NCBI GenBank assembly: GCA_017458125.1
Contig: JAFTGB010000042.1
Coordinates: 42,045-106,044 of the forward strand
Origin: Prevotella sp.
Lineage (GTDB): Bacteria; Bacteroidota; Bacteroidia; Bacteroidales; Bacteroidaceae
Direction: 5' to 3'
DNA: 64,000 nt
Positions 1-64,000 of the stretch are shown one piece after another. Position 1 is the stretch's first letter; each line of letters opens with the position of its first letter. Position numbers and translations under genes: made by a program. The notes below the pieces were generated by a model. It had not been told where the DNA came from, did no database searches, and worked only from the letters and a program-made list of their open reading frames with translations.

Positions 1-12
1 AGATTACGACCC

Positions 13-93
13 TTTTTTCCCGAGATTGATGGGTACAATCTCGGGAAAAAAGCATTGAAATCTCGGGAAAAATGAAAATTAATCTCGGGAAAA
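13..93. repeat. AATCTCGGGAAAA repeat cluster
   Basis: A 15-bp perfect inverted repeat (13-27 against 37-51) is followed by two further direct copies of the core AATCTCGGGAAAA at 59-71 and 81-93, all within 80 bp. No T-run follows the hairpin in the ychF direction. It may be the end of a repeat element or a regulator site of the gene to the left of the window; function unknown. Confidence 0.7.
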
Positions 94-194
94 CGTCAAA
101 CCGTCGCTGATAGAATGAGGCGATGGCGCCCATGTTTACAGGCCTTACCCGCAAATAAAGGCGACAGAAAGGGTGCTGTTCACAAAACTTTTTG

Positions 195-202
195 TACCTT
201 TG
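195..202 (+). promoter_or_regulatory. -7 box TACCTTTG for ychF
   Basis: Matches the Bacteroidetes -7 consensus TAnnTTTG and lies 30 bases upstream of the chosen ychF start. No convincing -33 TTTG is visible. Confidence 0.6.
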
Positions 203-231
203 CAGGCAGAAAACAAACATTAAAGAAAGAA

Positions 232-1332
232 ATGTCATTAAAATGTGGTATTGTAGGACTGCCTAACGTAGGCAAGTCTACGCTGTTTAACTGCCTGTCA
301 AGCGCAAAGGCTCAGGCAGCCAATTTCCCTTTTTGTACGATAGAACCTAACGTCGGCGTCATCACCGTTCCCGACGAAAGACTGACGAAGCTGGCCGAAC
401 TGGTGCACCCGGGGCGCATCGTGCCTGCCACGTGCGAGATAGTGGACATAGCCGGACTGGTGAAGGGTGCTTCTAAAGGTGAGGGCTTAGGCAACAAGTT
501 TTTAGGCAACATCCGCGAGACGGACGCCATCATCCATGTGCTGCGCTGCTTTGAGGACGAGAACATCACCCATGTGGACGGCACCATAGACCCCATCCGC
601 GACAAGGAAATCATCGACACCGAGCTGCAGCTGAAAGACTTGGAGACCATCGAGAGCCGACTGGCCAAGACCGAGAAGGCTGCTGCCGCCGGCAACAAGG
701 AGGCCAAGGTGGAGGTGACGGTGCTGAAGGCTTACAAGGAGGTGCTGGAGCAGGGCAAGAACGCCCGCATCGTGGAGTTTGAGTCGAAGGACGAGCAGGA
801 CTGCGCCCGCAACCTGTTTCTGCTGACGGCCAAGCCCGTGCTGTACGTGTGCAACGTCGGCGAAGCTGACGCCAAGAACGGCAACGCCTTCACCGAGAAG
901 GTAGAGCAATTGGCGCGCGAAGAGGGTGCCGAGTCGATGGTCATCGCGGCCAAGACAGAAGAGGACATCGCCGAATTGGAGTCGTACGAAGACAAGCAGC
1001 TGTTCTTGGAGGAGTTAGGACTGGAGGAGAGCGGCGTCAACCGCCTCATCAAGAAAGCCTACGCCCTGCTGAACTTAGAGACCTTTATCACCGCCGGCGA
1101 GATGGAGGTGAAAGCGTGGACGTACAAGAAGGGCTGGAAGGCTCCGCAGTGCGCCGGTGTCATCCATACCGACTTTGAGAAAGGTTTCATCCGTGCCGAG
1201 GTCATCAAGTACGACGACTACATCCAGTACGGCTCTGAGGCTGCTGTCCGCGAGGCTGGCAAAATGGGCATCGAGGGCAAGGACTACGTGGTGCAGGACG
1301 GCGACATCATGCACTTCCGGTTTAATGTTTAA
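232..1332 (+). CDS. ychF: Redox-regulated ATPase YchF (Obg-like)
   Basis: Cytosolic P-loop ATPase of the Obg/OLA1 family that binds ribosomes; in other bacteria it is tied to stress and translation control. The protein is 366 aa, the usual length. The G1 motif GLPNVGKST is near residue 8, DIAGLVKGAS follows near 65, and the C-terminal TGS domain ends in the typical DGDIMHFRFNV. The reading frame is open upstream to 115, but the ATG at 232 gives the conserved MSLKCGIVG start and lies downstream of the -7 box, so it is preferred. The next gene, lgt, follows after 78 bases. Confidence 0.95.
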   Translation: MSLKCGIVGLPNVGKSTLFNCLSSAKAQAANFPFCTIEPNVGVITVPDERLTKLAELVHPGRIVPATCEIVDIAGLVKGASKGEGLGNKFLGNIRETDAIIHVLRCFEDENITHVDGTIDPIRDKEIIDTELQLKDLETIESRLAKTEKAAAAGNKEAKVEVTVLKAYKEVLEQGKNARIVEFESKDEQDCARNLFLLTAKPVLYVCNVGEADAKNGNAFTEKVEQLAREEGAESMVIAAKTEEDIAELESYEDKQLFLEELGLEESGVNRLIKKAYALLNLETFITAGEMEVKAWTYKKGWKAPQCAGVIHTDFEKGFIRAEVIKYDDYIQYGSEAAVREAGKMGIEGKDYVVQDGDIMHFRFNV

Positions 1333-1344
1333 AAAGGCGAAATA

Positions 1345-1396
1345 CCGGGATACCGAACCGGAATGCCGGAATAACGGAATAACGGAATACCGAAAA
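1345..1396 (+). repeat. Short imperfect tandem repeat (GGAATAACGGAATAACG type)
   Basis: The ychF-lgt spacer is a run of near-repeats of 8-10 bases built on the word CGGAATA(A/C)C. It is one of several short-word arrays in this window. No promoter box is visible in it, so lgt may be co-transcribed with ychF. Confidence 0.5.
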
Positions 1397-1410
1397 AAAG
1401 AAATTAAAAA

Positions 1411-2226
1411 ATGAAAGAATTGCTATACATCACCTGGAATCCTAACGAGGGCTTCGGCCCTTTCCGTTGGTACGGACTGTGCTGGTTAGTGGGACTGGCA
1501 CTGGCTTATTTCGTCGTGAAACGGCTGTATAAGGAACAGAAAATAAAGGACGAGCTGTTCGACCCGCTGTTCATCTACTGCTTCATCGGCATCCTGGTGG
1601 GCGCGCGCTTAGGACACTGCATCTTCTATGAGCCTGACCACTACCTGACCTCCGTAAAAGGCTTCATCGAAATGCTGCTGCCCATCCGCTTCATGGCCGA
1701 TGGCGGATGGAAGTACATAGGCTTCCAGGGACTGGCATCGCACGGCGGCACACTGGGACTCATCATCGCCCTGTGGATGTACGTCAGAAAGACGAAAATC
1801 GGCATCTGGACCGTACTCGACAACATCGCCATAGCCACCGGCACCACGGCGTGCTTCATCCGACTGGGCAACCTGATGAACTCGGAAATCATCGGCAAGG
1901 TGACGGATGTGCCCTGGGCGTTCATCTTTGAACGTGTCGACATGCTGCCACGCCACCCCGGACAACTCTACGAGGCCATTGCCTACGGCATCCTGTTCGG
2001 CATCATGTGGTGGATGCACAAGCGCATGCCGGAAAAGATAGGGACAGGATGGTACTTCGGCTTCTGCCTCTTCTACATCTTTACCTTCCGCTTCTTCATT
2101 GAGTACACCAAAGAGATACAGGAAGCCTTTGAAGCCTCGATGCCGCTCGACATGGGTCAAATTCTTTCCATACCGTTTATCATCGTCGGACTCGTCTGCA
2201 TGGTAAGAGGGAAAGCAAAAGAATAG
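1411..2226 (+). CDS. lgt: Prolipoprotein diacylglyceryl transferase
   Basis: Inner-membrane enzyme that moves diacylglycerol from phosphatidylglycerol to the lipobox cysteine of prolipoproteins, the first step of lipoprotein maturation. It is 271 aa with about seven membrane segments. Family motifs seen: FRWYGLCW at the first membrane segment, GARLGH near 71, ASHGGTLG near 108, the signature [14 protein letters not shown] near 149, and RFFIEYTKE near 230. It ends 21 bases from the convergent mutS stop. Confidence 0.95.
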
Positions 2227-2247
2227 ACGCAACAGCCTGAACAGGGC

Positions 2248-4902
2248 TTATCGGCCGCTGACTATCTTCTTAATCTCGTTGAGCTTGTTGAGGGCTTCCA
2301 ACGGCGTCAGGTTATTGACGTCAAGGCCGAGTATCTCGTCGCGCACTTGACAGAGCACGGGGTCATCCAACTGGAAGAAAGAGAGTTGCATGCCCTCGCG
2401 GCTTTGGGCTATCTCTGCCGTAGGCTTGCCCACCGTACCCACCTGCGCATTGTCACTCTCCAACTGTTTAAGGATGACGTTGGCACGCTTGACAATGCTC
2501 TTGGGCATACCGGCTATTTCGGCCACATGGATACCGAAGGAGTGCTCACTGCCGCCACGCTCCAGCTTGCGCAGGAAGATGACTTTGCCGTCAACCTCCT
2601 TCACCGAGACGTTATAGTTCTTGATGCGCTTGAAGTTCTTCTCCATCTCGTTCAACTCATGGTAGTGGGTGGCGAAGAGCGTGCGGGCACGGGCTTTGGG
2701 CTGCTCGTGCAAGTATTCGACGATAGCCCAGGCTATGGAAATGCCATCGTATGTTGATGTGCCACGCCCCAACTCGTCGAAGAGTACCAACGAGCGTGGC
2801 GTTACGTTATTCAGGATATTGGAAGCCTCGGTCATCTCCACCATGAACGTTGACTCACCTAACGAGATGTTGTCTGACGCTCCCACACGAGTGAAAATCT
2901 TGTCAACCAAACCTATGTGTGCGCTCTCTGCAGGCACAAAGGAACCTATCTGCGCCAACAGAACTATCAGGGCCGTCTGGCGAAGCAGGGCGGACTTACC
3001 GGCCATATTGGGACCGGTGATGATGATAATCTGCTGGCGATCCTGGTCGAGCAGGATGTCGTTAGGCACGTAATGCTCACCTATGGGCAACTGTGTCTCG
3101 ATGACAGGATGGCGACCCTGGCGGATATCAATGATGTCTTGCGACGAAACCACCGGGCGCACGTAATGCAGTTCCTCTGCGGTCTTGGCAGCGCTAAGCA
3201 AACAGTCGAGGTTGGCAATGGCATTGGCGTTCTGCTGTATCTGAGGGATGAACGCCTGAGCGGCCACCACCAGCTCACTGAAGAGCCGCTGTTCTAAAGA
3301 GAGTATGCGGTCCTCGGCACCTAATATCTTTTCTTCGTACTCCTTCAACTCCTGCGTAATGTAACGCTCGGCTTGTGCTAACGTCTGCTTGCGCACCCAC
3401 TCCTGCGGCACTTTGTCCTTATAAGTGTTGCGTACTTCAAGATAGTAGCCGAAGACATTGTTGTAGCCTATCTTCAGCGAGGCTATGCCTGTCTGACGAG
3501 CCTCGCGCTCCTGGATCTGCAACAGGTAGTCTTTACCCGAATAAGCGATATGGCGCAGGTCGTCGAGTTCGGCATTGACACCATCACGGATGACACCACC
3601 CTTCTGCACCAGTTGGGGCGGGTCGTTCTGTATTTCGCGTGCTATGCGGTCACGGAGCTCTTCGCAAAGAGAAAGGCGCTCCCCTACCCTGCGGAGCGAC
3701 TCGTTGACGGTGCCTGACGCCTCTCCGTCAGTCACTGAGGCTTCATGGCAGGCAGCCTTGATGGGGGCGATGGCTTGCAGGGCGACCTTCAGCTGTACCA
3801 TCTCACGAGGACTGACGCGACCGGTGGCCACTTTGGACACGATACGCTCCAAGTCGCCTATGCTATGCAGGTGGTCGTCAATACACTGGCGGAAATCGGG
3901 TTCACGGAAAAAGTAGTCAACGATGTCCAAACGCTGGTTGATGGGTTTCTCGTCTTTGAGGGGAAACACCAGCCAACGGCGCAGCAGTCGGCCACCCATC
4001 GGACTGACAGTGCGGTCGATGACGTCAAGCAACGACTTGCCATCCTCCTGCATGGTGCTGACAAGTTCCAAAGAGCGGACAGTGAACTTGTCCAAGCGTA
4101 CGTAACGCTCCTCCTCGATGCGCGACAGCGATGTGATGTGAGCTATCTGCGTATGGAGCGTCTGCTCCAAGTATTGCAGGATGGCACCGGCAGCCACTAC
4201 CCCACTCTTCAGGTGGTCGACACCGAAACCTTTGAGCGACTTGACATTGAAGTGCTTGTAGAGTTTCTGGTGGGCGGTCTGTTCGGTAAATACCCAGTCG
4301 TCCATCTCGAACGTCACGAGTCGGGAGCCGAAGTAGCGCTCGAAGTCTTTGCGGCAGTCACGGTTGTAGAGCACTTCCTTAGGTTGGAAGTTGCCAATGA
4401 GCTTTTCCACATAGTCGTAGGTACCTTCGCCAGTCAGGAACTCACCGGTCGAAATGTCAAGAAAAGCCACACCACAAACGGCTTTTCCAAAGTGCACCGC
4501 ACAAAGAAAGTTGTTCTCTTTGTAATTGAGCACCGTGTCCTGCATGGCCACACCAGGCGTAACCAGCTCTGTAATGCCGCGCTTGACGAGCTTCTTGGTC
4601 AGCTTGGGGTCCTCCAACTGGTCACAGATGGCCACACGTTTGCCGGCACGGATGAGTTTGGGGAGATAGGTGTCAAGGGCATGGTGCGGAAAACCGGCCA
4701 TCTCGTCGCCTTTCACCCCCGCCCCATTGTTGCGGTGTGTCAGGGTAATTCCTAATATCTGGGCTGCTATGACGGCATCGTCGCAGTATGTTTCGTAAAA
4801 GTCACCACACCGAAACAGCAATAAAGCCTCTGGGTGTTTTGCCTTGAGGTCAAAAAACTGCTTCATCATGGGGGTTAGCTCCTTACCCTCTTTCTTTACC
4901 AT
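2248..4902 (-). CDS. mutS: DNA mismatch repair protein MutS
   Basis: Mismatch recognition ATPase of 884 aa. The N-terminal mismatch-binding domain carries the GDFYE wedge motif (near residue 32). The C-terminal ABC-type ATPase has Walker [10 protein letters not shown] and Walker [14 protein letters not shown]. The frame stays open upstream to 4932, but that part contains the -7 box (4922-4929), so translation must start later; ATG at 4902 gives [13 protein letters not shown], as in relatives. Convergent with lgt. No mutL is present in the window. Confidence 0.95.
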
Positions 4903-4921
4903 TGTTCTAATTTTTAAGGTG

Positions 4922-4929
4922 CAAAGATA
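4922..4929 (-). promoter_or_regulatory. -7 box TATCTTTG for mutS
   Basis: Read on the minus strand, 20 bases upstream of the mutS ATG. It directly abuts the terminator of the upstream gene. Confidence 0.65.
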
Positions 4930-4930
4930 C

Positions 4931-4964
4931 AAAAAACGGGTGAAACTACCAAGAGTTCCACCCG
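4931..4964 (-). terminator. Rho-independent terminator of the secreted-protein gene
   Basis: On the minus strand a CGGGTG...CACCCG stem (4937-4964, with an inner AACT/AGTT extension and a 6-base loop) is followed by six Ts (4931-4936). It insulates mutS from the gene upstream. Confidence 0.75.
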
Positions 4965-4986
4965 AATTAGTAAGGATTTTGAGTGA

Positions 4987-6036
4987 TTATTTATTGATGA
5001 GCTTCTTGCCACCTTTTATAATCAAACCCTTAAAACTGTTGCTCACACGCTGACCTGCCATGTTGTAGGCAGGGGCGTTTTTATCCACGTCGGCCTTGAC
5101 GGCGGCAACACCGGTAATGATTGTGACAGAATTACCCGTAAATTCATAAGCTGATGATGACTTAATACCTGTAACTCCACAATACTTGGCAACTTCACCT
5201 TCTATAAGCACTTCCTTGCCAAGATTATTTGTATTGTCAACAAGATTAAGAGCGGCTCTTACAGCACCAGTAGGCAACTGTATGGGTATTACAGTTTCTA
5301 CGTTTGCAGTAGCGGAAAGACCTATATTGCTGGCAACAGGATTTCCTGATGACAGTTCACTACCCATGGACGTGTTTACACAGCCAGCTATATAGCCTTT
5401 AACCCATACTTTTCCTGAAGGATAAGCACCTTCTCCAATAGCCTGAATTTCAGTTACAGTATAAGGGTTTGCTTTCTCTCCCTTTGCATTGGGATCATCA
5501 TCGGCTACCTCTTTGGTACCATCTAACAGGTAAAGGAAAGGAAGCACTGCTCCTTCTTGAGCTTCAGCATAGCTCCCATAAGAAGAATGGGTTGGTGAAT
5601 ACTGAATGTACTTACTGACGCTAACATTGGTAATTTTGAAAAAACCCTCACTATTAGAAACACTCCAAACCTGTCCCTCTGTGGGAGCTGCATCGAAATT
5701 AAAGCTATCGTAAGTGCCTTTTTGATAAAGGTACTTATTATTGCTCATCTGAATGGTAAAACCACCGTCTGTTGCAGTAAACAAGAAGACATTGTCAGCA
5801 TCTTCCAGCTCAATAGTACCATCTGACTCTGTAGCATCAAACACACTGAGATAACCATACTTTCTTGTGTCAAGCTTGGCCACCTTCAATTTGTCATCTA
5901 CCTTAGCAGCAATCAGATAGGATTTACCACTCTCAATAGTAGTTGCCTTTTTGTAAACATAAACCGTTTTGGCATTGCTCACAGTCGTGAGGAGCATTAA
6001 AGCCAAAAACAACGAAAAGCGTAAAAATTTGTTCAT
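4987..6036 (-). CDS. Secreted DUF6359-like OB-fold protein with Bacteroidales C-terminal tail
   Basis: Protein of 349 aa with a signal peptide (about residues 1-23, ending SNA). The N-terminal half has no family I recognise. The middle (about 170-310) reads like the secreted OB-fold DUF6359 group (KVWVKGYIAGCVNT, then PIQLP and VLIEGEVAKYCG). It ends in YNMAGQRV...GLIIKGGKK, a tail common on secreted Prevotella proteins. The ATG at 6036 was chosen over an upstream GTG at 6042. Monocistronic: its own -7 box and terminator. Function unknown. Confidence 0.75.
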   Translation of the reverse strand: MNKFLRFSLFLALMLLTTVSNAKTVYVYKKATTIESGKSYLIAAKVDDKLKVAKLDTRKYGYLSVFDATESDGTIELEDADNVFLFTATDGGFTIQMSNNKYLYQKGTYDSFNFDAAPTEGQVWSVSNSEGFFKITNVSVSKYIQYSPTHSSYGSYAEAQEGAVLPFLYLLDGTKEVADDDPNAKGEKANPYTVTEIQAIGEGAYPSGKVWVKGYIAGCVNTSMGSELSSGNPVASNIGLSATANVETVIPIQLPTGAVRAALNLVDNTNNLGKEVLIEGEVAKYCGVTGIKSSSAYEFTGNSVTIITGVAAVKADVDKNAPAYNMAGQRVSNSFKGLIIKGGKKLINK

Positions 6037-6077
6037 AAGCACTTAATGATTTAGTGAATACTATGTTAACTGTGGTG

Positions 6078-6085
6078 CAAAGATA
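6078..6085 (-). promoter_or_regulatory. -7 box TATCTTTG for the secreted protein
   Basis: Minus-strand match to TAnnTTTG, 42 bases upstream of the ATG at 6036. Confidence 0.65.
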
Positions 6086-6130
6086 TACAAAAATTATGAT
6101 ACTGAGAAGTGGAAAACGAATTATTTTTGC

Positions 6131-6157
6131 TTGTTCCGAAAAATTATCGTATCTTTG
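6131..6157 (+). promoter_or_regulatory. leuS promoter (-33 TTG, -7 TATCTTTG)
   Basis: TTG at 6131-6133 and TATCTTTG at 6150-6157 are spaced as in Bacteroidetes housekeeping promoters. It is divergent from the promoter at 6078-6085. Confidence 0.7.
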
Positions 6158-6195
6158 CAACCTATAAGGTTGAAAACAATAAAATACACATTGAT

Positions 6196-9045
6196 ATGGA
6201 ATACAATTTCAGACAAATTGAACAGAAATGGCAGAAGCGCTGGGTGGAAAACGGTACCTATCGCGTAGTGGAAGACGAACACAAGAAGAAATTCTATGTG
6301 CTGAACATGTTCCCCTACCCCAGCGGAGCCGGCTTGCACGTGGGTCATCCTCTTGGCTATATAGCCTCCGACATCTATGCCCGCTACAAGCGTCAGCAAG
6401 GTTTCAACGTGTTGAACCCCATGGGTTACGACGCCTACGGACTGCCCGCAGAGCAATATGCCATCCAAACCGGTCAGCATCCTGAGAAAACCACGTTCGA
6501 AAATATTGACCGCTATCGCTCACAGTTAGACAAGATAGGCTTCTCCTTTGATTGGGAACGCGAGGTCAGAACATGCGATCCCATCTACTACAAATGGACA
6601 CAGTGGGCATTCCAGCGTATGTTCAAGAGCTACTTCAGCCTCTCGTCGAAGAAAGCCCAGCCTACCATCAAGCTCATCGAACACTTCGAGCTGATGGGTA
6701 CCGAGAACTGTAACGCCTTAGGCACTGAGGAACTGCACTTCACAGCCTCTGACTGGGCTTCCTTCTCGGAAAAGAAGAAGCAGGAGGTGCTGATGAACTA
6801 CCGCATAGCCTACCTGGCCGACACGATGGTGAACTGGTGTCCGAAGCTCGGCACGGTGCTGGCCAACGACGAGGTGGTGGATGGTGTCAGCGTGCGTGGC
6901 GGCTATCCCGTGGTGCAGAAGAAGATGCGCCAGTGGTGCCTGCGTGTCAGTGCATACGCCCAGCGTCTGTTAGACGGCTTGGAAGAGATTGACTGGACAG
7001 ACTCGCTGAAGGAGACCCAGCGCAACTGGATAGGACGAAGCGAGGGTACGGAAGTGGAGTTCAAGGTGGCTGATAGCGATAAGCACTTCACTATCTTCAC
7101 AACGAGAGCTGACACGATGTTTGGCGTGACGTTCATGGTGCTGGCACCTGAATCAGACCTCGTTGCCGAGTTGACTACCCCTGAGCAGAAGCAGGCTGTA
7201 GACGAGTATCTGGAATATGTGAAGAAGCGCACGGAGCGTGACCGCCAGATGGATCACAAGGTGACGGGTGTCTTTTCAGGAAGCTATGCTATCAATCCGT
7301 TTACTGAAGAAAGGATACCTATCTGGATAGCCGAGTACGTATTGGCTGGCTACGGTACTGGTGCCATCATGGCCGTGCCTGCCCACGATAGCCGCGACTA
7401 TGCCTTTGCCAAGCACTTCAACCTGCCCATCATCCCAGTGATTGAGGGTGCAGACGTCAGCGAAGAGAGCTTCGATGCCAAGGACGGCATCATGTGCAAC
7501 TCTGCTTCGGACAAGTTCTCGCTCAACGGGCTCACCGTCAAGGAGGCTATTGCTGCCACTAAGAAATACGTCACGGAGCAAGGTCTTGGCCGCGTGAAGG
7601 TGAACTATCGCCTGAGGGATGCCATCTTCTCGCGTCAGCGTTATTGGGGTGAGCCGTTCCCTGTCTACTACAAGGACGATATGCCCTATATGATTCCCAA
7701 GGAATGCCTGCCTTTAGAGTTGCCCGAGATTGACAAGTATCAGCCCACGGAGACGGGTGAACCCCCATTGGGACGCGCCAAGGTGTGGGCCTGGGACACG
7801 AAGACAGACAAGGTGGTATCGAAAGACCTCATCGACAACAAAACCGTCTTCCCCTTGGAGCTGAACACCATGCCGGGCTTTGCAGGTTCAAGTGCCTACT
7901 ATCTGCGCTACATGGACCCCAAGAACGAGAAGGCTTTGGTAAGCCGCGATGCGGATGAATACTGGCGCAACGTCGACCTCTATGTAGGAGGTACGGAACA
8001 TGCTACTGGCCACTTGATTTATTCACGCTTCTGGAACAAGTTCCTTTATGACTCTGGCTACTCTTGCGAGGACGAACCCTTCAAGAAACTGGTTAACCAG
8101 GGTATGATACAGGGTCGAAGCAATTTTGTGTACCGCATAGAAAACGAGGGTAGCGACAAGGGTAAGTTCGTCAGTTTCGGACTGAAAGACAACTACCAGA
8201 CGACACCTATACACGTAGACGTGAACATCGTCTCTGCCGATGTGCTCGACATCGAGGCCTTTAAGGCTTGGCGCCCTGAGTACAAAAACGCTGAGTTCAT
8301 TCTGGAGAACGGCAAGTACATCTGCGGATGGGCAATAGAGAAGATGTCTAAGTCGATGTTCAACGTGGTGAACCCGGACATGATTGTTGAGAAGTACGGT
8401 GCCGACACGCTGCGTCTGTATGAGATGTTCTTAGGACCTGTAGAACAGTCGAAGCCCTGGGACACTAACGGCATTGACGGCTGTCACCGTTTCCTGAAGA
8501 AGTTCTGGGCACTGTTCTACGGCAACAGCCGTGAGAACCCTGATGGCCAGTTGTTAGTTGACGACTCTGAACCCACGAAGGAAGCCCTGAAGAGTGTTCA
8601 CAAACTCATTAAAAAGGTGTCGCAGGACATTGAGGTATTCTCGTACAACACCAGCATTTCAGCCTTCATGATTTGTGTCAATGAACTGTCACAGCAGAAG
8701 TGCAAGAGTCGTGAAGCGCTGAAGACACTGGTCATCCTCATTGCTCCCTTTGCACCCCATATAGCCGAAGAGCTGTGGGAGGCCTTAGGCGGGCAGGGTA
8801 GTGTCTGCGACGCTAAATGGCCGGAATGGAACGAGGAGTATCTGGTAGAGAACACCGTCAAGTTGGGTGTGGCATTCAACGGCAAGACCCGTTTTGACAT
8901 GGAGTTTGCCGCCGATGCCGACAACCAAACCATCCAAGAGAGCGTGCTGGCCGACGAGCGTGCTACAAAATACGTTGACGGCAAGCCTATTGTCAAGGTT
9001 ATCATCGTCCCTAAGCGTATGGTGAACATTGTCTTGGGTAAGTAA
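6196..9045 (+). CDS. leuS: Leucine-tRNA ligase
   Basis: Class I aminoacyl-tRNA synthetase that charges tRNA-Leu; cytosolic, 949 aa (longer than the roughly 860 of E. coli, as usual in Bacteroidetes). The HIGH-type motif HVGH is at residues 48-51 after FPYPSGAG, the CP1 editing domain spans about 230-430, and KMSKS is near 715. The frame extends upstream to 6109, but the promoter lies inside that part; ATG at 6196 gives the conserved [12 protein letters not shown] start. The YitT-like gene follows almost at once. Confidence 0.95.
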
Positions 9046-9048
9046 GTG

Positions 9049-10020
9049 ATGACACTGAACCACAGAATAATATGGAATGAAGCCAAGGACTATTTCTTTA
9101 TAGCCCTTGGCCTTCTTATCTATACCATTGCTTTCACCGTGTTTCTCATGCCCTACCAGATAGTAGCCGGTGGCGTAACAGGTCTTTCTGCCATCATCTA
9201 CTACGCTACGGGGTTTCATCTGGAGAACACCTACATCATCATCAACGGTCTTTTGCTGATAGTAGCACTGAAGATATTGGGCGTGAAATTCCTGATGAAG
9301 ACCATCTTCGCCATCTTTACCCTTTACTTCATGCTGATATTTGCTCAGGAACTTATTCCCAAGCAAGATAACGGTCTGCCCTTCAAACTGATGGGCGAGG
9401 GGCAGGACTTCATGTCGATGATTATAGGTTGCTTCATGACGGGCATTGCGCTGGCTACGGTATTTCTGCACAATGGTTCCACGGGCGGCACCGACATCAT
9501 TGCCGCCAGCATCAACAAGTACCATAATGTGTCGCTGGGCTCTGTGCTTATTACTGTCGACTTTTGCATCATCGGCTCATGTATGTTCTTCCCCCAGTTC
9601 GGCACCTATCTGGAACGTGCCCACAAGGTCATGTTCGGCTTCTGCGTAATGGCCATGGAGAACTATGTGCTTGACTATGTGATGAACGCCCGTCGACAGT
9701 CAGTACAGTTTATGATTTTCAGTAATAAATGGCAGGAGATAGCCAACGCCATCGGCACACAAATGAACCACGGAGTGACCATCCTTGACGGTCATGGCTG
9801 GTACACCGGTCACAAGATGAAGGTGCTCTGCATCTTGGCCAAGAAAAGTGAGAGCATCAACATGTTCCGACTCATCAAAATGATAGACCCCAATGCTTTT
9901 GTATCACAGTCAAGTGTCATTGGTGTCTACGGCGAAGGCTTTGACGAAATGAAAGTAAGTATCAGGAAAGAAAAGAAAAATGAAGATAGTATTCGCAACA
10001 AACAACCAGCACAAACTTGA
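9049..10020 (+). CDS. YitT family membrane protein (DUF161 + DUF2179)
   Basis: Integral membrane protein of 323 aa with about six membrane segments (residues 15-220), including the family motif [10 protein letters not shown] and a second [11 protein letters not shown], then a cytosolic DUF2179 domain (about 225-315). The family is annotated as a transporter of unknown substrate. The start could be GTG 9046 or ATG 9049; ATG is preferred. It lies 3 bases after the leuS stop and overlaps rdgB by 41 bases, so the three genes probably form an operon. Confidence 0.85.
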
Positions 10021-10591
10021 CGAGATTCGCAGCATACTGGGAAAAGATATTGAAGTGGTATCGCTGGCCGATATAGGATGTCATGAGGACATACCAGAGA
10101 CGGGAAACACGCTGGAAGAGAACGCCCTGATGAAGGCTCAATACGTCTACGACCACTATCATGTCAACTGCTTTGCTGACGACACCGGCTTAGAGGTTGA
10201 AGCCCTTAATGGTGCCCCTGGTGTCTACAGTGCACGCTATGCCGGTGGGGTAGGGCATGACTCGCAGGCCAACATGGACAAGCTGCTCAACGAACTGAAA
10301 GACGAGGACAACCTCCGTGCCCGTTTCCGTACCGTCATCGCGCTGATAGAGAAGAAAGACGTCTGTCCCTGCGGCTGTACCAGCATCAAGCAGATACACC
10401 GCTTCGAGGGCATCGTCAACGGTCAGATAACACGTCAGAAGAGTGGGGCAGAGGGCTTCGGATACGACCCCATCTTCCAACCCGACGGCTACGACAAAAC
10501 CTTTGCCGAACTGGGTACCGAAGTCAAGAACCACATCAGCCATCGTGCCCGTGCCACCCAAAAATTAGCAGAATATCTAAAGACGTTATAA
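9980..10591 (+). CDS. rdgB: Non-canonical purine NTP pyrophosphatase (RdgB/HAM1)
   Basis: Hydrolyses dITP, ITP and XTP to monophosphates to keep deaminated purines out of DNA and RNA. The protein is 203 aa, begins [16 protein letters not shown] (phosphate-binding N-terminal motif), and has [17 protein letters not shown] and the C-terminal SHRARA motif. A short insert around residues 130-145 contains CPCGC, which could bind metal; I do not know this from the E. coli enzyme. It overlaps the preceding gene by 41 bases. Confidence 0.93.
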
Positions 10592-10594
10592 ATT

Positions 10595-12727
10595 ATGAAG
10601 AAAACCATCATTTTCCTGTTGTTGTCAATTGTCAATTGTCAATTGTCAATTGCACAAGTGGGTACATGGCACAACTACTTGGCATATCATGACGTACAAC
10701 AGATACAGGATGCTGGCAATGACCTCTTCGTATTGGCATCCAACGCCCTATACCAGTATCATAAAAGTGACCAAAGCATCACCACATACGACAAGGTCAA
10801 CGGCCTGACAGACACCAATATCACCCACATACGCTGGTGCCAGCAAGCCAAACGACTCATTGCCGTCTACAGTAATATGAACATTGACTTGGTAGAGACC
10901 AATGGCAACGTCACCAATATCAGCGACGTCTACACTAAGGCCATCATAGGCGATAAAACCGTCAACAGCATCTACACCTACAACCAATACGCCTATCTGG
11001 CCTGTGGCTTCGGCATCGTGAAAATCGACGTGAAGCGAGCCGAGATCAGCGAGAGCTACATGCTCGACCGCAATGTCACCGATGTGGCTGTCAGCGATAA
11101 CCATCTTTATGCAAAAATAGTAGACAAGAAAACCACACTGGCCGGAACACCCGTCATACCCTACGGATTTACCACCATCAACCTGGACTCACTGGAAGCC
11201 GCCCGCTACAAGACCGAAATCATCACCTACTACATCAAAGGCTCCCTCTCGGCAAACCTTATCGATGCAGGCCAATGGGAAAAAAGCATCTACGATGAAT
11301 CCTCCCGCTTCGTCAAAGACAACAGCGACTATGACAAATACATTGATCTGGTTAAAACACTCAAGCCTGGAGGACCGGATAATAATCATGTAGGTTTCCT
11401 CAGATTTACCAACAATCATCTTTATTCATGCGGGGGTATTCCTGGCGGAAACTTCATCCCTACTATTCCCGGCAATATCCAAGTATGGGATGGCAGTGAC
11501 TGGACAATCTATCAAAACCAGTTGGAAACCACTACCGGACATAGTTATATGGATTTAGCAACATTAGATGCTGACCCACATGATGCTACACATGTTTTTG
11601 CTGGAGGAAGAACAGGACTTTATGAATTTAAAAACGGTAAATTTCTCAAGGAATACAACTATGACAATAGCGAACTGCTAACAACAGCAGCTATAGATGC
11701 TCCATCTAAGGACTATACGATGGTGCAAACTGTAAAATATGACAATAACGGCAGTTTATGGATATTGAATAGTGGCAGTCCTTCTACTTCCCTATTTGAA
11801 ATTACAAGGGAAGGACAATGGATAAGTCACGATAAAAAGGAGTTTTACAACTCATCACAACGAGCCTATGACAACATGGTGAATGCATTCTTTGACAGTC
11901 GTGGCATATTATGGTTTTGTAACTGCAGATTTGTAGAACCTGCTGTTATATGCTATCAAAAATCAACTGACGTAGCTATTGCCTACAAGAAATTTGTCAA
12001 TCAGGATGGTTCTTCAATTGACTTAAAGGATGACGGCATATACTGTCTTGCAGAAGACAAAGAGTCAAACATCTGGATTGGCACTACAGCAGGTCCTATC
12101 GTTATCATGAAAGACCAAATAGGAAAAAGCGCCGATGAAATAGTATTCACACAGGTAAAAGTTCCTCGCAATGACGGTACCAATTATGCCGACTATCTGT
12201 TAGCAGGTAATATTATTACCAGTATTGCCGTTGATGAAGGAGGAAGAAAATGGTTTGCAACGAGCAGTAATGGTGTATATCTCATCAGTGCCGATAACAT
12301 GACTCAAATCCAGCATTTTACGACAGACAACAGCCCCCTGCTTTCAAATAACGTTCAATCTGTAACTATCAATTCTGCAACAGGTGAAGTGTTCTTTGGT
12401 ACTGAAAACGGCCTGTGTTCATACATCAGTGATGCCACTCAGACAAATGAGGAGATGACTTCAGACAATGTCTGGGCATATCCTAATCCGGTCAATCCCG
12501 GTTATTCAGGCCCCATTACCATTACCGGTCTTTCCTATAATGCTGACGTGAAGATACTTTCAGCTAATGGTGCATTGGTGTTTGAAGGGCAAAGCAACGG
12601 AGGAATCTTTGTATGGTACGGTTCCGACCTGAAGGGTAGGAGAGTGGCCAGTGGAGTTTACATGGTAGTTACAGCCACAAGTACAGGCGAGAAAGGGACA
12701 GTATGCAAAATAGCCATCGTCAATTAG
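10595..12727 (+). CDS. porZ: PorZ-like type IX secretion component
   Basis: Secreted protein of 710 aa. The signal peptide (about 1-20, ending SIAQ) is followed by GTWHNYLAYHDV and two beta-propeller-like segments with two-component-regulator propeller repeats (such as IWIGTTAGPI and KWFATSSNGVYLI), then a C-terminal beta-sandwich (about 640-710, starting YPNPVNP). PorZ of Porphyromonas gingivalis sits on the cell surface in the T9SS attachment complex, which joins cargo to anionic LPS. The assignment rests on architecture. A heptamer array lies inside the signal-peptide codons. It overlaps the next gene by 25 bases. Confidence 0.8.
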   Translation: MKKTIIFLLLSIVNCQLSIAQVGTWHNYLAYHDVQQIQDAGNDLFVLASNALYQYHKSDQSITTYDKVNGLTDTNITHIRWCQQAKRLIAVYSNMNIDLVETNGNVTNISDVYTKAIIGDKTVNSIYTYNQYAYLACGFGIVKIDVKRAEISESYMLDRNVTDVAVSDNHLYAKIVDKKTTLAGTPVIPYGFTTINLDSLEAARYKTEIITYYIKGSLSANLIDAGQWEKSIYDESSRFVKDNSDYDKYIDLVKTLKPGGPDNNHVGFLRFTNNHLYSCGGIPGGNFIPTIPGNIQVWDGSDWTIYQNQLETTTGHSYMDLATLDADPHDATHVFAGGRTGLYEFKNGKFLKEYNYDNSELLTTAAIDAPSKDYTMVQTVKYDNNGSLWILNSGSPSTSLFEITREGQWISHDKKEFYNSSQRAYDNMVNAFFDSRGILWFCNCRFVEPAVICYQKSTDVAIAYKKFVNQDGSSIDLKDDGIYCLAEDKESNIWIGTTAGPIVIMKDQIGKSADEIVFTQVKVPRNDGTNYADYLLAGNIITSIAVDEGGRKWFATSSNGVYLISADNMTQIQHFTTDNSPLLSNNVQSVTINSATGEVFFGTENGLCSYISDATQTNEEMTSDNVWAYPNPVNPGYSGPITITGLSYNADVKILSANGALVFEGQSNGGIFVWYGSDLKGRRVASGVYMVVTATSTGEKGTVCKIAIVN
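10622..10652 (+). repeat. (TTGTCAA)4 heptamer array inside porZ
   Basis: Four exact copies of TTGTCAA (10622-10649) plus a partial fifth encode the hydrophobic core of the PorZ signal peptide (SIVNCQLSI). A change of one copy would shift the frame; a change of three would keep it. Confidence 0.9.
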
Positions 12728-13905
12728 TATTAATGCTCATTGCGGTGTTCACCATACTGCAATGGCTTACTTTGGCTATTCTTGGCTATACACCTTATCC
12801 TGACAGCAACGGATACATAGCATTAGCTGAAGAATGTATAGCTGAAAACGACTGGTACCCCATAGCAACGAAAATAAACGAATACCCTTTTCTTTGGAAC
12901 ATAGGGGCTATTAATGCCGTTGTATTAGCACTGAAATGGTTTCATTCCGTTACTCCCCTGCTCATTGTTTACGCTCTGATGAAGGGAATAACAGCCGCGC
13001 TGTTTTATGCCGTAACAAGAAAAATAAACGGCCCTCACGTCGCTATTATTGCCCTGATACTATACGTTATCTACCCTGCTAACTATGGTGAAGGTACTTC
13101 TGTGCTCAGTGAACTGCCCTTTACGTTTTTCGTGATGCTGGGGATATACCTCTCGATAGCAAGAAACTGTTCGATTACCGGAGGCATGATGCTGGCCATT
13201 GCCAACTGGTTCAGACCTATGGGCATCGTATTCCTATTAGCCATGACTGTCTTTTTTCTGTTCCGATGGCGCAAAAGCCTGAAGCTGCTTATAGGATATA
13301 CGGCCATGATAACTATTATCGGTTGTGCCACCATGCACCGTACAGGACTTTTCCTCTATCAGGCTAAGACAGGGTGGATGGCTCTTATGGATTATTCTTC
13401 TGACCATGCACCAAAATCCATGAAGGTCAGGGAACGTACTGACTGGAACGTAGCACAAAAGGATGCTGTCTGGCAGTCATTATTTACTGACTGGCTGAAA
13501 GAGCATCCGAAGGAATATCTTGCACAAATGCCGTCTAAACTGATGAATACTTACATTTCAGACAATGTCAATCTGTGTACCTTCATCCCTGACAAAGCTG
13601 AAAAAGACTACATGTACGAAGAAATAAGTCTGAAAACCATCATTCGACAAATACCTCACTGGTCAGCTGTTCAATGGCTAACCATACTGAATTTGCTCTT
13701 CTATTATAGCTTGCTTCTGATGGCAATAGCCAGCCTTTTCTATTTTAGCAGAGACACTCATTCGCTGCCTGTTAGCATCATCCTATTGGGAACAATACTA
13801 CTGTTACTTGTCGGACATGGAGAAGCTCGTTTTCACATTCCCTTCATGCCGTTTTTCATGATGTTAGCTGCATGTTTCATAGAGAGAATAACATGGAAAG
13901 GGTAG
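12703..13905 (+). CDS. GT-C type glycosyltransferase (ArnT/PMT-like membrane protein)
   Basis: Polytopic membrane protein of 400 aa with about ten hydrophobic segments. The first loop carries GYTPYPDSNGYIALAEE, an acidic motif where GT-C polyprenyl-phosphate-sugar transferases hold their catalytic Asp. Such enzymes move a sugar from a lipid carrier to a lipid or protein acceptor in the periplasm. It overlaps porZ by 25 bases and the next gene by up to 34, so translation is probably coupled. The sugar and acceptor are unknown; a surface-polysaccharide role next to PorZ is only inference. Confidence 0.7.
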   Translation: MQNSHRQLVLMLIAVFTILQWLTLAILGYTPYPDSNGYIALAEECIAENDWYPIATKINEYPFLWNIGAINAVVLALKWFHSVTPLLIVYALMKGITAALFYAVTRKINGPHVAIIALILYVIYPANYGEGTSVLSELPFTFFVMLGIYLSIARNCSITGGMMLAIANWFRPMGIVFLLAMTVFFLFRWRKSLKLLIGYTAMITIIGCATMHRTGLFLYQAKTGWMALMDYSSDHAPKSMKVRERTDWNVAQKDAVWQSLFTDWLKEHPKEYLAQMPSKLMNTYISDNVNLCTFIPDKAEKDYMYEEISLKTIIRQIPHWSAVQWLTILNLLFYYSLLLMAIASLFYFSRDTHSLPVSIILLGTILLLLVGHGEARFHIPFMPFFMMLAACFIERITWKG

Positions 13906-14858
13906 GGTGGATTGACTTTCTGCGTGGCATCTCCATGATAGCCATCTTCGTATTCCATACGGAGGTGTATTACAAGGAGTACAATGTGTCACCTTATTAT
14001 CTGTATACCACCAATGCTATCATCTTATTCTATTTTCTTTCAGGCTATCTATTCTATCGTGAGTATGGGTTTGATATGAGAAGAAAAGTGGTTTCCATTT
14101 TTCGTTCTATGATGATACCATACTTTGTCTTTACCACATTGACAGCTCTTCCTAAAGCCATTATCCGTCATAGCGATATACACTGGCAGGACGTTTTGAT
14201 AAATATTATAACCGGCAGAGCTTCATGGTTTATCGTTGCCTTAATTGTAGCAGAAATAGCTTTCTCTGCATTATTAGTCATCAGTCGTGGCAAGAACGGT
14301 TGGCTGCTACTCATATCAACGGTGTGTTTTATGGCCTACTACGTTGTACCTTTCAACCAGCATAATTATTGGCAATGGCAAGACGCTTTATTAACGTTAC
14401 CTTTTCTTTGCATAGGCTTCCTGTATCATAAGTACGAAAAACATTATGTTTTGCAGTCGAAAACATCATACTTAGCAGGGCTAAGTATGATACTTATCGG
14501 TATTAAACTATATGAACTCCGCCTTGATCTGCCTATGCGCAACATCGCCATCGAAAACATACCACTGTTTTTGGCTGATGCCATAGTCTGGCTATTGTTA
14601 GTCGTTTCAATAATCAAATATATTCCACACTTCAGATTGATAGAATGGACTGGTCAACATTGCATCATCTACTATTTCCTCTGTGGTGGCTGCCCGTTGA
14701 TAATTTCTACTTTACTTAACAGAATAGGACTTACGTACGACGGCTGTTTCTATTGTTTTCTGATAGCCTTTCTACTCAGTTATACTTTAGCTACTGTTCT
14801 TACAGCAGGTATATATAAATATGTACCGTTTATCATAGGAAAAAATGCCAGAGCTTAG
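13872..14858 (+). CDS. Acyltransferase family 3 membrane protein
   Basis: Polytopic membrane protein of about 328 aa. It begins RVGWIDFLRGISMIAIFVFHTE, which fits the acyltransferase-3 signature (Arg-Asp-x-x-Arg-Gly, then His in the first helix). Members O-acylate surface sugars or other extracytoplasmic acceptors. ATG codons at 13872 and 13893 are both possible; the first overlaps the upstream gene by 34 bases. Its stop overlaps the convergent nadA stop inside a 16-bp palindrome (14851-14866). Confidence 0.8.
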   Translation: MFHRENNMERVGWIDFLRGISMIAIFVFHTEVYYKEYNVSPYYLYTTNAIILFYFLSGYLFYREYGFDMRRKVVSIFRSMMIPYFVFTTLTALPKAIIRHSDIHWQDVLINIITGRASWFIVALIVAEIAFSALLVISRGKNGWLLLISTVCFMAYYVVPFNQHNYWQWQDALLTLPFLCIGFLYHKYEKHYVLQSKTSYLAGLSMILIGIKLYELRLDLPMRNIAIENIPLFLADAIVWLLLVVSIIKYIPHFRLIEWTGQHCIIYYFLCGGCPLIISTLLNRIGLTYDGCFYCFLIAFLLSYTLATVLTAGIYKYVPFIIGKNARA

Positions 14859-14866
14859 CTAAGCTC
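14851..14866. repeat. Palindrome holding both convergent stop codons
   Basis: GAGCTTAGCTAAGCTC is perfectly self-complementary and contains the TAG of the acyltransferase gene and, on the other strand, the TAA of nadA. It has no loop or T-run, so it is not a classic terminator. Confidence 0.7.
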
Positions 14867-15844
14867 CAGCATTCGTTCTATGGGTTTGACGGCATCTTTA
14901 GCTATTGCAGGGTCCACTTCTACCGAAGGCCATTCGTACTTCAGACAGTTGTAAACCTTCAGCAACGTGTTCATCTTCATATACTGACACTCGTTACACG
15001 AGCATTCCAAGCCGCTCTCGCTGATTTCGGGCGGCACGGGTATAAACTCCTTGTCGGGGCACGTTCGTTGCATCTCGTGCAAAATACCGGCCTCTGTAGC
15101 CACAATAAACTGCTTACTACCACTCTGCTGGGCATAGTTCAGCATGGTGGCCGTACTGCCTTTGACATCGGCTAAAGCCAAAACAGGACCTTTACACTCC
15201 AAATGAGCCATGACAACAGCCTCGGGATATTGTTTCTTCAGTTCGGCAATCTTGTTGACCGAGAAACGCTCATGCACATGACAGCCACCATTCCAAAGTA
15301 GCATCTGACGACCCGTCACCTCATTGATGTAATTGCCTAAGTTATAGTCAGGACCGAAGATGAGTTTGGCATCCTTCGGCAACTGGTCGACCACCTTCTT
15401 GGCATTGCCGGAAGTGACTACAACGTCGGTCAGTGCTTTTACGGCTGCTGTGGTATTGACATAACTTACTACTTGATAGCCAGGATGCTCGTCCTTAAAC
15501 TTTCTGAGGTCTTCGGCATTGCATGAGTCTGCCAGCGAACAACCTGCATTCAAGTCAGGACACAGCACCGTCTTGTCAGGACTTAGCAGTTTGCAAGTCT
15601 CAGCCATGAAGTGGACACCACACATGACCATCATCCGCGCATCAGTCTCTGCAGCTTTACGAGCCAATGCCAACGAGTCGCCCACAAAGTCGGCAATGTC
15701 TTGAATATCACCGACAGTATAGTAATGTGCTAAAATGATGGCATCTTTCTCCTTACACAAACGGCGTATCTCGGCCTTCAAATCAGTACCTTCAGCAACC
15801 GGTTCATCAATGTAACCTTTCTCTTTCCACTCAGTTTTCAACAT
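14855..15844 (-). CDS. nadA: Quinolinate synthase A
   Basis: Condenses iminoaspartate with dihydroxyacetone phosphate to quinolinate in de novo NAD synthesis. The 329-aa protein carries the three cysteines of the 4Fe-4S cluster in their usual contexts: NAGCSLADSC (about 111-116), HLECKG (about 200) and the C-terminal ECSCNECQYMKMN. AHYYTVGDIQDIADFVGDS is the N-terminal signature. nadB and nadC are not in the window. The upstream region holds DnaA boxes, and the nearest -7 box gives a leader of about 200 bases. Confidence 0.95.
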   Translation of the reverse strand: MLKTEWKEKGYIDEPVAEGTDLKAEIRRLCKEKDAIILAHYYTVGDIQDIADFVGDSLALARKAAETDARMMVMCGVHFMAETCKLLSPDKTVLCPDLNAGCSLADSCNAEDLRKFKDEHPGYQVVSYVNTTAAVKALTDVVVTSGNAKKVVDQLPKDAKLIFGPDYNLGNYINEVTGRQMLLWNGGCHVHERFSVNKIAELKKQYPEAVVMAHLECKGPVLALADVKGSTATMLNYAQQSGSKQFIVATEAGILHEMQRTCPDKEFIPVPPEISESGLECSCNECQYMKMNTLLKVYNCLKYEWPSVEVDPAIAKDAVKPIERMLELS

Positions 15845-16220
15845 CGTATTATTTTTATTTTCTTTTTATTTTTTCTTTTAAAAAAAGAAATGAATAGGAT
15901 GATATGACGTTGAAAAGTGCAAAACTTCTTCTGCTTTTTCTTGACTGATAGGTTATTCACCCTTAACAGTGTCTTTTCTACATCCTTTGTGGATAGTTTC
16001 TTTTTGATAATAAGTCAAATAAGTATTTTATCCACCATTTTCTTTTTCGGTGCAAAATTAATAAGTTTATATCTTTTTCAAGCCAAAAATGGTGGAAAAG
16101 TTACGGATAAAGGTTTATTTTATGCGTGAAATTCACAATAGGGCAGGTGAGCGTTGGATTATTTCTGCGTTGTCAACAAGTTATTATGTGTTTTATCCAC
16201 ACAGTTATCCACAACTTTTT
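15845..16220. other. oriC: Candidate chromosomal replication origin (DnaA-box cluster)
   Basis: AT-rich intergenic region between divergent nadA and the SpoU gene. An A/T tract (15848-15895) could be the unwinding element. DnaA boxes (consensus TTATNCACA): perfect TTATCCACA at 16193-16201 and 16205-16213; one-mismatch copies at 15953-15961 (TTATTCACC), 15988-15996 (reverse strand) and 16028-16036 (TTATCCACC). The two perfect boxes are direct repeats 12 bases apart. parS sites and mnmG lie about 10 kb away. The boxes also overlap the promoter region of the SpoU gene, so DnaA-controlled transcription is an alternative. Confidence 0.6.
16053..16060 (-). promoter_or_regulatory. -7 box TAATTTTG, possible nadA promoter
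   Basis: Minus-strand match to TAnnTTTG. It is the closest one to nadA and would give a leader of about 200 bases that crosses three of the DnaA boxes. Confidence 0.4.
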
Positions 16221-16222
16221 CG

Positions 16223-16230
16223 TAACTTTG
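16223..16230 (+). promoter_or_regulatory. -7 box TAACTTTG for the SpoU methyltransferase
   Basis: It lies 10 bases upstream of the ATG at 16240, so the mRNA leader is only a few bases. The two perfect DnaA boxes end 9 bases before it and overlap the expected -33 position. Confidence 0.6.
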
Positions 16231-16239
16231 CAGGCAGAA

Positions 16240-16770
16240 ATGAGAAAAATCAGAACCATAGAGATGCAGCGCCTTACGGTGGAGGAGTATCGTGAGGCTG
16301 AGAAGTTGCCGTTGATTGTTGTATTGGACGATGTTCGTTCGATGTATAACATAGGTAGTGTATTCCGTACTTGCGATGCCTTCCGGGTAGCAGCAGTATA
16401 TCTGTGTGGCATTTGTCAAACGCCGCCGTCTACTGAAATTCACAAGACAGCTCTCGGAGCTGAGGAGAGTGTCAGCTGGAAGTATTTTACTACGGCAATA
16501 GAAGCCGTTGCAACACTGAAAAACGAGGGCTATACCGTACTTTCAGTAGAACAGGTAGAACATAGTACCAAACTACAGACATTCGTGCCGCAACGAGGTA
16601 AGAAATATGCCGTAGTGCTTGGCAACGAAGTGAAAGGCGTCCACCAGGAAGTGGTAGACGCCTCGGACGGTTGTCTGGAGATACCACAATTGGGCACCAA
16701 GCACTCCATGAATGTCTCCGTAACAGCCGGCATCATCATTTATAAGTTTGCCGAAGAATTAATACTCTGA
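16240..16770 (+). CDS. SPOUT (TrmH/SpoU) RNA 2'-O-methyltransferase
   Basis: AdoMet-dependent RNA ribose methyltransferase with a knotted SPOUT fold; 176 aa, compact and without the N-terminal substrate domain of RlmB. The three family motifs are clear: NIGSVFRT (near 38), VVLGNEVKGV (near 129), and SMNVSVTAGI (near 156). The exact tRNA or rRNA target cannot be read from the sequence. The frame is open upstream to 16126, but the promoter lies between, and ATG 16240 gives MRKIRTIEM as in relatives; ATG 16264 is the alternative. Confidence 0.88.
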   Translation: MRKIRTIEMQRLTVEEYREAEKLPLIVVLDDVRSMYNIGSVFRTCDAFRVAAVYLCGICQTPPSTEIHKTALGAEESVSWKYFTTAIEAVATLKNEGYTVLSVEQVEHSTKLQTFVPQRGKKYAVVLGNEVKGVHQEVVDASDGCLEIPQLGTKHSMNVSVTAGIIIYKFAEELIL

Positions 16771-16905
16771 AAGTAAATAACTGATCTTTCGCAAGTGAAT
16801 ATTCATTCATCAAGCGACTAATAGGGCGAGGTGTTTTAAATCAAGAGTTTGCAGGGATTTGAAAAATTTTCCTGTTTCGAGGGAGGGGAAGTGTGGAGTT
16901 TTGCA

Positions 16906-16913
16906 TAACTTTG
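16906..16913 (+). promoter_or_regulatory. -7 box TAACTTTG for the thioesterase gene
   Basis: It lies 34 bases upstream of the ATG at 16948. The rest of the 177-base spacer after the SpoU gene shows no other feature. Confidence 0.6.
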
Positions 16914-16947
16914 CAGCCGAATTCATAGGCTAGTTTAGTTTTCAGTG

Positions 16948-17376
16948 ATGGTACAAGAAGTAAATAACGGCTATAGACATATCTTGCCGATTCAGATTCG
17001 ATTCAACGACGTGGATAAGTTTGGCCACGTCAACAATACCGTTTATTTTCAGTTCTACGATACGGCCAAGACCGAGTACTTTGCCACCGTTTGCGAGGAT
17101 GTGGATTGGGAGCGCGTAGCCATTGTGGTAGCGAAGATCGAGGCCGACTTCGTGTCACAGATCAAGGCAGGCGACCATATCGCAGCGCGTACGCGTACGA
17201 CGAAGATTGGCAATAAGAGTTTCCATCTCGAACAGGACATTATCGATGTTGATACCCTGGAGGTGAAGTGCCGTTGCGCTTCAGTGATGGTGCTCTACGA
17301 CTTGGAGCATCATCAGACCATGCCCTTCCCAGATGCCTGGCGCCAGGCTATCCGTCAGTACGACGGACTGGAGTGA
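16948..17376 (+). CDS. 4-hydroxybenzoyl-CoA thioesterase family protein
   Basis: Hot-dog-fold acyl-CoA thioesterase of 142 aa. The N-terminal motif RFNDVDKFGHVNNTVYFQ matches the 4HBT signature, with Asp as the catalytic acid. The substrate acyl chain is not predictable. GTG at 16945 directly precedes the chosen ATG. Downstream comes a 311-base spacer before the convergent polA end. Confidence 0.85.
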   Translation: MVQEVNNGYRHILPIQIRFNDVDKFGHVNNTVYFQFYDTAKTEYFATVCEDVDWERVAIVVAKIEADFVSQIKAGDHIAARTRTTKIGNKSFHLEQDIIDVDTLEVKCRCASVMVLYDLEHHQTMPFPDAWRQAIRQYDGLE

Positions 17377-17431
17377 AATTGTGTAGTACACACGCTAAGA
17401 CATTAAGACATCTGGTTTGCACATTCGGTTG

Positions 17432-17462
17432 CAAATATACAAACTTATATTGATTACACAAA
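17432..17462 (-). promoter_or_regulatory. Consensus promoter with no gene in front of it
   Basis: On the minus strand TTTG (17459-17462) is separated by exactly 19 bases from TATATTTG (17432-17439), an ideal Bacteroidetes promoter. It points left, into the 3' end of the thioesterase gene, where no minus-strand gene exists. Confidence 0.6.
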
Positions 17463-17484
17463 ATGTGTAACACAAAATGTGTAA
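17454..17484. repeat. Tandem palindromic operator-like repeat
   Basis: Two exact 14-bp copies of CACAAAATGTGTAA (17457-17470, 17471-17484). With flanking bases the first forms TTACACA-AAA-TGTGTAA. They overlap the -33 element of the minus-strand promoter at 17432-17462, the position of an operator. The rest of the spacer 17377-17687 shows nothing further. Confidence 0.7.
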
Positions 17485-17687
17485 TTGATTAAGAAAGTTT
17501 AAAGAAACAACTGGTACAGATACATGTTTCACGCCGTGATTAGCTTGGACTCTAATCGAGGGATTAGTCACTTGCATGCCGTTTAGATTATAAGTCGGCC
17601 ATTACAAGTGTAAGTAAATTTTTCTTCATATTACGATATATTTGATGAATAACTCTACAAAACAAATACTTTTTTCAATGACGACTA

Positions 17688-20453
17688 TCAATGGGCCTCG
17701 AGCCAATTGTCGCCAAAGCCAGAATCAGCCACGAGGGGAACAGCCATGTGGAAGGCATTCTGCATCTCTTCGAGGACGATGTGCTCCACCTTTTCCTTCT
17801 CATCCGGATAGACGCTGAAGTTGAGTTCGTCGTGTACCTGGAGAATCATCTTAGAACGGATATTTTCAGCCTTGAAACGTTCAAAAATGCGAATCATCGC
17901 CACCTTAATAATGTCGGCAGCTGTACCCTGAATGGGTGCATTGATAGCGTTACGTTCAGCAAAGCCACGAACCACACTATTGGCACTGTTGATGTCAGGC
18001 AGATAGCGGCGCCGACCGAAAAGAGTGGTGACATAACCCTGCTGGCGTGCTACCTCTTTTGCTTCCTCCATATACTGATGTACCTGTGGGAAAGTCTCAA
18101 AATATCCGTCTATCAGCATCTTGGCTTCTTCGCGAGGGATGTCTAACCGTTCGGCTAAGCCGAAGACGGTGATACCGTAGATGATGCCGAAGTTAGCACG
18201 TTTTGATTTAGTACGTTCGTCACGAGTCACTTCATCTATCGGTTTCTTATAGATGTTAGCTGCTGTTGCCGCATGCAGGTCTTTACCTTCACGGAATACT
18301 TCTATCATGTGTTCATCATTCGAAAGATGCGCCATCACACGCAGCTCTATCTGACTATAGTCGGCAGAGAAGAACAGGCAACCGGGTTCTGGGATGAAAG
18401 CCTTACGAATTTCTTTTCCATCTTCACCCCGTATGGGAATGTTCTGAAGATTAGGGTCAGAGGATGAAAGTCTTCCTGTCGCCGTGATGGTTTGGTTGAA
18501 GGAGGTATGGATATGTCCTGTTTTTGGATTAATCAGTTTTGGCAGTGCTTCAATATAGGTGCCTAACAGTTTCTTCAAACCACGATGGTCGAGTATTAGA
18601 CCCACGATTTCGTGTTTGTGGCGCAGCTGTTGCAGCACTTCCTCTGAGGTGACGTACTGACCGGTTTTCGTCTTCTTGGGTTTCTCTACGATTTTCATTT
18701 TGGCAAATAGTATGTCACCCACCTGTTTAGGCGAAGCGATATTAAACTGTTCACCGGCTAACTCGTAAATGCGTTTTTCTATATTCAGCATGCGCTCAGA
18801 AAACTGCCTGGAGGTTTCTTTCAGCGACTCTGTGTCTAAGCAGACGCCATTCATCTCCATCTCTGCCAGTACGGGCATCAGCGGCATCTCTATATTATAA
18901 AAGAGGTCTTCGCATTCATGTTTCTTCAGTTCGGGCTCCAGCTTGTTTTTCAGTTGTAGGGTGATGTCGGCATCTTCGCAGGCATATTCATAGACAAGGG
19001 TGGGGGAGAGGTCGCGCATGGATTTCTGATTTTTACCCTTTGGTCCTATCAGCTCATCAATATGGATGGTCTTATAATGCAAGTACACTTCAGCCATGTA
19101 ATCCATGTTGTGACGCAATTCTGGTTGTATGAGGTAGTGGGCTATCATGGTGTCCCACATTTTACCCTTTAGTTCAATGTCATAGTTTCGCAACACCTCT
19201 AAGTCGTACTTCAGGTTCTGACCTATTTTCAGAATATTGGGGTTCTCATAGAGAGATTTAAATATATTAACAATTTGCAACGCTTCTTTACGATTAGCGG
19301 GAACAGGCACGTAAAAGGCCTCATGTTCTTTGATGGAGAAGCTCAAACCTACCAATTCTGCATCAATGGCTGACGTGCTGGTGGTTTCTGTATCTAAAAC
19401 GAGAAAATCTTTTGTTAAGAAATAATCACAAAGTTTTCTCATTTCTTCCTCATTTTCAATAAGTTTGTATTGATGAACCGTTGTTTTTAAGGTCTCAAAA
19501 TTTAAAAATTCTCCGTCGTTCGTACCCTCGGGTGCAAATTCTGCGAATAAATCGAGTTGGGTATTAACGGTTTTTGCTTTTGTTTCAGATTTTTTAAATA
19601 TCTTGCTGGCCAGTGTCTTAAACTCCAAGTCGTCGAGTATTTTGCTCAACTCCTCCTCGTTGGGTTCCTTTACCTTGAGTTCCTCCATGTTGAGTTCGAT
19701 GGGCACATCGGTACGGATGGTGGCGAGAAATTTCGAGAGCTTGATGTCGTCGATGTGGGTTTCCACTTTTGTCTTCAGCGCACCCTTCAGTTCAGCAGTA
19801 CGGCTAATGAGACTTTCTACTGTCCCAAACTCATTAATAAGTTTAACAGCTGTCTTCTCACCCACACCAGGACAACCGGGGAAGTTGTCTGCTGAGTCGC
19901 CCATCAATGCCAACAAATCGATGACGGCTGATGTCGATGGAATGGCATATTTTGTTTTTACTTCTTCTATGCCCATCGTCTCGTAACCGCCACCATGGCG
20001 TGGACGATAGATGAACACGTTTTCGGTGACCAGCTGTCCGTAGTCTTTGTCTGGTGTAAGCATATAGGTGCTGATACCGGCCTGTCCTGCCTTTGTAGCT
20101 AAGGTGCCGATGACATCGTCTGCCTCAAAGCCGTCAACTTGCAGTATGGGTATGTTCCATGCACGAAGCAAGTCTTTGATGATAGGCACCGATTTCCGTA
20201 TGTCTTCCGGTGTAGCCTCACGTTGGGCTTTGTATGCAGGATAGGCTTCGCTGCGGAAGGTAGGACCGTGGGGGTCAAAGGCTACACCGAGATGGGTGGG
20301 TTGCTCCTTGGTGAGCACTTCCTGCAAGGTGTTGACAAAACCCATGATGGCTGACGTATTGAGTCCCTTCGAGTTGATACGTGGATTTTTGATAAAGGCA
20401 TAGTACGACCTATAGATGAGTGCGTAGGCGTCTAAAAGGAATAGTTTATCCAT
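17688..20453 (-). CDS. polA: DNA polymerase I
   Basis: Three-domain repair and replication polymerase of 921 aa. The N-terminal 5'-3' exonuclease (about 1-290) begins MDKLFLLDAYALIYR. The 3'-5' proofreading domain keeps its acidic residues (FLVLDTETT near 355, YACEDADITLQL near 510), unlike many Pol I. The polymerase domain has motif A SADYSQIELRVMAH, motif B KRANFGIIYGI and motif C QVHDELNF. The open frame runs up to 20513, but ATG 20453 gives the conserved start. Divergent from the polyprenyl synthase. Confidence 0.96.
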   Translation of the reverse strand: MDKLFLLDAYALIYRSYYAFIKNPRINSKGLNTSAIMGFVNTLQEVLTKEQPTHLGVAFDPHGPTFRSEAYPAYKAQREATPEDIRKSVPIIKDLLRAWNIPILQVDGFEADDVIGTLATKAGQAGISTYMLTPDKDYGQLVTENVFIYRPRHGGGYETMGIEEVKTKYAIPSTSAVIDLLALMGDSADNFPGCPGVGEKTAVKLINEFGTVESLISRTAELKGALKTKVETHIDDIKLSKFLATIRTDVPIELNMEELKVKEPNEEELSKILDDLEFKTLASKIFKKSETKAKTVNTQLDLFAEFAPEGTNDGEFLNFETLKTTVHQYKLIENEEEMRKLCDYFLTKDFLVLDTETTSTSAIDAELVGLSFSIKEHEAFYVPVPANRKEALQIVNIFKSLYENPNILKIGQNLKYDLEVLRNYDIELKGKMWDTMIAHYLIQPELRHNMDYMAEVYLHYKTIHIDELIGPKGKNQKSMRDLSPTLVYEYACEDADITLQLKNKLEPELKKHECEDLFYNIEMPLMPVLAEMEMNGVCLDTESLKETSRQFSERMLNIEKRIYELAGEQFNIASPKQVGDILFAKMKIVEKPKKTKTGQYVTSEEVLQQLRHKHEIVGLILDHRGLKKLLGTYIEALPKLINPKTGHIHTSFNQTITATGRLSSSDPNLQNIPIRGEDGKEIRKAFIPEPGCLFFSADYSQIELRVMAHLSNDEHMIEVFREGKDLHAATAANIYKKPIDEVTRDERTKSKRANFGIIYGITVFGLAERLDIPREEAKMLIDGYFETFPQVHQYMEEAKEVARQQGYVTTLFGRRRYLPDINSANSVVRGFAERNAINAPIQGTAADIIKVAMIRIFERFKAENIRSKMILQVHDELNFSVYPDEKEKVEHIVLEEMQNAFHMAVPLVADSGFGDNWLEAH

Positions 20454-20513
20454 AACATATTGCAATTTTCGCGTAAAATTACTAATTTTTTTTCTCTTTC
20501 CAATTATTTTCAC

Positions 20514-20521
20514 TATTTTTG
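20514..20521 (+). promoter_or_regulatory. -7 box TATTTTTG for the polyprenyl synthase
   Basis: It lies 19 bases upstream of the ATG at 20541, in the 87-base polA divergent spacer. Confidence 0.6.
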
Positions 20522-20540
20522 TGGGAAAAATATTCGTTGT

Positions 20541-21518
20541 ATGGATTATTTAAGCATTATAAAGCAGCCGATAGTTAAAGATTTGGACGATTTCATCGCT
20601 CTCTTTAGTGAGGCTTTAAGTCACGATGATGGTTTGTTGGGTTCGGCATTAAGCCATATCAGACAACGCGGCGGTAAACGTATGCGCCCCATGCTGATGT
20701 TGCTGATGGCTCGCAGTTGCGGACAAATTTCGGATGTCACCCAGCATGCTGCCGTAGGACTTGAACTGCTGCATACAGCTTCGCTTGTGCATGACGATGT
20801 GGTGGATGAAAGCAGTGAGCGCCGAGGCCAGGCTTCCGTTAATGCTTCCTATAATAATAAGGTAGCCGTGCTGGTGGGTGATTATATCCTGTCTACTGCC
20901 TTGTTGCATGTGTCGTACACTGGAAATCGCCGCATCATTGAATACCTGGCAAAACTGGGACGCACGTTGGCGGCTGGCGAAATATTGCAGTTGTCAAACA
21001 TTCAGAATGAGGAAATCTCGGAGGATGTCTACTATCGTGTCATAGAACAGAAGACTGCTGCTCTCTTCGAGGCTTGTGCTGCCATCGGTGCATTGTCGGC
21101 AGGTGCTGATGAGGAGGCACTTCAAAAAGCGATGACCTTTGGGCGCTATTTAGGTGTCATGTTCCAGATACGTGACGACATCTTCGATTATTTTGACTCT
21201 AAGGAAATAGGTAAGCCTACGGGTAATGATATGACGGAAGGAAAGCTGACTCTCCCCGTCATTTATGCCTTGAACAGTACTGATTTTGAGGCTATGCACA
21301 CGTTAGCTCGTAAGGTGAAGGCAGGAACCATCAATGAGGATGAAATCGCTGTTTTAGTGGAGTTTACCAAGCAGCAGGGTGGCATAGAGTATGCTGAACG
21401 AAAGATGCAGGAGTTCAGCGGTCTTTGCAAGCAATATATTAAAGAAAACGTAAAAGAAAAGGCCATCAGCGACTCACTGACAGCCTATGTTGACTACGTT
21501 GTCCAGCGCAACTATTAA
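20541..21518 (+). CDS. Trans-polyprenyl diphosphate synthase (octaprenyl type)
   Basis: Condenses isopentenyl diphosphate units to a long-chain all-trans prenyl diphosphate, probably for the menaquinone side chain. The 325-aa protein has both Asp-rich motifs: LVHDDVVDES (near 87) and QIRDDIFDYF (near 214), plus GGKRMRP near 46. Chain length cannot be read with certainty; the length and motifs fit the IspB group. The frame is open back to 20460 but ATG 20541 follows the promoter. Confidence 0.9.
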   Translation: MDYLSIIKQPIVKDLDDFIALFSEALSHDDGLLGSALSHIRQRGGKRMRPMLMLLMARSCGQISDVTQHAAVGLELLHTASLVHDDVVDESSERRGQASVNASYNNKVAVLVGDYILSTALLHVSYTGNRRIIEYLAKLGRTLAAGEILQLSNIQNEEISEDVYYRVIEQKTAALFEACAAIGALSAGADEEALQKAMTFGRYLGVMFQIRDDIFDYFDSKEIGKPTGNDMTEGKLTLPVIYALNSTDFEAMHTLARKVKAGTINEDEIAVLVEFTKQQGGIEYAERKMQEFSGLCKQYIKENVKEKAISDSLTAYVDYVVQRNY

Positions 21519-21525
21519 GTAATCG

Positions 21526-21790
21526 TTAAAAATAAGTTGGCACTATAGTCGTTGTTCAGACCACCCCTACCCCCTCCTAACTTAGGAGGGGAATTGATTA
21601 CTACCGTATGGTGTAGACGCTACTATGGCGTGCAAGGTAACTGTTTCCCCTCCTAACTTAGAGGGAATTGATTACTACCGTATGGTGTAGACGCTACTAT
21701 GGCGTGCAAGGTAACTGTTTCCCCTCCTAAGTTAGGAGGGGGTAGGGGTGGTCTGAACAGGCTTATCAATTTGTATCAACTTATTTTTAA
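21526..21790. mobile_element. MITE-like element with nested inverted repeats and an internal tandem repeat
   Basis: A 265-bp block between convergent genes. The outer arms are a perfect 14-bp inverted repeat (TTAAAAATAAGTTG, 21526-21539 and 21777-21790). Inside is a perfect 38-bp inverted repeat (21554-21591 and 21721-21758) that itself contains a CCCCTCCTAA...TTAGGAGGGG hairpin. Between them are two tandem units of 76 and 74 bp (21571-21646, 21647-21720). The deoC stop codon lies within the right outer arm. No ORF. It may also end transcription in both directions. Confidence 0.8.
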
Positions 21791-22689
21791 AAGAACTTCG
21801 TCTCGTGCCCCACGACCTCTGACAGCAGCAGGTTAGCCAGTCGGCTGGTACCCATGCGGAACCACTGGTTGGTCAGCCACTTCTCTCCTAACACTTCTTT
21901 GACAATAGTATACATGGTTATTGCATCCATTACACTGTTAAGTCCGCCAGCGGGTTTGAAGCCGATTTGTATACCTGTCTCTTGGTAATATTCTTTGATG
22001 GCCTGGCACATGACGTAGGCGGCTTCAGGTGTAGCGGCAGGTTCCAGTTTGCCAGTGGAGGTTTTGATGTAATCTGCTCCAGCATACATGGCTATAATGC
22101 TGGCTTTCTTGATGTTGGAGGCGGTTTTTAAGCAGCCTGTTTCCAGTATGACCTTCATTTTCTTTTCGCCACATACAGCTTTCAGTTCGCTGATTTCGTC
22201 GGCCACCGTCTCGTAGTCGCCACTCAGGAATTTTCCTACGCTTTGTACGATGTCTATCTCCGTCGCTCCATCCTTGATAGCCAATGCCGTTTCTGCTATT
22301 TTAACCTCTAAGAGTGCTTGTGACGATGGGAAGCTGCCACTGACGCAAGCTATCTCTACTCCGTCTACTTCCAACGCTTCACTGACGGTTTTAGCGAAGC
22401 AAGGATAGACACAAATGGTGGCTACGTGCGGTAGTTCCGGATATTGCTCGTCAAAGGCGTTGACTCGTTCTGTAAATGCTAAAACACTTTCTTCTGAGTC
22501 CGTGGTTTTTAGTGTGGTCAGTTCTACACTGCCCATCAGGAATTTTTTTACTTCTAAAGTGTCGTTTTCGGGTACTTTCTCAGTGATAATTCTTCTCACT
22601 GCTTCTCGTACTTCATCGTCAGAGATGTTGAAATTGTACTTGCTGAGGGCCTCTTCTATATGACCCTTTTGAATAGTTGTTTCTGCCAT
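21787..22689 (-). CDS. deoC: Deoxyribose-phosphate aldolase
   Basis: Cleaves 2-deoxyribose 5-phosphate to acetaldehyde and glyceraldehyde 3-phosphate in deoxynucleoside salvage. The 300-aa protein has the Schiff-base lysine in DYIKTSTGK (near 210), the second lysine in GFKPAGG (near 247) and KVILETGCL. It is the last gene of a dtd-orf83-mazG-deoC operon (12 bases after mazG). Its stop lies in the arm of the repeat element. Confidence 0.94.
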   Translation of the reverse strand: MAETTIQKGHIEEALSKYNFNISDDEVREAVRRIITEKVPENDTLEVKKFLMGSVELTTLKTTDSEESVLAFTERVNAFDEQYPELPHVATICVYPCFAKTVSEALEVDGVEIACVSGSFPSSQALLEVKIAETALAIKDGATEIDIVQSVGKFLSGDYETVADEISELKAVCGEKKMKVILETGCLKTASNIKKASIIAMYAGADYIKTSTGKLEPAATPEAAYVMCQAIKEYYQETGIQIGFKPAGGLNSVMDAITMYTIVKEVLGEKWLTNQWFRMGTSRLANLLLSEVVGHETKFF

Positions 22690-22701
22690 AATCGTATTGT
22701 T

Positions 22702-23028
22702 TTATGCTAAGAGTTTTTCGTTGTGAATGTGGCGAAGGGAGTCGCGGTTGGTCTTCTTTTCTATAGATTTCTTCAACTCTGATGTCAGGTCGACACCTGT
22801 CTGGTTGGCTAAGCATAGCAGCACCCAGAGCACGTCAGCCATCTCTTCGCCTAAATTATCTTTCTCTCCTTCCTTGAAACTTTGGTCTCCGTACTTTCGG
22901 GCTATTACGCGAGCCAGTTCACCTACCTCCTCGGTCAGTACGGCCATATTGGTAAGTTCTGAGAAGTAGCGTACACCGTAGGTTTTAATCCAGAGGTCTA
23001 CAGCCTCTTGTGCTTCTTTTATGGTCAT
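22702..23028 (-). CDS. MazG-like nucleotide pyrophosphohydrolase
   Basis: Small all-alpha NTP pyrophosphohydrolase of 108 aa, probably a housecleaning enzyme that hydrolyses nucleoside triphosphates. The metal-binding motif is visible as LTEEVGELARVIA (near 31) and EEMADVLWVLLCLA (near 61). Its ATG overlaps the stop of the upstream gene by 4 bases, a sign of translational coupling. Confidence 0.85.
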   Translation of the reverse strand: MTIKEAQEAVDLWIKTYGVRYFSELTNMAVLTEEVGELARVIARKYGDQSFKEGEKDNLGEEMADVLWVLLCLANQTGVDLTSELKKSIEKKTNRDSLRHIHNEKLLA

Positions 23029-23276
23029 AGTTTGAATATCAGCAGTTGTATGTATATCAGCAGTATACAGATAGTGATAATCCAGATGTTCCGCTGGTTC
23101 TCCTTGGCATATTCTTTCCAGTGACAGGCCTTATACAGGTAGGGAATGAGCAGTGTCAGCATGCCAACGCCACAGGACCATGCGCCATAGTTATAGCCAG
23201 CCGTATGGGCTATGACGATGCCGATTCCAATGAGTATCATGCCCGTTATCTCTAATTTTCTGAGGTATTTCTTCAT
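23025..23276 (-). CDS. Small membrane protein, unknown
   Basis: Protein of 83 aa with three hydrophobic segments (about 10-25, 33-48, 63-81). I recognise no family. It sits between dtd (51 bases upstream) and mazG (4-base overlap) on the same strand, so it is part of the operon and likely real. Confidence 0.65.
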   Translation of the reverse strand: MKKYLRKLEITGMILIGIGIVIAHTAGYNYGAWSCGVGMLTLLIPYLYKACHWKEYAKENQRNIWIITICILLIYIQLLIFKL

Positions 23277-23327
23277 ATCTTTTATTTATTCCGTTTTTCT
23301 ACATTGCGAAATAGTTGCAATCCTTTC

Positions 23328-23822
23328 CTATTCCTTGTTTTTGGTGTCCATACAGATGGTCACAGGCCCGTCGTTGAGCAGTTCCACCTTCATGTCGGCG
23401 CCGAATTCACCGGTGCCAACAGGTTTGCCCAAAGCAGTTGAAAGCCCGTTGCAGAAGGCTTCGTAGAGTGGGATAGAGTGCTCGTGTGAGCCAGCCCTAA
23501 ACCATGATGGGCGGTTGCCCTTCTTATAGCTTGCGTAGAGCGTAAACTGTGATATGACGAGGATTTCGCCTGTCGTGTTCTCGCCTGTTGGCTCTCCATC
23601 AGCGTTCAATCGGCACATGTCCATGATGGAACGGTTCATCACGTGCTGCTCGTCATCGAACACCCGCAGGCCTACTATCTTCTTCACCAGCCATTCCACA
23701 TCCTCCATCGTGTCTTCATTGCAGACGCCCAACAGAATGAGGAATCCCTGTCCTATCTGGCTTTTCACCTGACCCTCGATAGTCACGCTGGCTCGGCTCA
23801 CGCGCTGTATAACTGCTCTCAT
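23328..23822 (-). CDS. dtd: D-aminoacyl-tRNA deacylase
   Basis: Hydrolyses D-aminoacyl-tRNAs and so recycles mischarged tRNA. The protein is 164 aa and begins MRAVIQRVSRASVTIEG; SQFTLYASYKKGNRPSW and NDGPVTICMDT are the two active-site motifs of the Dtd family. The open frame reaches 23918, but the -7 box at 23847-23854 lies inside that part. First gene of the operon. Confidence 0.93.
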   Translation of the reverse strand: MRAVIQRVSRASVTIEGQVKSQIGQGFLILLGVCNEDTMEDVEWLVKKIVGLRVFDDEQHVMNRSIMDMCRLNADGEPTGENTTGEILVISQFTLYASYKKGNRPSWFRAGSHEHSIPLYEAFCNGLSTALGKPVGTGEFGADMKVELLNDGPVTICMDTKNKE

Positions 23823-23846
23823 CGTTGTTGTTAGCTTTATTTTTGG

Positions 23847-23854
23847 CAAAGATA
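23847..23854 (-). promoter_or_regulatory. -7 box TATCTTTG for the dtd operon
   Basis: Minus-strand match, 25 bases upstream of the dtd ATG. Confidence 0.65.
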
Positions 23855-23959
23855 CTATATTATTTTCAATTCTCCAAATTCTCATGTCAAATATCCTCTG
23901 ATTGATGCTTCTTGGCAATAGCTGTCTGCTTGTAGTTTCTACATCATGTTACTTTGTGA

Positions 23960-24203
23960 CATTAAGCACATTCATTCCTGCCGATTGTAACATTGTAACA
24001 ATGTAACAATGTAACATTAAGGTCTATGACAGATGACAGATGACAGTTTTTCAAATCGGAGAGTATAGAGAGTATTATTATATATATTATAATATATATA
24101 ATAATAATATTGTAATTCAACCTTCCTTTCATAAACTGTCATCTGTCATTTGTCACGACCGGCTCTTCCAGTATGCTCTGATTAGTGTGTGCTTAATGTT
24201 ACA
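23960..24203. repeat. Nested palindromic repeat structure
   Basis: Three layers share one centre. The core is a perfect 34-bp A/T palindrome (24073-24106). Around it is a 22-bp inverted repeat with one mismatch made of TGACAGA heptamers (24027-24048 and 24134-24155). Further out are CATTAAGCACA (23960-23970 with 24188-24198) and TGTAACATTAAG (24010-24021 with 24192-24203), embedded in AATGTAAC octamers. No gene is visible in the 550-base spacer between dtd and uvrC. Confidence 0.85.
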
Positions 24204-24319
24204 ATGTTACAAAGTTACATTGTTACGTTTTGCTGTTATCAACAGTGCTTATTGTCACAATGTCACCTGTCACAAAGTATCGTCATGAGGTCGTTGAGCT
24301 ATCATTGCTCACTGCCGAT

Positions 24320-24395
24320 GAGATTACGGCTCTCTGCCAACGAAATTACGGCTCTCTGCCAACGAAATTACGGTTCTCCGCCAACGAGATTAAGG
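24320..24395. repeat. 22-bp tandem repeat, three copies plus a partial fourth
   Basis: Unit GAAATTACGG-CTCTCTGCCAAC at 24320-24341, 24342-24363 and 24364-24385 (1-2 differences), then a partial copy to 24395. It ends 12 bases before the uvrC stop, on the 3' side of uvrC. Confidence 0.85.
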
Positions 24396-24406
24396 ATTGT
24401 TTTTCT

Positions 24407-26236
24407 TTACGTCTCTGGGTGGAAATGCTCGTAAACAATCTTGGCTTTTGCCGGGCCGATTACCTTGCTGATTGTTTCCATGTTCGCCTCCTGTATCCGT
24501 TTCACCGATTTAAGGGCATTTAGAAGCCCGTCACGCGTTTTTGGACCGATGCCCTTTATATTGTCCAGCTCCGACTGTAAAGCGTGCTTAGAGCGCTTTT
24601 CTCGGTGGAAGGTGATGGCGAAGCGGTGTACTTCGTCTTGCAGGTGTGTAAGCACTTTGAAAAGCTCGGAGGTATCTTTCATGCCTACAACTCGTGGAGG
24701 AAAACCATACAGCAGTTCATTGGTGCGGTGACGGTCGTCTTTAGCTAATCCCGCTATGGGGATATCAAGTCCTAATTCGTCCTGAACAGCCTGTCTAATG
24801 ACTTCCATCTGTCCTTTACCACCATCAGCCACGATGAGGTCGGGTAGGGGGAGTTCTTCTTCTAACAGGCGATGGTATCGGCGGAAGACAACTTCTTTCA
24901 TCGATGCGTAATCGTCAGGTCCCACTACTGTTTTGATGTTATATTTGCGGTAATCCTCCTTTGAGGGTTTCATCTTTTTGAAGACTACACAGGCGGCCAC
25001 GGCATCAGAGCCACTGATGTTGGAGTTGTCGAAACACTCTATCTGATAGGGTAATTTTGGTAGATGCAGCAGGTCTTGTAATTCTTTCATCAGGCGGACC
25101 TGTTTCTGTTCTGGATTCAGTTTTTCGGCTTGTTTCAGACGGTCAAACTTATACTGTTTGCCATTCATCTGCGAGAGGTCTAACAGTGTCTTCTTGTCGC
25201 CGCGCTGTGGTACGGTAATGGTTACCCCTTCCAAGTCGATGTCTACTTCTTTGGGTAATATGATTTCCTTGGCATTGCTTTTGAAACGCTCACGCATTTC
25301 TACGATGGCTAACTGCAGCAGTTCCTCGTCTCCTTCGTCCAATCGTTTTTTATATTCAAATGTAAACGACTGGTTTATCTGGCCGTTTGATACATGAAGA
25401 TAGTTGATGAAAGCCACTTTTTCATCGTTTGTGATGGTCAGTACATCGATGTTGTCTATAGTGTGACTTACCACCTCACTCTTGGCTACAAACTGTTCTA
25501 ATAGCAGATAACGGCGCTTACATTCTTCTGCTTCTTCAAAACGAAGCTGTTCGGATAATTGTAGCATGTGCTGCTTTAGTTCGTGTTGTACCTGACGGAC
25601 GTTGCCTTTTAGAATTTCACGAGCCTGCTGGATGTTTTGCTGGTAGTCGTCCCATGACTGTTTATTGATGCAGGGTCCACCGCATTTTTTGATGTGATAG
25701 TCGAGACAAACCTGGTATTTACCGTTTTTGACACCTTCTTCGGTCATGGGTTGTTTGCAGGGTCTCGGACGGTATAATTGTCTGATGAGGTCGAGAATGC
25801 CATGCATCGCACCTACGTGTGAGTATGGTCCATAGTATGTTCCCCATTTTTTGTTTATGGTTCGAGTGGGGAAGATACGGGGCAGGTACTCTTTGGTGAC
25901 GCAGATGGAAGGGTAGGTTTTACCGTCTTTAAGCAAAACGTTATACCGAGGATTGTATTTTTTTATCAGGGCATTCTCCAATAAAAGTGCGTCCTCCTCG
26001 GTGTTCACTACCGTGTAGCTGATGTCCCAAATCTTAGAAACTAAGACTTTGGTTTTGTATCGGTCTACTTCGGTATGGAAGTATGACGAGACACGGTTCT
26101 TCAGATTCTTGGCTTTTCCTACATAGATAATCGTGCCTTCAGCGTCGTAATACTGATAGCTACCCGGTTTGTCTGGCATGGCCCTGACTATAGCCTTCAA
26201 TCTCTCTAAACGAGTCTCGTTTTCTTCCTTCGTCAT
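24407..26236 (-). CDS. uvrC: UvrABC system protein C
   Basis: Dual-incision nuclease of nucleotide excision repair, 609 aa. The N-terminal GIY-YIG nuclease domain (GSYQYYDAEGTIIYVGKAKNL, near 25-46), a cysteine cluster (CLDYHIKKCGGPC), a UVR domain (near 205-240), the RNase H-like C-terminal nuclease (IECFDNSNISGSDAVAACV, then IVADGGKGQ), and helix-hairpin-helix (IKGIGPKTRDGLL) are all present. Third gene of a mnmG-apt-uvrC operon; 25 bases after apt, with a parS site between. Confidence 0.96.
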   Translation of the reverse strand: MTKEENETRLERLKAIVRAMPDKPGSYQYYDAEGTIIYVGKAKNLKNRVSSYFHTEVDRYKTKVLVSKIWDISYTVVNTEEDALLLENALIKKYNPRYNVLLKDGKTYPSICVTKEYLPRIFPTRTINKKWGTYYGPYSHVGAMHGILDLIRQLYRPRPCKQPMTEEGVKNGKYQVCLDYHIKKCGGPCINKQSWDDYQQNIQQAREILKGNVRQVQHELKQHMLQLSEQLRFEEAEECKRRYLLLEQFVAKSEVVSHTIDNIDVLTITNDEKVAFINYLHVSNGQINQSFTFEYKKRLDEGDEELLQLAIVEMRERFKSNAKEIILPKEVDIDLEGVTITVPQRGDKKTLLDLSQMNGKQYKFDRLKQAEKLNPEQKQVRLMKELQDLLHLPKLPYQIECFDNSNISGSDAVAACVVFKKMKPSKEDYRKYNIKTVVGPDDYASMKEVVFRRYHRLLEEELPLPDLIVADGGKGQMEVIRQAVQDELGLDIPIAGLAKDDRHRTNELLYGFPPRVVGMKDTSELFKVLTHLQDEVHRFAITFHREKRSKHALQSELDNIKGIGPKTRDGLLNALKSVKRIQEANMETISKVIGPAKAKIVYEHFHPET

Positions 26237-26244
26237 AAGCGTTA

Positions 26245-26260
26245 GTGTTTCACGTGAAAC
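26245..26260. other. parS: parS centromere-like site (perfect)
   Basis: TGTTTCACGTGAAACA is the exact 16-bp palindrome bound by ParB/Spo0J. It fills the 25-base gap between apt and uvrC. In other bacteria such sites lie close to oriC and serve chromosome segregation. Confidence 0.85.
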
Positions 26261-26261
26261 A

Positions 26262-26789
26262 TTATACCGTCATCAGTGTGGTCAGGTCAATGTCTTTGAA
26301 AAGGTCACGACCGTGTAGTCCTTCATCGCGTATTTCTATAATGAAGTTCATATAGATTTTCTTCGGATGGAAGTGTTCTACCAGTTTGTAGGTTGCTTTT
26401 GCTGTGCCTCCAGTTGCCAATAAATCGTCGTGTATCAGTACAACATCGTCTTTGTCTATAGCGTCAATATGCATCTCTACTGTGTCCACTCCATATTCTT
26501 TACTGAACTGTTCTTTAATTACCGTGCTTGGGAGTTTTCCTGGTTTGCGTGCCAGCACTACTCCGCAACCCAACTTTCCTGCTAATGCTGAAGCCATCAC
26601 AAAACCGCGGCTTTCAACTCCAACAATCTTGGTGATACCTTTGTCTTTGTATAACTCATACATCTCGTCGAGCATGATCTTCATGCATTCCGCATCCTTG
26701 TATAAAGTGGTAACGTCACGAAAGTTGATACCCTTTCTTGGAAAGTCGGGTATACAACGTAAGTTTTTCAATAAAATCTCATTGTTCAT
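26262..26789 (-). CDS. apt: Adenine phosphoribosyltransferase
   Basis: Purine salvage enzyme converting adenine and PRPP to AMP; 175 aa, cytosolic. The PRPP-binding loop is VVLIHDDLLATGGTA (near 118-132) and GVESRGFVMASALA (near 57) is the PPi loop region. It sits between mnmG and uvrC on the same strand, flanked on both sides by parS-type sites. Confidence 0.95.
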   Translation of the reverse strand: MNNEILLKNLRCIPDFPRKGINFRDVTTLYKDAECMKIMLDEMYELYKDKGITKIVGVESRGFVMASALAGKLGCGVVLARKPGKLPSTVIKEQFSKEYGVDTVEMHIDAIDKDDVVLIHDDLLATGGTAKATYKLVEHFHPKKIYMNFIIEIRDEGLHGRDLFKDIDLTTLMTV

Positions 26790-26833
26790 AATTCTTGGTT
26801 TTAACGTTATTCTGTTATCTTTAATTGATTATT

Positions 26834-26849
26834 TGTTTCACGTGGAACA
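26834..26849. other. parS: parS-like site (one mismatch)
   Basis: TGTTTCACGTGGAACA differs at one position from the perfect parS palindrome and equals the variant allowed in known parS consensus sequences. It lies in the 82-base mnmG-apt spacer, 574 bases from the perfect site. Confidence 0.75.
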
Positions 26850-26871
26850 TATCTCATTTCCTTCATTTCTT

Positions 26872-28776
26872 TCACCTCCCCAAAAGCACCAGCATGGCAT
26901 TGATGTCGCTTGGCGAAACGCCAGGTATTCGGCTGGCTTGTGCCAATGTCTCTGGTTGTATGCGTTCCAATTTCTGTCGTGCTTCCGTTGAGATGGCCGT
27001 CAGTGCAGGGTAGTCGAATTTGCCTTTTATCTTGATGTTTTCTAAGCGGTGCATCTTCTCGGCTACTTGTCGTTCGCGTTCTATATAGCCTTTGTACTTC
27101 ATATAGATCTCTGCAGTTTCAGCAGTTTCTTCTTTTCTGTTCGGTAAGTTGTCGATGAGTGCGCGTAGTTCTGGAACGATTTCCTTCAGACGTTCAAAGT
27201 TCAACTCTGGACGTGCTACGAGGTCTTCCAGTTTACAGCCATAGACGAGTGGGGTAGAGCCCATGGCTTCTAATGCTCCGTTCACTGCTTTGGGTTTGAT
27301 GGCGTATTTACTGCAAAAATCTACGATTTCTTCAATATGTGTTTTCTTTTGTAGCCACCAGTCGTATCGCTCCCTTGTGGCCAATCCCAGTTGGTATGCC
27401 TTCTGGGTCAGTCGTGCATCAGCATCGTCTTGACGCAGTAGGATACGATACTCAGCTCTTGAGGTAAACATTCGGTAGGGTTCATCTACTCCCTTCGTCA
27501 CCAAGTCGTCAATGAGTACGCCGATGTAGGCTTCGTCTCGTTTCAACTCAAAGGTGACGCTTGCGTCTGTTGTCTCAGAGCCAGCCATCAGGGCGGCATT
27601 GATGCCCGCCAGCGTACCTTGTCCGCCAGCCTCTTCATACCCTGTGGTGCCATTCACCTGTCCGGCCATAAAGAGTCCTCTGATGATTTTCGATTCCAAC
27701 GAGTGACGTAGTTGGGTAGGGTCGAAGAAATCGTATTCAATAGCATAGCCAGGACGATACACTTTGATGTCGCGCAGGGCGGCTATTTTCCTTAGTGCTG
27801 ACAGCTGCACATCCATGGGTAGTGATGACGAGAAGCCATTCAGGTACATCTCGTTGGTGTCTACCCCTTCTGGTTCCAAGAACAGCAAGTGTTGTGGCCG
27901 GTCAGGAAATGTGACGAGTTTTGTTTCTATCGAAGGACAGTAGCGCGGACCTATTGACTGTATCTGTCCGTTGTAGAGCGGCGAGTCAGCCAGGCCACTG
28001 CGTAGCGTCTCGTGCACTTCCTCGTTAGTGTAGCATACCCAGCAAGGCAGCTGATGCAGCGGGCGCTGTTCTCCCAAGTAGGAAAACTTATAGTAACCGT
28101 TTTCACCATCCTGACGTTCCATGTCTTCAAAGTGCACGCTGCGTTTGTCTATACGGACAGGAGTGCCTGTCTTCATGCGTGCCGAGCGGATGCCATGGCG
28201 AGTGATGCTCTCGGTGAAGTGCGGAACGGCAGGTTCGGCTATGCGACCTCCAGGAACCATCCTCCTGCCAATATGCATCAAACCGTTAAGGAATGTGCCG
28301 CAGGTTACAATGACGGCCTTGGCCCTCAGTTCGCAGCCCCAGATGGTTTTTACGCCTACTACGTGTTTGCTGAGGGAGGAACTGTCAGAAACATTTTCTA
28401 CCAGCAGTTCGTCCGCTTGGTCTTGCCAGATGTCGAGGTTAGGCGTGTTGTCCAGCATCTCGCGCCACTTCCAGATAAACTTGCCACGGTCGCACTGTGC
28501 CCTGGGACTCCACACAGCAGGACCCTTCGAGCGGTTCAGCATGCGAAACTGGATGGCGGTGGCGTCGGTGACGATACCCATCTGACCACCTAAGGCATCT
28601 ATCTCGCGCACCATCTGACCTTTGGCTATGCCGCCAACGGCAGGGTTGCAGGACATCTGCGCAATCTTGTTCATGTCCATCGTGACCAGACATGTTCGGG
28701 CTCCCATGCGGGCAGCAGCACATGCTGCTTCGCAACCGGCATGACCGCCGCCTACCACGATGACGTCGTACTTCAT
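26872..28776 (-). CDS. mnmG: tRNA uridine-5-carboxymethylaminomethyl modification enzyme MnmG (GidA)
   Basis: FAD protein that, with MnmE, installs the cmnm5 group on the wobble uridine of several tRNAs. The 634-aa protein has the dinucleotide-binding motif VVGGGHAGCEAACAAARMG at the N-terminus, CNPAVGGIAKGQ near 45 and GQVNGTTGYEEAAGQG near 370. ATG 28776 is preferred over ATG 28782 because the -7 box ends at 28787. mnmG (gidA) is a common neighbour of bacterial replication origins. Confidence 0.96.
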   Translation of the reverse strand: MKYDVIVVGGGHAGCEAACAAARMGARTCLVTMDMNKIAQMSCNPAVGGIAKGQMVREIDALGGQMGIVTDATAIQFRMLNRSKGPAVWSPRAQCDRGKFIWKWREMLDNTPNLDIWQDQADELLVENVSDSSSLSKHVVGVKTIWGCELRAKAVIVTCGTFLNGLMHIGRRMVPGGRIAEPAVPHFTESITRHGIRSARMKTGTPVRIDKRSVHFEDMERQDGENGYYKFSYLGEQRPLHQLPCWVCYTNEEVHETLRSGLADSPLYNGQIQSIGPRYCPSIETKLVTFPDRPQHLLFLEPEGVDTNEMYLNGFSSSLPMDVQLSALRKIAALRDIKVYRPGYAIEYDFFDPTQLRHSLESKIIRGLFMAGQVNGTTGYEEAGGQGTLAGINAALMAGSETTDASVTFELKRDEAYIGVLIDDLVTKGVDEPYRMFTSRAEYRILLRQDDADARLTQKAYQLGLATRERYDWWLQKKTHIEEIVDFCSKYAIKPKAVNGALEAMGSTPLVYGCKLEDLVARPELNFERLKEIVPELRALIDNLPNRKEETAETAEIYMKYKGYIERERQVAEKMHRLENIKIKGKFDYPALTAISTEARQKLERIQPETLAQASRIPGVSPSDINAMLVLLGR

Positions 28777-28786
28777 AATCATGTGG

Positions 28787-28794
28787 CAAAGTTA
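28787..28794 (-). promoter_or_regulatory. -7 box TAACTTTG for mnmG-apt-uvrC
   Basis: It lies only 10 bases upstream of the ATG at 28776, which implies a nearly leaderless mRNA. Confidence 0.6.
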
Positions 28795-28856
28795 CGACTA
28801 AAAGCGTAAAACACCAAATTTTTGCCCAATTCATTAGATGTTTTCAAAAAAATGTG

Positions 28857-28864
28857 TATATTTG
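28857..28864 (+). promoter_or_regulatory. -7 box TATATTTG for guaD
   Basis: It lies 18 bases upstream of the ATG at 28883; divergent from the mnmG promoter. Confidence 0.6.
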
Positions 28865-28882
28865 CAGAAAAATGACTATACT

Positions 28883-29362
28883 ATGAAAATTACAGAAACA
28901 GACAAACAAATGATGCGGGAGGCCATACGCCTTTCATCAGAGAGTGTGAAGAATGGTGGCGGTCCCTTTGGTGCTGTCATTGCCAAAGATGGCCAAGTGG
29001 TTGCAGCAACTTCCAACAGTGTCACGCTGCTCAATGACCCTACAGCTCATGCCGAGGTGGTGTGCATTCGTGAGGCTTGCCGCAAGTTAGGCACCTATAA
29101 TCTCAGCGGTCATACCATCTACTGTTCGTGTGAGCCGTGTCCCATGTGTCTCGGAGCCATCTATTGGGCACACCTTGACCGTATCTTCTATGCCAACCAT
29201 CGTAAGGATGCTGCAGACATTGGTTTTGACGATGACTTCATCTACCAGGAGCTGGAGAAACCTATGGCGCAACGCACCACGCCCATTATGCCCTTGTTGC
29301 GCGACGAGGCTCTGCCCGTTTTCCGCATGTGGACAGAAAAAGAGGACAAGACGGAGTATTAA
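28883..29362 (+). CDS. guaD: Guanine deaminase (CDA-fold)
   Basis: Deaminates guanine to xanthine in purine salvage. The 159-aa protein belongs to the cytidine-deaminase fold, like Bacillus GuaD. The zinc site is TAHAEVVCIR (His-Ala-Glu, near 52) and SCEPCPMCLGAIYWA (near 82). The C-terminal swap segment DDDFIYQELEKP supports guanine over tRNA adenosine as substrate. The frame opens at 28838, but the promoter box lies in that part. Confidence 0.85.
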   Translation: MKITETDKQMMREAIRLSSESVKNGGGPFGAVIAKDGQVVAATSNSVTLLNDPTAHAEVVCIREACRKLGTYNLSGHTIYCSCEPCPMCLGAIYWAHLDRIFYANHRKDAADIGFDDDFIYQELEKPMAQRTTPIMPLLRDEALPVFRMWTEKEDKTEY

Positions 29363-29405
29363 CTTCTTTTATTTCGTATAAATAAAGCATTTTCTAACGA
29401 AAACG

Positions 29406-29437
29406 TTTGCGAGGTTCATCGTTTTTTAGTAACTTTG
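29406..29437 (+). promoter_or_regulatory. Promoter of the fumarate reductase operon
   Basis: TTTG at 29406-29409, 20 bases, then TAACTTTG at 29430-29437. The leader to frdC is about 70 bases. Confidence 0.65.
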
Positions 29438-29510
29438 TACCCTAATCCACGCATGTGATACCTATTATCAAGTATTTTAGTTCAAATTATTAATAATTTA
29501 AATTCATTTT

Positions 29511-30224
29511 ATGTGGTTAATTAATTCATCAATCGGTAGAAAGGTTGTCATGTCCGTTACCGGGTTGGCGCTGATTCTGTTCCTGACATTCCATTGTGCC
29601 ATGAACGTCATCGCCATCTTCTCGGGTGCGGCTTACAACATGATTTGCGAACTGCTGGGTGCCAACTGGTATGCTGTCGTGGCAACACTGGGCTTGGCCG
29701 CCCTGGCACTTATTCACATCGTCTATGCCTTCATCCTGACGGCTCAGAACCGTAAGGCTCGCGGCGAGAACCGCTACGATGTGGCAACAACAACCAACAA
29801 GAACGGCCTGCTGGATGTCGCTGAGGGTTGGGCCTCTACCAACATGCTGGTGCTGGGCTTGATCATCCTCTGCGGTTTGCTGCTCCACCTGTATCACTTC
29901 TGGAGCAAGATGATGCTGGCCGAGATTATCGGTACTACGAGTGGTCATCTGCCCACCGATGGCTTTGCCTTCATCATCGACACGTTCGCCGATCCCATCA
30001 ACGTGGTGATCTACATCATCTGGATCTGCGCCATCTGGTTCCATTTGGCTCACGGTTTCTGGTCGGCTCTCCATACGCTTGGAGCGAGTGGAAAAATCTG
30101 GCAGAAGCGCATCCAGTGGATTGGTCTCTGCTACGTGTCACTGCTCATGCTGGGCTTCCTGGTAGTGGTGCTGGCTTTTGCCTTCAAGTGCGCTCCCAGC
30201 CTCTATGCTTTCGGTGGCTGCTAA
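29511..30224 (+). CDS. frdC: Succinate dehydrogenase/fumarate reductase cytochrome b subunit
   Basis: Membrane anchor of the quinol:fumarate reductase, 237 aa with five membrane helices. Histidines placed in helices (FHCAMN near 28, ALIHIVYAF near 70, LHLYHFW near 125, WFHLAHGFWS near 180) fit a di-haem b cytochrome that passes electrons from menaquinol. First of three genes (frdC, frdA, frdB) that form a complete type-B complex, central to fumarate respiration and succinate formation in Bacteroidales. Confidence 0.92.
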   Translation: MWLINSSIGRKVVMSVTGLALILFLTFHCAMNVIAIFSGAAYNMICELLGANWYAVVATLGLAALALIHIVYAFILTAQNRKARGENRYDVATTTNKNGLLDVAEGWASTNMLVLGLIILCGLLLHLYHFWSKMMLAEIIGTTSGHLPTDGFAFIIDTFADPINVVIYIIWICAIWFHLAHGFWSALHTLGASGKIWQKRIQWIGLCYVSLLMLGFLVVVLAFAFKCAPSLYAFGGC

Positions 30225-30227
30225 TAA

Positions 30228-30266
30228 ATTGAAAATTGTAAATCCGTAAATCGAAAATTAAGAATT
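30228..30266 (+). repeat. A/T-rich GTAAATC word repeat in the frdC-frdA spacer
   Basis: The spacer reads AAAATT-GTAAATCC-GTAAATCG-AAAATT, the same GATTTAC heptamer (inverted) found as an insertion in vsr at 39543-39571. Confidence 0.5.
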
Positions 30267-32246
30267 ATGGCTAAAGTATTAGATTCAAAGATTCCTGCAG
30301 GACCAGTGCCTGAGAAATGGAAGGAATATAAGGCTCATCAGCGTCTCGTCAACCCGAAGAACAAGCTGAAGCTCGACGTCATTGTAGTAGGTACAGGTCT
30401 TGCTGGTGCATCGGCTGCTGCCTCACTGGGTGAGATGGGCTTCAACGTGATTAACCTCTGCATTCAGGACTCACCCCGCCGTGCGCACTCCATCGCCGCA
30501 CAGGGTGGTATCAATGCCGCCAAGAACTATCAGAACGATGGTGACTCGGTCTATCGTCTGTTCTACGACACCGTGAAGGGTGGTGACTATCGTGCACGCG
30601 AGGCCAACGTGTATCGTCTGGCTGAGGTGTCGAACAATATCATTGACCAGTGCGTGGCTCAGGGTGTTCCCTTTGCCCGTGAGTATGGCGGCATGCTGGC
30701 CAACCGTTCGTTCGGTGGTGCTCAGGTAAGCCGTACGTTCTACGCCAAGGGTCAGACGGGTCAGCAGCTGCTGCTCGGTGCCTACAGCTCGCTGAGCTGT
30801 CAGGTGAAGGCAGGCAAGGTGAAGCTCTACACCCGCTATGAGATGGAGGACGTGGTCATCGTCGACGGTCGTGCCCGTGGTATCATTGCCAAGAACCTCG
30901 TTACCGGTAAGCTGGAGCGCTTCAGCGCCAACGCTGTTGTCATCGCTACTGGTGGTTATGGTAACACTTACTTCCTCTCTACCAACGCCATGGGCTGTAA
31001 CTGCACCGCTGCCGTTCAGTGCTATCGCAAGGGTGCTTACTTTGCAAATCCCTCTTACGTCCAGATTCACCCCACCTGTATCCCCGTTCATGGCGACAAG
31101 CAGTCGAAGCTGACGCTGATGTCTGAGTCGCTGCGTAACGATGGTCGTATCTGGGTGCCCAAGAAGCTTGAGGATGCCAAGGCTCTGCAGGCTGGTACGA
31201 AGCAGGGCTGGGAGATTCCTGAGGAGGATCGTGACTACTATCTGGAGCGCCGCTATCCGGCATTTGGTAACCTTGTGCCTCGTGACGTTGCCAGCCGTGC
31301 CGCCAAGGAGCGTTGCGACAAGGGCTACGGTGTGAACAATACGGGTCTCGCCGTGTTCCTCGACTTCTCTGAGTCTATCAACCGCCTCGGCCTCGATGTC
31401 ATCATGCAGCGTTACGGCAACCTCTTCGAGATGTACGAGGAGATCACGGATGTATTCCCTGGCGATGTTGCTAACGAGATCAACGGCGTGAAGTACTACA
31501 AGCCCATGATGATCTATCCCGCTATCCACTACACGATGGGTGGTATCTGGGTGGACTACGAGCTGCAGACCACTATCCCTGGTTTGTTTGCTATCGGTGA
31601 GTGCAACTTCTCTGACCACGGTGCCAACCGCCTTGGTGCTTCGGCGCTGATGCAGGGTCTGGCCGATGGTTACTTCGTGCTGCCTTATACCATTCAGAAC
31701 TACCTTGCCGACCAGGCTGTATGGCCGAAGGTTCCGACAGACCGTCCTGAGTTTGACGAGGCCGAGAAGGCTGTCAACGCTGAGATTGACCGTCTGATGA
31801 ACATCAAGGGTAAGCGCTCTGTTGACTCCATCCATAAGGAGCTGGGTCACATCATGTGGGAGTACGTCGGCATGGGCCGCACCGCTGAGGGTCTGAAGAC
31901 GGGTCTGAAGAAGATGCACGAGTTGGAGAAGGAGTTCGATACCAACCTGTTCGTGCCTGGCACGAAGGAGGGTCTGAACGTAGAGCTTGACAAGGCTATC
32001 CATCTGCGCGACTTCTTCACCATGGGGCAGCTTGTGGCATTCGATGCCCTCTCTCGTAACGAGAGCTGTGGCGGTCACTTCCGCGAGGAGTACCAAACAG
32101 AGGAAGGCGAGGCCAAGCGCGACGATGAGAACTACTTCTACGTAGGCTGCTGGGAGTACAAAGGCAAGGGTAACGAGCCTGAGCTCATCAAGGAGCCGCT
32201 GGAGTATGAAGCAATCAAAGTACAAACCCGTAACTATAAGAACTAA
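30267..32246 (+). CDS. frdA: Fumarate reductase/succinate dehydrogenase flavoprotein subunit
   Basis: Catalytic subunit of 659 aa, cytosolic side of the inner membrane. The FAD motif [19 protein letters not shown] is at residue 33; the covalent-FAD histidine is in [10 protein letters not shown] (near 73); the substrate site includes QIHPTCIP (near 266) and [18 protein letters not shown] (near 445). It follows frdC by 42 bases and precedes frdB by 6. Confidence 0.96.
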
Positions 32247-32252
32247 GGAATT

Positions 32253-33011
32253 ATGGCAAAGAATATTTCATTTACGATTAAATTTTGGCGTCAGAATGGT
32301 CCGAAAGATGCGGGTCACTTCGATACGCACGAAATGCACGACATCCCCGATGACACCTCGTTCCTCGAGATGCTTGACATCCTGAACGAGGAGCTCATCA
32401 ACGAAGGCAAGGAGCCCTTCGTGTTCGACCACGACTGCCGCGAGGGTATCTGCGGTATGTGCTCACTCTACATCAATGGTACGCCTCACGGCAAGACGGA
32501 GCGTGGTGCCACCACCTGTCAGCTCTATATGCGCCGTTTCAACGATGGTGACGTCATCACCGTCGAGCCCTGGCGCTCTGCTGCCTTCCCCGTCATCAAG
32601 GACTGTATGGTAGACCGCAACGCCTTCGATAAGATTATCCAGGCTGGCGGCTACACCTCCATCCGCACGGGTCAGGCTCAGGATGCCAACGCCATCCTCA
32701 TCCCCAAGGAGGATGCCGACGAGGCTATGGACTGCGCCAGCTGCATCGGCTGTGGTGCCTGCGTAGCAGCCTGTAAGAACGGCTCTGCCATGCTCTTCGT
32801 ATCGTCTAAGGTATCTCAGCTCGCCCTGCTTCCTCAGGGCCGTGTAGAGGCTGCCCGTCGTGTGAAGAACATGATTGCCAAGATGGACGAGCTCGGCTTC
32901 GGCAACTGTACCAACACTCGTGCTTGCGAGGCCGTATGCCCGAAGAACGAGACCATCGCCAACATTGCCCGCCTCAACCGCGAGATGCTGAAGGCGAAGA
33001 TTGCCGACTAA
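32253..33011 (+). CDS. frdB: Fumarate reductase/succinate dehydrogenase iron-sulfur subunit
   Basis: Electron-transfer subunit of 252 aa. The 2Fe-2S cysteines are in CREGICGMC (near 62-70) with a fourth in TTCQLY; the 4Fe-4S and 3Fe-4S clusters are in [14 protein letters not shown] (near 160) and [12 protein letters not shown] (near 218). Last gene of the operon; a strong terminator follows. Confidence 0.96.
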
Positions 33012-33030
33012 GGAAGACCTTACTTATAAT

Positions 33031-33070
33031 AAAGAGAGCGCCGCAGAAATACTTCTGTGGCGCTCTCTTT
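33031..33070 (+). terminator. Rho-independent terminator after frdB
   Basis: An 18-bp stem (33031-33048 with 33053-33070; one G-U pair) with a 4-base loop, ending in TTT. The stem has A/T flanks on both sides, so it may also serve the convergent ferritin gene. Confidence 0.85.
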
Positions 33071-33107
33071 GCTGGAAAACAAGCAAGGGGCATAAATGCA
33101 AAACCCT

Positions 33108-33599
33108 TTACTCTTCCTTCACGTTGCCTACGATGTCGTCGATGGTGGCAACGGTGTGGCCGTCACGATGACGGAAGAGGTTGAGGATGTCGCGGACGGT
33201 CTTTTCCTCTTCTACCTGCTCGTCAATGAACTGGTCGATGAAGTTGATGGAGGCGCGGTCGTGCTCGGCATCAGCCACGTCAGCCAGTTCGTTAATCTTC
33301 TCTGTCACCCACATCTCGTGCTTCAGCGTGCGCTCGAAAATGTCCTTAGGGTCATTGAAGTCGTTCTCAGGAGCGTCGATAGCCGTTACCTTGGCCTCGC
33401 CACCACGGTTCAGTACGAAATCGGCCATCTTCAGGGCGTGCTCCTTCTCTTCGTTCGAGTGGTCAAACATCCAGTTGGCAAAACCTTTCCAGCCCTCCTT
33501 GCGGAACCAGAAGGCCATCTCGAGATAGAGGTTTGATGAATACAGCTCAGCTGTGATTTGTGCGTTAAACGCATCTTGCATCTTTTTTGAAATGTTCAT
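33108..33599 (-). CDS. ftnA: Bacterial non-haem ferritin
   Basis: Iron-storage protein of 163 aa. Ferroxidase residues are visible in ITAELYSSNLYLEMAFW (Glu near 18) and HSNEEKEHALKMADF (Glu and His near 50). The 24-mer oxidises Fe(II) and stores Fe(III), so it also limits Fenton chemistry. The upstream region is nearly the same as that of msrA, 22 kb away, which suggests shared stress control. Confidence 0.93.
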   Translation of the reverse strand: MNISKKMQDAFNAQITAELYSSNLYLEMAFWFRKEGWKGFANWMFDHSNEEKEHALKMADFVLNRGGEAKVTAIDAPENDFNDPKDIFERTLKHEMWVTEKINELADVADAEHDRASINFIDQFIDEQVEEEKTVRDILNLFRHRDGHTVATIDDIVGNVKEE

Positions 33600-33651
33600 T
33601 GTCTTTTTCCTTTCTATTTAAAGTTGAAATGTTTTTAGATTGTGTTTATGC

Positions 33652-33772
33652 TGCAAAAGTACAACATTTTCTTGACTTTCCCTTTTTCTTTCAGAATTAT
33701 TTGCTATATTTGCAGTCGAAAACTTATTGTCGAACCCTTTAAACGATTTTGCCGATGAAGTAGAAACAGAAC
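33652..33772. repeat. Promoter-region repeat, ferritin copy
   Basis: About 120 bp, roughly 85% identical to the reverse complement of 55869-55989 in front of msrA. It holds the ferritin -7 box (CAAAAGTA on the plus strand, 33654-33661) and two TTCGAC words (on the minus strand), both kept in the msrA copy. Confidence 0.85.
33705..33712 (+). promoter_or_regulatory. -7 box TATATTTG for the structured RNA region
   Basis: Plus-strand match within the repeat. It is the one part that is not kept in the msrA copy. A weak TTTC sits at the -33 distance. Confidence 0.45.
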
Positions 33773-34070
33773 GAACGAACGCTAACCGGCCTATAGTGTT
33801 GAGGCTTAGTCTCAAAGGCCACAGAGATTTTAATTAAACAACAACTTTTAATAACTTACAGAATAGCGTTTCTGTTCGAACTTATACATAGATATTGAGC
33901 TTTTAGCTCTTGTTCTCAGAAGTAGAATACCGCCAAACATTCAATCGTAGAAGGATAAGCAGATAAAGGTTCACGCTCGTAAGGCGTGGATTGTTCGTGC
34001 TTGTTATACGATTAGGTCTACTTGGCGGTAACCAGAGTGCAGATAAGCATCGAATGGTTCCGCCTTTTTA
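33718..34070 (+). ncRNA. Putative structured RNA, about 355 nt, with terminator
   Basis: No ORF of note, but strong pairing: CGAACGAACGCT (33772-33783) with AGCGTTTCTGTTCG (33865-33878) enclosing a TGAG-GCTTAGT-CTCA hairpin; GAGC-TTTTA-GCTC (33897-33909); TTCACGC with GCGTGGA (33970-33990); AATCGTA with TACGATT; and TACCGCCAA (33928-33936) with TTGGCGGTA (34022-34030). It ends in a terminator stem plus T5. It resembles neither tmRNA nor RNase P RNA as far as I can see. It could be a free small RNA or the leader of the next gene. Confidence 0.5.
34024..34069 (+). terminator. Terminator stem with competing anti-terminator
   Basis: GGCGG-T-AACCA (34024-34034) pairs with TGGTTCCGCC (34055-34064) and is followed by TTTTT. 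The same GGCGGTA can instead pair with TACCGCC upstream (33928-33934), so the two helices exclude each other. Confidence 0.65.
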
Positions 34071-34083
34071 TAGTAACTATTAG

Positions 34084-34091
34084 TAATTTTG
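34084..34091 (+). promoter_or_regulatory. -7 box TAATTTTG directly before the secreted protein gene
   Basis: It ends 5 bases before the ATG at 34096, so it would produce an almost leaderless mRNA; it may be chance. Confidence 0.35.
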
Positions 34092-34095
34092 AGAC

Positions 34096-34770
34096 ATGAA
34101 AAAACTTGTTTTGTTTGTCATTGCATCACTAATGATACTTTCCTCAGCGAGTCTATTTGCCAAAGAAGAGAAAAATGTCAGATCCTGGATGCATGCCAAA
34201 CTATATCTGAAGAATGACTCTGTTGTTGAGGGTTATCTGCATAATTATTTTGTTGTAGGTGGCTATATGGTATCGCGAACTTTCCATGAACCTTGTTCTA
34301 ATGACTCCGTTATGAGGATTAATAGTTTTGAAAAACTATTCGGTAAGGACCGTAAATATAGCAATAATGATATCGATAGCATGATAACGTGGAAGGATGC
34401 AGCTCCGCAATATATTATGAAATGGGAACCGCAAAGCGCCATTTTCTCTTATGGCAATCAGGAACCAATAGCATCGGACCATCCTGTGATGCTCAAGATT
34501 GCTTATCAGGGGAAAAATGTTACAGGCTATATTATCAATCATCGTATGTTTGGCTATAAATGTTTGTATAAGACTAAAGATATGTCTTATGCAAAAGCAT
34601 ATTTTAATATCGAGAAAAAGTTATCTGAAAGGCGTCGTAAAACAATGTTAGAAGAGTTCGGTAATTATCCAGAAATGGAAAAGTATATCATGAAACTTGA
34701 TAAGAAGAGTATGAAAGCTAATCCATTTGCTATACTTGAGGTGTTGGATAGCGTTATTGAAAGGCAATAG
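34096..34770 (+). CDS. Secreted protein of unknown function
   Basis: Protein of 224 aa with a signal peptide (about 1-22, ending SLFAK). No family recognised. The mature part starts with a short beta-type segment (WMHAKLYLKNDSVVEGYLHN) and ends in a charged helix (RRRKTMLEEFGNYPEMEKYIMK). It follows the structured RNA and its terminator by 26 bases and is followed by its own terminator, so it stands alone. A+T content is higher than in the neighbours, which may indicate later acquisition. Confidence 0.65.
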   Translation: MKKLVLFVIASLMILSSASLFAKEEKNVRSWMHAKLYLKNDSVVEGYLHNYFVVGGYMVSRTFHEPCSNDSVMRINSFEKLFGKDRKYSNNDIDSMITWKDAAPQYIMKWEPQSAIFSYGNQEPIASDHPVMLKIAYQGKNVTGYIINHRMFGYKCLYKTKDMSYAKAYFNIEKKLSERRRKTMLEEFGNYPEMEKYIMKLDKKSMKANPFAILEVLDSVIERQ

Positions 34771-34803
34771 TCATGGGGACAGGCACTGACCTGCTAACAA
34801 TCA

Positions 34804-34856
34804 AAACCTCAATGGATAGAGAGCAAGGTGTTTTCATCTGCTGAGGTTTCTTTTTT
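34804..34856 (+). terminator. Terminator after the secreted protein gene
   Basis: AAACCTCA (34804-34811) pairs with TGAGGTTT (34842-34849), then CTTTTTT. The loop is long (30 bases), so the stem may extend inward. Confidence 0.55.
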
Positions 34857-34920
34857 GTTTGTAGTGGCTTGCTTTATTACAAATAATTGCTACTTTTTGC
34901 ATCGTATTTTATTAACGGAT

Positions 34921-35395
34921 GTATGACAGACAAGGGAGAAACGGATAATAACAACGGTGGGCAGTTCCGGCGCGAGACCATCCACCATCAGCATAGGCGG
35001 TCGTATTGGCACGACTATCATAAGGCGGGACTGTATATGCTGCCTTTGGCAACCTCTTCCTATTAAAATATCACATCAAGGAGCAGGTGTTCTTTCATCG
35101 CAGAGATAAGGCTACATAACAGCCTACGGAGTTAACCGAGGCCTACCGGCAAGAGCATGCACGTCTGCTGAGCATGGCTGAAGAGGGCACGGTGCTCGCC
35201 ACGCCAGGTATCTCAAAGGATGAACAAAGGGTGGTCAGTGCCGCCCTTGATGCTCAGTTGCCGTTGATACTCCTTCAGAAGGAGCTCATCAGCCGTTACT
35301 GGAAACCCTCGCAGCGTTGTTTCTATGCCTGTGCTGCAGGTCATCTGCTGATACTTGCTCCTTGGCAGGTGGACGGCAGTTCTGACGCAGTAAGC
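34921..35395 (+). pseudogene. Decayed REP-type (RAYT/IS200-like) transposase
   Basis: ATG at 34921 opens a frame with RSYWHDYHKAGLYMLPLA, the start of the Y1 HUH transposase fold as found in REP-associated transposases, and ends after about 47 codons. A second frame from about 35045 (LLKYHIKEQVFFHRRDK, in-frame TAA near 35117) continues to TVLATPGISKDEQRVVSAAL and ends LLILAPWQVDG, the C-terminal motif of the Bacteroidales form. The catalytic middle is missing. At its 3' end it runs into the alkD gene. Identity is inferred from memory of the family. Confidence 0.55.
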
Positions 35396-36144
35396 GGCAC
35401 ATTCATCCACTCCCTGCGCTCTTTCTCCGTCATTTTCTCGATGGCGTAGCGGAGGGTGGTGCGGGGCATGTCGTGGGCATGCTGGCGCAGGAAGTCGCGC
35501 AGGAGGTCCATGCTGCACCGCTTGCCCATCTCGCGCAGCATCCAGCCGACAGCCTTGTGCATGAGGTCATGAGGGTGGTGCAGGTGCTTCTCGGCATAGC
35601 GGAGGCACCACGAGGGGTCACCCTGCTGCGAGGTTTTCCAGGTGCATACCATACTTATACGTTGTCGCCATAGGCAGGTGCTGTCGGCTAAAGCGTCGAG
35701 AACCGCTATTTTATCTCCTAAGTTGGAGGGCAACAGCAGCCAGTGGCCCAGTATCTTCGGGGCAGAGAGGTCTACTAAGTCCCAGTTGTTGGCTTGTTCT
35801 GCATATTCCAGGTACATGGTCACGATTTCATCGCGCTTTCTGATGGCTTCAGCATCGTTATGCAGCCGCTTTGTCGCTTGTTTCTCAAACAGTGCGACCA
35901 TCAGCAGGAGTCCGCACAATCTCACCTCATGCCAGTGCGACATGAGCAGTTCCGGCACTTCGCTGAGCGGCGTGTCCTTGGCTGCTTTGACGACCTCGCG
36001 CGTCTGAGGCACTTTGAGGCCAAGGAACTCATCACCCTCGCCATATTCGCCTGGTTCTGTCTTAAAGAAGCTCATCAGCACTTGCCGCTGCCCCTCGTTG
36101 TGCATCGACTCCATGCAGGCTATAATCTTTTTTGCCGTCGTCAT
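35341..36144 (-). CDS. DNA alkylation repair protein (AlkD-like)
   Basis: HEAT-repeat DNA glycosylase family that removes bulky or positively charged N3/N7-alkyl purines; 267 aa versus about 235 in known AlkD. The family motif NNWDLVDLSAPKILG (near 119) carries the catalytic-site Trp and Asp. The last 20-30 residues are read through DNA shared with the transposase relic, so the tail was probably replaced by a deletion. ATG 36144 is preferred; the frame opens at 36174 inside ogt. Last gene of a seven-gene operon. Confidence 0.82.
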   Translation of the reverse strand: MTTAKKIIACMESMHNEGQRQVLMSFFKTEPGEYGEGDEFLGLKVPQTREVVKAAKDTPLSEVPELLMSHWHEVRLCGLLLMVALFEKQATKRLHNDAEAIRKRDEIVTMYLEYAEQANNWDLVDLSAPKILGHWLLLPSNLGDKIAVLDALADSTCLWRQRISMVCTWKTSQQGDPSWCLRYAEKHLHHPHDLMHKAVGWMLREMGKRCSMDLLRDFLRQHAHDMPRTTLRYAIEKMTEKERREWMNVPLTASELPSTCQGASISR

Positions 36145-36149
36145 TGTGC

Positions 36150-36491
36150 TTACTTTATTTCTTCCGGTTCCCACTGGTGTCGCTGCATATCCACATGGCC
36201 ATTGGCTTTAAAGGAGACGCCTTCCGACTCTAATAGCACGCGTTGTTGGCTCCACCCAGGAGCAGTGCGCCCTTCCTTGTTGACCACCCGATGACAGGGC
36301 ATGGAGGCCGCTTCAGGCGCATAGCGCAGCACACGCCCCACCATGCGCGAATGAGCAGGCCATCCCGCCCAAGCGGCAATGATACCGTAGGTGGTAACAC
36401 TGCCGCGAGGTATCTGGTTGACAATATTCAGCACGTCGTCGTGAAACGTATGTGCCTGCTGAGGCGACATCCTGTCAGGATAGTCTCTCAT
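36150..36491 (-). CDS. ogt: Methylated-DNA-protein cysteine methyltransferase, catalytic domain
   Basis: Transfers O6-alkyl groups from guanine to its own cysteine. Only the C-terminal catalytic domain is present (113 aa). The active-site Cys is kept in MPCHRVVN (near 65), unlike alkyltransferase-like proteins that have Trp there; GSVTTYGIIAAWAG and RMVGRVLR are the DNA-binding motifs. It follows the DUF2147 gene by 3 bases and precedes alkD by 5. Confidence 0.88.
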   Translation of the reverse strand: MRDYPDRMSPQQAHTFHDDVLNIVNQIPRGSVTTYGIIAAWAGWPAHSRMVGRVLRYAPEAASMPCHRVVNKEGRTAPGWSQQRVLLESEGVSFKANGHVDMQRHQWEPEEIK

Positions 36492-36494
36492 CTA

Positions 36495-36890
36495 CTATTT
36501 TCTTGTCCAGGTTTGTGTCTCGTAGAGGAAACCGATGTATCCACGCACCTTCAGCTTGTTGCCTTCCATCCAGATGGAGCATTTGTAGTCCTTGCCATTC
36601 TTGGGATTGTAGATGCGGCCACCCTCCCATTTCTCCTTTTTCTTGGTGAGACCCGACAGGATGTTCACACCCATCAGTTTGCGGCTGCGCAGTTTCTCGT
36701 CCTTGTTGTGCACATCTTTGGTGTCGGGGCCCTTTTGTAGCCAGACAATCTTTCCGTTCACCTTGCCGTTGTGCTCGTAAATCTCCACCTGGGCGTCACC
36801 AGTCTCAGTGACCCATTTGCCCATAATGTCCTGTGCGTACCCCATCGTGGCGAAGAGGCCAAGCAGGATGCTAAATAAGACTCTTTTCAT
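36495..36890 (-). CDS. Secreted DUF2147 protein
   Basis: 131 aa with a signal peptide (about 1-19, ending GYAQ). The mature part begins DIMGKWVTETGDAQVEIYE and ends GFLYETQTWTRK, the DUF2147 pattern of a small lipocalin-like beta barrel. Function unknown. It lies in the middle of the DNA-repair operon (3 bases to ogt, 43 from the DUF3237 gene). Confidence 0.82.
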   Translation of the reverse strand: MKRVLFSILLGLFATMGYAQDIMGKWVTETGDAQVEIYEHNGKVNGKIVWLQKGPDTKDVHNKDEKLRSRKLMGVNILSGLTKKKEKWEGGRIYNPKNGKDYKCSIWMEGNKLKVRGYIGFLYETQTWTRK

Positions 36891-36933
36891 TGTTTCGTTG
36901 TTTTTTAAAATGTTTATTATTAGTTCAGTTACC

Positions 36934-37449
36934 TTACTTCACCATCCATACGTTCAGCACAATGCCCTTGAAGTCCTTTACCCACTCCGGCTGACACACG
37001 AAGAGTGCATCGTTGAGCCAGGCATAGCGGCTGTCCTTGGGAGCCTCGAACTGCGGTGCCGCCTTGAAGTAGTAGTAGGGCTGCCCTTGAGCGTCCTTGC
37101 CATCAACGACGAGACCTTTATTTCTGACGTGAATGTAGATGCCGTCATCGGTCTTTATCGAGTATATGGCCTCCAGTTCCGTTCGCGTAGCGTCCGCATT
37201 GGCCAGCTGGTAGTCAGCGCCGCCTGGTATGACGGTGCCCTTTAGCCGTGGCCCTTCAATCGTGCCGCCCGTTATGGGAATGACCGTTCGTTTGCCGTGT
37301 GTCGTCTCTCCAACGGTATAAGTTCCGTCAATGGTCACCCGCAGCTGTAGGGCGAACTCCAGTTGTGGAGCCTCTTTCGGCGGATAAGTCTGTGCCTTTG
37401 TGTTTACTGTGGTTACTATCAGGGTGACAAGTATCAGTAATTGTCTCAT
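36934..37449 (-). CDS. Secreted DUF3237 protein
   Basis: 171 aa with a signal peptide (about 1-19). The body matches DUF3237 beta-barrel proteins: LEFALQLRVTIDGTYTVGETTHGKR, then GGADYQLANADATRTELEAIYSI and GIYIHVRNKGL. Function unknown. 13 bases after the NUDIX gene. Confidence 0.8.
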   Translation of the reverse strand: MRQLLILVTLIVTTVNTKAQTYPPKEAPQLEFALQLRVTIDGTYTVGETTHGKRTVIPITGGTIEGPRLKGTVIPGGADYQLANADATRTELEAIYSIKTDDGIYIHVRNKGLVVDGKDAQGQPYYYFKAAPQFEAPKDSRYAWLNDALFVCQPEWVKDFKGIVLNVWMVK

Positions 37450-37462
37450 TTTTCTGCTGTGT

Positions 37463-37969
37463 TTAATGGTTCAAAAAGAAACGTTGGAACTCGCTTTCAA
37501 AGTTGGGCGTGAAAACCTGTTTCCCGATGGAATGGCGGATTTCTTGCAGAGTCCAGAACCGTCCACCGTCCAACTCTTCGGCCGAGGGGCACACTGGTCC
37601 GTCGTATGTCGTCCTGTGGACATACACCAGTTCGCGTTCCCTTCTGCTTTCAAACACATACATGCCCATGCGCTCCGCGTTGAACGTCACGATGCCCAGT
37701 TCCTCGCGCACCTCTCTTAACAGTGCTTCCTCTGGTGTCTCGCCGTAGTCAATGTGTCCTCCCACGGCGGTGTCCCACTTGCCTGGTTGTATGTCTTTCC
37801 ATTCAGGCCTTTTCTGCAGGTACACCTCCCCCTGAGCGTTAAACACATGCAGGTGCACTACCGGATGCAGCAGGTGCGAACCGTTGTGACACTCGCCACG
37901 TGTGGCCTTTCCTATCACTTGCCCTTCCTCATCGACTAGAGGAAAAAGCTCTTGACTGTTATCTCTCAT
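37463..37969 (-). CDS. NUDIX hydrolase (IPP isomerase-like subgroup)
   Basis: 168-aa hydrolase. The Nudix box GHIDYGETPEEALLREVREELGI (near 74-96) fits GX5EX7REUXEEXGU fully. The N-terminus FPLVDEEGQVIGKATRGECH and HPVVHLHVFN resemble the YfcD/IDI group. The substrate is unknown; a role in removing damaged nucleotides would suit the operon. Confidence 0.85.
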   Translation of the reverse strand: MRDNSQELFPLVDEEGQVIGKATRGECHNGSHLLHPVVHLHVFNAQGEVYLQKRPEWKDIQPGKWDTAVGGHIDYGETPEEALLREVREELGIVTFNAERMGMYVFESRRERELVYVHRTTYDGPVCPSAEELDGGRFWTLQEIRHSIGKQVFTPNFESEFQRFFLNH

Positions 37970-38000
37970 TCCGTTTTAAATTATTCCATGTTCGTAAGCG

Positions 38001-38288
38001 TCAGTTATTGAAATCCCGCAAACGGCTGTTCAACTCGCGCCAGTCCTCCAGCAGGTTCCAGATGCCGTCTTCTGACAGCACGCCACGCTTCAGGTCTTGT
38101 GGCAGCAGGCCCTGCCTGTCGTCTTCCAAGTCCTGTTTCCATGTGTCGCTGCCGTAGTAGGCAGACAATTCCTGAACAGCCTTCTGCGCTGCCTCGTATT
38201 CGTCAAGGGCTGCCGACAGTTTTATCACGGCTTGCGATGCCCGGTTGAGGCATCGTTCCATCATCGTAATTCTTTCCGTCTGTTCCAT
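38001..38288 (-). CDS. DUF4298 domain protein
   Basis: 95 aa, all-helical and acidic. MMERCLNRASQAVIKLSAALDEYE at the start and LPQDLKRGVLSEDGIWNLLED in the middle fit DUF4298. Function unknown. Its ATG overlaps the upstream stop as TAATG, so translation is coupled. Confidence 0.75.
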   Translation of the reverse strand: MEQTERITMMERCLNRASQAVIKLSAALDEYEAAQKAVQELSAYYGSDTWKQDLEDDRQGLLPQDLKRGVLSEDGIWNLLEDWRELNSRLRDFNN

Positions 38289-38929
38289 TATAATATATTT
38301 ATCTGTTGATACATTCGTCTGTAAGCATCCACCTTTTTGTCGAACGCCAACGGATAGGCTCGTGAAGAGGAGGGCAGGCGGTAGAGTAATACATCCTCGC
38401 CGCTCTGGTTTGTCGTGTCAGGTATGGTGGTGAACGTGTTGACCCTGGGCATGTTCACTATGTTCATCGACGCGCAAAGCGTCTCCGTGGCTTTTTCGCC
38501 CGTGGTCACAATGGCGCGCAACAGGGGCAGGCGAGCCGTCAGCTTCAGGATGTCAGTGGCCTCCACTACCTCTAAAAACTTGTCCGATGCATTGTCCTGC
38601 AGGCGGCGCACAGCCGTGGAGGTGTCGTAGAAGGCAATGCCCTTCTCCTGACAGAACGCCACGATGTCAGCCAGTTTAAAACGTTTACCCTCTTCGTCCA
38701 CGAAGTGGTTGCGTTCTCCGAAGAACACAGCCCCCTCTATGCGCCAGTGGTCGTTGATGAAGTTAGGGTAGTAAAAGTCCATGCACCACCGTTTGCGCTG
38801 CGGCGGGAAACTGCCCAGAAACAGTACCTTGGCGTTCTCAGGCAGAAAGGGTATCAGCGGGTGATACTCCACTCCGTCAGTGCTGCGCGCTATGTTCTCC
38901 TTGTTCAGGTACGACGTTGTTAACTCCAT
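38288..38929 (-). CDS. Uracil-DNA glycosylase superfamily protein (Mug-like)
   Basis: 213 aa. The motif KVLFLGSFPP (near 33) is the active-site motif I position of the uracil-DNA glycosylase superfamily; the C-terminal LLYRLPSSSRAY could stand for motif II, with Ser where family members have SP.N. It probably removes uracil, mismatched thymine or other deaminated bases. The frame opens at 38995 but the -7 box (38963-38970) lies there; ATG 38929 is used. First gene of the operon. Confidence 0.78.
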   Translation of the reverse strand: MELTTSYLNKENIARSTDGVEYHPLIPFLPENAKVLFLGSFPPQRKRWCMDFYYPNFINDHWRIEGAVFFGERNHFVDEEGKRFKLADIVAFCQEKGIAFYDTSTAVRRLQDNASDKFLEVVEATDILKLTARLPLLRAIVTTGEKATETLCASMNIVNMPRVNTFTTIPDTTNQSGEDVLLYRLPSSSRAYPLAFDKKVDAYRRMYQQINIL

Positions 38930-38962
38930 CAGGCTATTGTTTTGAGTAATGCAACATGTGTG

Positions 38963-38970
38963 CAAAAGTA
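38963..38970 (-). promoter_or_regulatory. -7 box TACTTTTG for the repair operon
   Basis: Minus-strand match, 34 bases upstream of the ATG at 38929. It is the only promoter seen for the seven genes down to alkD. Confidence 0.6.
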
Positions 38971-39048
38971 CATAATTTCTTTGAATAAACAGCACGTCGT
39001 CTCACAATTATTTATCGACTTTCCAATCACTTCATATTCACCGCATTA

Positions 39049-39155
39049 GAATTTTATGCCCCGCGGCACCGAATTTTATGCCCCGCGGCACCAAAAAGTA
39101 TCACCCGTTTTGGTAAATCGGGCAATCAAATTTGGAGCCGCGGGGCATAAAATTC
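39049..39155. repeat. Tandem and inverted copies of a GC-centred word
   Basis: A 22-bp unit (GAATTTTATG-CCCCGCGGCACC) is present twice in tandem (39049-39070, 39071-39092) and once inverted (GCCGCGGGGCATAAAATTC, 39137-39155). Together they can form a 19-bp stem. The remainder of the spacer to vsr (39156-39313) holds ACCGTCGC words and no gene. Confidence 0.85.
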
Positions 39156-39313
39156 GCTACCGTCGCTGATGTTTTTTACCACCGTCGCCAATCCTTTTTG
39201 ATGGCATGGGTGATAAAAACACCATCGCACGCGGCTGTTTGTCCCGTGTCTGGCTGAAATTCTGATGACTGCAAGTTTTTCAAAGATTATTTTGTTCATT
39301 CCTTTTTTCTTTG

Positions 39314-39321
39314 TATTTTTG
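39314..39321 (+). promoter_or_regulatory. -7 box TATTTTTG for vsr
   Basis: It ends 5 bases before the ATG at 39327, so the leader is nearly absent. Confidence 0.5.
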
Positions 39322-39326
39322 CAATT

Positions 39327-39863
39327 ATGGACAGACTCACTGCGGAACAGCGGCATACCAACATGGCGGCCATACGGTCGAAGGACACGAAGCCGGAGAT
39401 GATAGTTCGGCGGTGGCTTTGGCGACGTGGCTTTCGCTACAGGCTGAACCATAGGCGGCTGCCAGGACACCCGGACTTGGTGCTGCGGAAGTATAGGACG
39501 TGCATCTTCGTGAACGGGTGCTTCTGGCATGGGCACCATGTTGATTTACAATTTGACGATTTACGATTTACAATTGGGAGTTCTGCGTGTTGCAAGATTC
39601 CGAAGACGAACCGGGAGTTCTGGGTTGCAAAAATCAGGCGTAACAAGGAGCGCGACAAGGAGGAGCAGCGCAGGCTGGCGCAGATGGGGTGGCACTGCAT
39701 CACGGTGTGGGAGTGCGAGCTGAAACCCTCGAAGCGTGAGGAGACGCTGGAGTCTCTGGCCTTCACGCTGAACCACATCTGGCTGCAGGACCATCAGGTG
39801 GCTCATCTCCCAATGCATGCTGGCGAGGAAGAAGCCCCGATGCCGATGGCTGCTGAGGAGTAG
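39327..39863 (+). CDS. vsr: Very short patch repair endonuclease
   Basis: Strand-specific nuclease that nicks at T:G mismatches made by deamination of 5-methylcytosine. The 178-aa protein keeps RSKDTKPEMIVRRWLWRRGFRYR, the catalytic Asp in GHPDLVL (near 49), and FVNGCFWHGHH (near 62). About 14 residues (73-86) are inserted before PKTNREFW, encoded by a GATTTAC repeat. No cytosine methylase lies in the window. It is divergent from the repair operon, 22 bases upstream of the ABC gene. Confidence 0.88.
   Translation: MDRLTAEQRHTNMAAIRSKDTKPEMIVRRWLWRRGFRYRLNHRRLPGHPDLVLRKYRTCIFVNGCFWHGHHVDLQFDDLRFTIGSSACCKIPKTNREFWVAKIRRNKERDKEEQRRLAQMGWHCITVWECELKPSKREETLESLAFTLNHIWLQDHQVAHLPMHAGEEEAPMPMAAEE
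39541..39582 (+). repeat. GATTTAC heptamer insertion inside vsr
   Basis: Three copies of GATTTAC (39543-39549, 39558-39564, 39565-39571) in an A/T-rich stretch of about 42 bases that keeps the vsr reading frame. Confidence 0.75.
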
Positions 39864-39884
39864 TAATAATTAAATATATTTTCA

Positions 39885-42659
39885 ATGATACAATTGGTGA
39901 AAACGGCTGCCATCCTTACTCTTGGCACTATAGTCCTGACGGGCTGCACGGCTCTGACGGAGAGTTTCAACAACAACCTGATAGCCGAGGACCGTTATAA
40001 GATGATACTCGACGGTTTGCAGGTGACACTCCTCATTACGTTCTGCGCTGCCGTCTTAGGCACGCTTTTAGGCGGGGTGGTCTGTTTTTGCAGAATGAGT
40101 CGCTATGCGTGGCTGCGGAAGTCGGCCAAGGTGTATATCGACCTGATGCGCGGTACGCCTGTGCTGGTGCTGCTCATGCTGATGTACTACGTGGTGATGG
40201 CACCAGTGGCTGCTACGGGCATCGTGGTGGCCATTGTCACCTTTGCCATGAACACGTCGGCCTACATCAGCGAAATGCTGCGCACCACCATCCAAAGCAT
40301 CGACCGCGGGCAGACGGAGGCAGGTCTGGCCTTGGGCTTTACGCAGCGGCAGACCTTCTTTAAGATTGTGCTGCCGCAAGTAGTCAGGGCGGTGATGCCC
40401 GTCTACCAGGGCGAAATCATCAGTCTGCTCAAGGGCACCAGCATAGTGGGCTATATAGCCGTGGCCGATATGACGCGTGCCTCCGACCTGATACGCTCGC
40501 GGACGTTCGACGCTTTCTTCCCCCTCATCGTGACGGCTGTCATCTATTTCGTCATGGCTTGGCTCATCGGACTGCTGCTTCAGTCGTTAGTGAAGCAACG
40601 TCGTACGAAAGCCGTCGTAGCAGCAGTGGTACTGATGCTGTTTGGCATGGGCAGTTACGTGCCGACTATGCTCTTGGAGCCAGAGCCAGACGCAGCTGCC
40701 GCCATTGCAGGGAAGCCGGATGTACCGCTGGTGTTCAGAGCGCTGAAGGGCAAGAGTGTCGGTGTCATTATCGGTAGCATACAGGACATTGCCGTCACCA
40801 GCATGGCACCCGATGCCGACATCCTGCGCATGACCAGCCAAACCGACCTGCTGGCAGCCTTGGAGAACGGCAAGCTGGATGTGGCGGGCAGTGAGAGCCT
40901 GACACTGGATTTCAGCAAGGAGATAGTCGACAAGGTGGACTCGGTGGGTGCCGGACTGGAGCCCATTCCCGTAGGAGCCATCTTCAGGAAGGACAACACT
41001 GCCCTGCAGCAGGACTTCAACAGTTTCCTAACTGACATCCGTCGCGACGGCACCTATCAGAAGATATACGACCGCTGGCAGCAGTCCGAAGACCCCTCGG
41101 CTATGGCCATCCCTGAGCAGCGCGGCACAGGGCGCACCCTGCGCGTGGCCACCTATCCGGCCATGCCCCCGTTTAACTTCATCAATTCGGGAAAACTCTC
41201 AGGCTTGGAGCCGGCCTTGTTGACGGAGTGGGCCAACCGGCGCAACTGGAAACTGGAATTCCTCGTCATGGACTTTTCCGCACAAATTCCCGCCGTGCAG
41301 ACGGGCAAGGCCGACATGGCCATGGGTGCTATCAGCATCACCGAAGAGCGGCAGAAGCAGGTGCTCTTCTCCAATGGCTACGTCGAATCGCATATTGTGC
41401 TCATCACGCGCAAGGGGGAGGGGCAAATCCTGCAGCAGACCCACTCCCAGCCCAGCCCTGTAAGGGAGGGGAACAGATACCTTTGGGGCGGACTGGCTCT
41501 GCTTATCATAACAACAGGTGGCGGCACTTTGCTCTTCCTCCACCGCAAACGGTGCGCTACATTACATACTACTCCCCTCCCTCACAAAGAGGGGCAGAAG
41601 GTGGGCCTTCATATCTCCCACCTCCGCAAGAGCTACGGCACACTTGACGTGCTGCGCGACATCACTGCGGACATCCATCGTGGCGAGGTTATATCCATCA
41701 TAGGTCCTTCGGGCACGGGCAAGAGCACTTTCCTGCGGAGTCTGAACCTGCTCGACCCACCCACCGGCGGCAGCATCATCGTCGACGGGGAGGACATTCT
41801 TGCCAAGGGCTACCCCGTCAACAGGCTGCGTCAGAAGATGGGTATGGTGTTCCAGTCGTTCAACCTCTTCGAGCATAAGACGGTGATGGAGAACGTCATC
41901 TTTGCACCCTGCCAACTGCTACATAAGTCAGAGGAAGAAGCACGCCGGGAGGGACTGGCACTGCTGCGCAAGGTGGGACTGGCCGAGAAGGCCGACGTCT
42001 ACCCGTCGAGCCTCTCCGGCGGACAGAAGCAGCGTGTGGCCATAGCACGCGCCCTGGCCATGAAACCCGAGGTCATCCTCTTCGACGAGCCGACATCGGC
42101 CCTTGACCCGACGATGGTGGGCGAGGTGCTCAGCGTCATCCGCCAGCTGGCTAAGGAAGGCCTGACCATGCTCATTGTCACTCATGAGATGAAGTTCGCC
42201 CATGACGTCAGCACGCGCATCTTCTTCATGTACGACGGTTACATCCACGAGGATGGCTCGCCCGAGCAGATTTTCGAGGCTCCTGTCCATAGTGCCACCA
42301 AGGCTTTCATTCAGCGCATCCGCAAGGAGGTATTTGAAATCGAAGGCCCCGACTTCGATTTCCTCGGCATGCACTCTGCCATCAGTGCTTTCTGCCACAA
42401 ATACGACATCACAGTGAAAGAGGAAACGGCGCACCGGCTCTGCAACACGATGCTCGACGACGTGATGGCCCGGTACCGTCCTATCACCGTCCGCATCACG
42501 CACAGCGAGCTGTCGGCCGTCACCGCCTTGGACTTCATGGTAGAGAAGATGACCACTACGCCGCTGAACGACGAGCAGCGCAGCGAACTCTCCGGACAGT
42601 GCCTGCAGGTAGTGGAGGAACCCACCAAGCGTGGTTTCCGTGTGAAACTGATAATATAG
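39885..42659 (+). CDS. Single-chain polar amino-acid ABC importer (permease, binding protein and ATPase)
   Basis: 924 aa. Order: a leader with possible lipobox (LTGC, residue 21); a HisM/GlnP-type permease (about 35-260, with EAGLALGFTQRQTF coupling motif); a membrane segment (near 245-262); a C-lobe-like part of a type-II binding protein (about 285-405, from LKGKSVGVIIGS to GTYQKIYDRW); an N-lobe-like part (about 416-515, from LRVATYPAMPPFNF); a membrane segment (near 537-556); an ATPase (about 580-815: GPSGTGKST, LSGGQKQR, VILFDEP); and a C-terminal domain of about 100 residues. Normally these are three separate proteins. The lobe order looks permuted. Substrate: probably a polar amino acid. 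Confidence 0.85.
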   Translation: MIQLVKTAAILTLGTIVLTGCTALTESFNNNLIAEDRYKMILDGLQVTLLITFCAAVLGTLLGGVVCFCRMSRYAWLRKSAKVYIDLMRGTPVLVLLMLMYYVVMAPVAATGIVVAIVTFAMNTSAYISEMLRTTIQSIDRGQTEAGLALGFTQRQTFFKIVLPQVVRAVMPVYQGEIISLLKGTSIVGYIAVADMTRASDLIRSRTFDAFFPLIVTAVIYFVMAWLIGLLLQSLVKQRRTKAVVAAVVLMLFGMGSYVPTMLLEPEPDAAAAIAGKPDVPLVFRALKGKSVGVIIGSIQDIAVTSMAPDADILRMTSQTDLLAALENGKLDVAGSESLTLDFSKEIVDKVDSVGAGLEPIPVGAIFRKDNTALQQDFNSFLTDIRRDGTYQKIYDRWQQSEDPSAMAIPEQRGTGRTLRVATYPAMPPFNFINSGKLSGLEPALLTEWANRRNWKLEFLVMDFSAQIPAVQTGKADMAMGAISITEERQKQVLFSNGYVESHIVLITRKGEGQILQQTHSQPSPVREGNRYLWGGLALLIITTGGGTLLFLHRKRCATLHTTPLPHKEGQKVGLHISHLRKSYGTLDVLRDITADIHRGEVISIIGPSGTGKSTFLRSLNLLDPPTGGSIIVDGEDILAKGYPVNRLRQKMGMVFQSFNLFEHKTVMENVIFAPCQLLHKSEEEARREGLALLRKVGLAEKADVYPSSLSGGQKQRVAIARALAMKPEVILFDEPTSALDPTMVGEVLSVIRQLAKEGLTMLIVTHEMKFAHDVSTRIFFMYDGYIHEDGSPEQIFEAPVHSATKAFIQRIRKEVFEIEGPDFDFLGMHSAISAFCHKYDITVKEETAHRLCNTMLDDVMARYRPITVRITHSELSAVTALDFMVEKMTTTPLNDEQRSELSGQCLQVVEEPTKRGFRVKLII
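41456..41594. repeat. REP-like palindromic words translated inside the ABC importer
   Basis: GTAAGGGAGGGG (41460-41471) faces CCCCTCCCTCAC (41574-41585), and each also forms a small local hairpin. They encode the linkers SPVREGN and PLPHKEGQ on either side of the membrane segment that leads to the ATPase. The word type is close to the G-rich arms at 21571-21591. Confidence 0.7.
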
Positions 42660-42677
42660 CATTGTATGCATAATAAA

Positions 42678-42717
42678 AACGTGAGCCAATCTGATGACGA
42701 ACAGGTTGGCTCACGTT
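42678..42717 (-). terminator. Terminator of the rubredoxin operon (bidirectional stem)
   Basis: AACGTGAGCCAA (42678-42689) pairs with TTGGCTCACGTT (42706-42717), extended inward to about 16 pairs. On the minus strand it continues into TTTTTATTA. It also separates the convergent ABC gene. Confidence 0.8.
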
Positions 42718-42740
42718 GTGGTTAGTAGGGTGGAAGGGGC

Positions 42741-42902
42741 TTACTCCTCGGGCGAGAAGTCGTCCTTGCCTACGCCGCAGATGGGGCATACCCAGTCTTC
42801 GGGGATGTCTTCAAAGGCTGTGCCGGGGGCGATGCCGCTGTCGGGGTCGCCTACTTCGGGGTCATACACATAACCGCAGGTGTCGCAGATGTACTTTTTC
42901 AT
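42741..42902 (-). CDS. Rubredoxin
   Basis: Small iron protein of 53 aa that carries one Fe(Cys)4 centre and passes single electrons, often in oxygen or peroxide detoxification in anaerobes. Both knuckles are perfect: CDTCGYVYD (Cys6, Cys9) and CPICGVGKD (near 39, 42), with the usual [19 protein letters not shown] between. It is 17 bases downstream of the GT9 gene on the same strand. Confidence 0.95.
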
Positions 42903-42919
42903 AATCTTGAACATTTGAT

Positions 42920-43969
42920 TTAGTTAGTAATAAATGTATTGAGTTTCTCGATAATTGTTTCGGGCTTAATCTGATACAGGCAGGCATAGTCGCCGCGACG
43001 GCAGCGTTTCTGTCCGAAAATGCTGCAAGGTCGGCAGTCGAGGTCGACCTGTATGATGTTGTCGGCAGCCTGTCCCCAGCCTAAGAAGCCTGCGTAGGGG
43101 TGTGTGGCTCCCCAGATGCTGACCACGGGAATGCCTGTGAGTGACGCCAGATGCATGTTGGCGGAGTCCATCGAGAGCATGACGTCGAGGTGGCTCATGA
43201 GTATGAGTTCCTGGCTCAGCGAGTCGAGCAGGCTTTTCACCGACACGCATTGCGGGTAGGCCTGGCTCCACTTTTGGAAGTAGTTTTCTTCGTGCTCTCC
43301 ACGGCCGAAGAGGAAGATGCGCAGTTGCGGGTGCTGGCTGGTGAGCCGTTCTATGACCTGCTGCATCAGCTCGGGCGGATATATCTTGCCTTGATGGGCG
43401 GCAAAGGGGGCAATGCCTATCCAGCACGCTCCTGGTGCTTTGGTGTTTATAGCGGCGGGCAGCAGGCTGAGGTCGCCACCCTCCTTGGGAAAGATGCTGG
43501 TAAACTGGATGTTGACGGAGTAGCCTAAGCGTTCAAACACTTCGACGTAGTTCTGGAACGACGTAGGCTGTTGGACAAGCTGCTTGTTGTTGACTGACGT
43601 CAGGCGGCGGCGTGCACGGCGGTGCTTGTCGATGTGAGCCACTTGGAAGCGCCCTATGTTGAAGCGCAGGCGCAGAAATTCGGAGCGCAGCACGTTGTGC
43701 AGGTCGGCGATGGCGGTAAACTGCTTGGCTGCCAGTCGCCGATAGAGGGCGTTGAGCCCTTTCAGTCCCTTGTACTCGCGTTTCAGGTCGGCTTCCATGA
43801 ACCCCACGTTGGGAGCCAGGTTGTCGAACAGCGGACGGGCGTAGGAGCGGCTGAGCACGGTGATACGTATCTCGGGATACTGCCGTGCCAGCGAATAGAC
43901 GACGGGTACGGCCATGGCCACGTCGCCCAGCGATGAGAACCGTATGACGAGTATGTGTTCCTTTCTCAT
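42920..43969 (-). CDS. Glycosyltransferase family 9 (heptosyltransferase-like)
   Basis: 349 aa, GT-B fold. It begins [20 protein letters not shown] (heptosyltransferase N-terminal motif) and has the donor-site region [25 protein letters not shown] (near 270). The C-terminus has a cysteine motif ([12 protein letters not shown]). It probably adds a sugar to lipid A core or another surface glycan. It follows the DUF4254 gene by 11 bases. Confidence 0.88.
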
Positions 43970-43980
43970 GCTCTAAACAC

Positions 43981-44592
43981 TCAACACTCAACACTCTTGT
44001 ATAGCACAGGGTTAGTGCTGGGGTCGTTATACATCTTCATCTGGCGGTACACTTTCATGTACTTGCGACCCTCACGGATGTCCTCTAAAAGTTGGTCGAT
44101 GGCTGTTGAGAGGTCGGTCTGCTGCTCCAACAGCACATTGAGTTTAGCTTGGCAGCGCGCTATGTGGTCGGCATCGGCATCGGTGCGCTCCGTTTGCTCC
44201 TTCATGTGCCATATCTTCAGGGCCAGAATGCTCAGGCGGTCGACGGCCCATGCCGGACTCTCCGTGTTGAGGCGTGCCTCTGGCAGCGGCTTGACGTCGC
44301 TGTAGAGCTGCCGGAAGTAGCTGTCTATTTGTTCCACGAGGTCGGTGCGGTCCTGATTAGAGCTGTCAATGCGCCGCTTCAGCGCCAGAGCGTCAGCGGG
44401 GTCGATGTGCGGGTCACGGATGATGTCCTCCAAGTGCCACTGCACGGTGTCTATCCAGCACTTCAGGTACAGGCTGTGCTCAATGGTGCCCAGCGTGTAT
44501 GGGTTGTTGATGGGAGTGTCCACATGATCCTTCAGATGATAGTCTCTGATGACTTGCTTGAATATCATGTTTGCCTGTTCTGTAAAAGTCAT
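43981..44592 (-). CDS. DUF4254 protein
   Basis: 203-aa helical cytosolic protein. LGTIEHSLYLKCWIDTVQWHLEDIIRDPHIDP (near 33-64) and SPAWAVDRLSILALKIWHM match DUF4254, a family often found next to GT9 genes in Bacteroidetes, as here. Function unknown. First gene of the three-gene operon DUF4254-GT9-rubredoxin. Confidence 0.82.
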   Translation of the reverse strand: MTFTEQANMIFKQVIRDYHLKDHVDTPINNPYTLGTIEHSLYLKCWIDTVQWHLEDIIRDPHIDPADALALKRRIDSSNQDRTDLVEQIDSYFRQLYSDVKPLPEARLNTESPAWAVDRLSILALKIWHMKEQTERTDADADHIARCQAKLNVLLEQQTDLSTAIDQLLEDIREGRKYMKVYRQMKMYNDPSTNPVLYKSVEC

Positions 44593-44621
44593 ATTGCCTT
44601 ATAGTTTCTTTGTTTTGTGGG

Positions 44622-44629
44622 CAAAGGTA
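44622..44629 (-). promoter_or_regulatory. -7 box TACCTTTG for the DUF4254 operon
   Basis: Minus-strand match, 30 bases upstream of the ATG at 44592. Confidence 0.65.
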
Positions 44630-44672
44630 CGAAAAGTCAAGCGAAAAGCCAAATTTATTTATGGTAAATAGC

Positions 44673-44703
44673 TTGTCAGTCTGCTTTGTTTTTATTATTT
44701 TTG
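44673..44703 (+). promoter_or_regulatory. pdxB promoter (-33 TTG, -7 TATTTTTG)
   Basis: TTG 44673-44675, 20 bases, TATTTTTG 44696-44703. Divergent from the DUF4254 promoter. Confidence 0.6.
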
Positions 44704-44728
44704 CGCGCTGAACCATGATATGACAAGT

Positions 44729-45727
44729 ATGAAGATAGTTGTTGACGACAAGATACCGTATATTCGGGAGAAGTTAGATGTGCTGGCTGACGAGGTGGTG
44801 GCACTGCGTGGTGCCGACATCACGGCTGCTGACGTGAGGGATGCCGACGCGCTGATAGTGAGGACGCGGACACGGTGCGACGAACGGCTGCTTGGCGGTT
44901 CAAAGGTACGTTTCGTGGCTACGGCCACCATTGGCTTCGACCACATCGACACGGCGTACCTCGATCGGGCAGGCATCAGCTGGACCAACTGTCCCGGCTG
45001 CAATGCAGGCTCGGTGGCTCAGTATGTGGAGTGTTCGCTGTTGCAGTTGCAACGTCTGCATGGGCTGCGCCTGGCGGGAGCCACCATCGGCATAGTGGGC
45101 TGCGGCCACGTAGGCACAAAGGTGCGTGCCGTGGCTGAGCGGTTGGGCATGCGCGTGCTGGTGTGCGACCCTCCGTTGGGTTTGGCCGACTTCGTGCCGT
45201 TGGACGTCATCGAGCGCGAGGCCGACATCGTGACCTTCCATGTGCCGTTGACGCGTGACGGCCAATATGCTACGTGGCATTTGGCCGATGACGGCTTCTT
45301 CCGCCGCCTTTCGCGCGTACCATATATAATAAACACCAGCCGTGGCCCAGTGGTAGACAATGCGGCCCTGCTTGCTGCCTTGGACGAGGGTAGGGTGCGG
45401 GGTGCCGTATTAGACGTCTGGGAAGGTGAGCCCCGCGTGAACCTTGACCTGCTGCAACGCGTGCTGATAGGTACGCCGCACATTGCTGGCTATTCGGCCG
45501 ACGGCAAGGTGAATGCCGACAATATGGTGATTGATGCGCTCTGTCGCCAGTTCCACCTGCGGCACCCGGGCACCATTGTGCCCCCGTCGCTGCCTGCCAC
45601 CTTCACTTACAGCGGCGACCCTCTGCAGCTTTACGACCCGTTAGCAGACAGCCGCAAACTGAAGGCTTCGCCCTCTGATTTTGAACTGTTGCGCAACAAC
45701 TACCCGTTGCGCAGGGAGTGCTTTTAG
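44729..45727 (+). CDS. pdxB: 4-phosphoerythronate dehydrogenase
   Basis: NAD-dependent 2-hydroxyacid dehydrogenase in the DXP-independent branch of pyridoxal phosphate synthesis; 332 aa, shorter than the 378 of E. coli. The Rossmann motif is GIVGCGHVGTKV (near 117), the catalytic Arg is in INTSRGPVVDN (near 201), Glu near DVWEGEP, and His in TPHIAGYSADGK (near 254), which is PdxB-specific. ATG 44729 is favoured over 44720. Confidence 0.9.
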   Translation: MKIVVDDKIPYIREKLDVLADEVVALRGADITAADVRDADALIVRTRTRCDERLLGGSKVRFVATATIGFDHIDTAYLDRAGISWTNCPGCNAGSVAQYVECSLLQLQRLHGLRLAGATIGIVGCGHVGTKVRAVAERLGMRVLVCDPPLGLADFVPLDVIEREADIVTFHVPLTRDGQYATWHLADDGFFRRLSRVPYIINTSRGPVVDNAALLAALDEGRVRGAVLDVWEGEPRVNLDLLQRVLIGTPHIAGYSADGKVNADNMVIDALCRQFHLRHPGTIVPPSLPATFTYSGDPLQLYDPLADSRKLKASPSDFELLRNNYPLRRECF

Positions 45728-45845
45728 GAATTGTTGGGTGTGAAAAAGACAATTTTCGTGTTGAAAACATGCACAACTATGGGGTTAGTGTGCAAAAACG
45801 CGTGCTTTTTCTTTAAAAATATTTGCATAATTCCATAAAAATGTG

Positions 45846-45853
45846 TTACTTTG
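45846..45853 (+). promoter_or_regulatory. -7 box TTACTTTG (7 of 8) for acpP
   Basis: Close to TAnnTTTG; leader of about 75 bases to acpP. Confidence 0.5.
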
Positions 45854-45928
45854 CACCCGCTAAGCCGACATTTTGGTTTGGCAACTCTAAAAGAGAAATC
45901 AATTATTAACATTTTAAAGTACAAAATT

Positions 45929-46165
45929 ATGTCAGAAATTGAAAGCAAAGTAAAGGCAATTATTGTAGACAAACTCGGTGTTGACGAAGCAGAAGTGAAG
46001 CCCGAGGCAAGTTTCACCAACGACCTGGGTGCTGACTCTCTGGATACCGTTGAGCTCATCATGGAGTTTGAGAAGGAGTTTGGCATTTCCATCCCCGACG
46101 ATAAGGCCGAGAAGATTGGTACCGTTGGCGATGCCATCGCTTACATCGAGGAGAACGCAAAATAA
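45929..46165 (+). CDS. acpP: Acyl carrier protein
   Basis: 78-aa carrier of fatty-acyl intermediates. The phosphopantetheine serine is in [15 protein letters not shown] (Ser near 38). The frame is open back to 45851 but includes the promoter; ATG 45929 gives [11 protein letters not shown]. It heads the acpP-fabF-rnc cluster, the standard order in Bacteroidetes. Confidence 0.96.
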
Positions 46166-46176
46166 ATAAGTTAAAA

Positions 46177-46265
46177 GTGAAGAGTGAAGAGTGAAGAATT
46201 TGCTGCCGCCATAAACTTCACAAAAAATGGGTGAGCGGTAGCAAATTCTTCACTCTTCACTCTTC
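46177..46265. repeat. 31-bp inverted repeat with heptamers in the acpP-fabF spacer
   Basis: Arms 46179-46209 and 46235-46265 match in 30 of 31 positions, with a 25-base loop. The arms contain three tandem GTGAAGA units (46177-46197) and their complements. Confidence 0.9.
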
Positions 46266-46283
46266 ATTCTTCACTCAATAATT

Positions 46284-47543
46284 ATGGAATTAAAAAGAGT
46301 AGTAGTAACCGGCATGGGTGCCGTGACACCGCTGGGAAACACGCCCAAGGAGACTTGGGAAGCTATGCTGGCAGGTAAGAGCGGCGCAGCGCCTATTACG
46401 CTTTTCGACGCATCAAAGTTTAAGACCCAGTTTGCCTGCGAGGTCAAGAATCTCAACGTCACTGACTACATCGACCGCAAAGAGGCTCGCAAGATGGACC
46501 GCTACACCCAGCTGGCCATCATTGCTGCCCGTCAGGCCGTCGAGGACAGTGCCATGAACCTGGAGCAGGAAGACCTGAACCGCATTGGCGTGGTTTATGG
46601 TGTGGGTATCGGAGGTATCAAAACCTTCGAGGAGGAAGTCAGCTACTATGGTGCCCATCGCGAGGACGGGCCTAAGTTCAACCCCTTCTTCATTCCTAAG
46701 ATGATTGCCGACATTGCTGCCGGACAAATCAGTATCATGTACGGCTTCCATGGCCCCAACTATATCACGGCTTCTGCCTGCGCTTCGTCGTCGAACGCAC
46801 TGGCCGACGCCTTCAACCTCATCCGCTTAGGTAAGGCCAATGTCATTGTTGCCGGAGGTGCTGAGGCTGCCGTCTGCGAGACGGGCGTGGGTGGTTTCAA
46901 CGCCATGAAGGCCCTGTCGACACGCAACGACGAGCCCGAAAAGGCCTCGCGTCCGTTCAGTGCAAGCCGCGACGGCTTCATCATGGGCGAAGGTGCCGGC
47001 TGTCTCATCCTTGAGGAGCTGGAGCACGCCAAGGCCCGCGGTGCTAAGATTTACGCCGAGATGGTCGGTGCCGGCATGAGTGCCGATGCCCACCACATTA
47101 CTGCCTCTCACCCCGAGGGCTTAGGTGCCAAGCTGGTGATGGAGAACGCCTTGGAGGATGCTGGTCTGAAGCCTGAAGACATCGACTACATCAACGTGCA
47201 TGGCACGTCGACTCATGTCGGTGACATCTCAGAGGCCAAAGCCATCAAGGACGTCTTCGGCGACGCTGCCTACAAGTTGAACATTTCAAGCACGAAGTCG
47301 ATGACGGGTCACCTCTTAGGTGCTGCCGGTGCCGTTGAGGCTATGGCTACCGTGCTGGCTGTGCAGAACGACATCGTTCCTCCCACCATCAATCATGACG
47401 AGGACGACAAGGACCCGGAGATTGACTATAACCTCAACTTCACCTTCAACAAGGCTCAGAAGCGTGAGGTTCGTGCCGGACTGAGCAACACCTTCGGTTT
47501 CGGCGGTCACAATGCTTGCGTTGTATTCAAGAAATATAAGTAA
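46284..47543 (+). CDS. fabF: Beta-ketoacyl-ACP synthase II
   Basis: Elongating condensing enzyme of fatty acid synthesis, 419 aa. The nucleophile Cys is in TASACASSSNALADA (near 164), and the two active-site His are in VHGTSTHVGD (near 303) and KSMTGHLLGAAG (near 340). Between acpP and rnc. Confidence 0.96.
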   Translation: MELKRVVVTGMGAVTPLGNTPKETWEAMLAGKSGAAPITLFDASKFKTQFACEVKNLNVTDYIDRKEARKMDRYTQLAIIAARQAVEDSAMNLEQEDLNRIGVVYGVGIGGIKTFEEEVSYYGAHREDGPKFNPFFIPKMIADIAAGQISIMYGFHGPNYITASACASSSNALADAFNLIRLGKANVIVAGGAEAAVCETGVGGFNAMKALSTRNDEPEKASRPFSASRDGFIMGEGAGCLILEELEHAKARGAKIYAEMVGAGMSADAHHITASHPEGLGAKLVMENALEDAGLKPEDIDYINVHGTSTHVGDISEAKAIKDVFGDAAYKLNISSTKSMTGHLLGAAGAVEAMATVLAVQNDIVPPTINHDEDDKDPEIDYNLNFTFNKAQKREVRAGLSNTFGFGGHNACVVFKKYK

Positions 47544-47559
47544 GAAATGACAAATGAGT

Positions 47560-47630
47560 AGTGAGTAATGTAAATGAGAAATGTAGCAACGTCCTTGCTA
47601 TTTAGGCATTTTTCATTTACATTACTCACT
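47560..47630. repeat. 24-bp inverted repeat in the fabF-rnc spacer
   Basis: Arms 47560-47583 and 47607-47630 match in 23 of 24 positions, with a 23-base loop, built from AGTGAGTAATGTAAATGA. Sequence unrelated to the hairpin one gene upstream. Confidence 0.9.
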
Positions 47631-47659
47631 GTTTATTATTCATTTTCAAAGATAGTGCT

Positions 47660-48682
47660 ATGAACGTAAGCAACATCATTGACCGATGCCGTCTCTTTTT
47701 CCAGGACGAGCAAGAGTTAAGGACTTCTCTCTACAGCATACTTGGTTTCTATCCCCGCAAAATTGAGCTTTACAAGCAAGCACTGCTGCACAAGAGCATA
47801 GGCCAGCGCAACGAGAAGGGCCGCCCCATCAACAACGAGCGGCTGGAATTTCTGGGCGATGCCGTGCTCGACTGTGTGGTAGGCGACATCGTATTCCGTC
47901 ACTTTGAGGGAAAGCGCGAGGGCTTTCTTACCAATACGCGTGCGAAGTTGGTCAGTCGCAACACGTTAGGGAAGCTGGCCCAGGAGATGGGCGTAGCACA
48001 GCTCATCAAGTCGTCGGGGCACTCAACGTCGCACAACAGCTACATGAATGGCAATGCTTTCGAGGCGCTGGTGGGTGCCATCTATTTAGACCGTGGCTTC
48101 AATACCTGCATGCGGTTCATGGAGAAGCGCATACTGGCTCAGCTCATCAACATTGACAAGGTGGCCTACAAGGAAGTCAACTTCAAATCGAAGCTCTTAG
48201 AGTGGAGCCAGAAGAACCGTGTGCGCATGGAGTTCCGCGAACTGGCTCAGACCAAGGACGACACGTCAGGCAGTCCCGTCTTCACCACTCAGGTGTATAT
48301 CGAGGGCATTGAAGGCTGCACAGGCAGGGGCTTCTCGAAAAAGGAGAGCCACCAGAAAGCCGCCAAGGACACCCTGCAGCGCCTGCGCCGCGAGCCTCAG
48401 TTCATTGATGCCGTCTTTGCCGCCAAGGGCGACCGCACCAAGATGGAGGAAGAGCCTGTCATGAGTGTGCCTGACCCCGAGCAGGAGCAGCAGAACTTCA
48501 TCATTGAGCATTTCAAGGATGCCGGAAGTACCGCCCCTGTTGCTGCCCTTTCTTCGTCTGAGGAACGGTTGCAGGACGAGCTGAGCGAGCTGACTCTTGA
48601 CGACATCAAGACCACGCCTCGTGAGAAGAGCCGCGAGGAAATCATAGCCGAAGCCGAGGCGGCAGCCTTTGCCGAGGCGTAA
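47660..48682 (+). CDS. rnc: Ribonuclease III
   Basis: Double-strand-specific endoribonuclease. The catalytic signature NNERLEFLGDAVLDCVVGDIVF is near 54; the dsRNA-binding domain (about 180-247) ends GFSKKESHQKAAKDTLQRL. At 340 aa it is about 100 residues longer than E. coli RNase III; the extra part is an acidic, low-complexity C-terminal tail (about 255-340). The long hairpins in the two upstream spacers would be natural RNase III substrates. Confidence 0.93.
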   Translation: MNVSNIIDRCRLFFQDEQELRTSLYSILGFYPRKIELYKQALLHKSIGQRNEKGRPINNERLEFLGDAVLDCVVGDIVFRHFEGKREGFLTNTRAKLVSRNTLGKLAQEMGVAQLIKSSGHSTSHNSYMNGNAFEALVGAIYLDRGFNTCMRFMEKRILAQLINIDKVAYKEVNFKSKLLEWSQKNRVRMEFRELAQTKDDTSGSPVFTTQVYIEGIEGCTGRGFSKKESHQKAAKDTLQRLRREPQFIDAVFAAKGDRTKMEEEPVMSVPDPEQEQQNFIIEHFKDAGSTAPVAALSSSEERLQDELSELTLDDIKTTPREKSREEIIAEAEAAAFAEA

Positions 48683-48712
48683 GCTATTGTCATAACGAAA
48701 GGAGGAACGAAG

Positions 48713-49492
48713 ATGTCCGACACTATAGTCCTGCAGGAACTGAGCATAGGCTATCAGACGAAGGGACACGAACGCATCGTAGCCAGTGGACTGAACGCCA
48801 TGCTGCGACAGGGCGAGCTGACGTGCCTGTTGGGAAGCAACGGCATCGGCAAGTCCACGCTGCTGCGTACCCTGTCGGCCTTTCAGCCCAAGTTAGGCGG
48901 GCGCATCCTGATGCGTGGTCGCGACATTACTGAATACACGGATAGGGAGCTGAGTCACGAGATAGGCATTGTGCTCACCGAGAAGCCCGACGTGCGCAAC
49001 CTGACTGTCACCGAGATGGTGGCCATGGGCCGTTCACCCTACACCGGTTTCTGGGGTACGCTGAACGACAACGACCGCCAGATTGTAGATAGCGTCATCG
49101 CACAGGTAGGCATAGACCAGCTCAAGGACCGCATGGTACACACGCTGAGCGACGGTGAGAGGCAGAAGGTCATGATAGCCAAGGTGCTGGCTCAGCAGAC
49201 ACCTGTCATCTACTTAGACGAACCCACAGCCTTCCTCGATTTCCCCAGCAAGGTGGAGAGCATGCAGTTGCTACGTCGTCTGGCCGTAGAGGAGCAGAAA
49301 ACCATCTTGCTGTCGACGCACGACGTCGAGCTGTCGCTGCAGGTTGCCGACTGCATCTGGCTCATGGAGCCGGGGGCACTCAGCATGGGCACACCGCATG
49401 AGCTGGCTGCACAGGGCGTTTTAGGCCGTTTCATCGAGCGCGACGGCATCCACTTTGACAGTCAGTCGCTCATTATTAGCGTTTCACGTTGA
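48713..49492 (+). CDS. ABC transporter ATP-binding protein (FepC/BtuD type)
   Basis: 259 aa. Walker A GSNGIGKST (near 42), signature LSDGERQKV (near 143) and Walker B VIYLDEPTAFLDF (near 163). The sequence fits ATPases of ferric siderophore/haem/cobalamin importers. It follows rnc by 30 bases, and no permease or binding protein accompanies it, so it must pair with components encoded elsewhere. Its end abuts the convergent sigma factor gene. Confidence 0.85.
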   Translation: MSDTIVLQELSIGYQTKGHERIVASGLNAMLRQGELTCLLGSNGIGKSTLLRTLSAFQPKLGGRILMRGRDITEYTDRELSHEIGIVLTEKPDVRNLTVTEMVAMGRSPYTGFWGTLNDNDRQIVDSVIAQVGIDQLKDRMVHTLSDGERQKVMIAKVLAQQTPVIYLDEPTAFLDFPSKVESMQLLRRLAVEEQKTILLSTHDVELSLQVADCIWLMEPGALSMGTPHELAAQGVLGRFIERDGIHFDSQSLIISVSR

Positions 49493-49987
49493 CTATACAC
49501 ACAAGCGTAGCTGACGGCGCACATGCTTGCGCGCCTGACCGAGCCTGTTCTCCACCTGCTTGTAAGGCAGGTGCAGCTGCTCGGCTATGCTGCTGACCTG
49601 CAAACCGTCGTAGATATGCAGGCGGTAGACCTCGCGGCACGCCTCAGGTAGCCGCGCCAGCGACCGTTCCATGCGCTCGACAAGCAGGGTGGCGTTGACC
49701 ACCGACTCTGCCTCGCACGTCGCTCCCCTGTGGCTGATGTAGTGCTCATATTCCTGGCAGACACGCCGGCGCCGATAGTAGTCGCTGACAGCGTGGCGCG
49801 CCATGGTGCAGACCAGACTCGGCAATGTCTGGCTGCTGATGAGGTGTGTGCCACTGAGCAGGCGCAGGAAAATGTCCTGCACCATGTCCTGAGCCTGGTC
49901 GGCATCATGTATGCGCATCGCAACAAAACCTACGGTTTCATCGCGATGCTGCATGTAATAGAGGGTGATGATTTCGCGTCTATTCAT
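49493..49987 (-). CDS. ECF-type RNA polymerase sigma factor
   Basis: 164 aa. Region 2 (about 10-75; DADQAQDMVQDIFLRLLSG, then MARHAVSDYYRRRR) and region 4 (about 105-155; LARLPEACREVYRLHIYDGLQVSSIAEQL) are present. No anti-sigma gene follows. ATG 49987 overlaps the last 8 bases of the GH43 gene (ATGAATAG), so it is translationally coupled to the xylan operon and is its last gene. Confidence 0.85.
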   Translation of the reverse strand: MNRREIITLYYMQHRDETVGFVAMRIHDADQAQDMVQDIFLRLLSGTHLISSQTLPSLVCTMARHAVSDYYRRRRVCQEYEHYISHRGATCEAESVVNATLLVERMERSLARLPEACREVYRLHIYDGLQVSSIAEQLHLPYKQVENRLGQARKHVRRQLRLCV

Positions 49988-51011
49988 TGACGACTTTCTG
50001 TATCGTACCGTCCTCATTGTAGAACAGCTGTTGCACCTTCAGCGAGCGCAGGTGTGTAATGTCGTTAGAAGGTACGCAGTCGTGATAGAATAGATACCAC
50101 TGTCCTTTGTACTCGACGATGCTGTGGTGGGTAGTCCATCCCACGACGGGGTCGAGCAGCACGCCCTGATAGGTGAAAGGTCCGTAGGGATTGTCGCCAA
50201 TGGCATAGCACAGCAGGTGGCTGTCGCCAGTGGAGTAGGAGAAATAATACTTTCCGTTGTACTTGTGCATCCAGGAAGCCTCGAAGAAACGGTGCGGGTC
50301 GCCAGCCTTCAGCGGCTGTCCGTCCTTGTCGACGATGACCACAAGGCGCGGAGCCTCGGCAAATTGCCGTACGTCATCGCTCATGCGAACCACTGCACTG
50401 GGAATGGCAGGAGCATCGGCATTGGTGAAAAGCTCACCCTTATGGTCAGGAGCAGCCCCTAAGTCGATAAGCCCATTTTGGTCGCCATACTTGCCAAAGA
50501 CGGGAGCCAGTCCGTTGGGCAGCGGATGCCACCATTGCAGCTGGCCACCCCACAGGCCACCGAAGTAGACATAAATCTGTCCGTCGTCATCCTTGAAGGC
50601 GCAGGGGTCGATGCTGAAAGAGCCGCGGATGGGCTGAGCCTCAGCCGTGAACGGACCCTCGGGCTGGTCTGCAACGGCCACACCGAGACGGAACACGCCG
50701 TCGTAGGCTTTGGCAGAGTAGATGAGGTAGTAGCGTCCGTCCTTCTCTACAACGTCGTTGTCCCACATCTGTTTCTCAGCCCAGGGCACATCCTTCACGT
50801 CGAGGATGACGCCATGGTCGGTAGCGGGGTCGTTCTCAACATCGTCGAACGACAGCACATGATAGTCTTTCATCTGGAAGTGACCGCCGTCGTCGTCAAA
50901 GCATTCGCCGGCATCCCAGTCGTGACTGGGATAGACGTACAGGCGTCCGTTAAACACGTTGGCCGACGGGTCAGCCATATAGTCGCTTGGGAAAAGATAG
51001 CGTGGTTTCAT
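49980..51011 (-). CDS. xynB: GH43 beta-xylosidase/alpha-L-arabinofuranosidase
   Basis: 343-aa five-bladed propeller glycosidase without signal peptide, hence cytosolic. Acid residues typical of GH43 appear in YMADPSANVFNGRLYVYPSHD (base Asp near 13), GSFSIDPCAFKDDDG (near 137) and HRFFEASWMHKYNGKYYFSYS (acid Glu near 235). It would release xylose or arabinose from imported xylo-oligomers. It follows the GH10 gene by 14 bases. The symbol follows the P. bryantii xynB, by position and family. Confidence 0.85.
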   Translation of the reverse strand: MKPRYLFPSDYMADPSANVFNGRLYVYPSHDWDAGECFDDDGGHFQMKDYHVLSFDDVENDPATDHGVILDVKDVPWAEKQMWDNDVVEKDGRYYLIYSAKAYDGVFRLGVAVADQPEGPFTAEAQPIRGSFSIDPCAFKDDDGQIYVYFGGLWGGQLQWWHPLPNGLAPVFGKYGDQNGLIDLGAAPDHKGELFTNADAPAIPSAVVRMSDDVRQFAEAPRLVVIVDKDGQPLKAGDPHRFFEASWMHKYNGKYYFSYSTGDSHLLCYAIGDNPYGPFTYQGVLLDPVVGWTTHHSIVEYKGQWYLFYHDCVPSNDITHLRSLKVQQLFYNEDGTIQKVVNE

Positions 51012-51025
51012 GTTGTGTTGCGTTT

Positions 51026-52183
51026 TTATTTCACGAGTTCAATAAGTTTCTTGATAAAGGGCTTGGGCCTGTTCTGCCGGTCAAAGAGTGTGGCATAGTC
51101 GGTGCGTCCCTTGATGGGGAAGTCGTTGCGCCACGAGTTGGCATCGTTCAGGCACCAGAAGTTGACGCGTAGGATGTCCTTGTGGTGGCGCAGCAGCATC
51201 TTGTAGAAGCTCACCCAGAAGTCCTCCACCTGCTTTTCCAGTTCCTTGCTCAGTCCGTTCTTGTAGGGGTCCATCTCCGGCCGGTAGGCAAAGATGTCGC
51301 TGATGTTGGCTCCCGAGAAACCGAAGGGGTTGGGCAGTACCGAGAGGTCCAGTTCCGAGAAGAACGTCGGTACGCCAGTGCTTGCTATGGTGTTGATGGC
51401 ATGCTCATACTGCTCGACATAGTGGTTGTTTTCCAGTATCAGGTGCCCCTGCATGCCTATGGCGGTGATGGGCAGTCCCTGGCTGATGAGCGGGCTGAAG
51501 AAGCGGCATACGCCCTCCACCTTCGCGGCCTTGTTCATCGAGAAGTCGTTGTAGTATAGCTGTGCGTTAGGGTCGGCCTCGTGGGCATACTGGAAAGCTA
51601 ACGGAATGTAGTCGGTGCCCATGATGTCGTAGAACAGGCTCTTGCGCGGCGTGCCGTCGTCCTCAAAGGCTTCGTTCACTACGTCCCACGCGTCAATGCG
51701 TCCGCGGAAGTGATGCACGATGGTATAGATATGTTCGCGAATGCGCTTTTTCAGTACCTCCTTCGATACCAGCTTGCCCTGCTTGTCGTAGTGGAACCAG
51801 GGCGCACACTGTGAGTGCCAGATGAGGCAGTGGCCCAGAACCTTCAGTCCGGCCGCCTTGGCCTTATCTACGAACTGGTCGGCCAGCGTGAAGTCGTAGA
51901 CACCCTCCTCGGGGTGTATCACCTCGCACTTCATGCAGTTTTCGGCCACCACCCAGTTGAAGTTTTTGACAATGATGTCCCAGTCCTTCGTCTGGTCAGT
52001 GCTGACCAGTCCGGTGACGTCGTGGGCGTTGGTGCCCGTCGGGTCGGCTTCCACCTGCCATTGGTTGACGCTGACGCCCGTGTACCAATAGTCACGATAG
52101 GCATACTTCAGCGTTGTCTGTGGGAAAGCCGACCCCGACACCGTCACTACTAATATAAAAACTACTAACTTAAAAAACTTCAT
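51026..52183 (-). CDS. xynA: GH10 endo-1,4-beta-xylanase
   Basis: 385 aa with signal peptide (about 1-21), so exported. (beta/alpha)8 barrel with acid/base Glu in WDVVNEAFED (near 168), nucleophile Glu in TFFSELDLSV (near 274), and HCLIWHSQ (near 118). Cuts xylan backbones into oligomers. Three bases after the symporter gene. The arrangement equals P. bryantii xynD-xynA-xynB. Confidence 0.93.
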   Translation of the reverse strand: MKFFKLVVFILVVTVSGSAFPQTTLKYAYRDYWYTGVSVNQWQVEADPTGTNAHDVTGLVSTDQTKDWDIIVKNFNWVVAENCMKCEVIHPEEGVYDFTLADQFVDKAKAAGLKVLGHCLIWHSQCAPWFHYDKQGKLVSKEVLKKRIREHIYTIVHHFRGRIDAWDVVNEAFEDDGTPRKSLFYDIMGTDYIPLAFQYAHEADPNAQLYYNDFSMNKAAKVEGVCRFFSPLISQGLPITAIGMQGHLILENNHYVEQYEHAINTIASTGVPTFFSELDLSVLPNPFGFSGANISDIFAYRPEMDPYKNGLSKELEKQVEDFWVSFYKMLLRHHKDILRVNFWCLNDANSWRNDFPIKGRTDYATLFDRQNRPKPFIKKLIELVK

Positions 52184-52186
52184 AGA

Positions 52187-53608
52187 TTACCTGTTGTTAC
52201 GCTTTTCGATTTCCATGTTAATCTTGTCGATGACCTGGTCCGTCAGCTCGTAGCGCGAGATGATGAACATAGCCAGACCCAACAGCAGGGCGGGGATGAC
52301 GCAGACCAGCCACAGGATGCCCTGTTCGGCAAACGTTGTCTGCACGGTCTCCTTGGCGTTGAAGCCCACGTAGGCCAGCACCAGTCCCGGCACTACGCCG
52401 CCCAAGGCCATGCCGGCCTTGAAGAAGATGCCCGTCAGCGCGTTGACGATGCCTGATATACGCTTGCCCGTGGTGTATTCGCCGTACGAGATGACCTCGG
52501 GCACCAGTGCCCACATGTATCCCGTAGCCACGATGACACCCGTCGACTTGATGAACTGTGCCACGTAGACTATCCACATCTGCGACTTCAGGGCGGGCAC
52601 CACGCTGACCACGTAGAGTATGGCCATGCCCACGATGGCTACGGTCAGGAAGATGTTGAACATGCCGCGCTTGCCCACAGCCTTCTTGATGGCAGGCACC
52701 AAGGGCATGAAGATGAAGGCTGGCACGGAGCCTAAGCCCATGAAGACGGCCAGCTGGTCGCTGGTGGCGTGCAGGTTGCACGTCATGTAGTAGGAACCGG
52801 CGGCATTGCCTACCGACATCATGGCGAAGGCAGTGATGAAGAAGAACGCCAGCACGCGCAGCGGGCGGTTGCGCACGAACTCCTTCCACAGGTCGCTCAC
52901 CTTGACGTCCTCCATGTCTTTGGTGTCCATCACCACGCGCTCCTTGGTCTGCGTGAAGCAGAAGACGAGCAGCAGCAGTCCGACGACGGCATAGATGGCC
53001 ATCGTGCTGAACCACGCGCCGGCAGCCTCGGGAGTGTTGATGATAGCCTCGCCGTTGGCATCCTTCGGTGCGAAGGCGGCCACCACTAAGGGTATGCCCG
53101 AAGCTACGCACAGTCCGCCGACATTGGCCAGAAACATGCGTACCGATGTCAGCGTCGTAATCTCGTCCGTGTCGCGCGTCAGCGACGAGTTCAGTGCGCC
53201 GTAGGGTACATTAATTAAGGTATAGAGCATCGACATGCCCACGTAGGTGACGTAAGCATAGACGAGCGACGGTGCGAATCCGTTCCAGAAACACAGGATG
53301 GCAAAGCCCGTCAGCGGTATGCCGCCTAACACCAGATAGGAGCGGTACTTGCCTAACTTGGGGTTGTGCTTGTCGACGTAGGTGCCCACCAAGGGGTCCC
53401 ACAGCACGTCGACCAGACGGACTACTAAGAACATAGTGGCGGCATCGGCAGGGTCCAGTCCGTAGATGTTGGTGTAGAAAAACAGCAAGTACATGCTGAT
53501 AGTCTGATAAATCAGATTCTGGGCCAGGTCGCCCGAACCGAAGCCTATGCGTTGTAGCCAGGATAGTTTGTAGAAGCCTTTGGCTCCTTGTGTCTCATTG
53601 CTTGCCAT
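52187..53608 (-). CDS. xynD: GPH-family sugar:cation symporter (xyloside importer)
   Basis: 473-aa inner-membrane transporter with 12 predicted segments, MelB/XynB family (glycoside-pentoside-hexuronide). LSWLQRIGFGSGDLAQNLIYQ at the N-terminus, WDPLVGTYVDKHNPKLGKYRSYL (near 72) and DTDEITTLTSVRMFLAN are family motifs. It probably imports xylo-oligosaccharides for the GH43 enzyme. The frame opens at 53668, but the -7 box lies in that part; ATG 53608 used. First gene of the operon. Confidence 0.88.
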   Translation of the reverse strand: MASNETQGAKGFYKLSWLQRIGFGSGDLAQNLIYQTISMYLLFFYTNIYGLDPADAATMFLVVRLVDVLWDPLVGTYVDKHNPKLGKYRSYLVLGGIPLTGFAILCFWNGFAPSLVYAYVTYVGMSMLYTLINVPYGALNSSLTRDTDEITTLTSVRMFLANVGGLCVASGIPLVVAAFAPKDANGEAIINTPEAAGAWFSTMAIYAVVGLLLLVFCFTQTKERVVMDTKDMEDVKVSDLWKEFVRNRPLRVLAFFFITAFAMMSVGNAAGSYYMTCNLHATSDQLAVFMGLGSVPAFIFMPLVPAIKKAVGKRGMFNIFLTVAIVGMAILYVVSVVPALKSQMWIVYVAQFIKSTGVIVATGYMWALVPEVISYGEYTTGKRISGIVNALTGIFFKAGMALGGVVPGLVLAYVGFNAKETVQTTFAEQGILWLVCVIPALLLGLAMFIISRYELTDQVIDKINMEIEKRNNR

Positions 53609-53637
53609 GGTTTGTGTAATAGTTATCGTTTCGGGTG

Positions 53638-53672
53638 CAAAGATAGGGCATTCCGCTGAAATCGTCATTTCA
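53638..53672 (-). promoter_or_regulatory. xynDAB promoter (-7 TATCTTTG) with upstream inverted repeat
   Basis: -7 box at 53638-53645 (minus strand). Next to it is TGAAAT-CGTC-ATTTCA (53657-53672), an operator-like inverted repeat. Confidence 0.6.
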
Positions 53673-53731
53673 CCATGTTACAAAAAGCATGTCCTTTTGT
53701 CTCATTAAGCAAGAATTACCACTTTTCCTTC

Positions 53732-53760
53732 GTTTTCATCGCTGAAATCGACTAAATTTG
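53732..53760 (+). promoter_or_regulatory. Esterase promoter (-7 TAAATTTG) with matching repeat
   Basis: -7 box at 53753-53760. Upstream, TTTTCATCGCTGAAAT (53733-53748) resembles the repeat at the divergent promoter; CGCTGAAATCG occurs at both (53654-53664, 53740-53750). Confidence 0.55.
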
Positions 53761-53786
53761 CACTAAACTTTAAAAACCGTAAAACT

Positions 53787-55733
53787 ATGACACGTAAACT
53801 CATGATGTTGCTGGCTCTTGCAGCCACCACATGGACGGCCACCGCCAAGGTTCGTCTTCCACAACTGTTTCAGTCGGGCATGGTCGTGCAGCGCAACAAA
53901 CCCATACCGGTCTGGGGCACCGCCGATGCCCGCCAGCAGGTCACCGTGCGCTGGCAACGCCGCCAGTACACCACTCAGGCTGCCGCCGACGGCTCGTGGC
54001 GCCTCGACTTGCCGCCAGCCAAGGCCGGGGGACCGTACACTTTAGAGGTGAGTGGTGAGCCCGCTGACGCCATTGTGCTGACCGACGTGCTGGTGGGCGA
54101 CGTGTGGCTGTGTTCCGGCCAGTCCAACGTCGACATTCCCATTGAGCGCGTCTACCCGCAATATCCCGATGAAATCGACCGTTTTGACCTTCCAAAGGTG
54201 CGCCTCTTCCGTGTTCAGAACGATGTCAACTTGTGTGGTCCGCAGCGTGACATCAAGCCGACGCCTACCGCCTGGCTACCCCTCAACAAGCAGAACGCAT
54301 GGCAGTTCTCTGCCCTTGGCACCTTCCTCGGCCAGCGCATGTTCCAGCAGTACGGTGTACCGCAGGGCATCATCGTCAACAGCTGGGGCGGCACACCCAT
54401 TGAAGCCTGGATCAGTGCCGACAGCCTCCAGCACGACTATCCGTTAAGCGTCATGAAGACCCGCCTCTATCAGGACACGGCCATGGTGGCTGCACAGCAG
54501 AAGGCTAACCAGCAGGCCGACCGCCGTTGGCGGCAGCTGTTGGATGCTGCCGACCCCGGCGTCAGTCAGCAGTTCACGGCTCCCGACTTGGACGACAGCC
54601 AGTGGACCGTTGTCAACCAGTACGACTGGCAGTGGCCCCACGTCGGCTCCGTATGGCTTCGCCAGCACGTCCATGTCGACAAGGCGCATGCCGCACTGCC
54701 CGCCCGCCTGTGGCTTGGCACGCTGTTCGATGCTGATTTCACATACGTCAATGGCCGCGAGGTGGGCCGCACCTACTACCAGTATCCGCCGCGCCGCTAC
54801 GACTTGCCTGCCGGTCTGCTGCGCGAGGGTGACAACGTTATCACCATCCGTTTCATCAACAAGTTCGGCGCTGCCCACTTCATTCCCGAGAAGCCCTACA
54901 TGATCAGCTTCGGCGACGACCGCGAGCACCTGAACCCCCTGCCCGCCGACGTCATCACGCTCAGCCCCCAATGGCTGAAGCACGACGGTGCATTCATGCC
55001 CGCCTGTCCTTCGGGCGACGTGTCGTTGCAGAACATGGCCACCACGCTCTACAATGCCATCCTTCACCCCTTAGCCCCCTACGCCCTTGCCGGTATCGTG
55101 TGGTACCAGGGTGAGTCTAATACGGGACATCCCGGACAGTATGGCGACCTGCTGCAGAAGCTCATAGCGTGCTGGCGCACCCTCTGGCAACAGCCCGCCC
55201 TGCCTTTCTGCATCGTGCAGTTGGCCAACTTCATGCAGCCCACCGACAAGCCCCAGCAGTCCAACTGGGCAGCACTGCGCGAGGCTCAGCGCACCGTCAC
55301 AGTCCGTGACCCCTACGCCGAGCTGGCCTGTCTGATAGACCTCGGCGAGACGGTCGACATCCATCCCTTGCGCAAGCGTGAGGCAGCCCAGCGTGTCGCC
55401 CTCTGCTTCGACCGCCTGGTCTTCGGCCGTAAGGTGACGCTCTCGCCACAGCCGGTCACCACCCGTGGCGCGGCCGACGGTCAGCAGCTCGTCGTCACCT
55501 TCGACCAGCCTCTGCGTCCCGGTGCCGTCACAGGCTTTGAGGTGGCTGGTCAAGACGGCCGTTTTGTCAACGCGCAGGCTGAGGCCAACGGCACTGAGGT
55601 GCGCGTCACCGTCCCCGTGACTTCGCCCCGAGCGGTGCGCTACGCGTGGAAGGACAACCCCTTGGACGCCAACCTTCGTGGAAAGAACGACCTCCCCGCC
55701 GTGCCTTTTGAAACCACGGTTACTAACCAGTGA
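53787..55733 (+). CDS. SASA-type carbohydrate acetylesterase (sialate O-acetylesterase family)
   Basis: 648 aa with signal peptide (about 1-20). SGNH/SASA hydrolase: nucleophile Ser in LCSGQSNVDIP (near 109), WYQGESN (near 439), and the Asp/His pair in ETVDIHPLRKREAAQR (near 530). A galactose-binding-like domain is inserted at about 250-365. In the xylan setting it probably removes acetyl groups from xylan, like the esterase in the P. bryantii xyn cluster. Divergent from xynD. Confidence 0.87.
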   Translation: MTRKLMMLLALAATTWTATAKVRLPQLFQSGMVVQRNKPIPVWGTADARQQVTVRWQRRQYTTQAAADGSWRLDLPPAKAGGPYTLEVSGEPADAIVLTDVLVGDVWLCSGQSNVDIPIERVYPQYPDEIDRFDLPKVRLFRVQNDVNLCGPQRDIKPTPTAWLPLNKQNAWQFSALGTFLGQRMFQQYGVPQGIIVNSWGGTPIEAWISADSLQHDYPLSVMKTRLYQDTAMVAAQQKANQQADRRWRQLLDAADPGVSQQFTAPDLDDSQWTVVNQYDWQWPHVGSVWLRQHVHVDKAHAALPARLWLGTLFDADFTYVNGREVGRTYYQYPPRRYDLPAGLLREGDNVITIRFINKFGAAHFIPEKPYMISFGDDREHLNPLPADVITLSPQWLKHDGAFMPACPSGDVSLQNMATTLYNAILHPLAPYALAGIVWYQGESNTGHPGQYGDLLQKLIACWRTLWQQPALPFCIVQLANFMQPTDKPQQSNWAALREAQRTVTVRDPYAELACLIDLGETVDIHPLRKREAAQRVALCFDRLVFGRKVTLSPQPVTTRGAADGQQLVVTFDQPLRPGAVTGFEVAGQDGRFVNAQAEANGTEVRVTVPVTSPRAVRYAWKDNPLDANLRGKNDLPAVPFETTVTNQ

Positions 55734-55838
55734 CCCTTCCCTTTTACCTTTTTCATATATATATATATGGTGAATAACTTTTTTATCCCACACTTCCCAC
55801 ACTGGCGTTCAGTGTGAGAAGTGTGGGGTGTTTTTTTG
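55727..55838 (+). terminator. Terminator, first copy of a duplicated 100-bp block
   Basis: CCCACACTTC...CACACTG (55787-55804) pairs with CAGTGTG...GAAGTGTGGG (55810-55827) around GCGTT, then T7. The whole stretch from ACCAGTGACCCTTCC to the T-run recurs at 57820-57917. Confidence 0.85.
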
Positions 55839-55868
55839 TTTCACATATAGCACCCTCCACTTTTCTTT

Positions 55869-57687
<1,819 letters not shown>

Positions 57688-57819
57688 TACAAAAGTTTAA
57701 TCCAGCTTGTCTTGACCATTGAGAGTGCAGAAAGCCATAACAGCAGACACGCGTTGGGGTTGCTAACAAGTTTATTACTAACAAAGTTGTTACTTTTATC
57801 ATTTGACACCTAATTCCAT

Positions 57820-57917
57820 ACCAGTGACCCTTCCTTTTTTCACATATATATGTATGGTGAATAACTTTTTATCCCACTCTTCCCACACTGGCGTTCAGTG
57901 TGGGAAGTGTTTTTTTA
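57820..57917 (+). terminator. Terminator, second copy of the duplicated block
   Basis: Near-identical to 55727-55838: same GTGACCCTTCC lead, ATATAT stretch, TGGTGAATAACTTTTT and hairpin CTTCCCACACTG-GCGTT-CAGTGTGGGAAG, then T7. Together the two copies bracket the msrA-esterase gene. Confidence 0.85.
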
Positions 57918-57947
57918 TTTCCTGTACCACTGGGCGTGAAGACATCA

Positions 57948-58169
57948 GGGAAAGTAAATTTTTTAGTATTGAACTACGAGCTGTCTTTTATTCAAAAGGA
58001 GTTTTATCAATTAGGCAAGGTTAAAGGTGTGGAATGTGAAGTCTTAATTCTAACCAATCTCTTAACTAAACAAAAGATGGGCTGTTTGCGGCTAAAAACG
58101 ACCTATTATAATCGAGTAGGTAGTAATGATACTTATATTGGCACCCTTGATTCTGATGAGTTATCCTAA
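57948..58169 (+). pseudogene. 3' fragment of an unknown gene
   Basis: Open frame with no ATG, coding for about 73 residues (NYELSFIQKEFYQLGKVKG ... GTLDSDELS). It directly follows the duplicated terminator, so its 5' part was probably lost with the duplication or deletion. No family recognised. The bases up to 58252 hold nothing else. Confidence 0.4.
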
Positions 58170-58252
58170 AAAAGTCAGGTAGGTGGTGCCTCGAATAAGA
58201 CATAAATTGATGATTTTCAGTTTGTTATTATTATGATGTTGGGACACTTGAT

Positions 58253-61200
58253 TTATTTTGCCAACGTTAAGTCTATTAAGAGCACTGCCGTTTCAGGTTC
58301 TTCCTTTCGGGCATCCTTAGGTTTCCATGCTACGATGTAACGGACAGAAGCTGAAAGGACTCGATATCCTTTTTCTTTCCATGCAGATAGAGTGGCTTGC
58401 ATGGATGTTGACAATTTGGCTACTGCCTTATGTGTAGTTGGTGAATAGAAGTAGCAGTCCTCTATCATCAGACTATCACCGCTTCGCAAGGATAACACCT
58501 CTTTCTTTATGGGCTTGAAGAAATCCAGAAATACATCTTTATGTGACAATTGCAGAACGATTTCCTCTGGCATGGGGTATTGTTGGTTGTCATCCTGATA
58601 TTTGTCTGTTGACATGTGTGCGAAAAGGTCACCATTGGAATGAATGAACAAGCGTTTCTTGGCACGTGTTATTCCAACATAATACTGGCGGAAAAGTTGC
58701 TCGTTTTTGTATGGTCTGTCGGACAAAAGCATATATACATCGTCAAACTCACGTCCTTTGGCTTTGTGGATAGTGGACACAACAACCGTTGCATTGGAAA
58801 CATCGCAGAAGTCTTCAACCGATGACTCAAATAAGAACTCCCAAAGATCTGTCTGATATTTGGCCCGGTTAGTAAGTTCAAATAGCTCTACGCAACGTTT
58901 TACTAATGGGAGACATAGGCTCCCATCATAGATTTCAAAAGTAGAACGTTTAGCTTCTTCCCAAAGTTCATCGGGGATTAGTGGAGTGCTCAACCGTTTG
59001 GATATGTACTTCAATAGGTACTTAACCTCAGCTAGATTGGAGAAATGGAAGCCATCCATGGACTGCACCAGTTTGCTCTGAATACTATGTTTTCTGAGTA
59101 AGGCAACAAGAATAACAGCCTCCTCATTTGTTTGAGTTAAAATGCATGAAGTACCAGTGCCTTTTTGCGCGATTAGATTCTCAATCAACGGCTGATACAT
59201 GTACTGAGAGGTATGGCGTATTATTTCAACACTTCCATTCTCGTTGCTCATGGAGATAATTGGCGTAGCTTTCATCCTCTGACCAATCCTTTTTACAAAG
59301 GCATTGGCGAATGCCACCACATGCTTGGAACTGCGATAGTTCTCTGTCATTTCAAAGAAACGACTGTCAGGCTCTTTTGATAATTGATAGAGGTATTGGG
59401 AGTCGGAGCCACGGAACTCGAAGATATTCTGGTCATCATCTCCAACGGCAATGACGCGCATCTCTTCATTACTATTCATCAGAGCCCTTATTAAGGCATA
59501 TTCCTCGGCACTCATGTCTTGTGCCTCGTCAATGACCAGCACCGTCTTGCCGATTTTATTTGGTTCTACCTCGCCTTGATTAATCATTTCAGCAGCCTTT
59601 GCCACCACGTCCTTGACATCCTCCAGATTTCCTATGCGTCCTAATAAATCGAAACTATAGGAATGAAAGGTCTTGATTTCCACATAATGAGCAGCCTCGC
59701 CAATCAAGGCTATTAACCGTTGTTTAAATTCGGTAGCTGCTGCCCGTGAAAAAGTCAGCATAAGCAGTTGCTCATGTTTTACGTCTTCAAGCAGAAGGAG
59801 TGATGCCAGTTTGTGAACTAATACACGGGTTTTGCCGCTCCCGGGACCTGCTGCTACGACAATGCAACGTGAAGTTTTGTCGGATATGATTTCCTTTTGT
59901 CGTTCAGATAGCTGCGCAAAGAGTTTCTGGTATTTCTTAGGAGTGATGTTCCTTTGGATCTCACGTCCTCGTTCCCCTTTGAAGTATTTGGTGATGAAAC
60001 GTTTATAGTCCATCTGAAAGTAGTCCTGCACATATAGTTGTGCAGCCTGATAGTTGCGTACCATCAGGTTGGCGTATTCCCCGACGATGTGAATTTGTTG
60101 GATTTTCTGTTTGTAGAACTCGTCCAGCATGCGATAGTCATCCTGTTTATAGCGCAGTTTCATATCCTTTAGCCGATGGATAGCCATAGCATTGTAGAGC
60201 ACCATGAAACCTCCATCCAGTTTAAGTGCGCCGATATTTGACAAGTAAAGAAGCCCCTCTTCTACATCTTCTATTTGAACATCCCCACGGGAGTTGAAAA
60301 AAGATTGCCCATTTATCTTGATTTGGTTCAGCAGTTCAACGATGGAGAACTGTACTATCTTATTGGCTAATTCCTCTTTGGTTGATACTTGCTTACTATA
60401 AAGCCATTCTAATGCAAATCGGCAGATTTCGTGCCTTTGTTCACATCGGCTATTGGTCTTGTCTTTGTCTGCCTGCCGCGTCAACTTTATGTTCCGAGCA
60501 GGGTCTTCCAGTTTGCGGACATATCCCTTGATGGTGAGAAAATAGAGTAGCGTTCGGATGCATTTCTCGTTAGACGTAGTAATGCCGTAGTTGACAGCAT
60601 CATCGTTGAGTTGCTTAGCTGAAATCACTAATCCATCATCAGCAATACGTCCGATGATGTATCGTTCAAGTTTGGCAAATCGTTCAAGTATCATCATTGA
60701 TTTGCGTTCAGTTGCACCTTCATCCTGCAAGTAGGCAGTAATATCCTTGCTATCGGCCAGTATTCCTTCCTGACGCATCCGCATGACGGCAGAAACCACC
60801 TCATTCCTGGTCAGTCCAAGTATGTCTGCCAGATAATCCACACGCGACTCTGCATCTGCGTCCTGAGCCTTTGCAATATGCTTTTGAGAAATCAGCGACT
60901 TGATGATTCTGACAGCTTTTTCTCGGTCTTCATTATCAAACAACATTGATGCCATGATGCGTTGTCGGGCCTCGTCCACGTTTTTCACAGTAATGCCTGT
61001 GGCATAGACATGCGGCATGTTATTACCTCGTTCCAAATAACCAGCCTGTTCAAGCGCGGCAATGGCTGTCCGCACACGAGTCTCAATATCTGGTACGGCA
61101 TCGCTCCATCCAGCCAGACGGGCTATCTCCAATGATGAGCAACTCACATGAGAGCGTTGTCTGGTCATTTTCTTTACAGCCATCCATACCTGCTGTATTT

Positions 61201-63055
61201 CACTGATACTGAGTTTCGTTTGATTCAGCAGTACAAAGTGTTTGTCAAGGTCATTGTCGCTATAAAGTACATAGCAGCGGGCATTCAGGTGTGGATCCCG
61301 GCCAGCTCGTCCTGCCTCCTGAACATAATTCTCCAATGAATCGGAAATATTATAATGCACAACCAGTCCCACATCCTTTTTGTCAACTCCCATGCCAAAA
61401 GCAGATGTTGCCACAATGATACGGACACGGCCAGACATGAACTTGTCTTGATTGGCCACTTTCTCGTCTGTATCCATTTTGCCATTAAATGGCAGGGCGT
61501 GATAACCATCACGTGTTAATCGTGCTGACAATTCATGAGTACGACGTGTACGAGCCACATAGACAATGGCAGGACAGTTGTATTCGGAAAGCAATGCTCT
61601 CAGTTTCTGATACTTTTCCTCATCTGTATCAGCGTGAACAACAGCATATTGCAAATTTGTACGTGTGGCCTTTGAGGCGTAGAGTTCCAAGTTGAGCCAT
61701 AGCGTTTGCTTGAAATAATCACAGATGTCCTGAATAACCTTCTGCTTGGCGGTAGCCGTGAAACAAGAAACGGGAATGGCCTGTTTGCAACCTTTTTTCT
61801 TCTGGTATTCGCGGATGAACTTTCCGATATAGAGATAGTCCACGCGGAAATCCTGTCCCCATGAGGAAAAACAATGAGCTTCGTCAATTACGAAGCGCAC
61901 TACATGGCGAGCCAAGAGGATCTTCTCTATGGTTTTCGAGCGGAGCATTTCCGGAGCTATATATAATAAGGATGCCTCACCATCCTGTACCCTCTGGATA
62001 GCCGATGCCCGGGTGATGGGGTCAAGCAGCCCATTAATAGTGACAGCATCAGTAATGCCTCGTTCTGCAAGGTTGTCAACCTGATCTTTCATCAGTGACT
62101 GTAAGGGAGATATGACTACAGTCAGTCCGTGTACCGTTCGTCCTGCCATCAGTGCTGGCAATTGGAAAGTCAAAGACTTTCCGCCACCAGTAGGGAATAT
62201 GGCAAGAAGGGAAAGTCCCTCAACAGCAGATTTTGCTGCACGTTCTTGGAGAGGTTCGCCCTCATAGGTTCGGAACTCATCGTAACCAAAGAAAGCCTTC
62301 AGATTAGAATGAATGTCCAAAAAGTGGTTGCAATAATCACAGTCTGGCTCTTGACAATGCCGTTGTCGCAAAACAGCTATTACATATTCCACTCCAGGAT
62401 AGTTGTGGAGCACCCATCCTGGTGTGATGGAACGTTCATCTGTGGTGTCAATCAGTGTAAGAGCGTAAGCCAATTCAACGGGGTATTGCTCTGCCAAAGC
62501 TACCACATCGGCATATTGACAGATGCGACTTCTGTACTCATTCCATATTAAAACAGGCACATTTATGTTGACTTCTCCAGTGTTGGCAAAATTTATAAAT
62601 CCTTTAAACTCCTGTTTCCCATGAAGTAGTGCCGTGAGTATTTTGCGTTTTCTCTCGGGCATTTCTTTCCAGCAAGCCAGCTCGTCCATCAGCAAGTCGC
62701 GGGCTTTCTCGCAATCATTAACGGGGTTGTTCATCTGCTCACTGATTAACTTGTCATCTTTCAGAAGCCGATGATAGGGACGTTCTGGAAACAATAGAGG
62801 TGACATAAAGAGCGTGTCAACCAGTATGAAGCGGTCGTTGTCATTTTCAAACAGATATTTCGCATCATGGTGAATAATATTATGTCCACACACATACTTC
62901 ACATTGTGCAGAAATAACATCAGTTCCTCTTTGTTGCAGCCATGATAAACAGCACCGTCGTCACGCAAAGCCCCTATGTCATGTATTTTGTGGTCACTCA
63001 AACTGACCTCAACATCCACGACAGCCCAGTGATTAGTGTTACCACAATCTTCCAT
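58253..63055 (-). CDS. DEDD exonuclease-RecQ-UvrD tripartite helicase
   Basis: 1600 aa. N-terminal DnaQ-like exonuclease (about 8-125: VVDVEV with Asp14/Glu16, GHNIIHHDAKYL with Asp64, NPVNDCEKARDLL with Asp114). A Cys cluster (CQEPDCDYCNH, near 234-243). RecQ SF2 helicase (about 250-640: FPTGGGKS near 287, VIDEAHCFSSWG, QEAGRAGRD). Winged-helix region (about 680-900). UvrD SF1 helicase (about 1045-1500: AAGPGSGKT near 1070, VIDEAQDMSAEEY, GDDDQNIFEFRG, STIHKAKGREFD, YVGITRAKKR). ATG 63055 is used because the -7 box lies at 63078-63085. Stand-alone gene. Confidence 0.9.
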   Translation of the reverse strand: MEDCGNTNHWAVVDVEVSLSDHKIHDIGALRDDGAVYHGCNKEELMLFLHNVKYVCGHNIIHHDAKYLFENDNDRFILVDTLFMSPLLFPERPYHRLLKDDKLISEQMNNPVNDCEKARDLLMDELACWKEMPERKRKILTALLHGKQEFKGFINFANTGEVNINVPVLIWNEYRSRICQYADVVALAEQYPVELAYALTLIDTTDERSITPGWVLHNYPGVEYVIAVLRQRHCQEPDCDYCNHFLDIHSNLKAFFGYDEFRTYEGEPLQERAAKSAVEGLSLLAIFPTGGGKSLTFQLPALMAGRTVHGLTVVISPLQSLMKDQVDNLAERGITDAVTINGLLDPITRASAIQRVQDGEASLLYIAPEMLRSKTIEKILLARHVVRFVIDEAHCFSSWGQDFRVDYLYIGKFIREYQKKKGCKQAIPVSCFTATAKQKVIQDICDYFKQTLWLNLELYASKATRTNLQYAVVHADTDEEKYQKLRALLSEYNCPAIVYVARTRRTHELSARLTRDGYHALPFNGKMDTDEKVANQDKFMSGRVRIIVATSAFGMGVDKKDVGLVVHYNISDSLENYVQEAGRAGRDPHLNARCYVLYSDNDLDKHFVLLNQTKLSISEIQQVWMAVKKMTRQRSHVSCSSLEIARLAGWSDAVPDIETRVRTAIAALEQAGYLERGNNMPHVYATGITVKNVDEARQRIMASMLFDNEDREKAVRIIKSLISQKHIAKAQDADAESRVDYLADILGLTRNEVVSAVMRMRQEGILADSKDITAYLQDEGATERKSMMILERFAKLERYIIGRIADDGLVISAKQLNDDAVNYGITTSNEKCIRTLLYFLTIKGYVRKLEDPARNIKLTRQADKDKTNSRCEQRHEICRFALEWLYSKQVSTKEELANKIVQFSIVELLNQIKINGQSFFNSRGDVQIEDVEEGLLYLSNIGALKLDGGFMVLYNAMAIHRLKDMKLRYKQDDYRMLDEFYKQKIQQIHIVGEYANLMVRNYQAAQLYVQDYFQMDYKRFITKYFKGERGREIQRNITPKKYQKLFAQLSERQKEIISDKTSRCIVVAAGPGSGKTRVLVHKLASLLLLEDVKHEQLLMLTFSRAAATEFKQRLIALIGEAAHYVEIKTFHSYSFDLLGRIGNLEDVKDVVAKAAEMINQGEVEPNKIGKTVLVIDEAQDMSAEEYALIRALMNSNEEMRVIAVGDDDQNIFEFRGSDSQYLYQLSKEPDSRFFEMTENYRSSKHVVAFANAFVKRIGQRMKATPIISMSNENGSVEIIRHTSQYMYQPLIENLIAQKGTGTSCILTQTNEEAVILVALLRKHSIQSKLVQSMDGFHFSNLAEVKYLLKYISKRLSTPLIPDELWEEAKRSTFEIYDGSLCLPLVKRCVELFELTNRAKYQTDLWEFLFESSVEDFCDVSNATVVVSTIHKAKGREFDDVYMLLSDRPYKNEQLFRQYYVGITRAKKRLFIHSNGDLFAHMSTDKYQDDNQQYPMPEEIVLQLSHKDVFLDFFKPIKKEVLSLRSGDSLMIEDCYFYSPTTHKAVAKLSTSMQATLSAWKEKGYRVLSASVRYIVAWKPKDARKEEPETAVLLIDLTLAK

Positions 63056-63077
63056 GTCACAATAGTAAAATATGTTG

Positions 63078-63085
63078 CAAAGGTA
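63078..63085 (-). promoter_or_regulatory. -7 box TACCTTTG for the helicase
   Basis: It lies 23 bases upstream of the ATG at 63055. The bases 63086-63210 show nothing else. Confidence 0.65.
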
Positions 63086-63210
63086 CACAAAAAAGTGACA
63101 ATAAAGTAGAAAATCACGCAGTAAATCAAAAATCTGTCGTGTTATTGCAGAAAACCACTATCTTTACAGGTGAACTTGACGAAAGAAATGATAGGTGCTG
63201 TGGCAGGTAA

Positions 63211-63360
63211 TCACGTTTGCAGGCCAGCGTTTACATGGTCTTTCTTTTCCCTGTATTCTCTTGGTGTCAGGCCAGTCTCGCACTTGAAGAAGTTGTTGAA
63301 AGCCGGCCAGCCGCCCGCAAAGGTAGTTTTCAATCGTAGAACGTCTGTCGTTTCAGCCAT
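63211..63360 (-). pseudogene. C-terminal stub of an AraC-family regulator
   Basis: The minus strand encodes AFNNFFKCETGLTPREYREKK, the last helix-turn-helix of AraC/XylS regulators, in a 49-codon frame from ATG 63360. All upstream domains are absent. Confidence 0.75.
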
Positions 63361-63449
63361 TGCTTGAAGAGGGAGTCATTGAAAGAGGTTTCCTGCCCGT
63401 CCACGTCAATGAGGTCTTTCTTGAGCAAGGCTTTCTTGACACTTGCCAT
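63330..63449 (-). pseudogene. C-terminal stub of a P-loop ATPase
   Basis: A 39-codon minus-strand frame reading MASVKKALLKKDLIDVDG...SLFKQWLKRQ resembles the winged-helix end of the Bacteroidetes AAA ATPase group (ATPase plus DUF234-like tail). It overlaps the AraC stub in another frame. Assignment from memory. Confidence 0.45.
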
Positions 63450-63762
63450 TGGGGACAGGTTCGCTTATCACCTCAATATAAAAGCTGAACGGACGGAAAC
63501 CATCATTGCAACTGATCATCGCACTCATCGGATTCTTCATCCAGCCATCGTAGAAGTTACCTTCGCCACGTGCCAATGACTCCACGAACTCACGCATCGA
63601 ACCCTATGCCGACAGGCACATGCCGTCCGGGCGCTGTCCGTCAACGGAAATCCATTCCTGTCCTTCCTTTACGTCGCACGCATGCTCCATGGGGTTTTCA
63701 TACTTTGCCATCAAGTCCTGATAGACCGTCTGGCGTATGGCTGTTATACGTACCTTGTTCAT
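63406..63762 (-). pseudogene. TIGR04076 family gene with in-frame amber stop
   Basis: MNKVRITAIRQTVYQDLMAK starts at ATG 63762, then EHACDVKEGQEW; TAG at 63604-63606 interrupts CLSA-stop-GSM, after which the same frame continues REFVESLARGEGNFYDGW and MSAMISCNDGFRPFSFYIEVI. Relatives probably have Trp (TGG) at the stop. The 3' end runs into the ATPase stub. The family is a small cysteine protein of unknown function. Confidence 0.7.
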
Positions 63763-63819
63763 TGTGTCTCTATTATCACCACAACGGCCGTTTCTCTTAA
63801 ACTTTGTTGTAATTGAGGG

Positions 63820-63827
63820 CAAAGGTA
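63820..63827 (-). promoter_or_regulatory. -7 box TACCTTTG for the TIGR04076 pseudogene
   Basis: It lies 58 bases upstream of the ATG at 63762; the promoter has outlived the gene. Confidence 0.55.
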
Positions 63828-63848
63828 CGTTTTTTGCACGTTTTTGAG

Positions 63849-63856
63849 TATTTTTG
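63849..63856 (+). promoter_or_regulatory. -7 box TATTTTTG for the nitroreductase
   Basis: It lies 38 bases upstream of the ATG at 63894; divergent from the box at 63820-63827. Confidence 0.55.
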
Positions 63857-63893
63857 CACCGATTATTAGGATAGTTTATCAAATAAAGGCAAT

Positions 63894-64000
63894 ATGAACT
63901 TCTTAGAACTGGTAAAAAACAGATACAGTTGCAGGGCATACAAACCCCTCAGCGTGGAGAAAGAGAAACTCGACTATATCCTGGAGTGTGTACGTTTTGC
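63894..64000 (+). CDS. Nitroreductase family protein, 5' end only
   Basis: Cut off by the window after 35 codons. MNFLELVKNRYSCRAYKPL fits the N-terminal FMN-binding motif (Arg-x-Ser/Cys-x-Arg) of flavin-dependent nitroreductases. The substrate is unknown. Confidence 0.8.
   Translation, partial: MNFLELVKNRYSCRAYKPLSVEKEKLDYILECVRF

Follow-up and report, generated by a model that had tools for sequence, protein, structure and literature searches.

The window analysed in this study is a 64,000-nt stretch of a Prevotella sp. draft genome (G000:C6:42045-106044), and the draft comprises 3.37 Mb in 86 contigs with a completeness of 88%. Within the window, the quinolinate synthase gene nadA and a gene for a SpoU/TrmH-family RNA methyltransferase diverge across a gap of 395 bp with 30% GC, which extends from the nadA start at 15844 to the SpoU start at 16240. 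As judged from the SpoU protein (best 80 of 448 matches), the closest named relatives are Prevotella assemblies with 93-94% identity, many of them labelled as coming from ruminants. Far to the right of this locus, a single open frame of 1611 aa occupies positions 58253-63088 on the minus strand. The features of the locus are collected in Table 1.

Table 1. Genes, DnaA boxes and other sequence elements at and near the nadA/SpoU gap, in window coordinates.
Feature	Position	Strand	Basis
nadA (quinolinate synthase), transcribed away from the candidate origin	14855..15844	-	PF02445, E 3.2e-120; NF006878
nadA/SpoU intergenic region, candidate oriC	15845..16239	.	element conserved in relatives
Conserved block, consensus GATGATATGnCGTTGATAAGTGCAAAACTT	15898..15927	+	alignment of 63 elements
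Two-mismatch DnaA box TTATTCACC, 75 bp 5' of the 16028 box	15953..15961	+	box with at most one mismatch at the same offset in 19/63 related elements
DnaA box CTATCCACA, one mismatch	15988..15996	-	box scan
DnaA box TTATCCACC (core-proximal), one mismatch; many relatives have it perfect	16028..16036	+	box scan and alignment
AT-rich core GGTGCAAAATTAATAAGTTTATATCTTTTT, candidate unwinding element	16049..16078	+	alignment; core 23-mer once in the window's genome
Predicted nadA promoter -7 element TAATTTTGC, inside the core	16052..16060	-	fits TANNTTTGY (PMC12632263, accessible text)
Weak inverted motif resembling a box, conserved: GGTGGAAAA (minus strand: TTTTCCACC)	16091..16099	-	alignment of relatives
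First perfect DnaA box of the tandem pair, 165 bp 3' from the box at 16028	16193..16201	+	sequence; array geometry in relatives
Perfect DnaA box, direct repeat 12 bp after the 16193 box	16205..16213	+	sequence; array geometry in relatives
Predicted SpoU promoter -7 element TAACTTTGC	16223..16231	+	sequence; motif from PMC12632263 (accessible text)
SpoU/TrmH-family RNA methyltransferase, transcribed away from the candidate origin	16240..16770	+	PF00588, E 2.8e-35
parS site TGTTTCACGTGAAACA	26246..26261	.	draft genome has only this match and the next
parS site GTTTCACGTGGAAC	26835..26848	.	second of only two draft matches

An earlier sequence-only reading of this DNA had described two perfect direct-repeat DnaA boxes and three one-mismatch boxes in the gap. 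The perfect pair, both copies reading TTATCCACA, is indeed present; two of the one-mismatch boxes were also recovered (15988-15996 and 16028-16036), but the likely third, at 15953-15961, carries two mismatches. The box cluster in the intergenic gap exceeds chance. In 1000 dinucleotide shuffles of the gap, the mean number of perfect boxes was 0.00 compared with the 2 observed; at no more than one mismatch the gap holds 4 boxes versus a shuffle mean of 0.12, and at no more than two mismatches 10 versus 1.54. None of the 1000 shuffles equalled the gap in any of these three counts. Over the whole window, boxes with at most one mismatch showed no excess (17 versus 14.25 expected), so the signal is one of clustering in the gap. 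The entire draft contains 18 perfect boxes versus 43 for the reversed control.

Two further sites in the gap are conserved in weaker form. The block at 15898-15927 contains inverted DnaA boxes (at most one mismatch) in G221, G254, G374 and G213 and is degenerate in the window, while the site at 16091-16099 forms a box of at most one mismatch in G296 only, among the four relatives compared on that side.

Dense boxes by themselves are no proof of an origin, and the gap could instead be a DnaA-titration site of the datA kind, or some other DnaA-binding locus that lies near the origin but not at it. Against such a role, no second pair of perfect boxes within 40 kb on one contig occurs elsewhere in the 3.37-Mb draft, and this is also the outcome, for close perfect-box pairs, of the check for a stronger cluster that would have spoken against the sequence-only reading. 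Together with the strand-composition data given below, this makes a titration site extremely unlikely.

The arrangement of the boxes was compared in 138 SpoU-centred loci, comprising our own, 29 from the order, 80 named ones (best 80 of 448) and 28 more. An array of one box followed 150-185 bp further on by two boxes 10-25 bp apart was present in 63 of the 138 loci, including 58 of the 80 named ones (best 80 of 448). The spacing was 163-166 bp and 11-12 bp in 51 of these 63 arrays, of which 59 are distinct sequences. The most conserved stretch of the element is GGTGCAAAnnTAATAAGTTTATATcTTTTT, located 3' of the core-proximal box. At no more than three mismatches the core was found in 68 of the 138 loci, 62 of which also carry the array; it was absent from the other 70, in which short flanks only were searched. 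Relative to SpoU the core lies upstream in 53 of the 68 loci and downstream in 15, and the upstream distance varies from 163 to 2087 bp among the 60 loci listed. Of the core loci, 67 extend to nadA, and in every one of them a distance of 161-238 bp (median 206) separates the core from the start of nadA, from which it diverges.

At the genome level, the core 23-mer (at most two mismatches) was detected in 154 of 277 same-genus genomes, and the reversed control gave 1 match. The candidate origin element is conserved among relatives and present in a single copy per genome, with the core single-copy in all 23-mer-carrying genomes except G353, G403 and G485. Two copies or a near match were seen in these three (contigs C26 and C30, C29 and C8, and C1 and C38, respectively), and the G485 copy at a contig end may be an assembly duplication.

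The core also holds a putative promoter element. The Bacteroides -7 promoter consensus is given as TANNTTTGY in the accessible text of a review (PMC12632263), and a fit to this motif lies inside the core on the minus strand, so placed that nadA is probably transcribed leftward from within the core and that its promoter would overlap the putative unwinding site. The motif CAAANNTA is intact in 61 of 61 distinct core sequences; as the cores were chosen by similarity to the 23-mer of the window, this invariance is inflated inside the 23-mer, though not at the flanking bases. Core variation is highest at the two N positions of the motif (commonest base 70% and 75%), followed by two other positions (87% and 89%).

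These observations raise the question of whether the gap is merely a regulatory region of nadA (and SpoU), with a conserved nadA promoter and a leader of approximately 200 nt, to which DnaA would bind at most as a transcription regulator. The distance from nadA, and the fact that the core varies most at the two N positions within the -7 motif, both fit such a role. However, about 18 near-invariant bases 3' of the motif are unexpected for a promoter, even if their invariance comes partly from the similarity-based choice of cores, and an Rfam scan of the window at the gathering threshold matched no family. A regulatory region also leaves unexplained the proximity of parS and the skew switch described below. 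We consider it highly improbable that regulation is all that the gap serves.

The candidate origin is close to parS. The search motif GTTNCACGTGNAAC matched the draft only at the two sites of Table 1, about 10 kb from the gap, while its reversed control matched 1 place in the same genome and gave matches in 2 of 25 others. The sequence-only reading had placed parS and mnmG 10-13 kb away, which agrees well with the sites at 26246-26261 and 26835-26848 and with mnmG at 26872-28782 (10-12.6 kb). The two sites flank a gene at 26262-26789, an adenine phosphoribosyltransferase by eye, between uvrC and mnmG. The positions of parS and dnaA were compared in 25 genomes, namely 21 long-contig core carriers, three genomes from the order level and G213; 22 of them have a pair of parS matches no more than 1.5 kb apart and 3 have one match. 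Core and parS share a contig in 20 of the 21 picked carriers, 24-72 kb apart, and are on separate contigs in G207. With our own genome added to these 20 picked from 277, the distance is 10-72 kb in 21 of 21 same-contig genomes.

The position of dnaA is different. In the window's genome dnaA is on another contig (C71), and in relatives its distance to the core is approximately 0.36 Mb or greater if the two share a contig; in the others it is on a different contig. A dnaA-linked oriC was rejected as a candidate, since dnaA does not adjoin the gap and is remote from the core in relatives. In G257, G261 and G276, which are assembled in two or three contigs, a single large contig carries both core and parS, and dnaA is located on a different one. 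This suggests that they are two-chromosome Prevotella in which the dnaA-bearing replicon has no core copy.

Strand composition was examined as third-position skew, computed on the longest non-overlapping open frames. The skew minimum that the sequence-only reading had named as a check requires a whole chromosome, which the 86 contigs of the draft do not provide, and samples from single-contig relatives were used in its place. Nine same-genus genomes consist of a single contig, and six of them were sampled over 400 kb each (G251, G252 and G363 were left out). The skew is negative to the left and positive to the right of the core in five of five chromosomes carrying it (G287, G221, G254, G296 and G374), in all of which the core lies beside nadA, even in G221, whose SpoU gene is 15 kb off. 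The expected arm sign was obtained in 93 of 100 samples (17, 19, 19, 19 and 19 of 20 per chromosome). When breakpoints were scored at grid steps of 5 kb, assuming a terminus opposite, no grid breakpoint outscored the core in any of the five chromosomes, a precision that is partly by design because the samples were deliberately placed at the core, while the arm signs are unaffected by this placement. With plain GC skew the core was the best breakpoint in two of the five chromosomes, and in the remaining three it was surpassed by 5-12% of positions. By third-position skew, strand composition switches at this site in relatives that carry the element.

A titration site near the origin would not account for this switch, as the sign changes between samples adjoining the element in all five chromosomes, although the right-hand sample of G374 starts about 43 kb from the core, across the record end. 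The same data bear on an origin next to dnaA. Origins proximal to dnaA are common among bacteria, and the same could hold here; yet dnaA scored below the core as a breakpoint in five of five chromosomes, with 25-77% of grid positions outscoring it, and in G287 both flanks of dnaA have a positive skew. The probability left to an origin adjoining dnaA is practically negligible.

In the window itself the skew is less clear. The sequence-only reading had judged by eye that composition changes across the gap. This holds at short range, with third-position skews of -0.232 on the left and +0.114 on the right within 8 kb and of -0.106 and +0.125 within 16 kb, but not over 48 kb, where no switch appears (+0.010 and +0.019). 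Plain GC skew of the window gave no clear signal at the 2-kb scale. An 8-kb stretch at -24 to -16 kb from the core has 60% GC, open frames almost all on the minus strand and a skew of the wrong sign (+0.166); it may be a recent insertion or inversion, or the frames may be misassigned in GC-rich DNA. The skew of the window alone would not decide the matter; what carries the case is the box cluster, together with parS and the homology with relatives.

The 23-mer was missing (at most two mismatches) from 123 of the 277 genus genomes, and skew was sampled in one of these, G213, in which no nadA match was found either. Its skew turns from -0.129 (640-660k) to +0.034 (660-680k), with an unexpected sign in 6 of 20 samples, and is thus noisier than in the five core carriers. 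The densest box cluster of the 160 kb scanned lies at 662.2-662.6k, about 62 kb from parS. At this cluster there is a diverged core that has lost GTGCAAA but retained TTTAATAAGTTGATATCTTT. In this one genome, therefore, boxes, TTTAATAAGTTGATATCTTT and skew switch are kept without nadA and without the GTGCAAA half, which speaks against a purely nadA-regulatory role of the gap, and the divergence separates a promoter half of the core from an origin half. G391, also without a nadA match, carries a similar GTTGATATCTT core.

We are thus very confident that the nadA/SpoU gap is the chromosomal replication origin (oriC), which the sequence-only reading had called probable. The sequence-based support consists of the box cluster, its conserved geometry, the single copy, the proximity of parS and the strand-composition switch in relatives. 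From these features we infer how DnaA binding, core melting and ParB action might follow one another. DnaA would bind on both sides of the core, at the 16028 box with the weaker 5' boxes and at the tandem pair 16193/16205. A filament growing from the 16028 box would then melt the AT-rich core at 16049-16078, directly 3' of this box. After helicase loading, two forks would depart, leftward via nadA and rightward via SpoU, and ParB, acting at the pair of parS sites 10 kb off, would then aid segregation of the new origins.

The oriC of E. coli is also located away from dnaA, has an AT-rich unwinding element beside a DnaA box and lies near promoters of flanking genes. The gap shares these three traits, the distance from dnaA, the AT-rich element by a DnaA box and the nearby promoters (predicted in the gap), and differs in flanking genes, core sequence and box spacing. 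Another counterpart is the predicted oriC of the first chromosome of P. intermedia OMA14, which according to the accessible text has several DnaA boxes at a GC-skew transition and is not near dnaA, an oriC far from dnaA being said there to be common in Bacteroidetes (PMC4755523). Several boxes, the skew transition and remoteness from dnaA are the points of likeness to our gap. The likeness is one of description only, because that text gives coordinates without sequence or flanking genes, and its description differs in having no core, parS or nadA anchoring. The basal unwinding system is described, in the accessible parts of two papers, as DnaA boxes plus DnaA-trios (PMC8287927, PMC6669920). 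The gap resembles it in having a DnaA box by an AT-rich stretch plus a tandem box pair, but differs in that this pair is about 165 bp from the core-proximal box. DnaA-trios after the core-proximal box were unsupported, since trio-like runs are no commoner than in shuffles: runs of at least three within 16 nt of the box occur in 50 of 67 loci versus 78% of mononucleotide shuffles, and the mean run is 3.01 versus 3.62.

Beyond the genus, divergent nadA and SpoU genes face each other across a gap in 10 of the 29 best order-level SpoU loci and 11 of the 29 best order-level nadA loci; at the remaining loci the second gene falls outside the 1.5-kb flank. Together with one more, the divergent loci yielded 16 distinct gaps, 405-748 bp long, and another genus of the same family contributed two of these. 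In these gaps TTATCCACA is rare (2 occurrences), while TTATCAACA occurs 13 times versus 0.29 in shuffles and TTATTAACA 7 times versus 0.72. In 11 of the 16 gaps there is a AAAGTTAATAACTTT-like palindrome (at most 3 of 15 mismatches) at a distance of 143-216 bp from nadA, and the summed best mismatches to it amount to 33 compared with a shuffle minimum of 60. In G145, from another genus of the family, the nadA/SpoU gap has no box at one mismatch or fewer. Its skew changes from -0.24 for the 10 kb towards nadA to +0.16 for the 10 kb towards SpoU, and the more distant samples at 700k, 900k, 1100k and 1250k agree in sign; a sign switch within 10 kb is again not what a titration site would predict. 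Synteny and motifs, plus the skew of G145 as the one extra-genus genome, are consistent with an order-wide nadA/SpoU origin.

As a tentative proposal that may well prove wrong, the Bacteroidales could share one ancestral origin in the order nadA, oriC, SpoU. The -7 box of nadA would then be the very element melted by DnaA, so that promoter firing and origin opening would aid or exclude each other, and the box repertoire, TTATCAACA/TTATTAACA in most families, would have shifted over time to TTATCCACA in the Prevotella group studied here.

Within the open-access literature, as far as its accessible text goes and with DoriC tables and supplements outside this scope, no paper puts a Bacteroidales oriC at nadA/SpoU. 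Ori-Finder 2022 relies on tabulated indicator genes that are specific to lineages, according to the accessible part of its description (PMC10225481), and nadA may already be among them. Some DoriC entries disagree with the true origin, as stated in the accessible text of a 2026 paper (PMC13342612). The oriC described here is ordinary in kind and well defined in anatomy, and the nadA anchoring outside the genus together with the promoter overlap are the parts most deserving of follow-up. The conserved core, 30 bases long and situated some 200 bp from the start of nadA, provides an oriC marker for draft Prevotella genomes; because a skew curve cannot be computed in draft genomes, a sequence marker is useful there. 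Such a marker serves read-depth estimates of growth rate, placement of the chromosome start and construction of origin plasmids. Finally, as the core is predicted to overlap the promoter of nadA, a connection of NAD synthesis with the initiation of replication can be put to the test.
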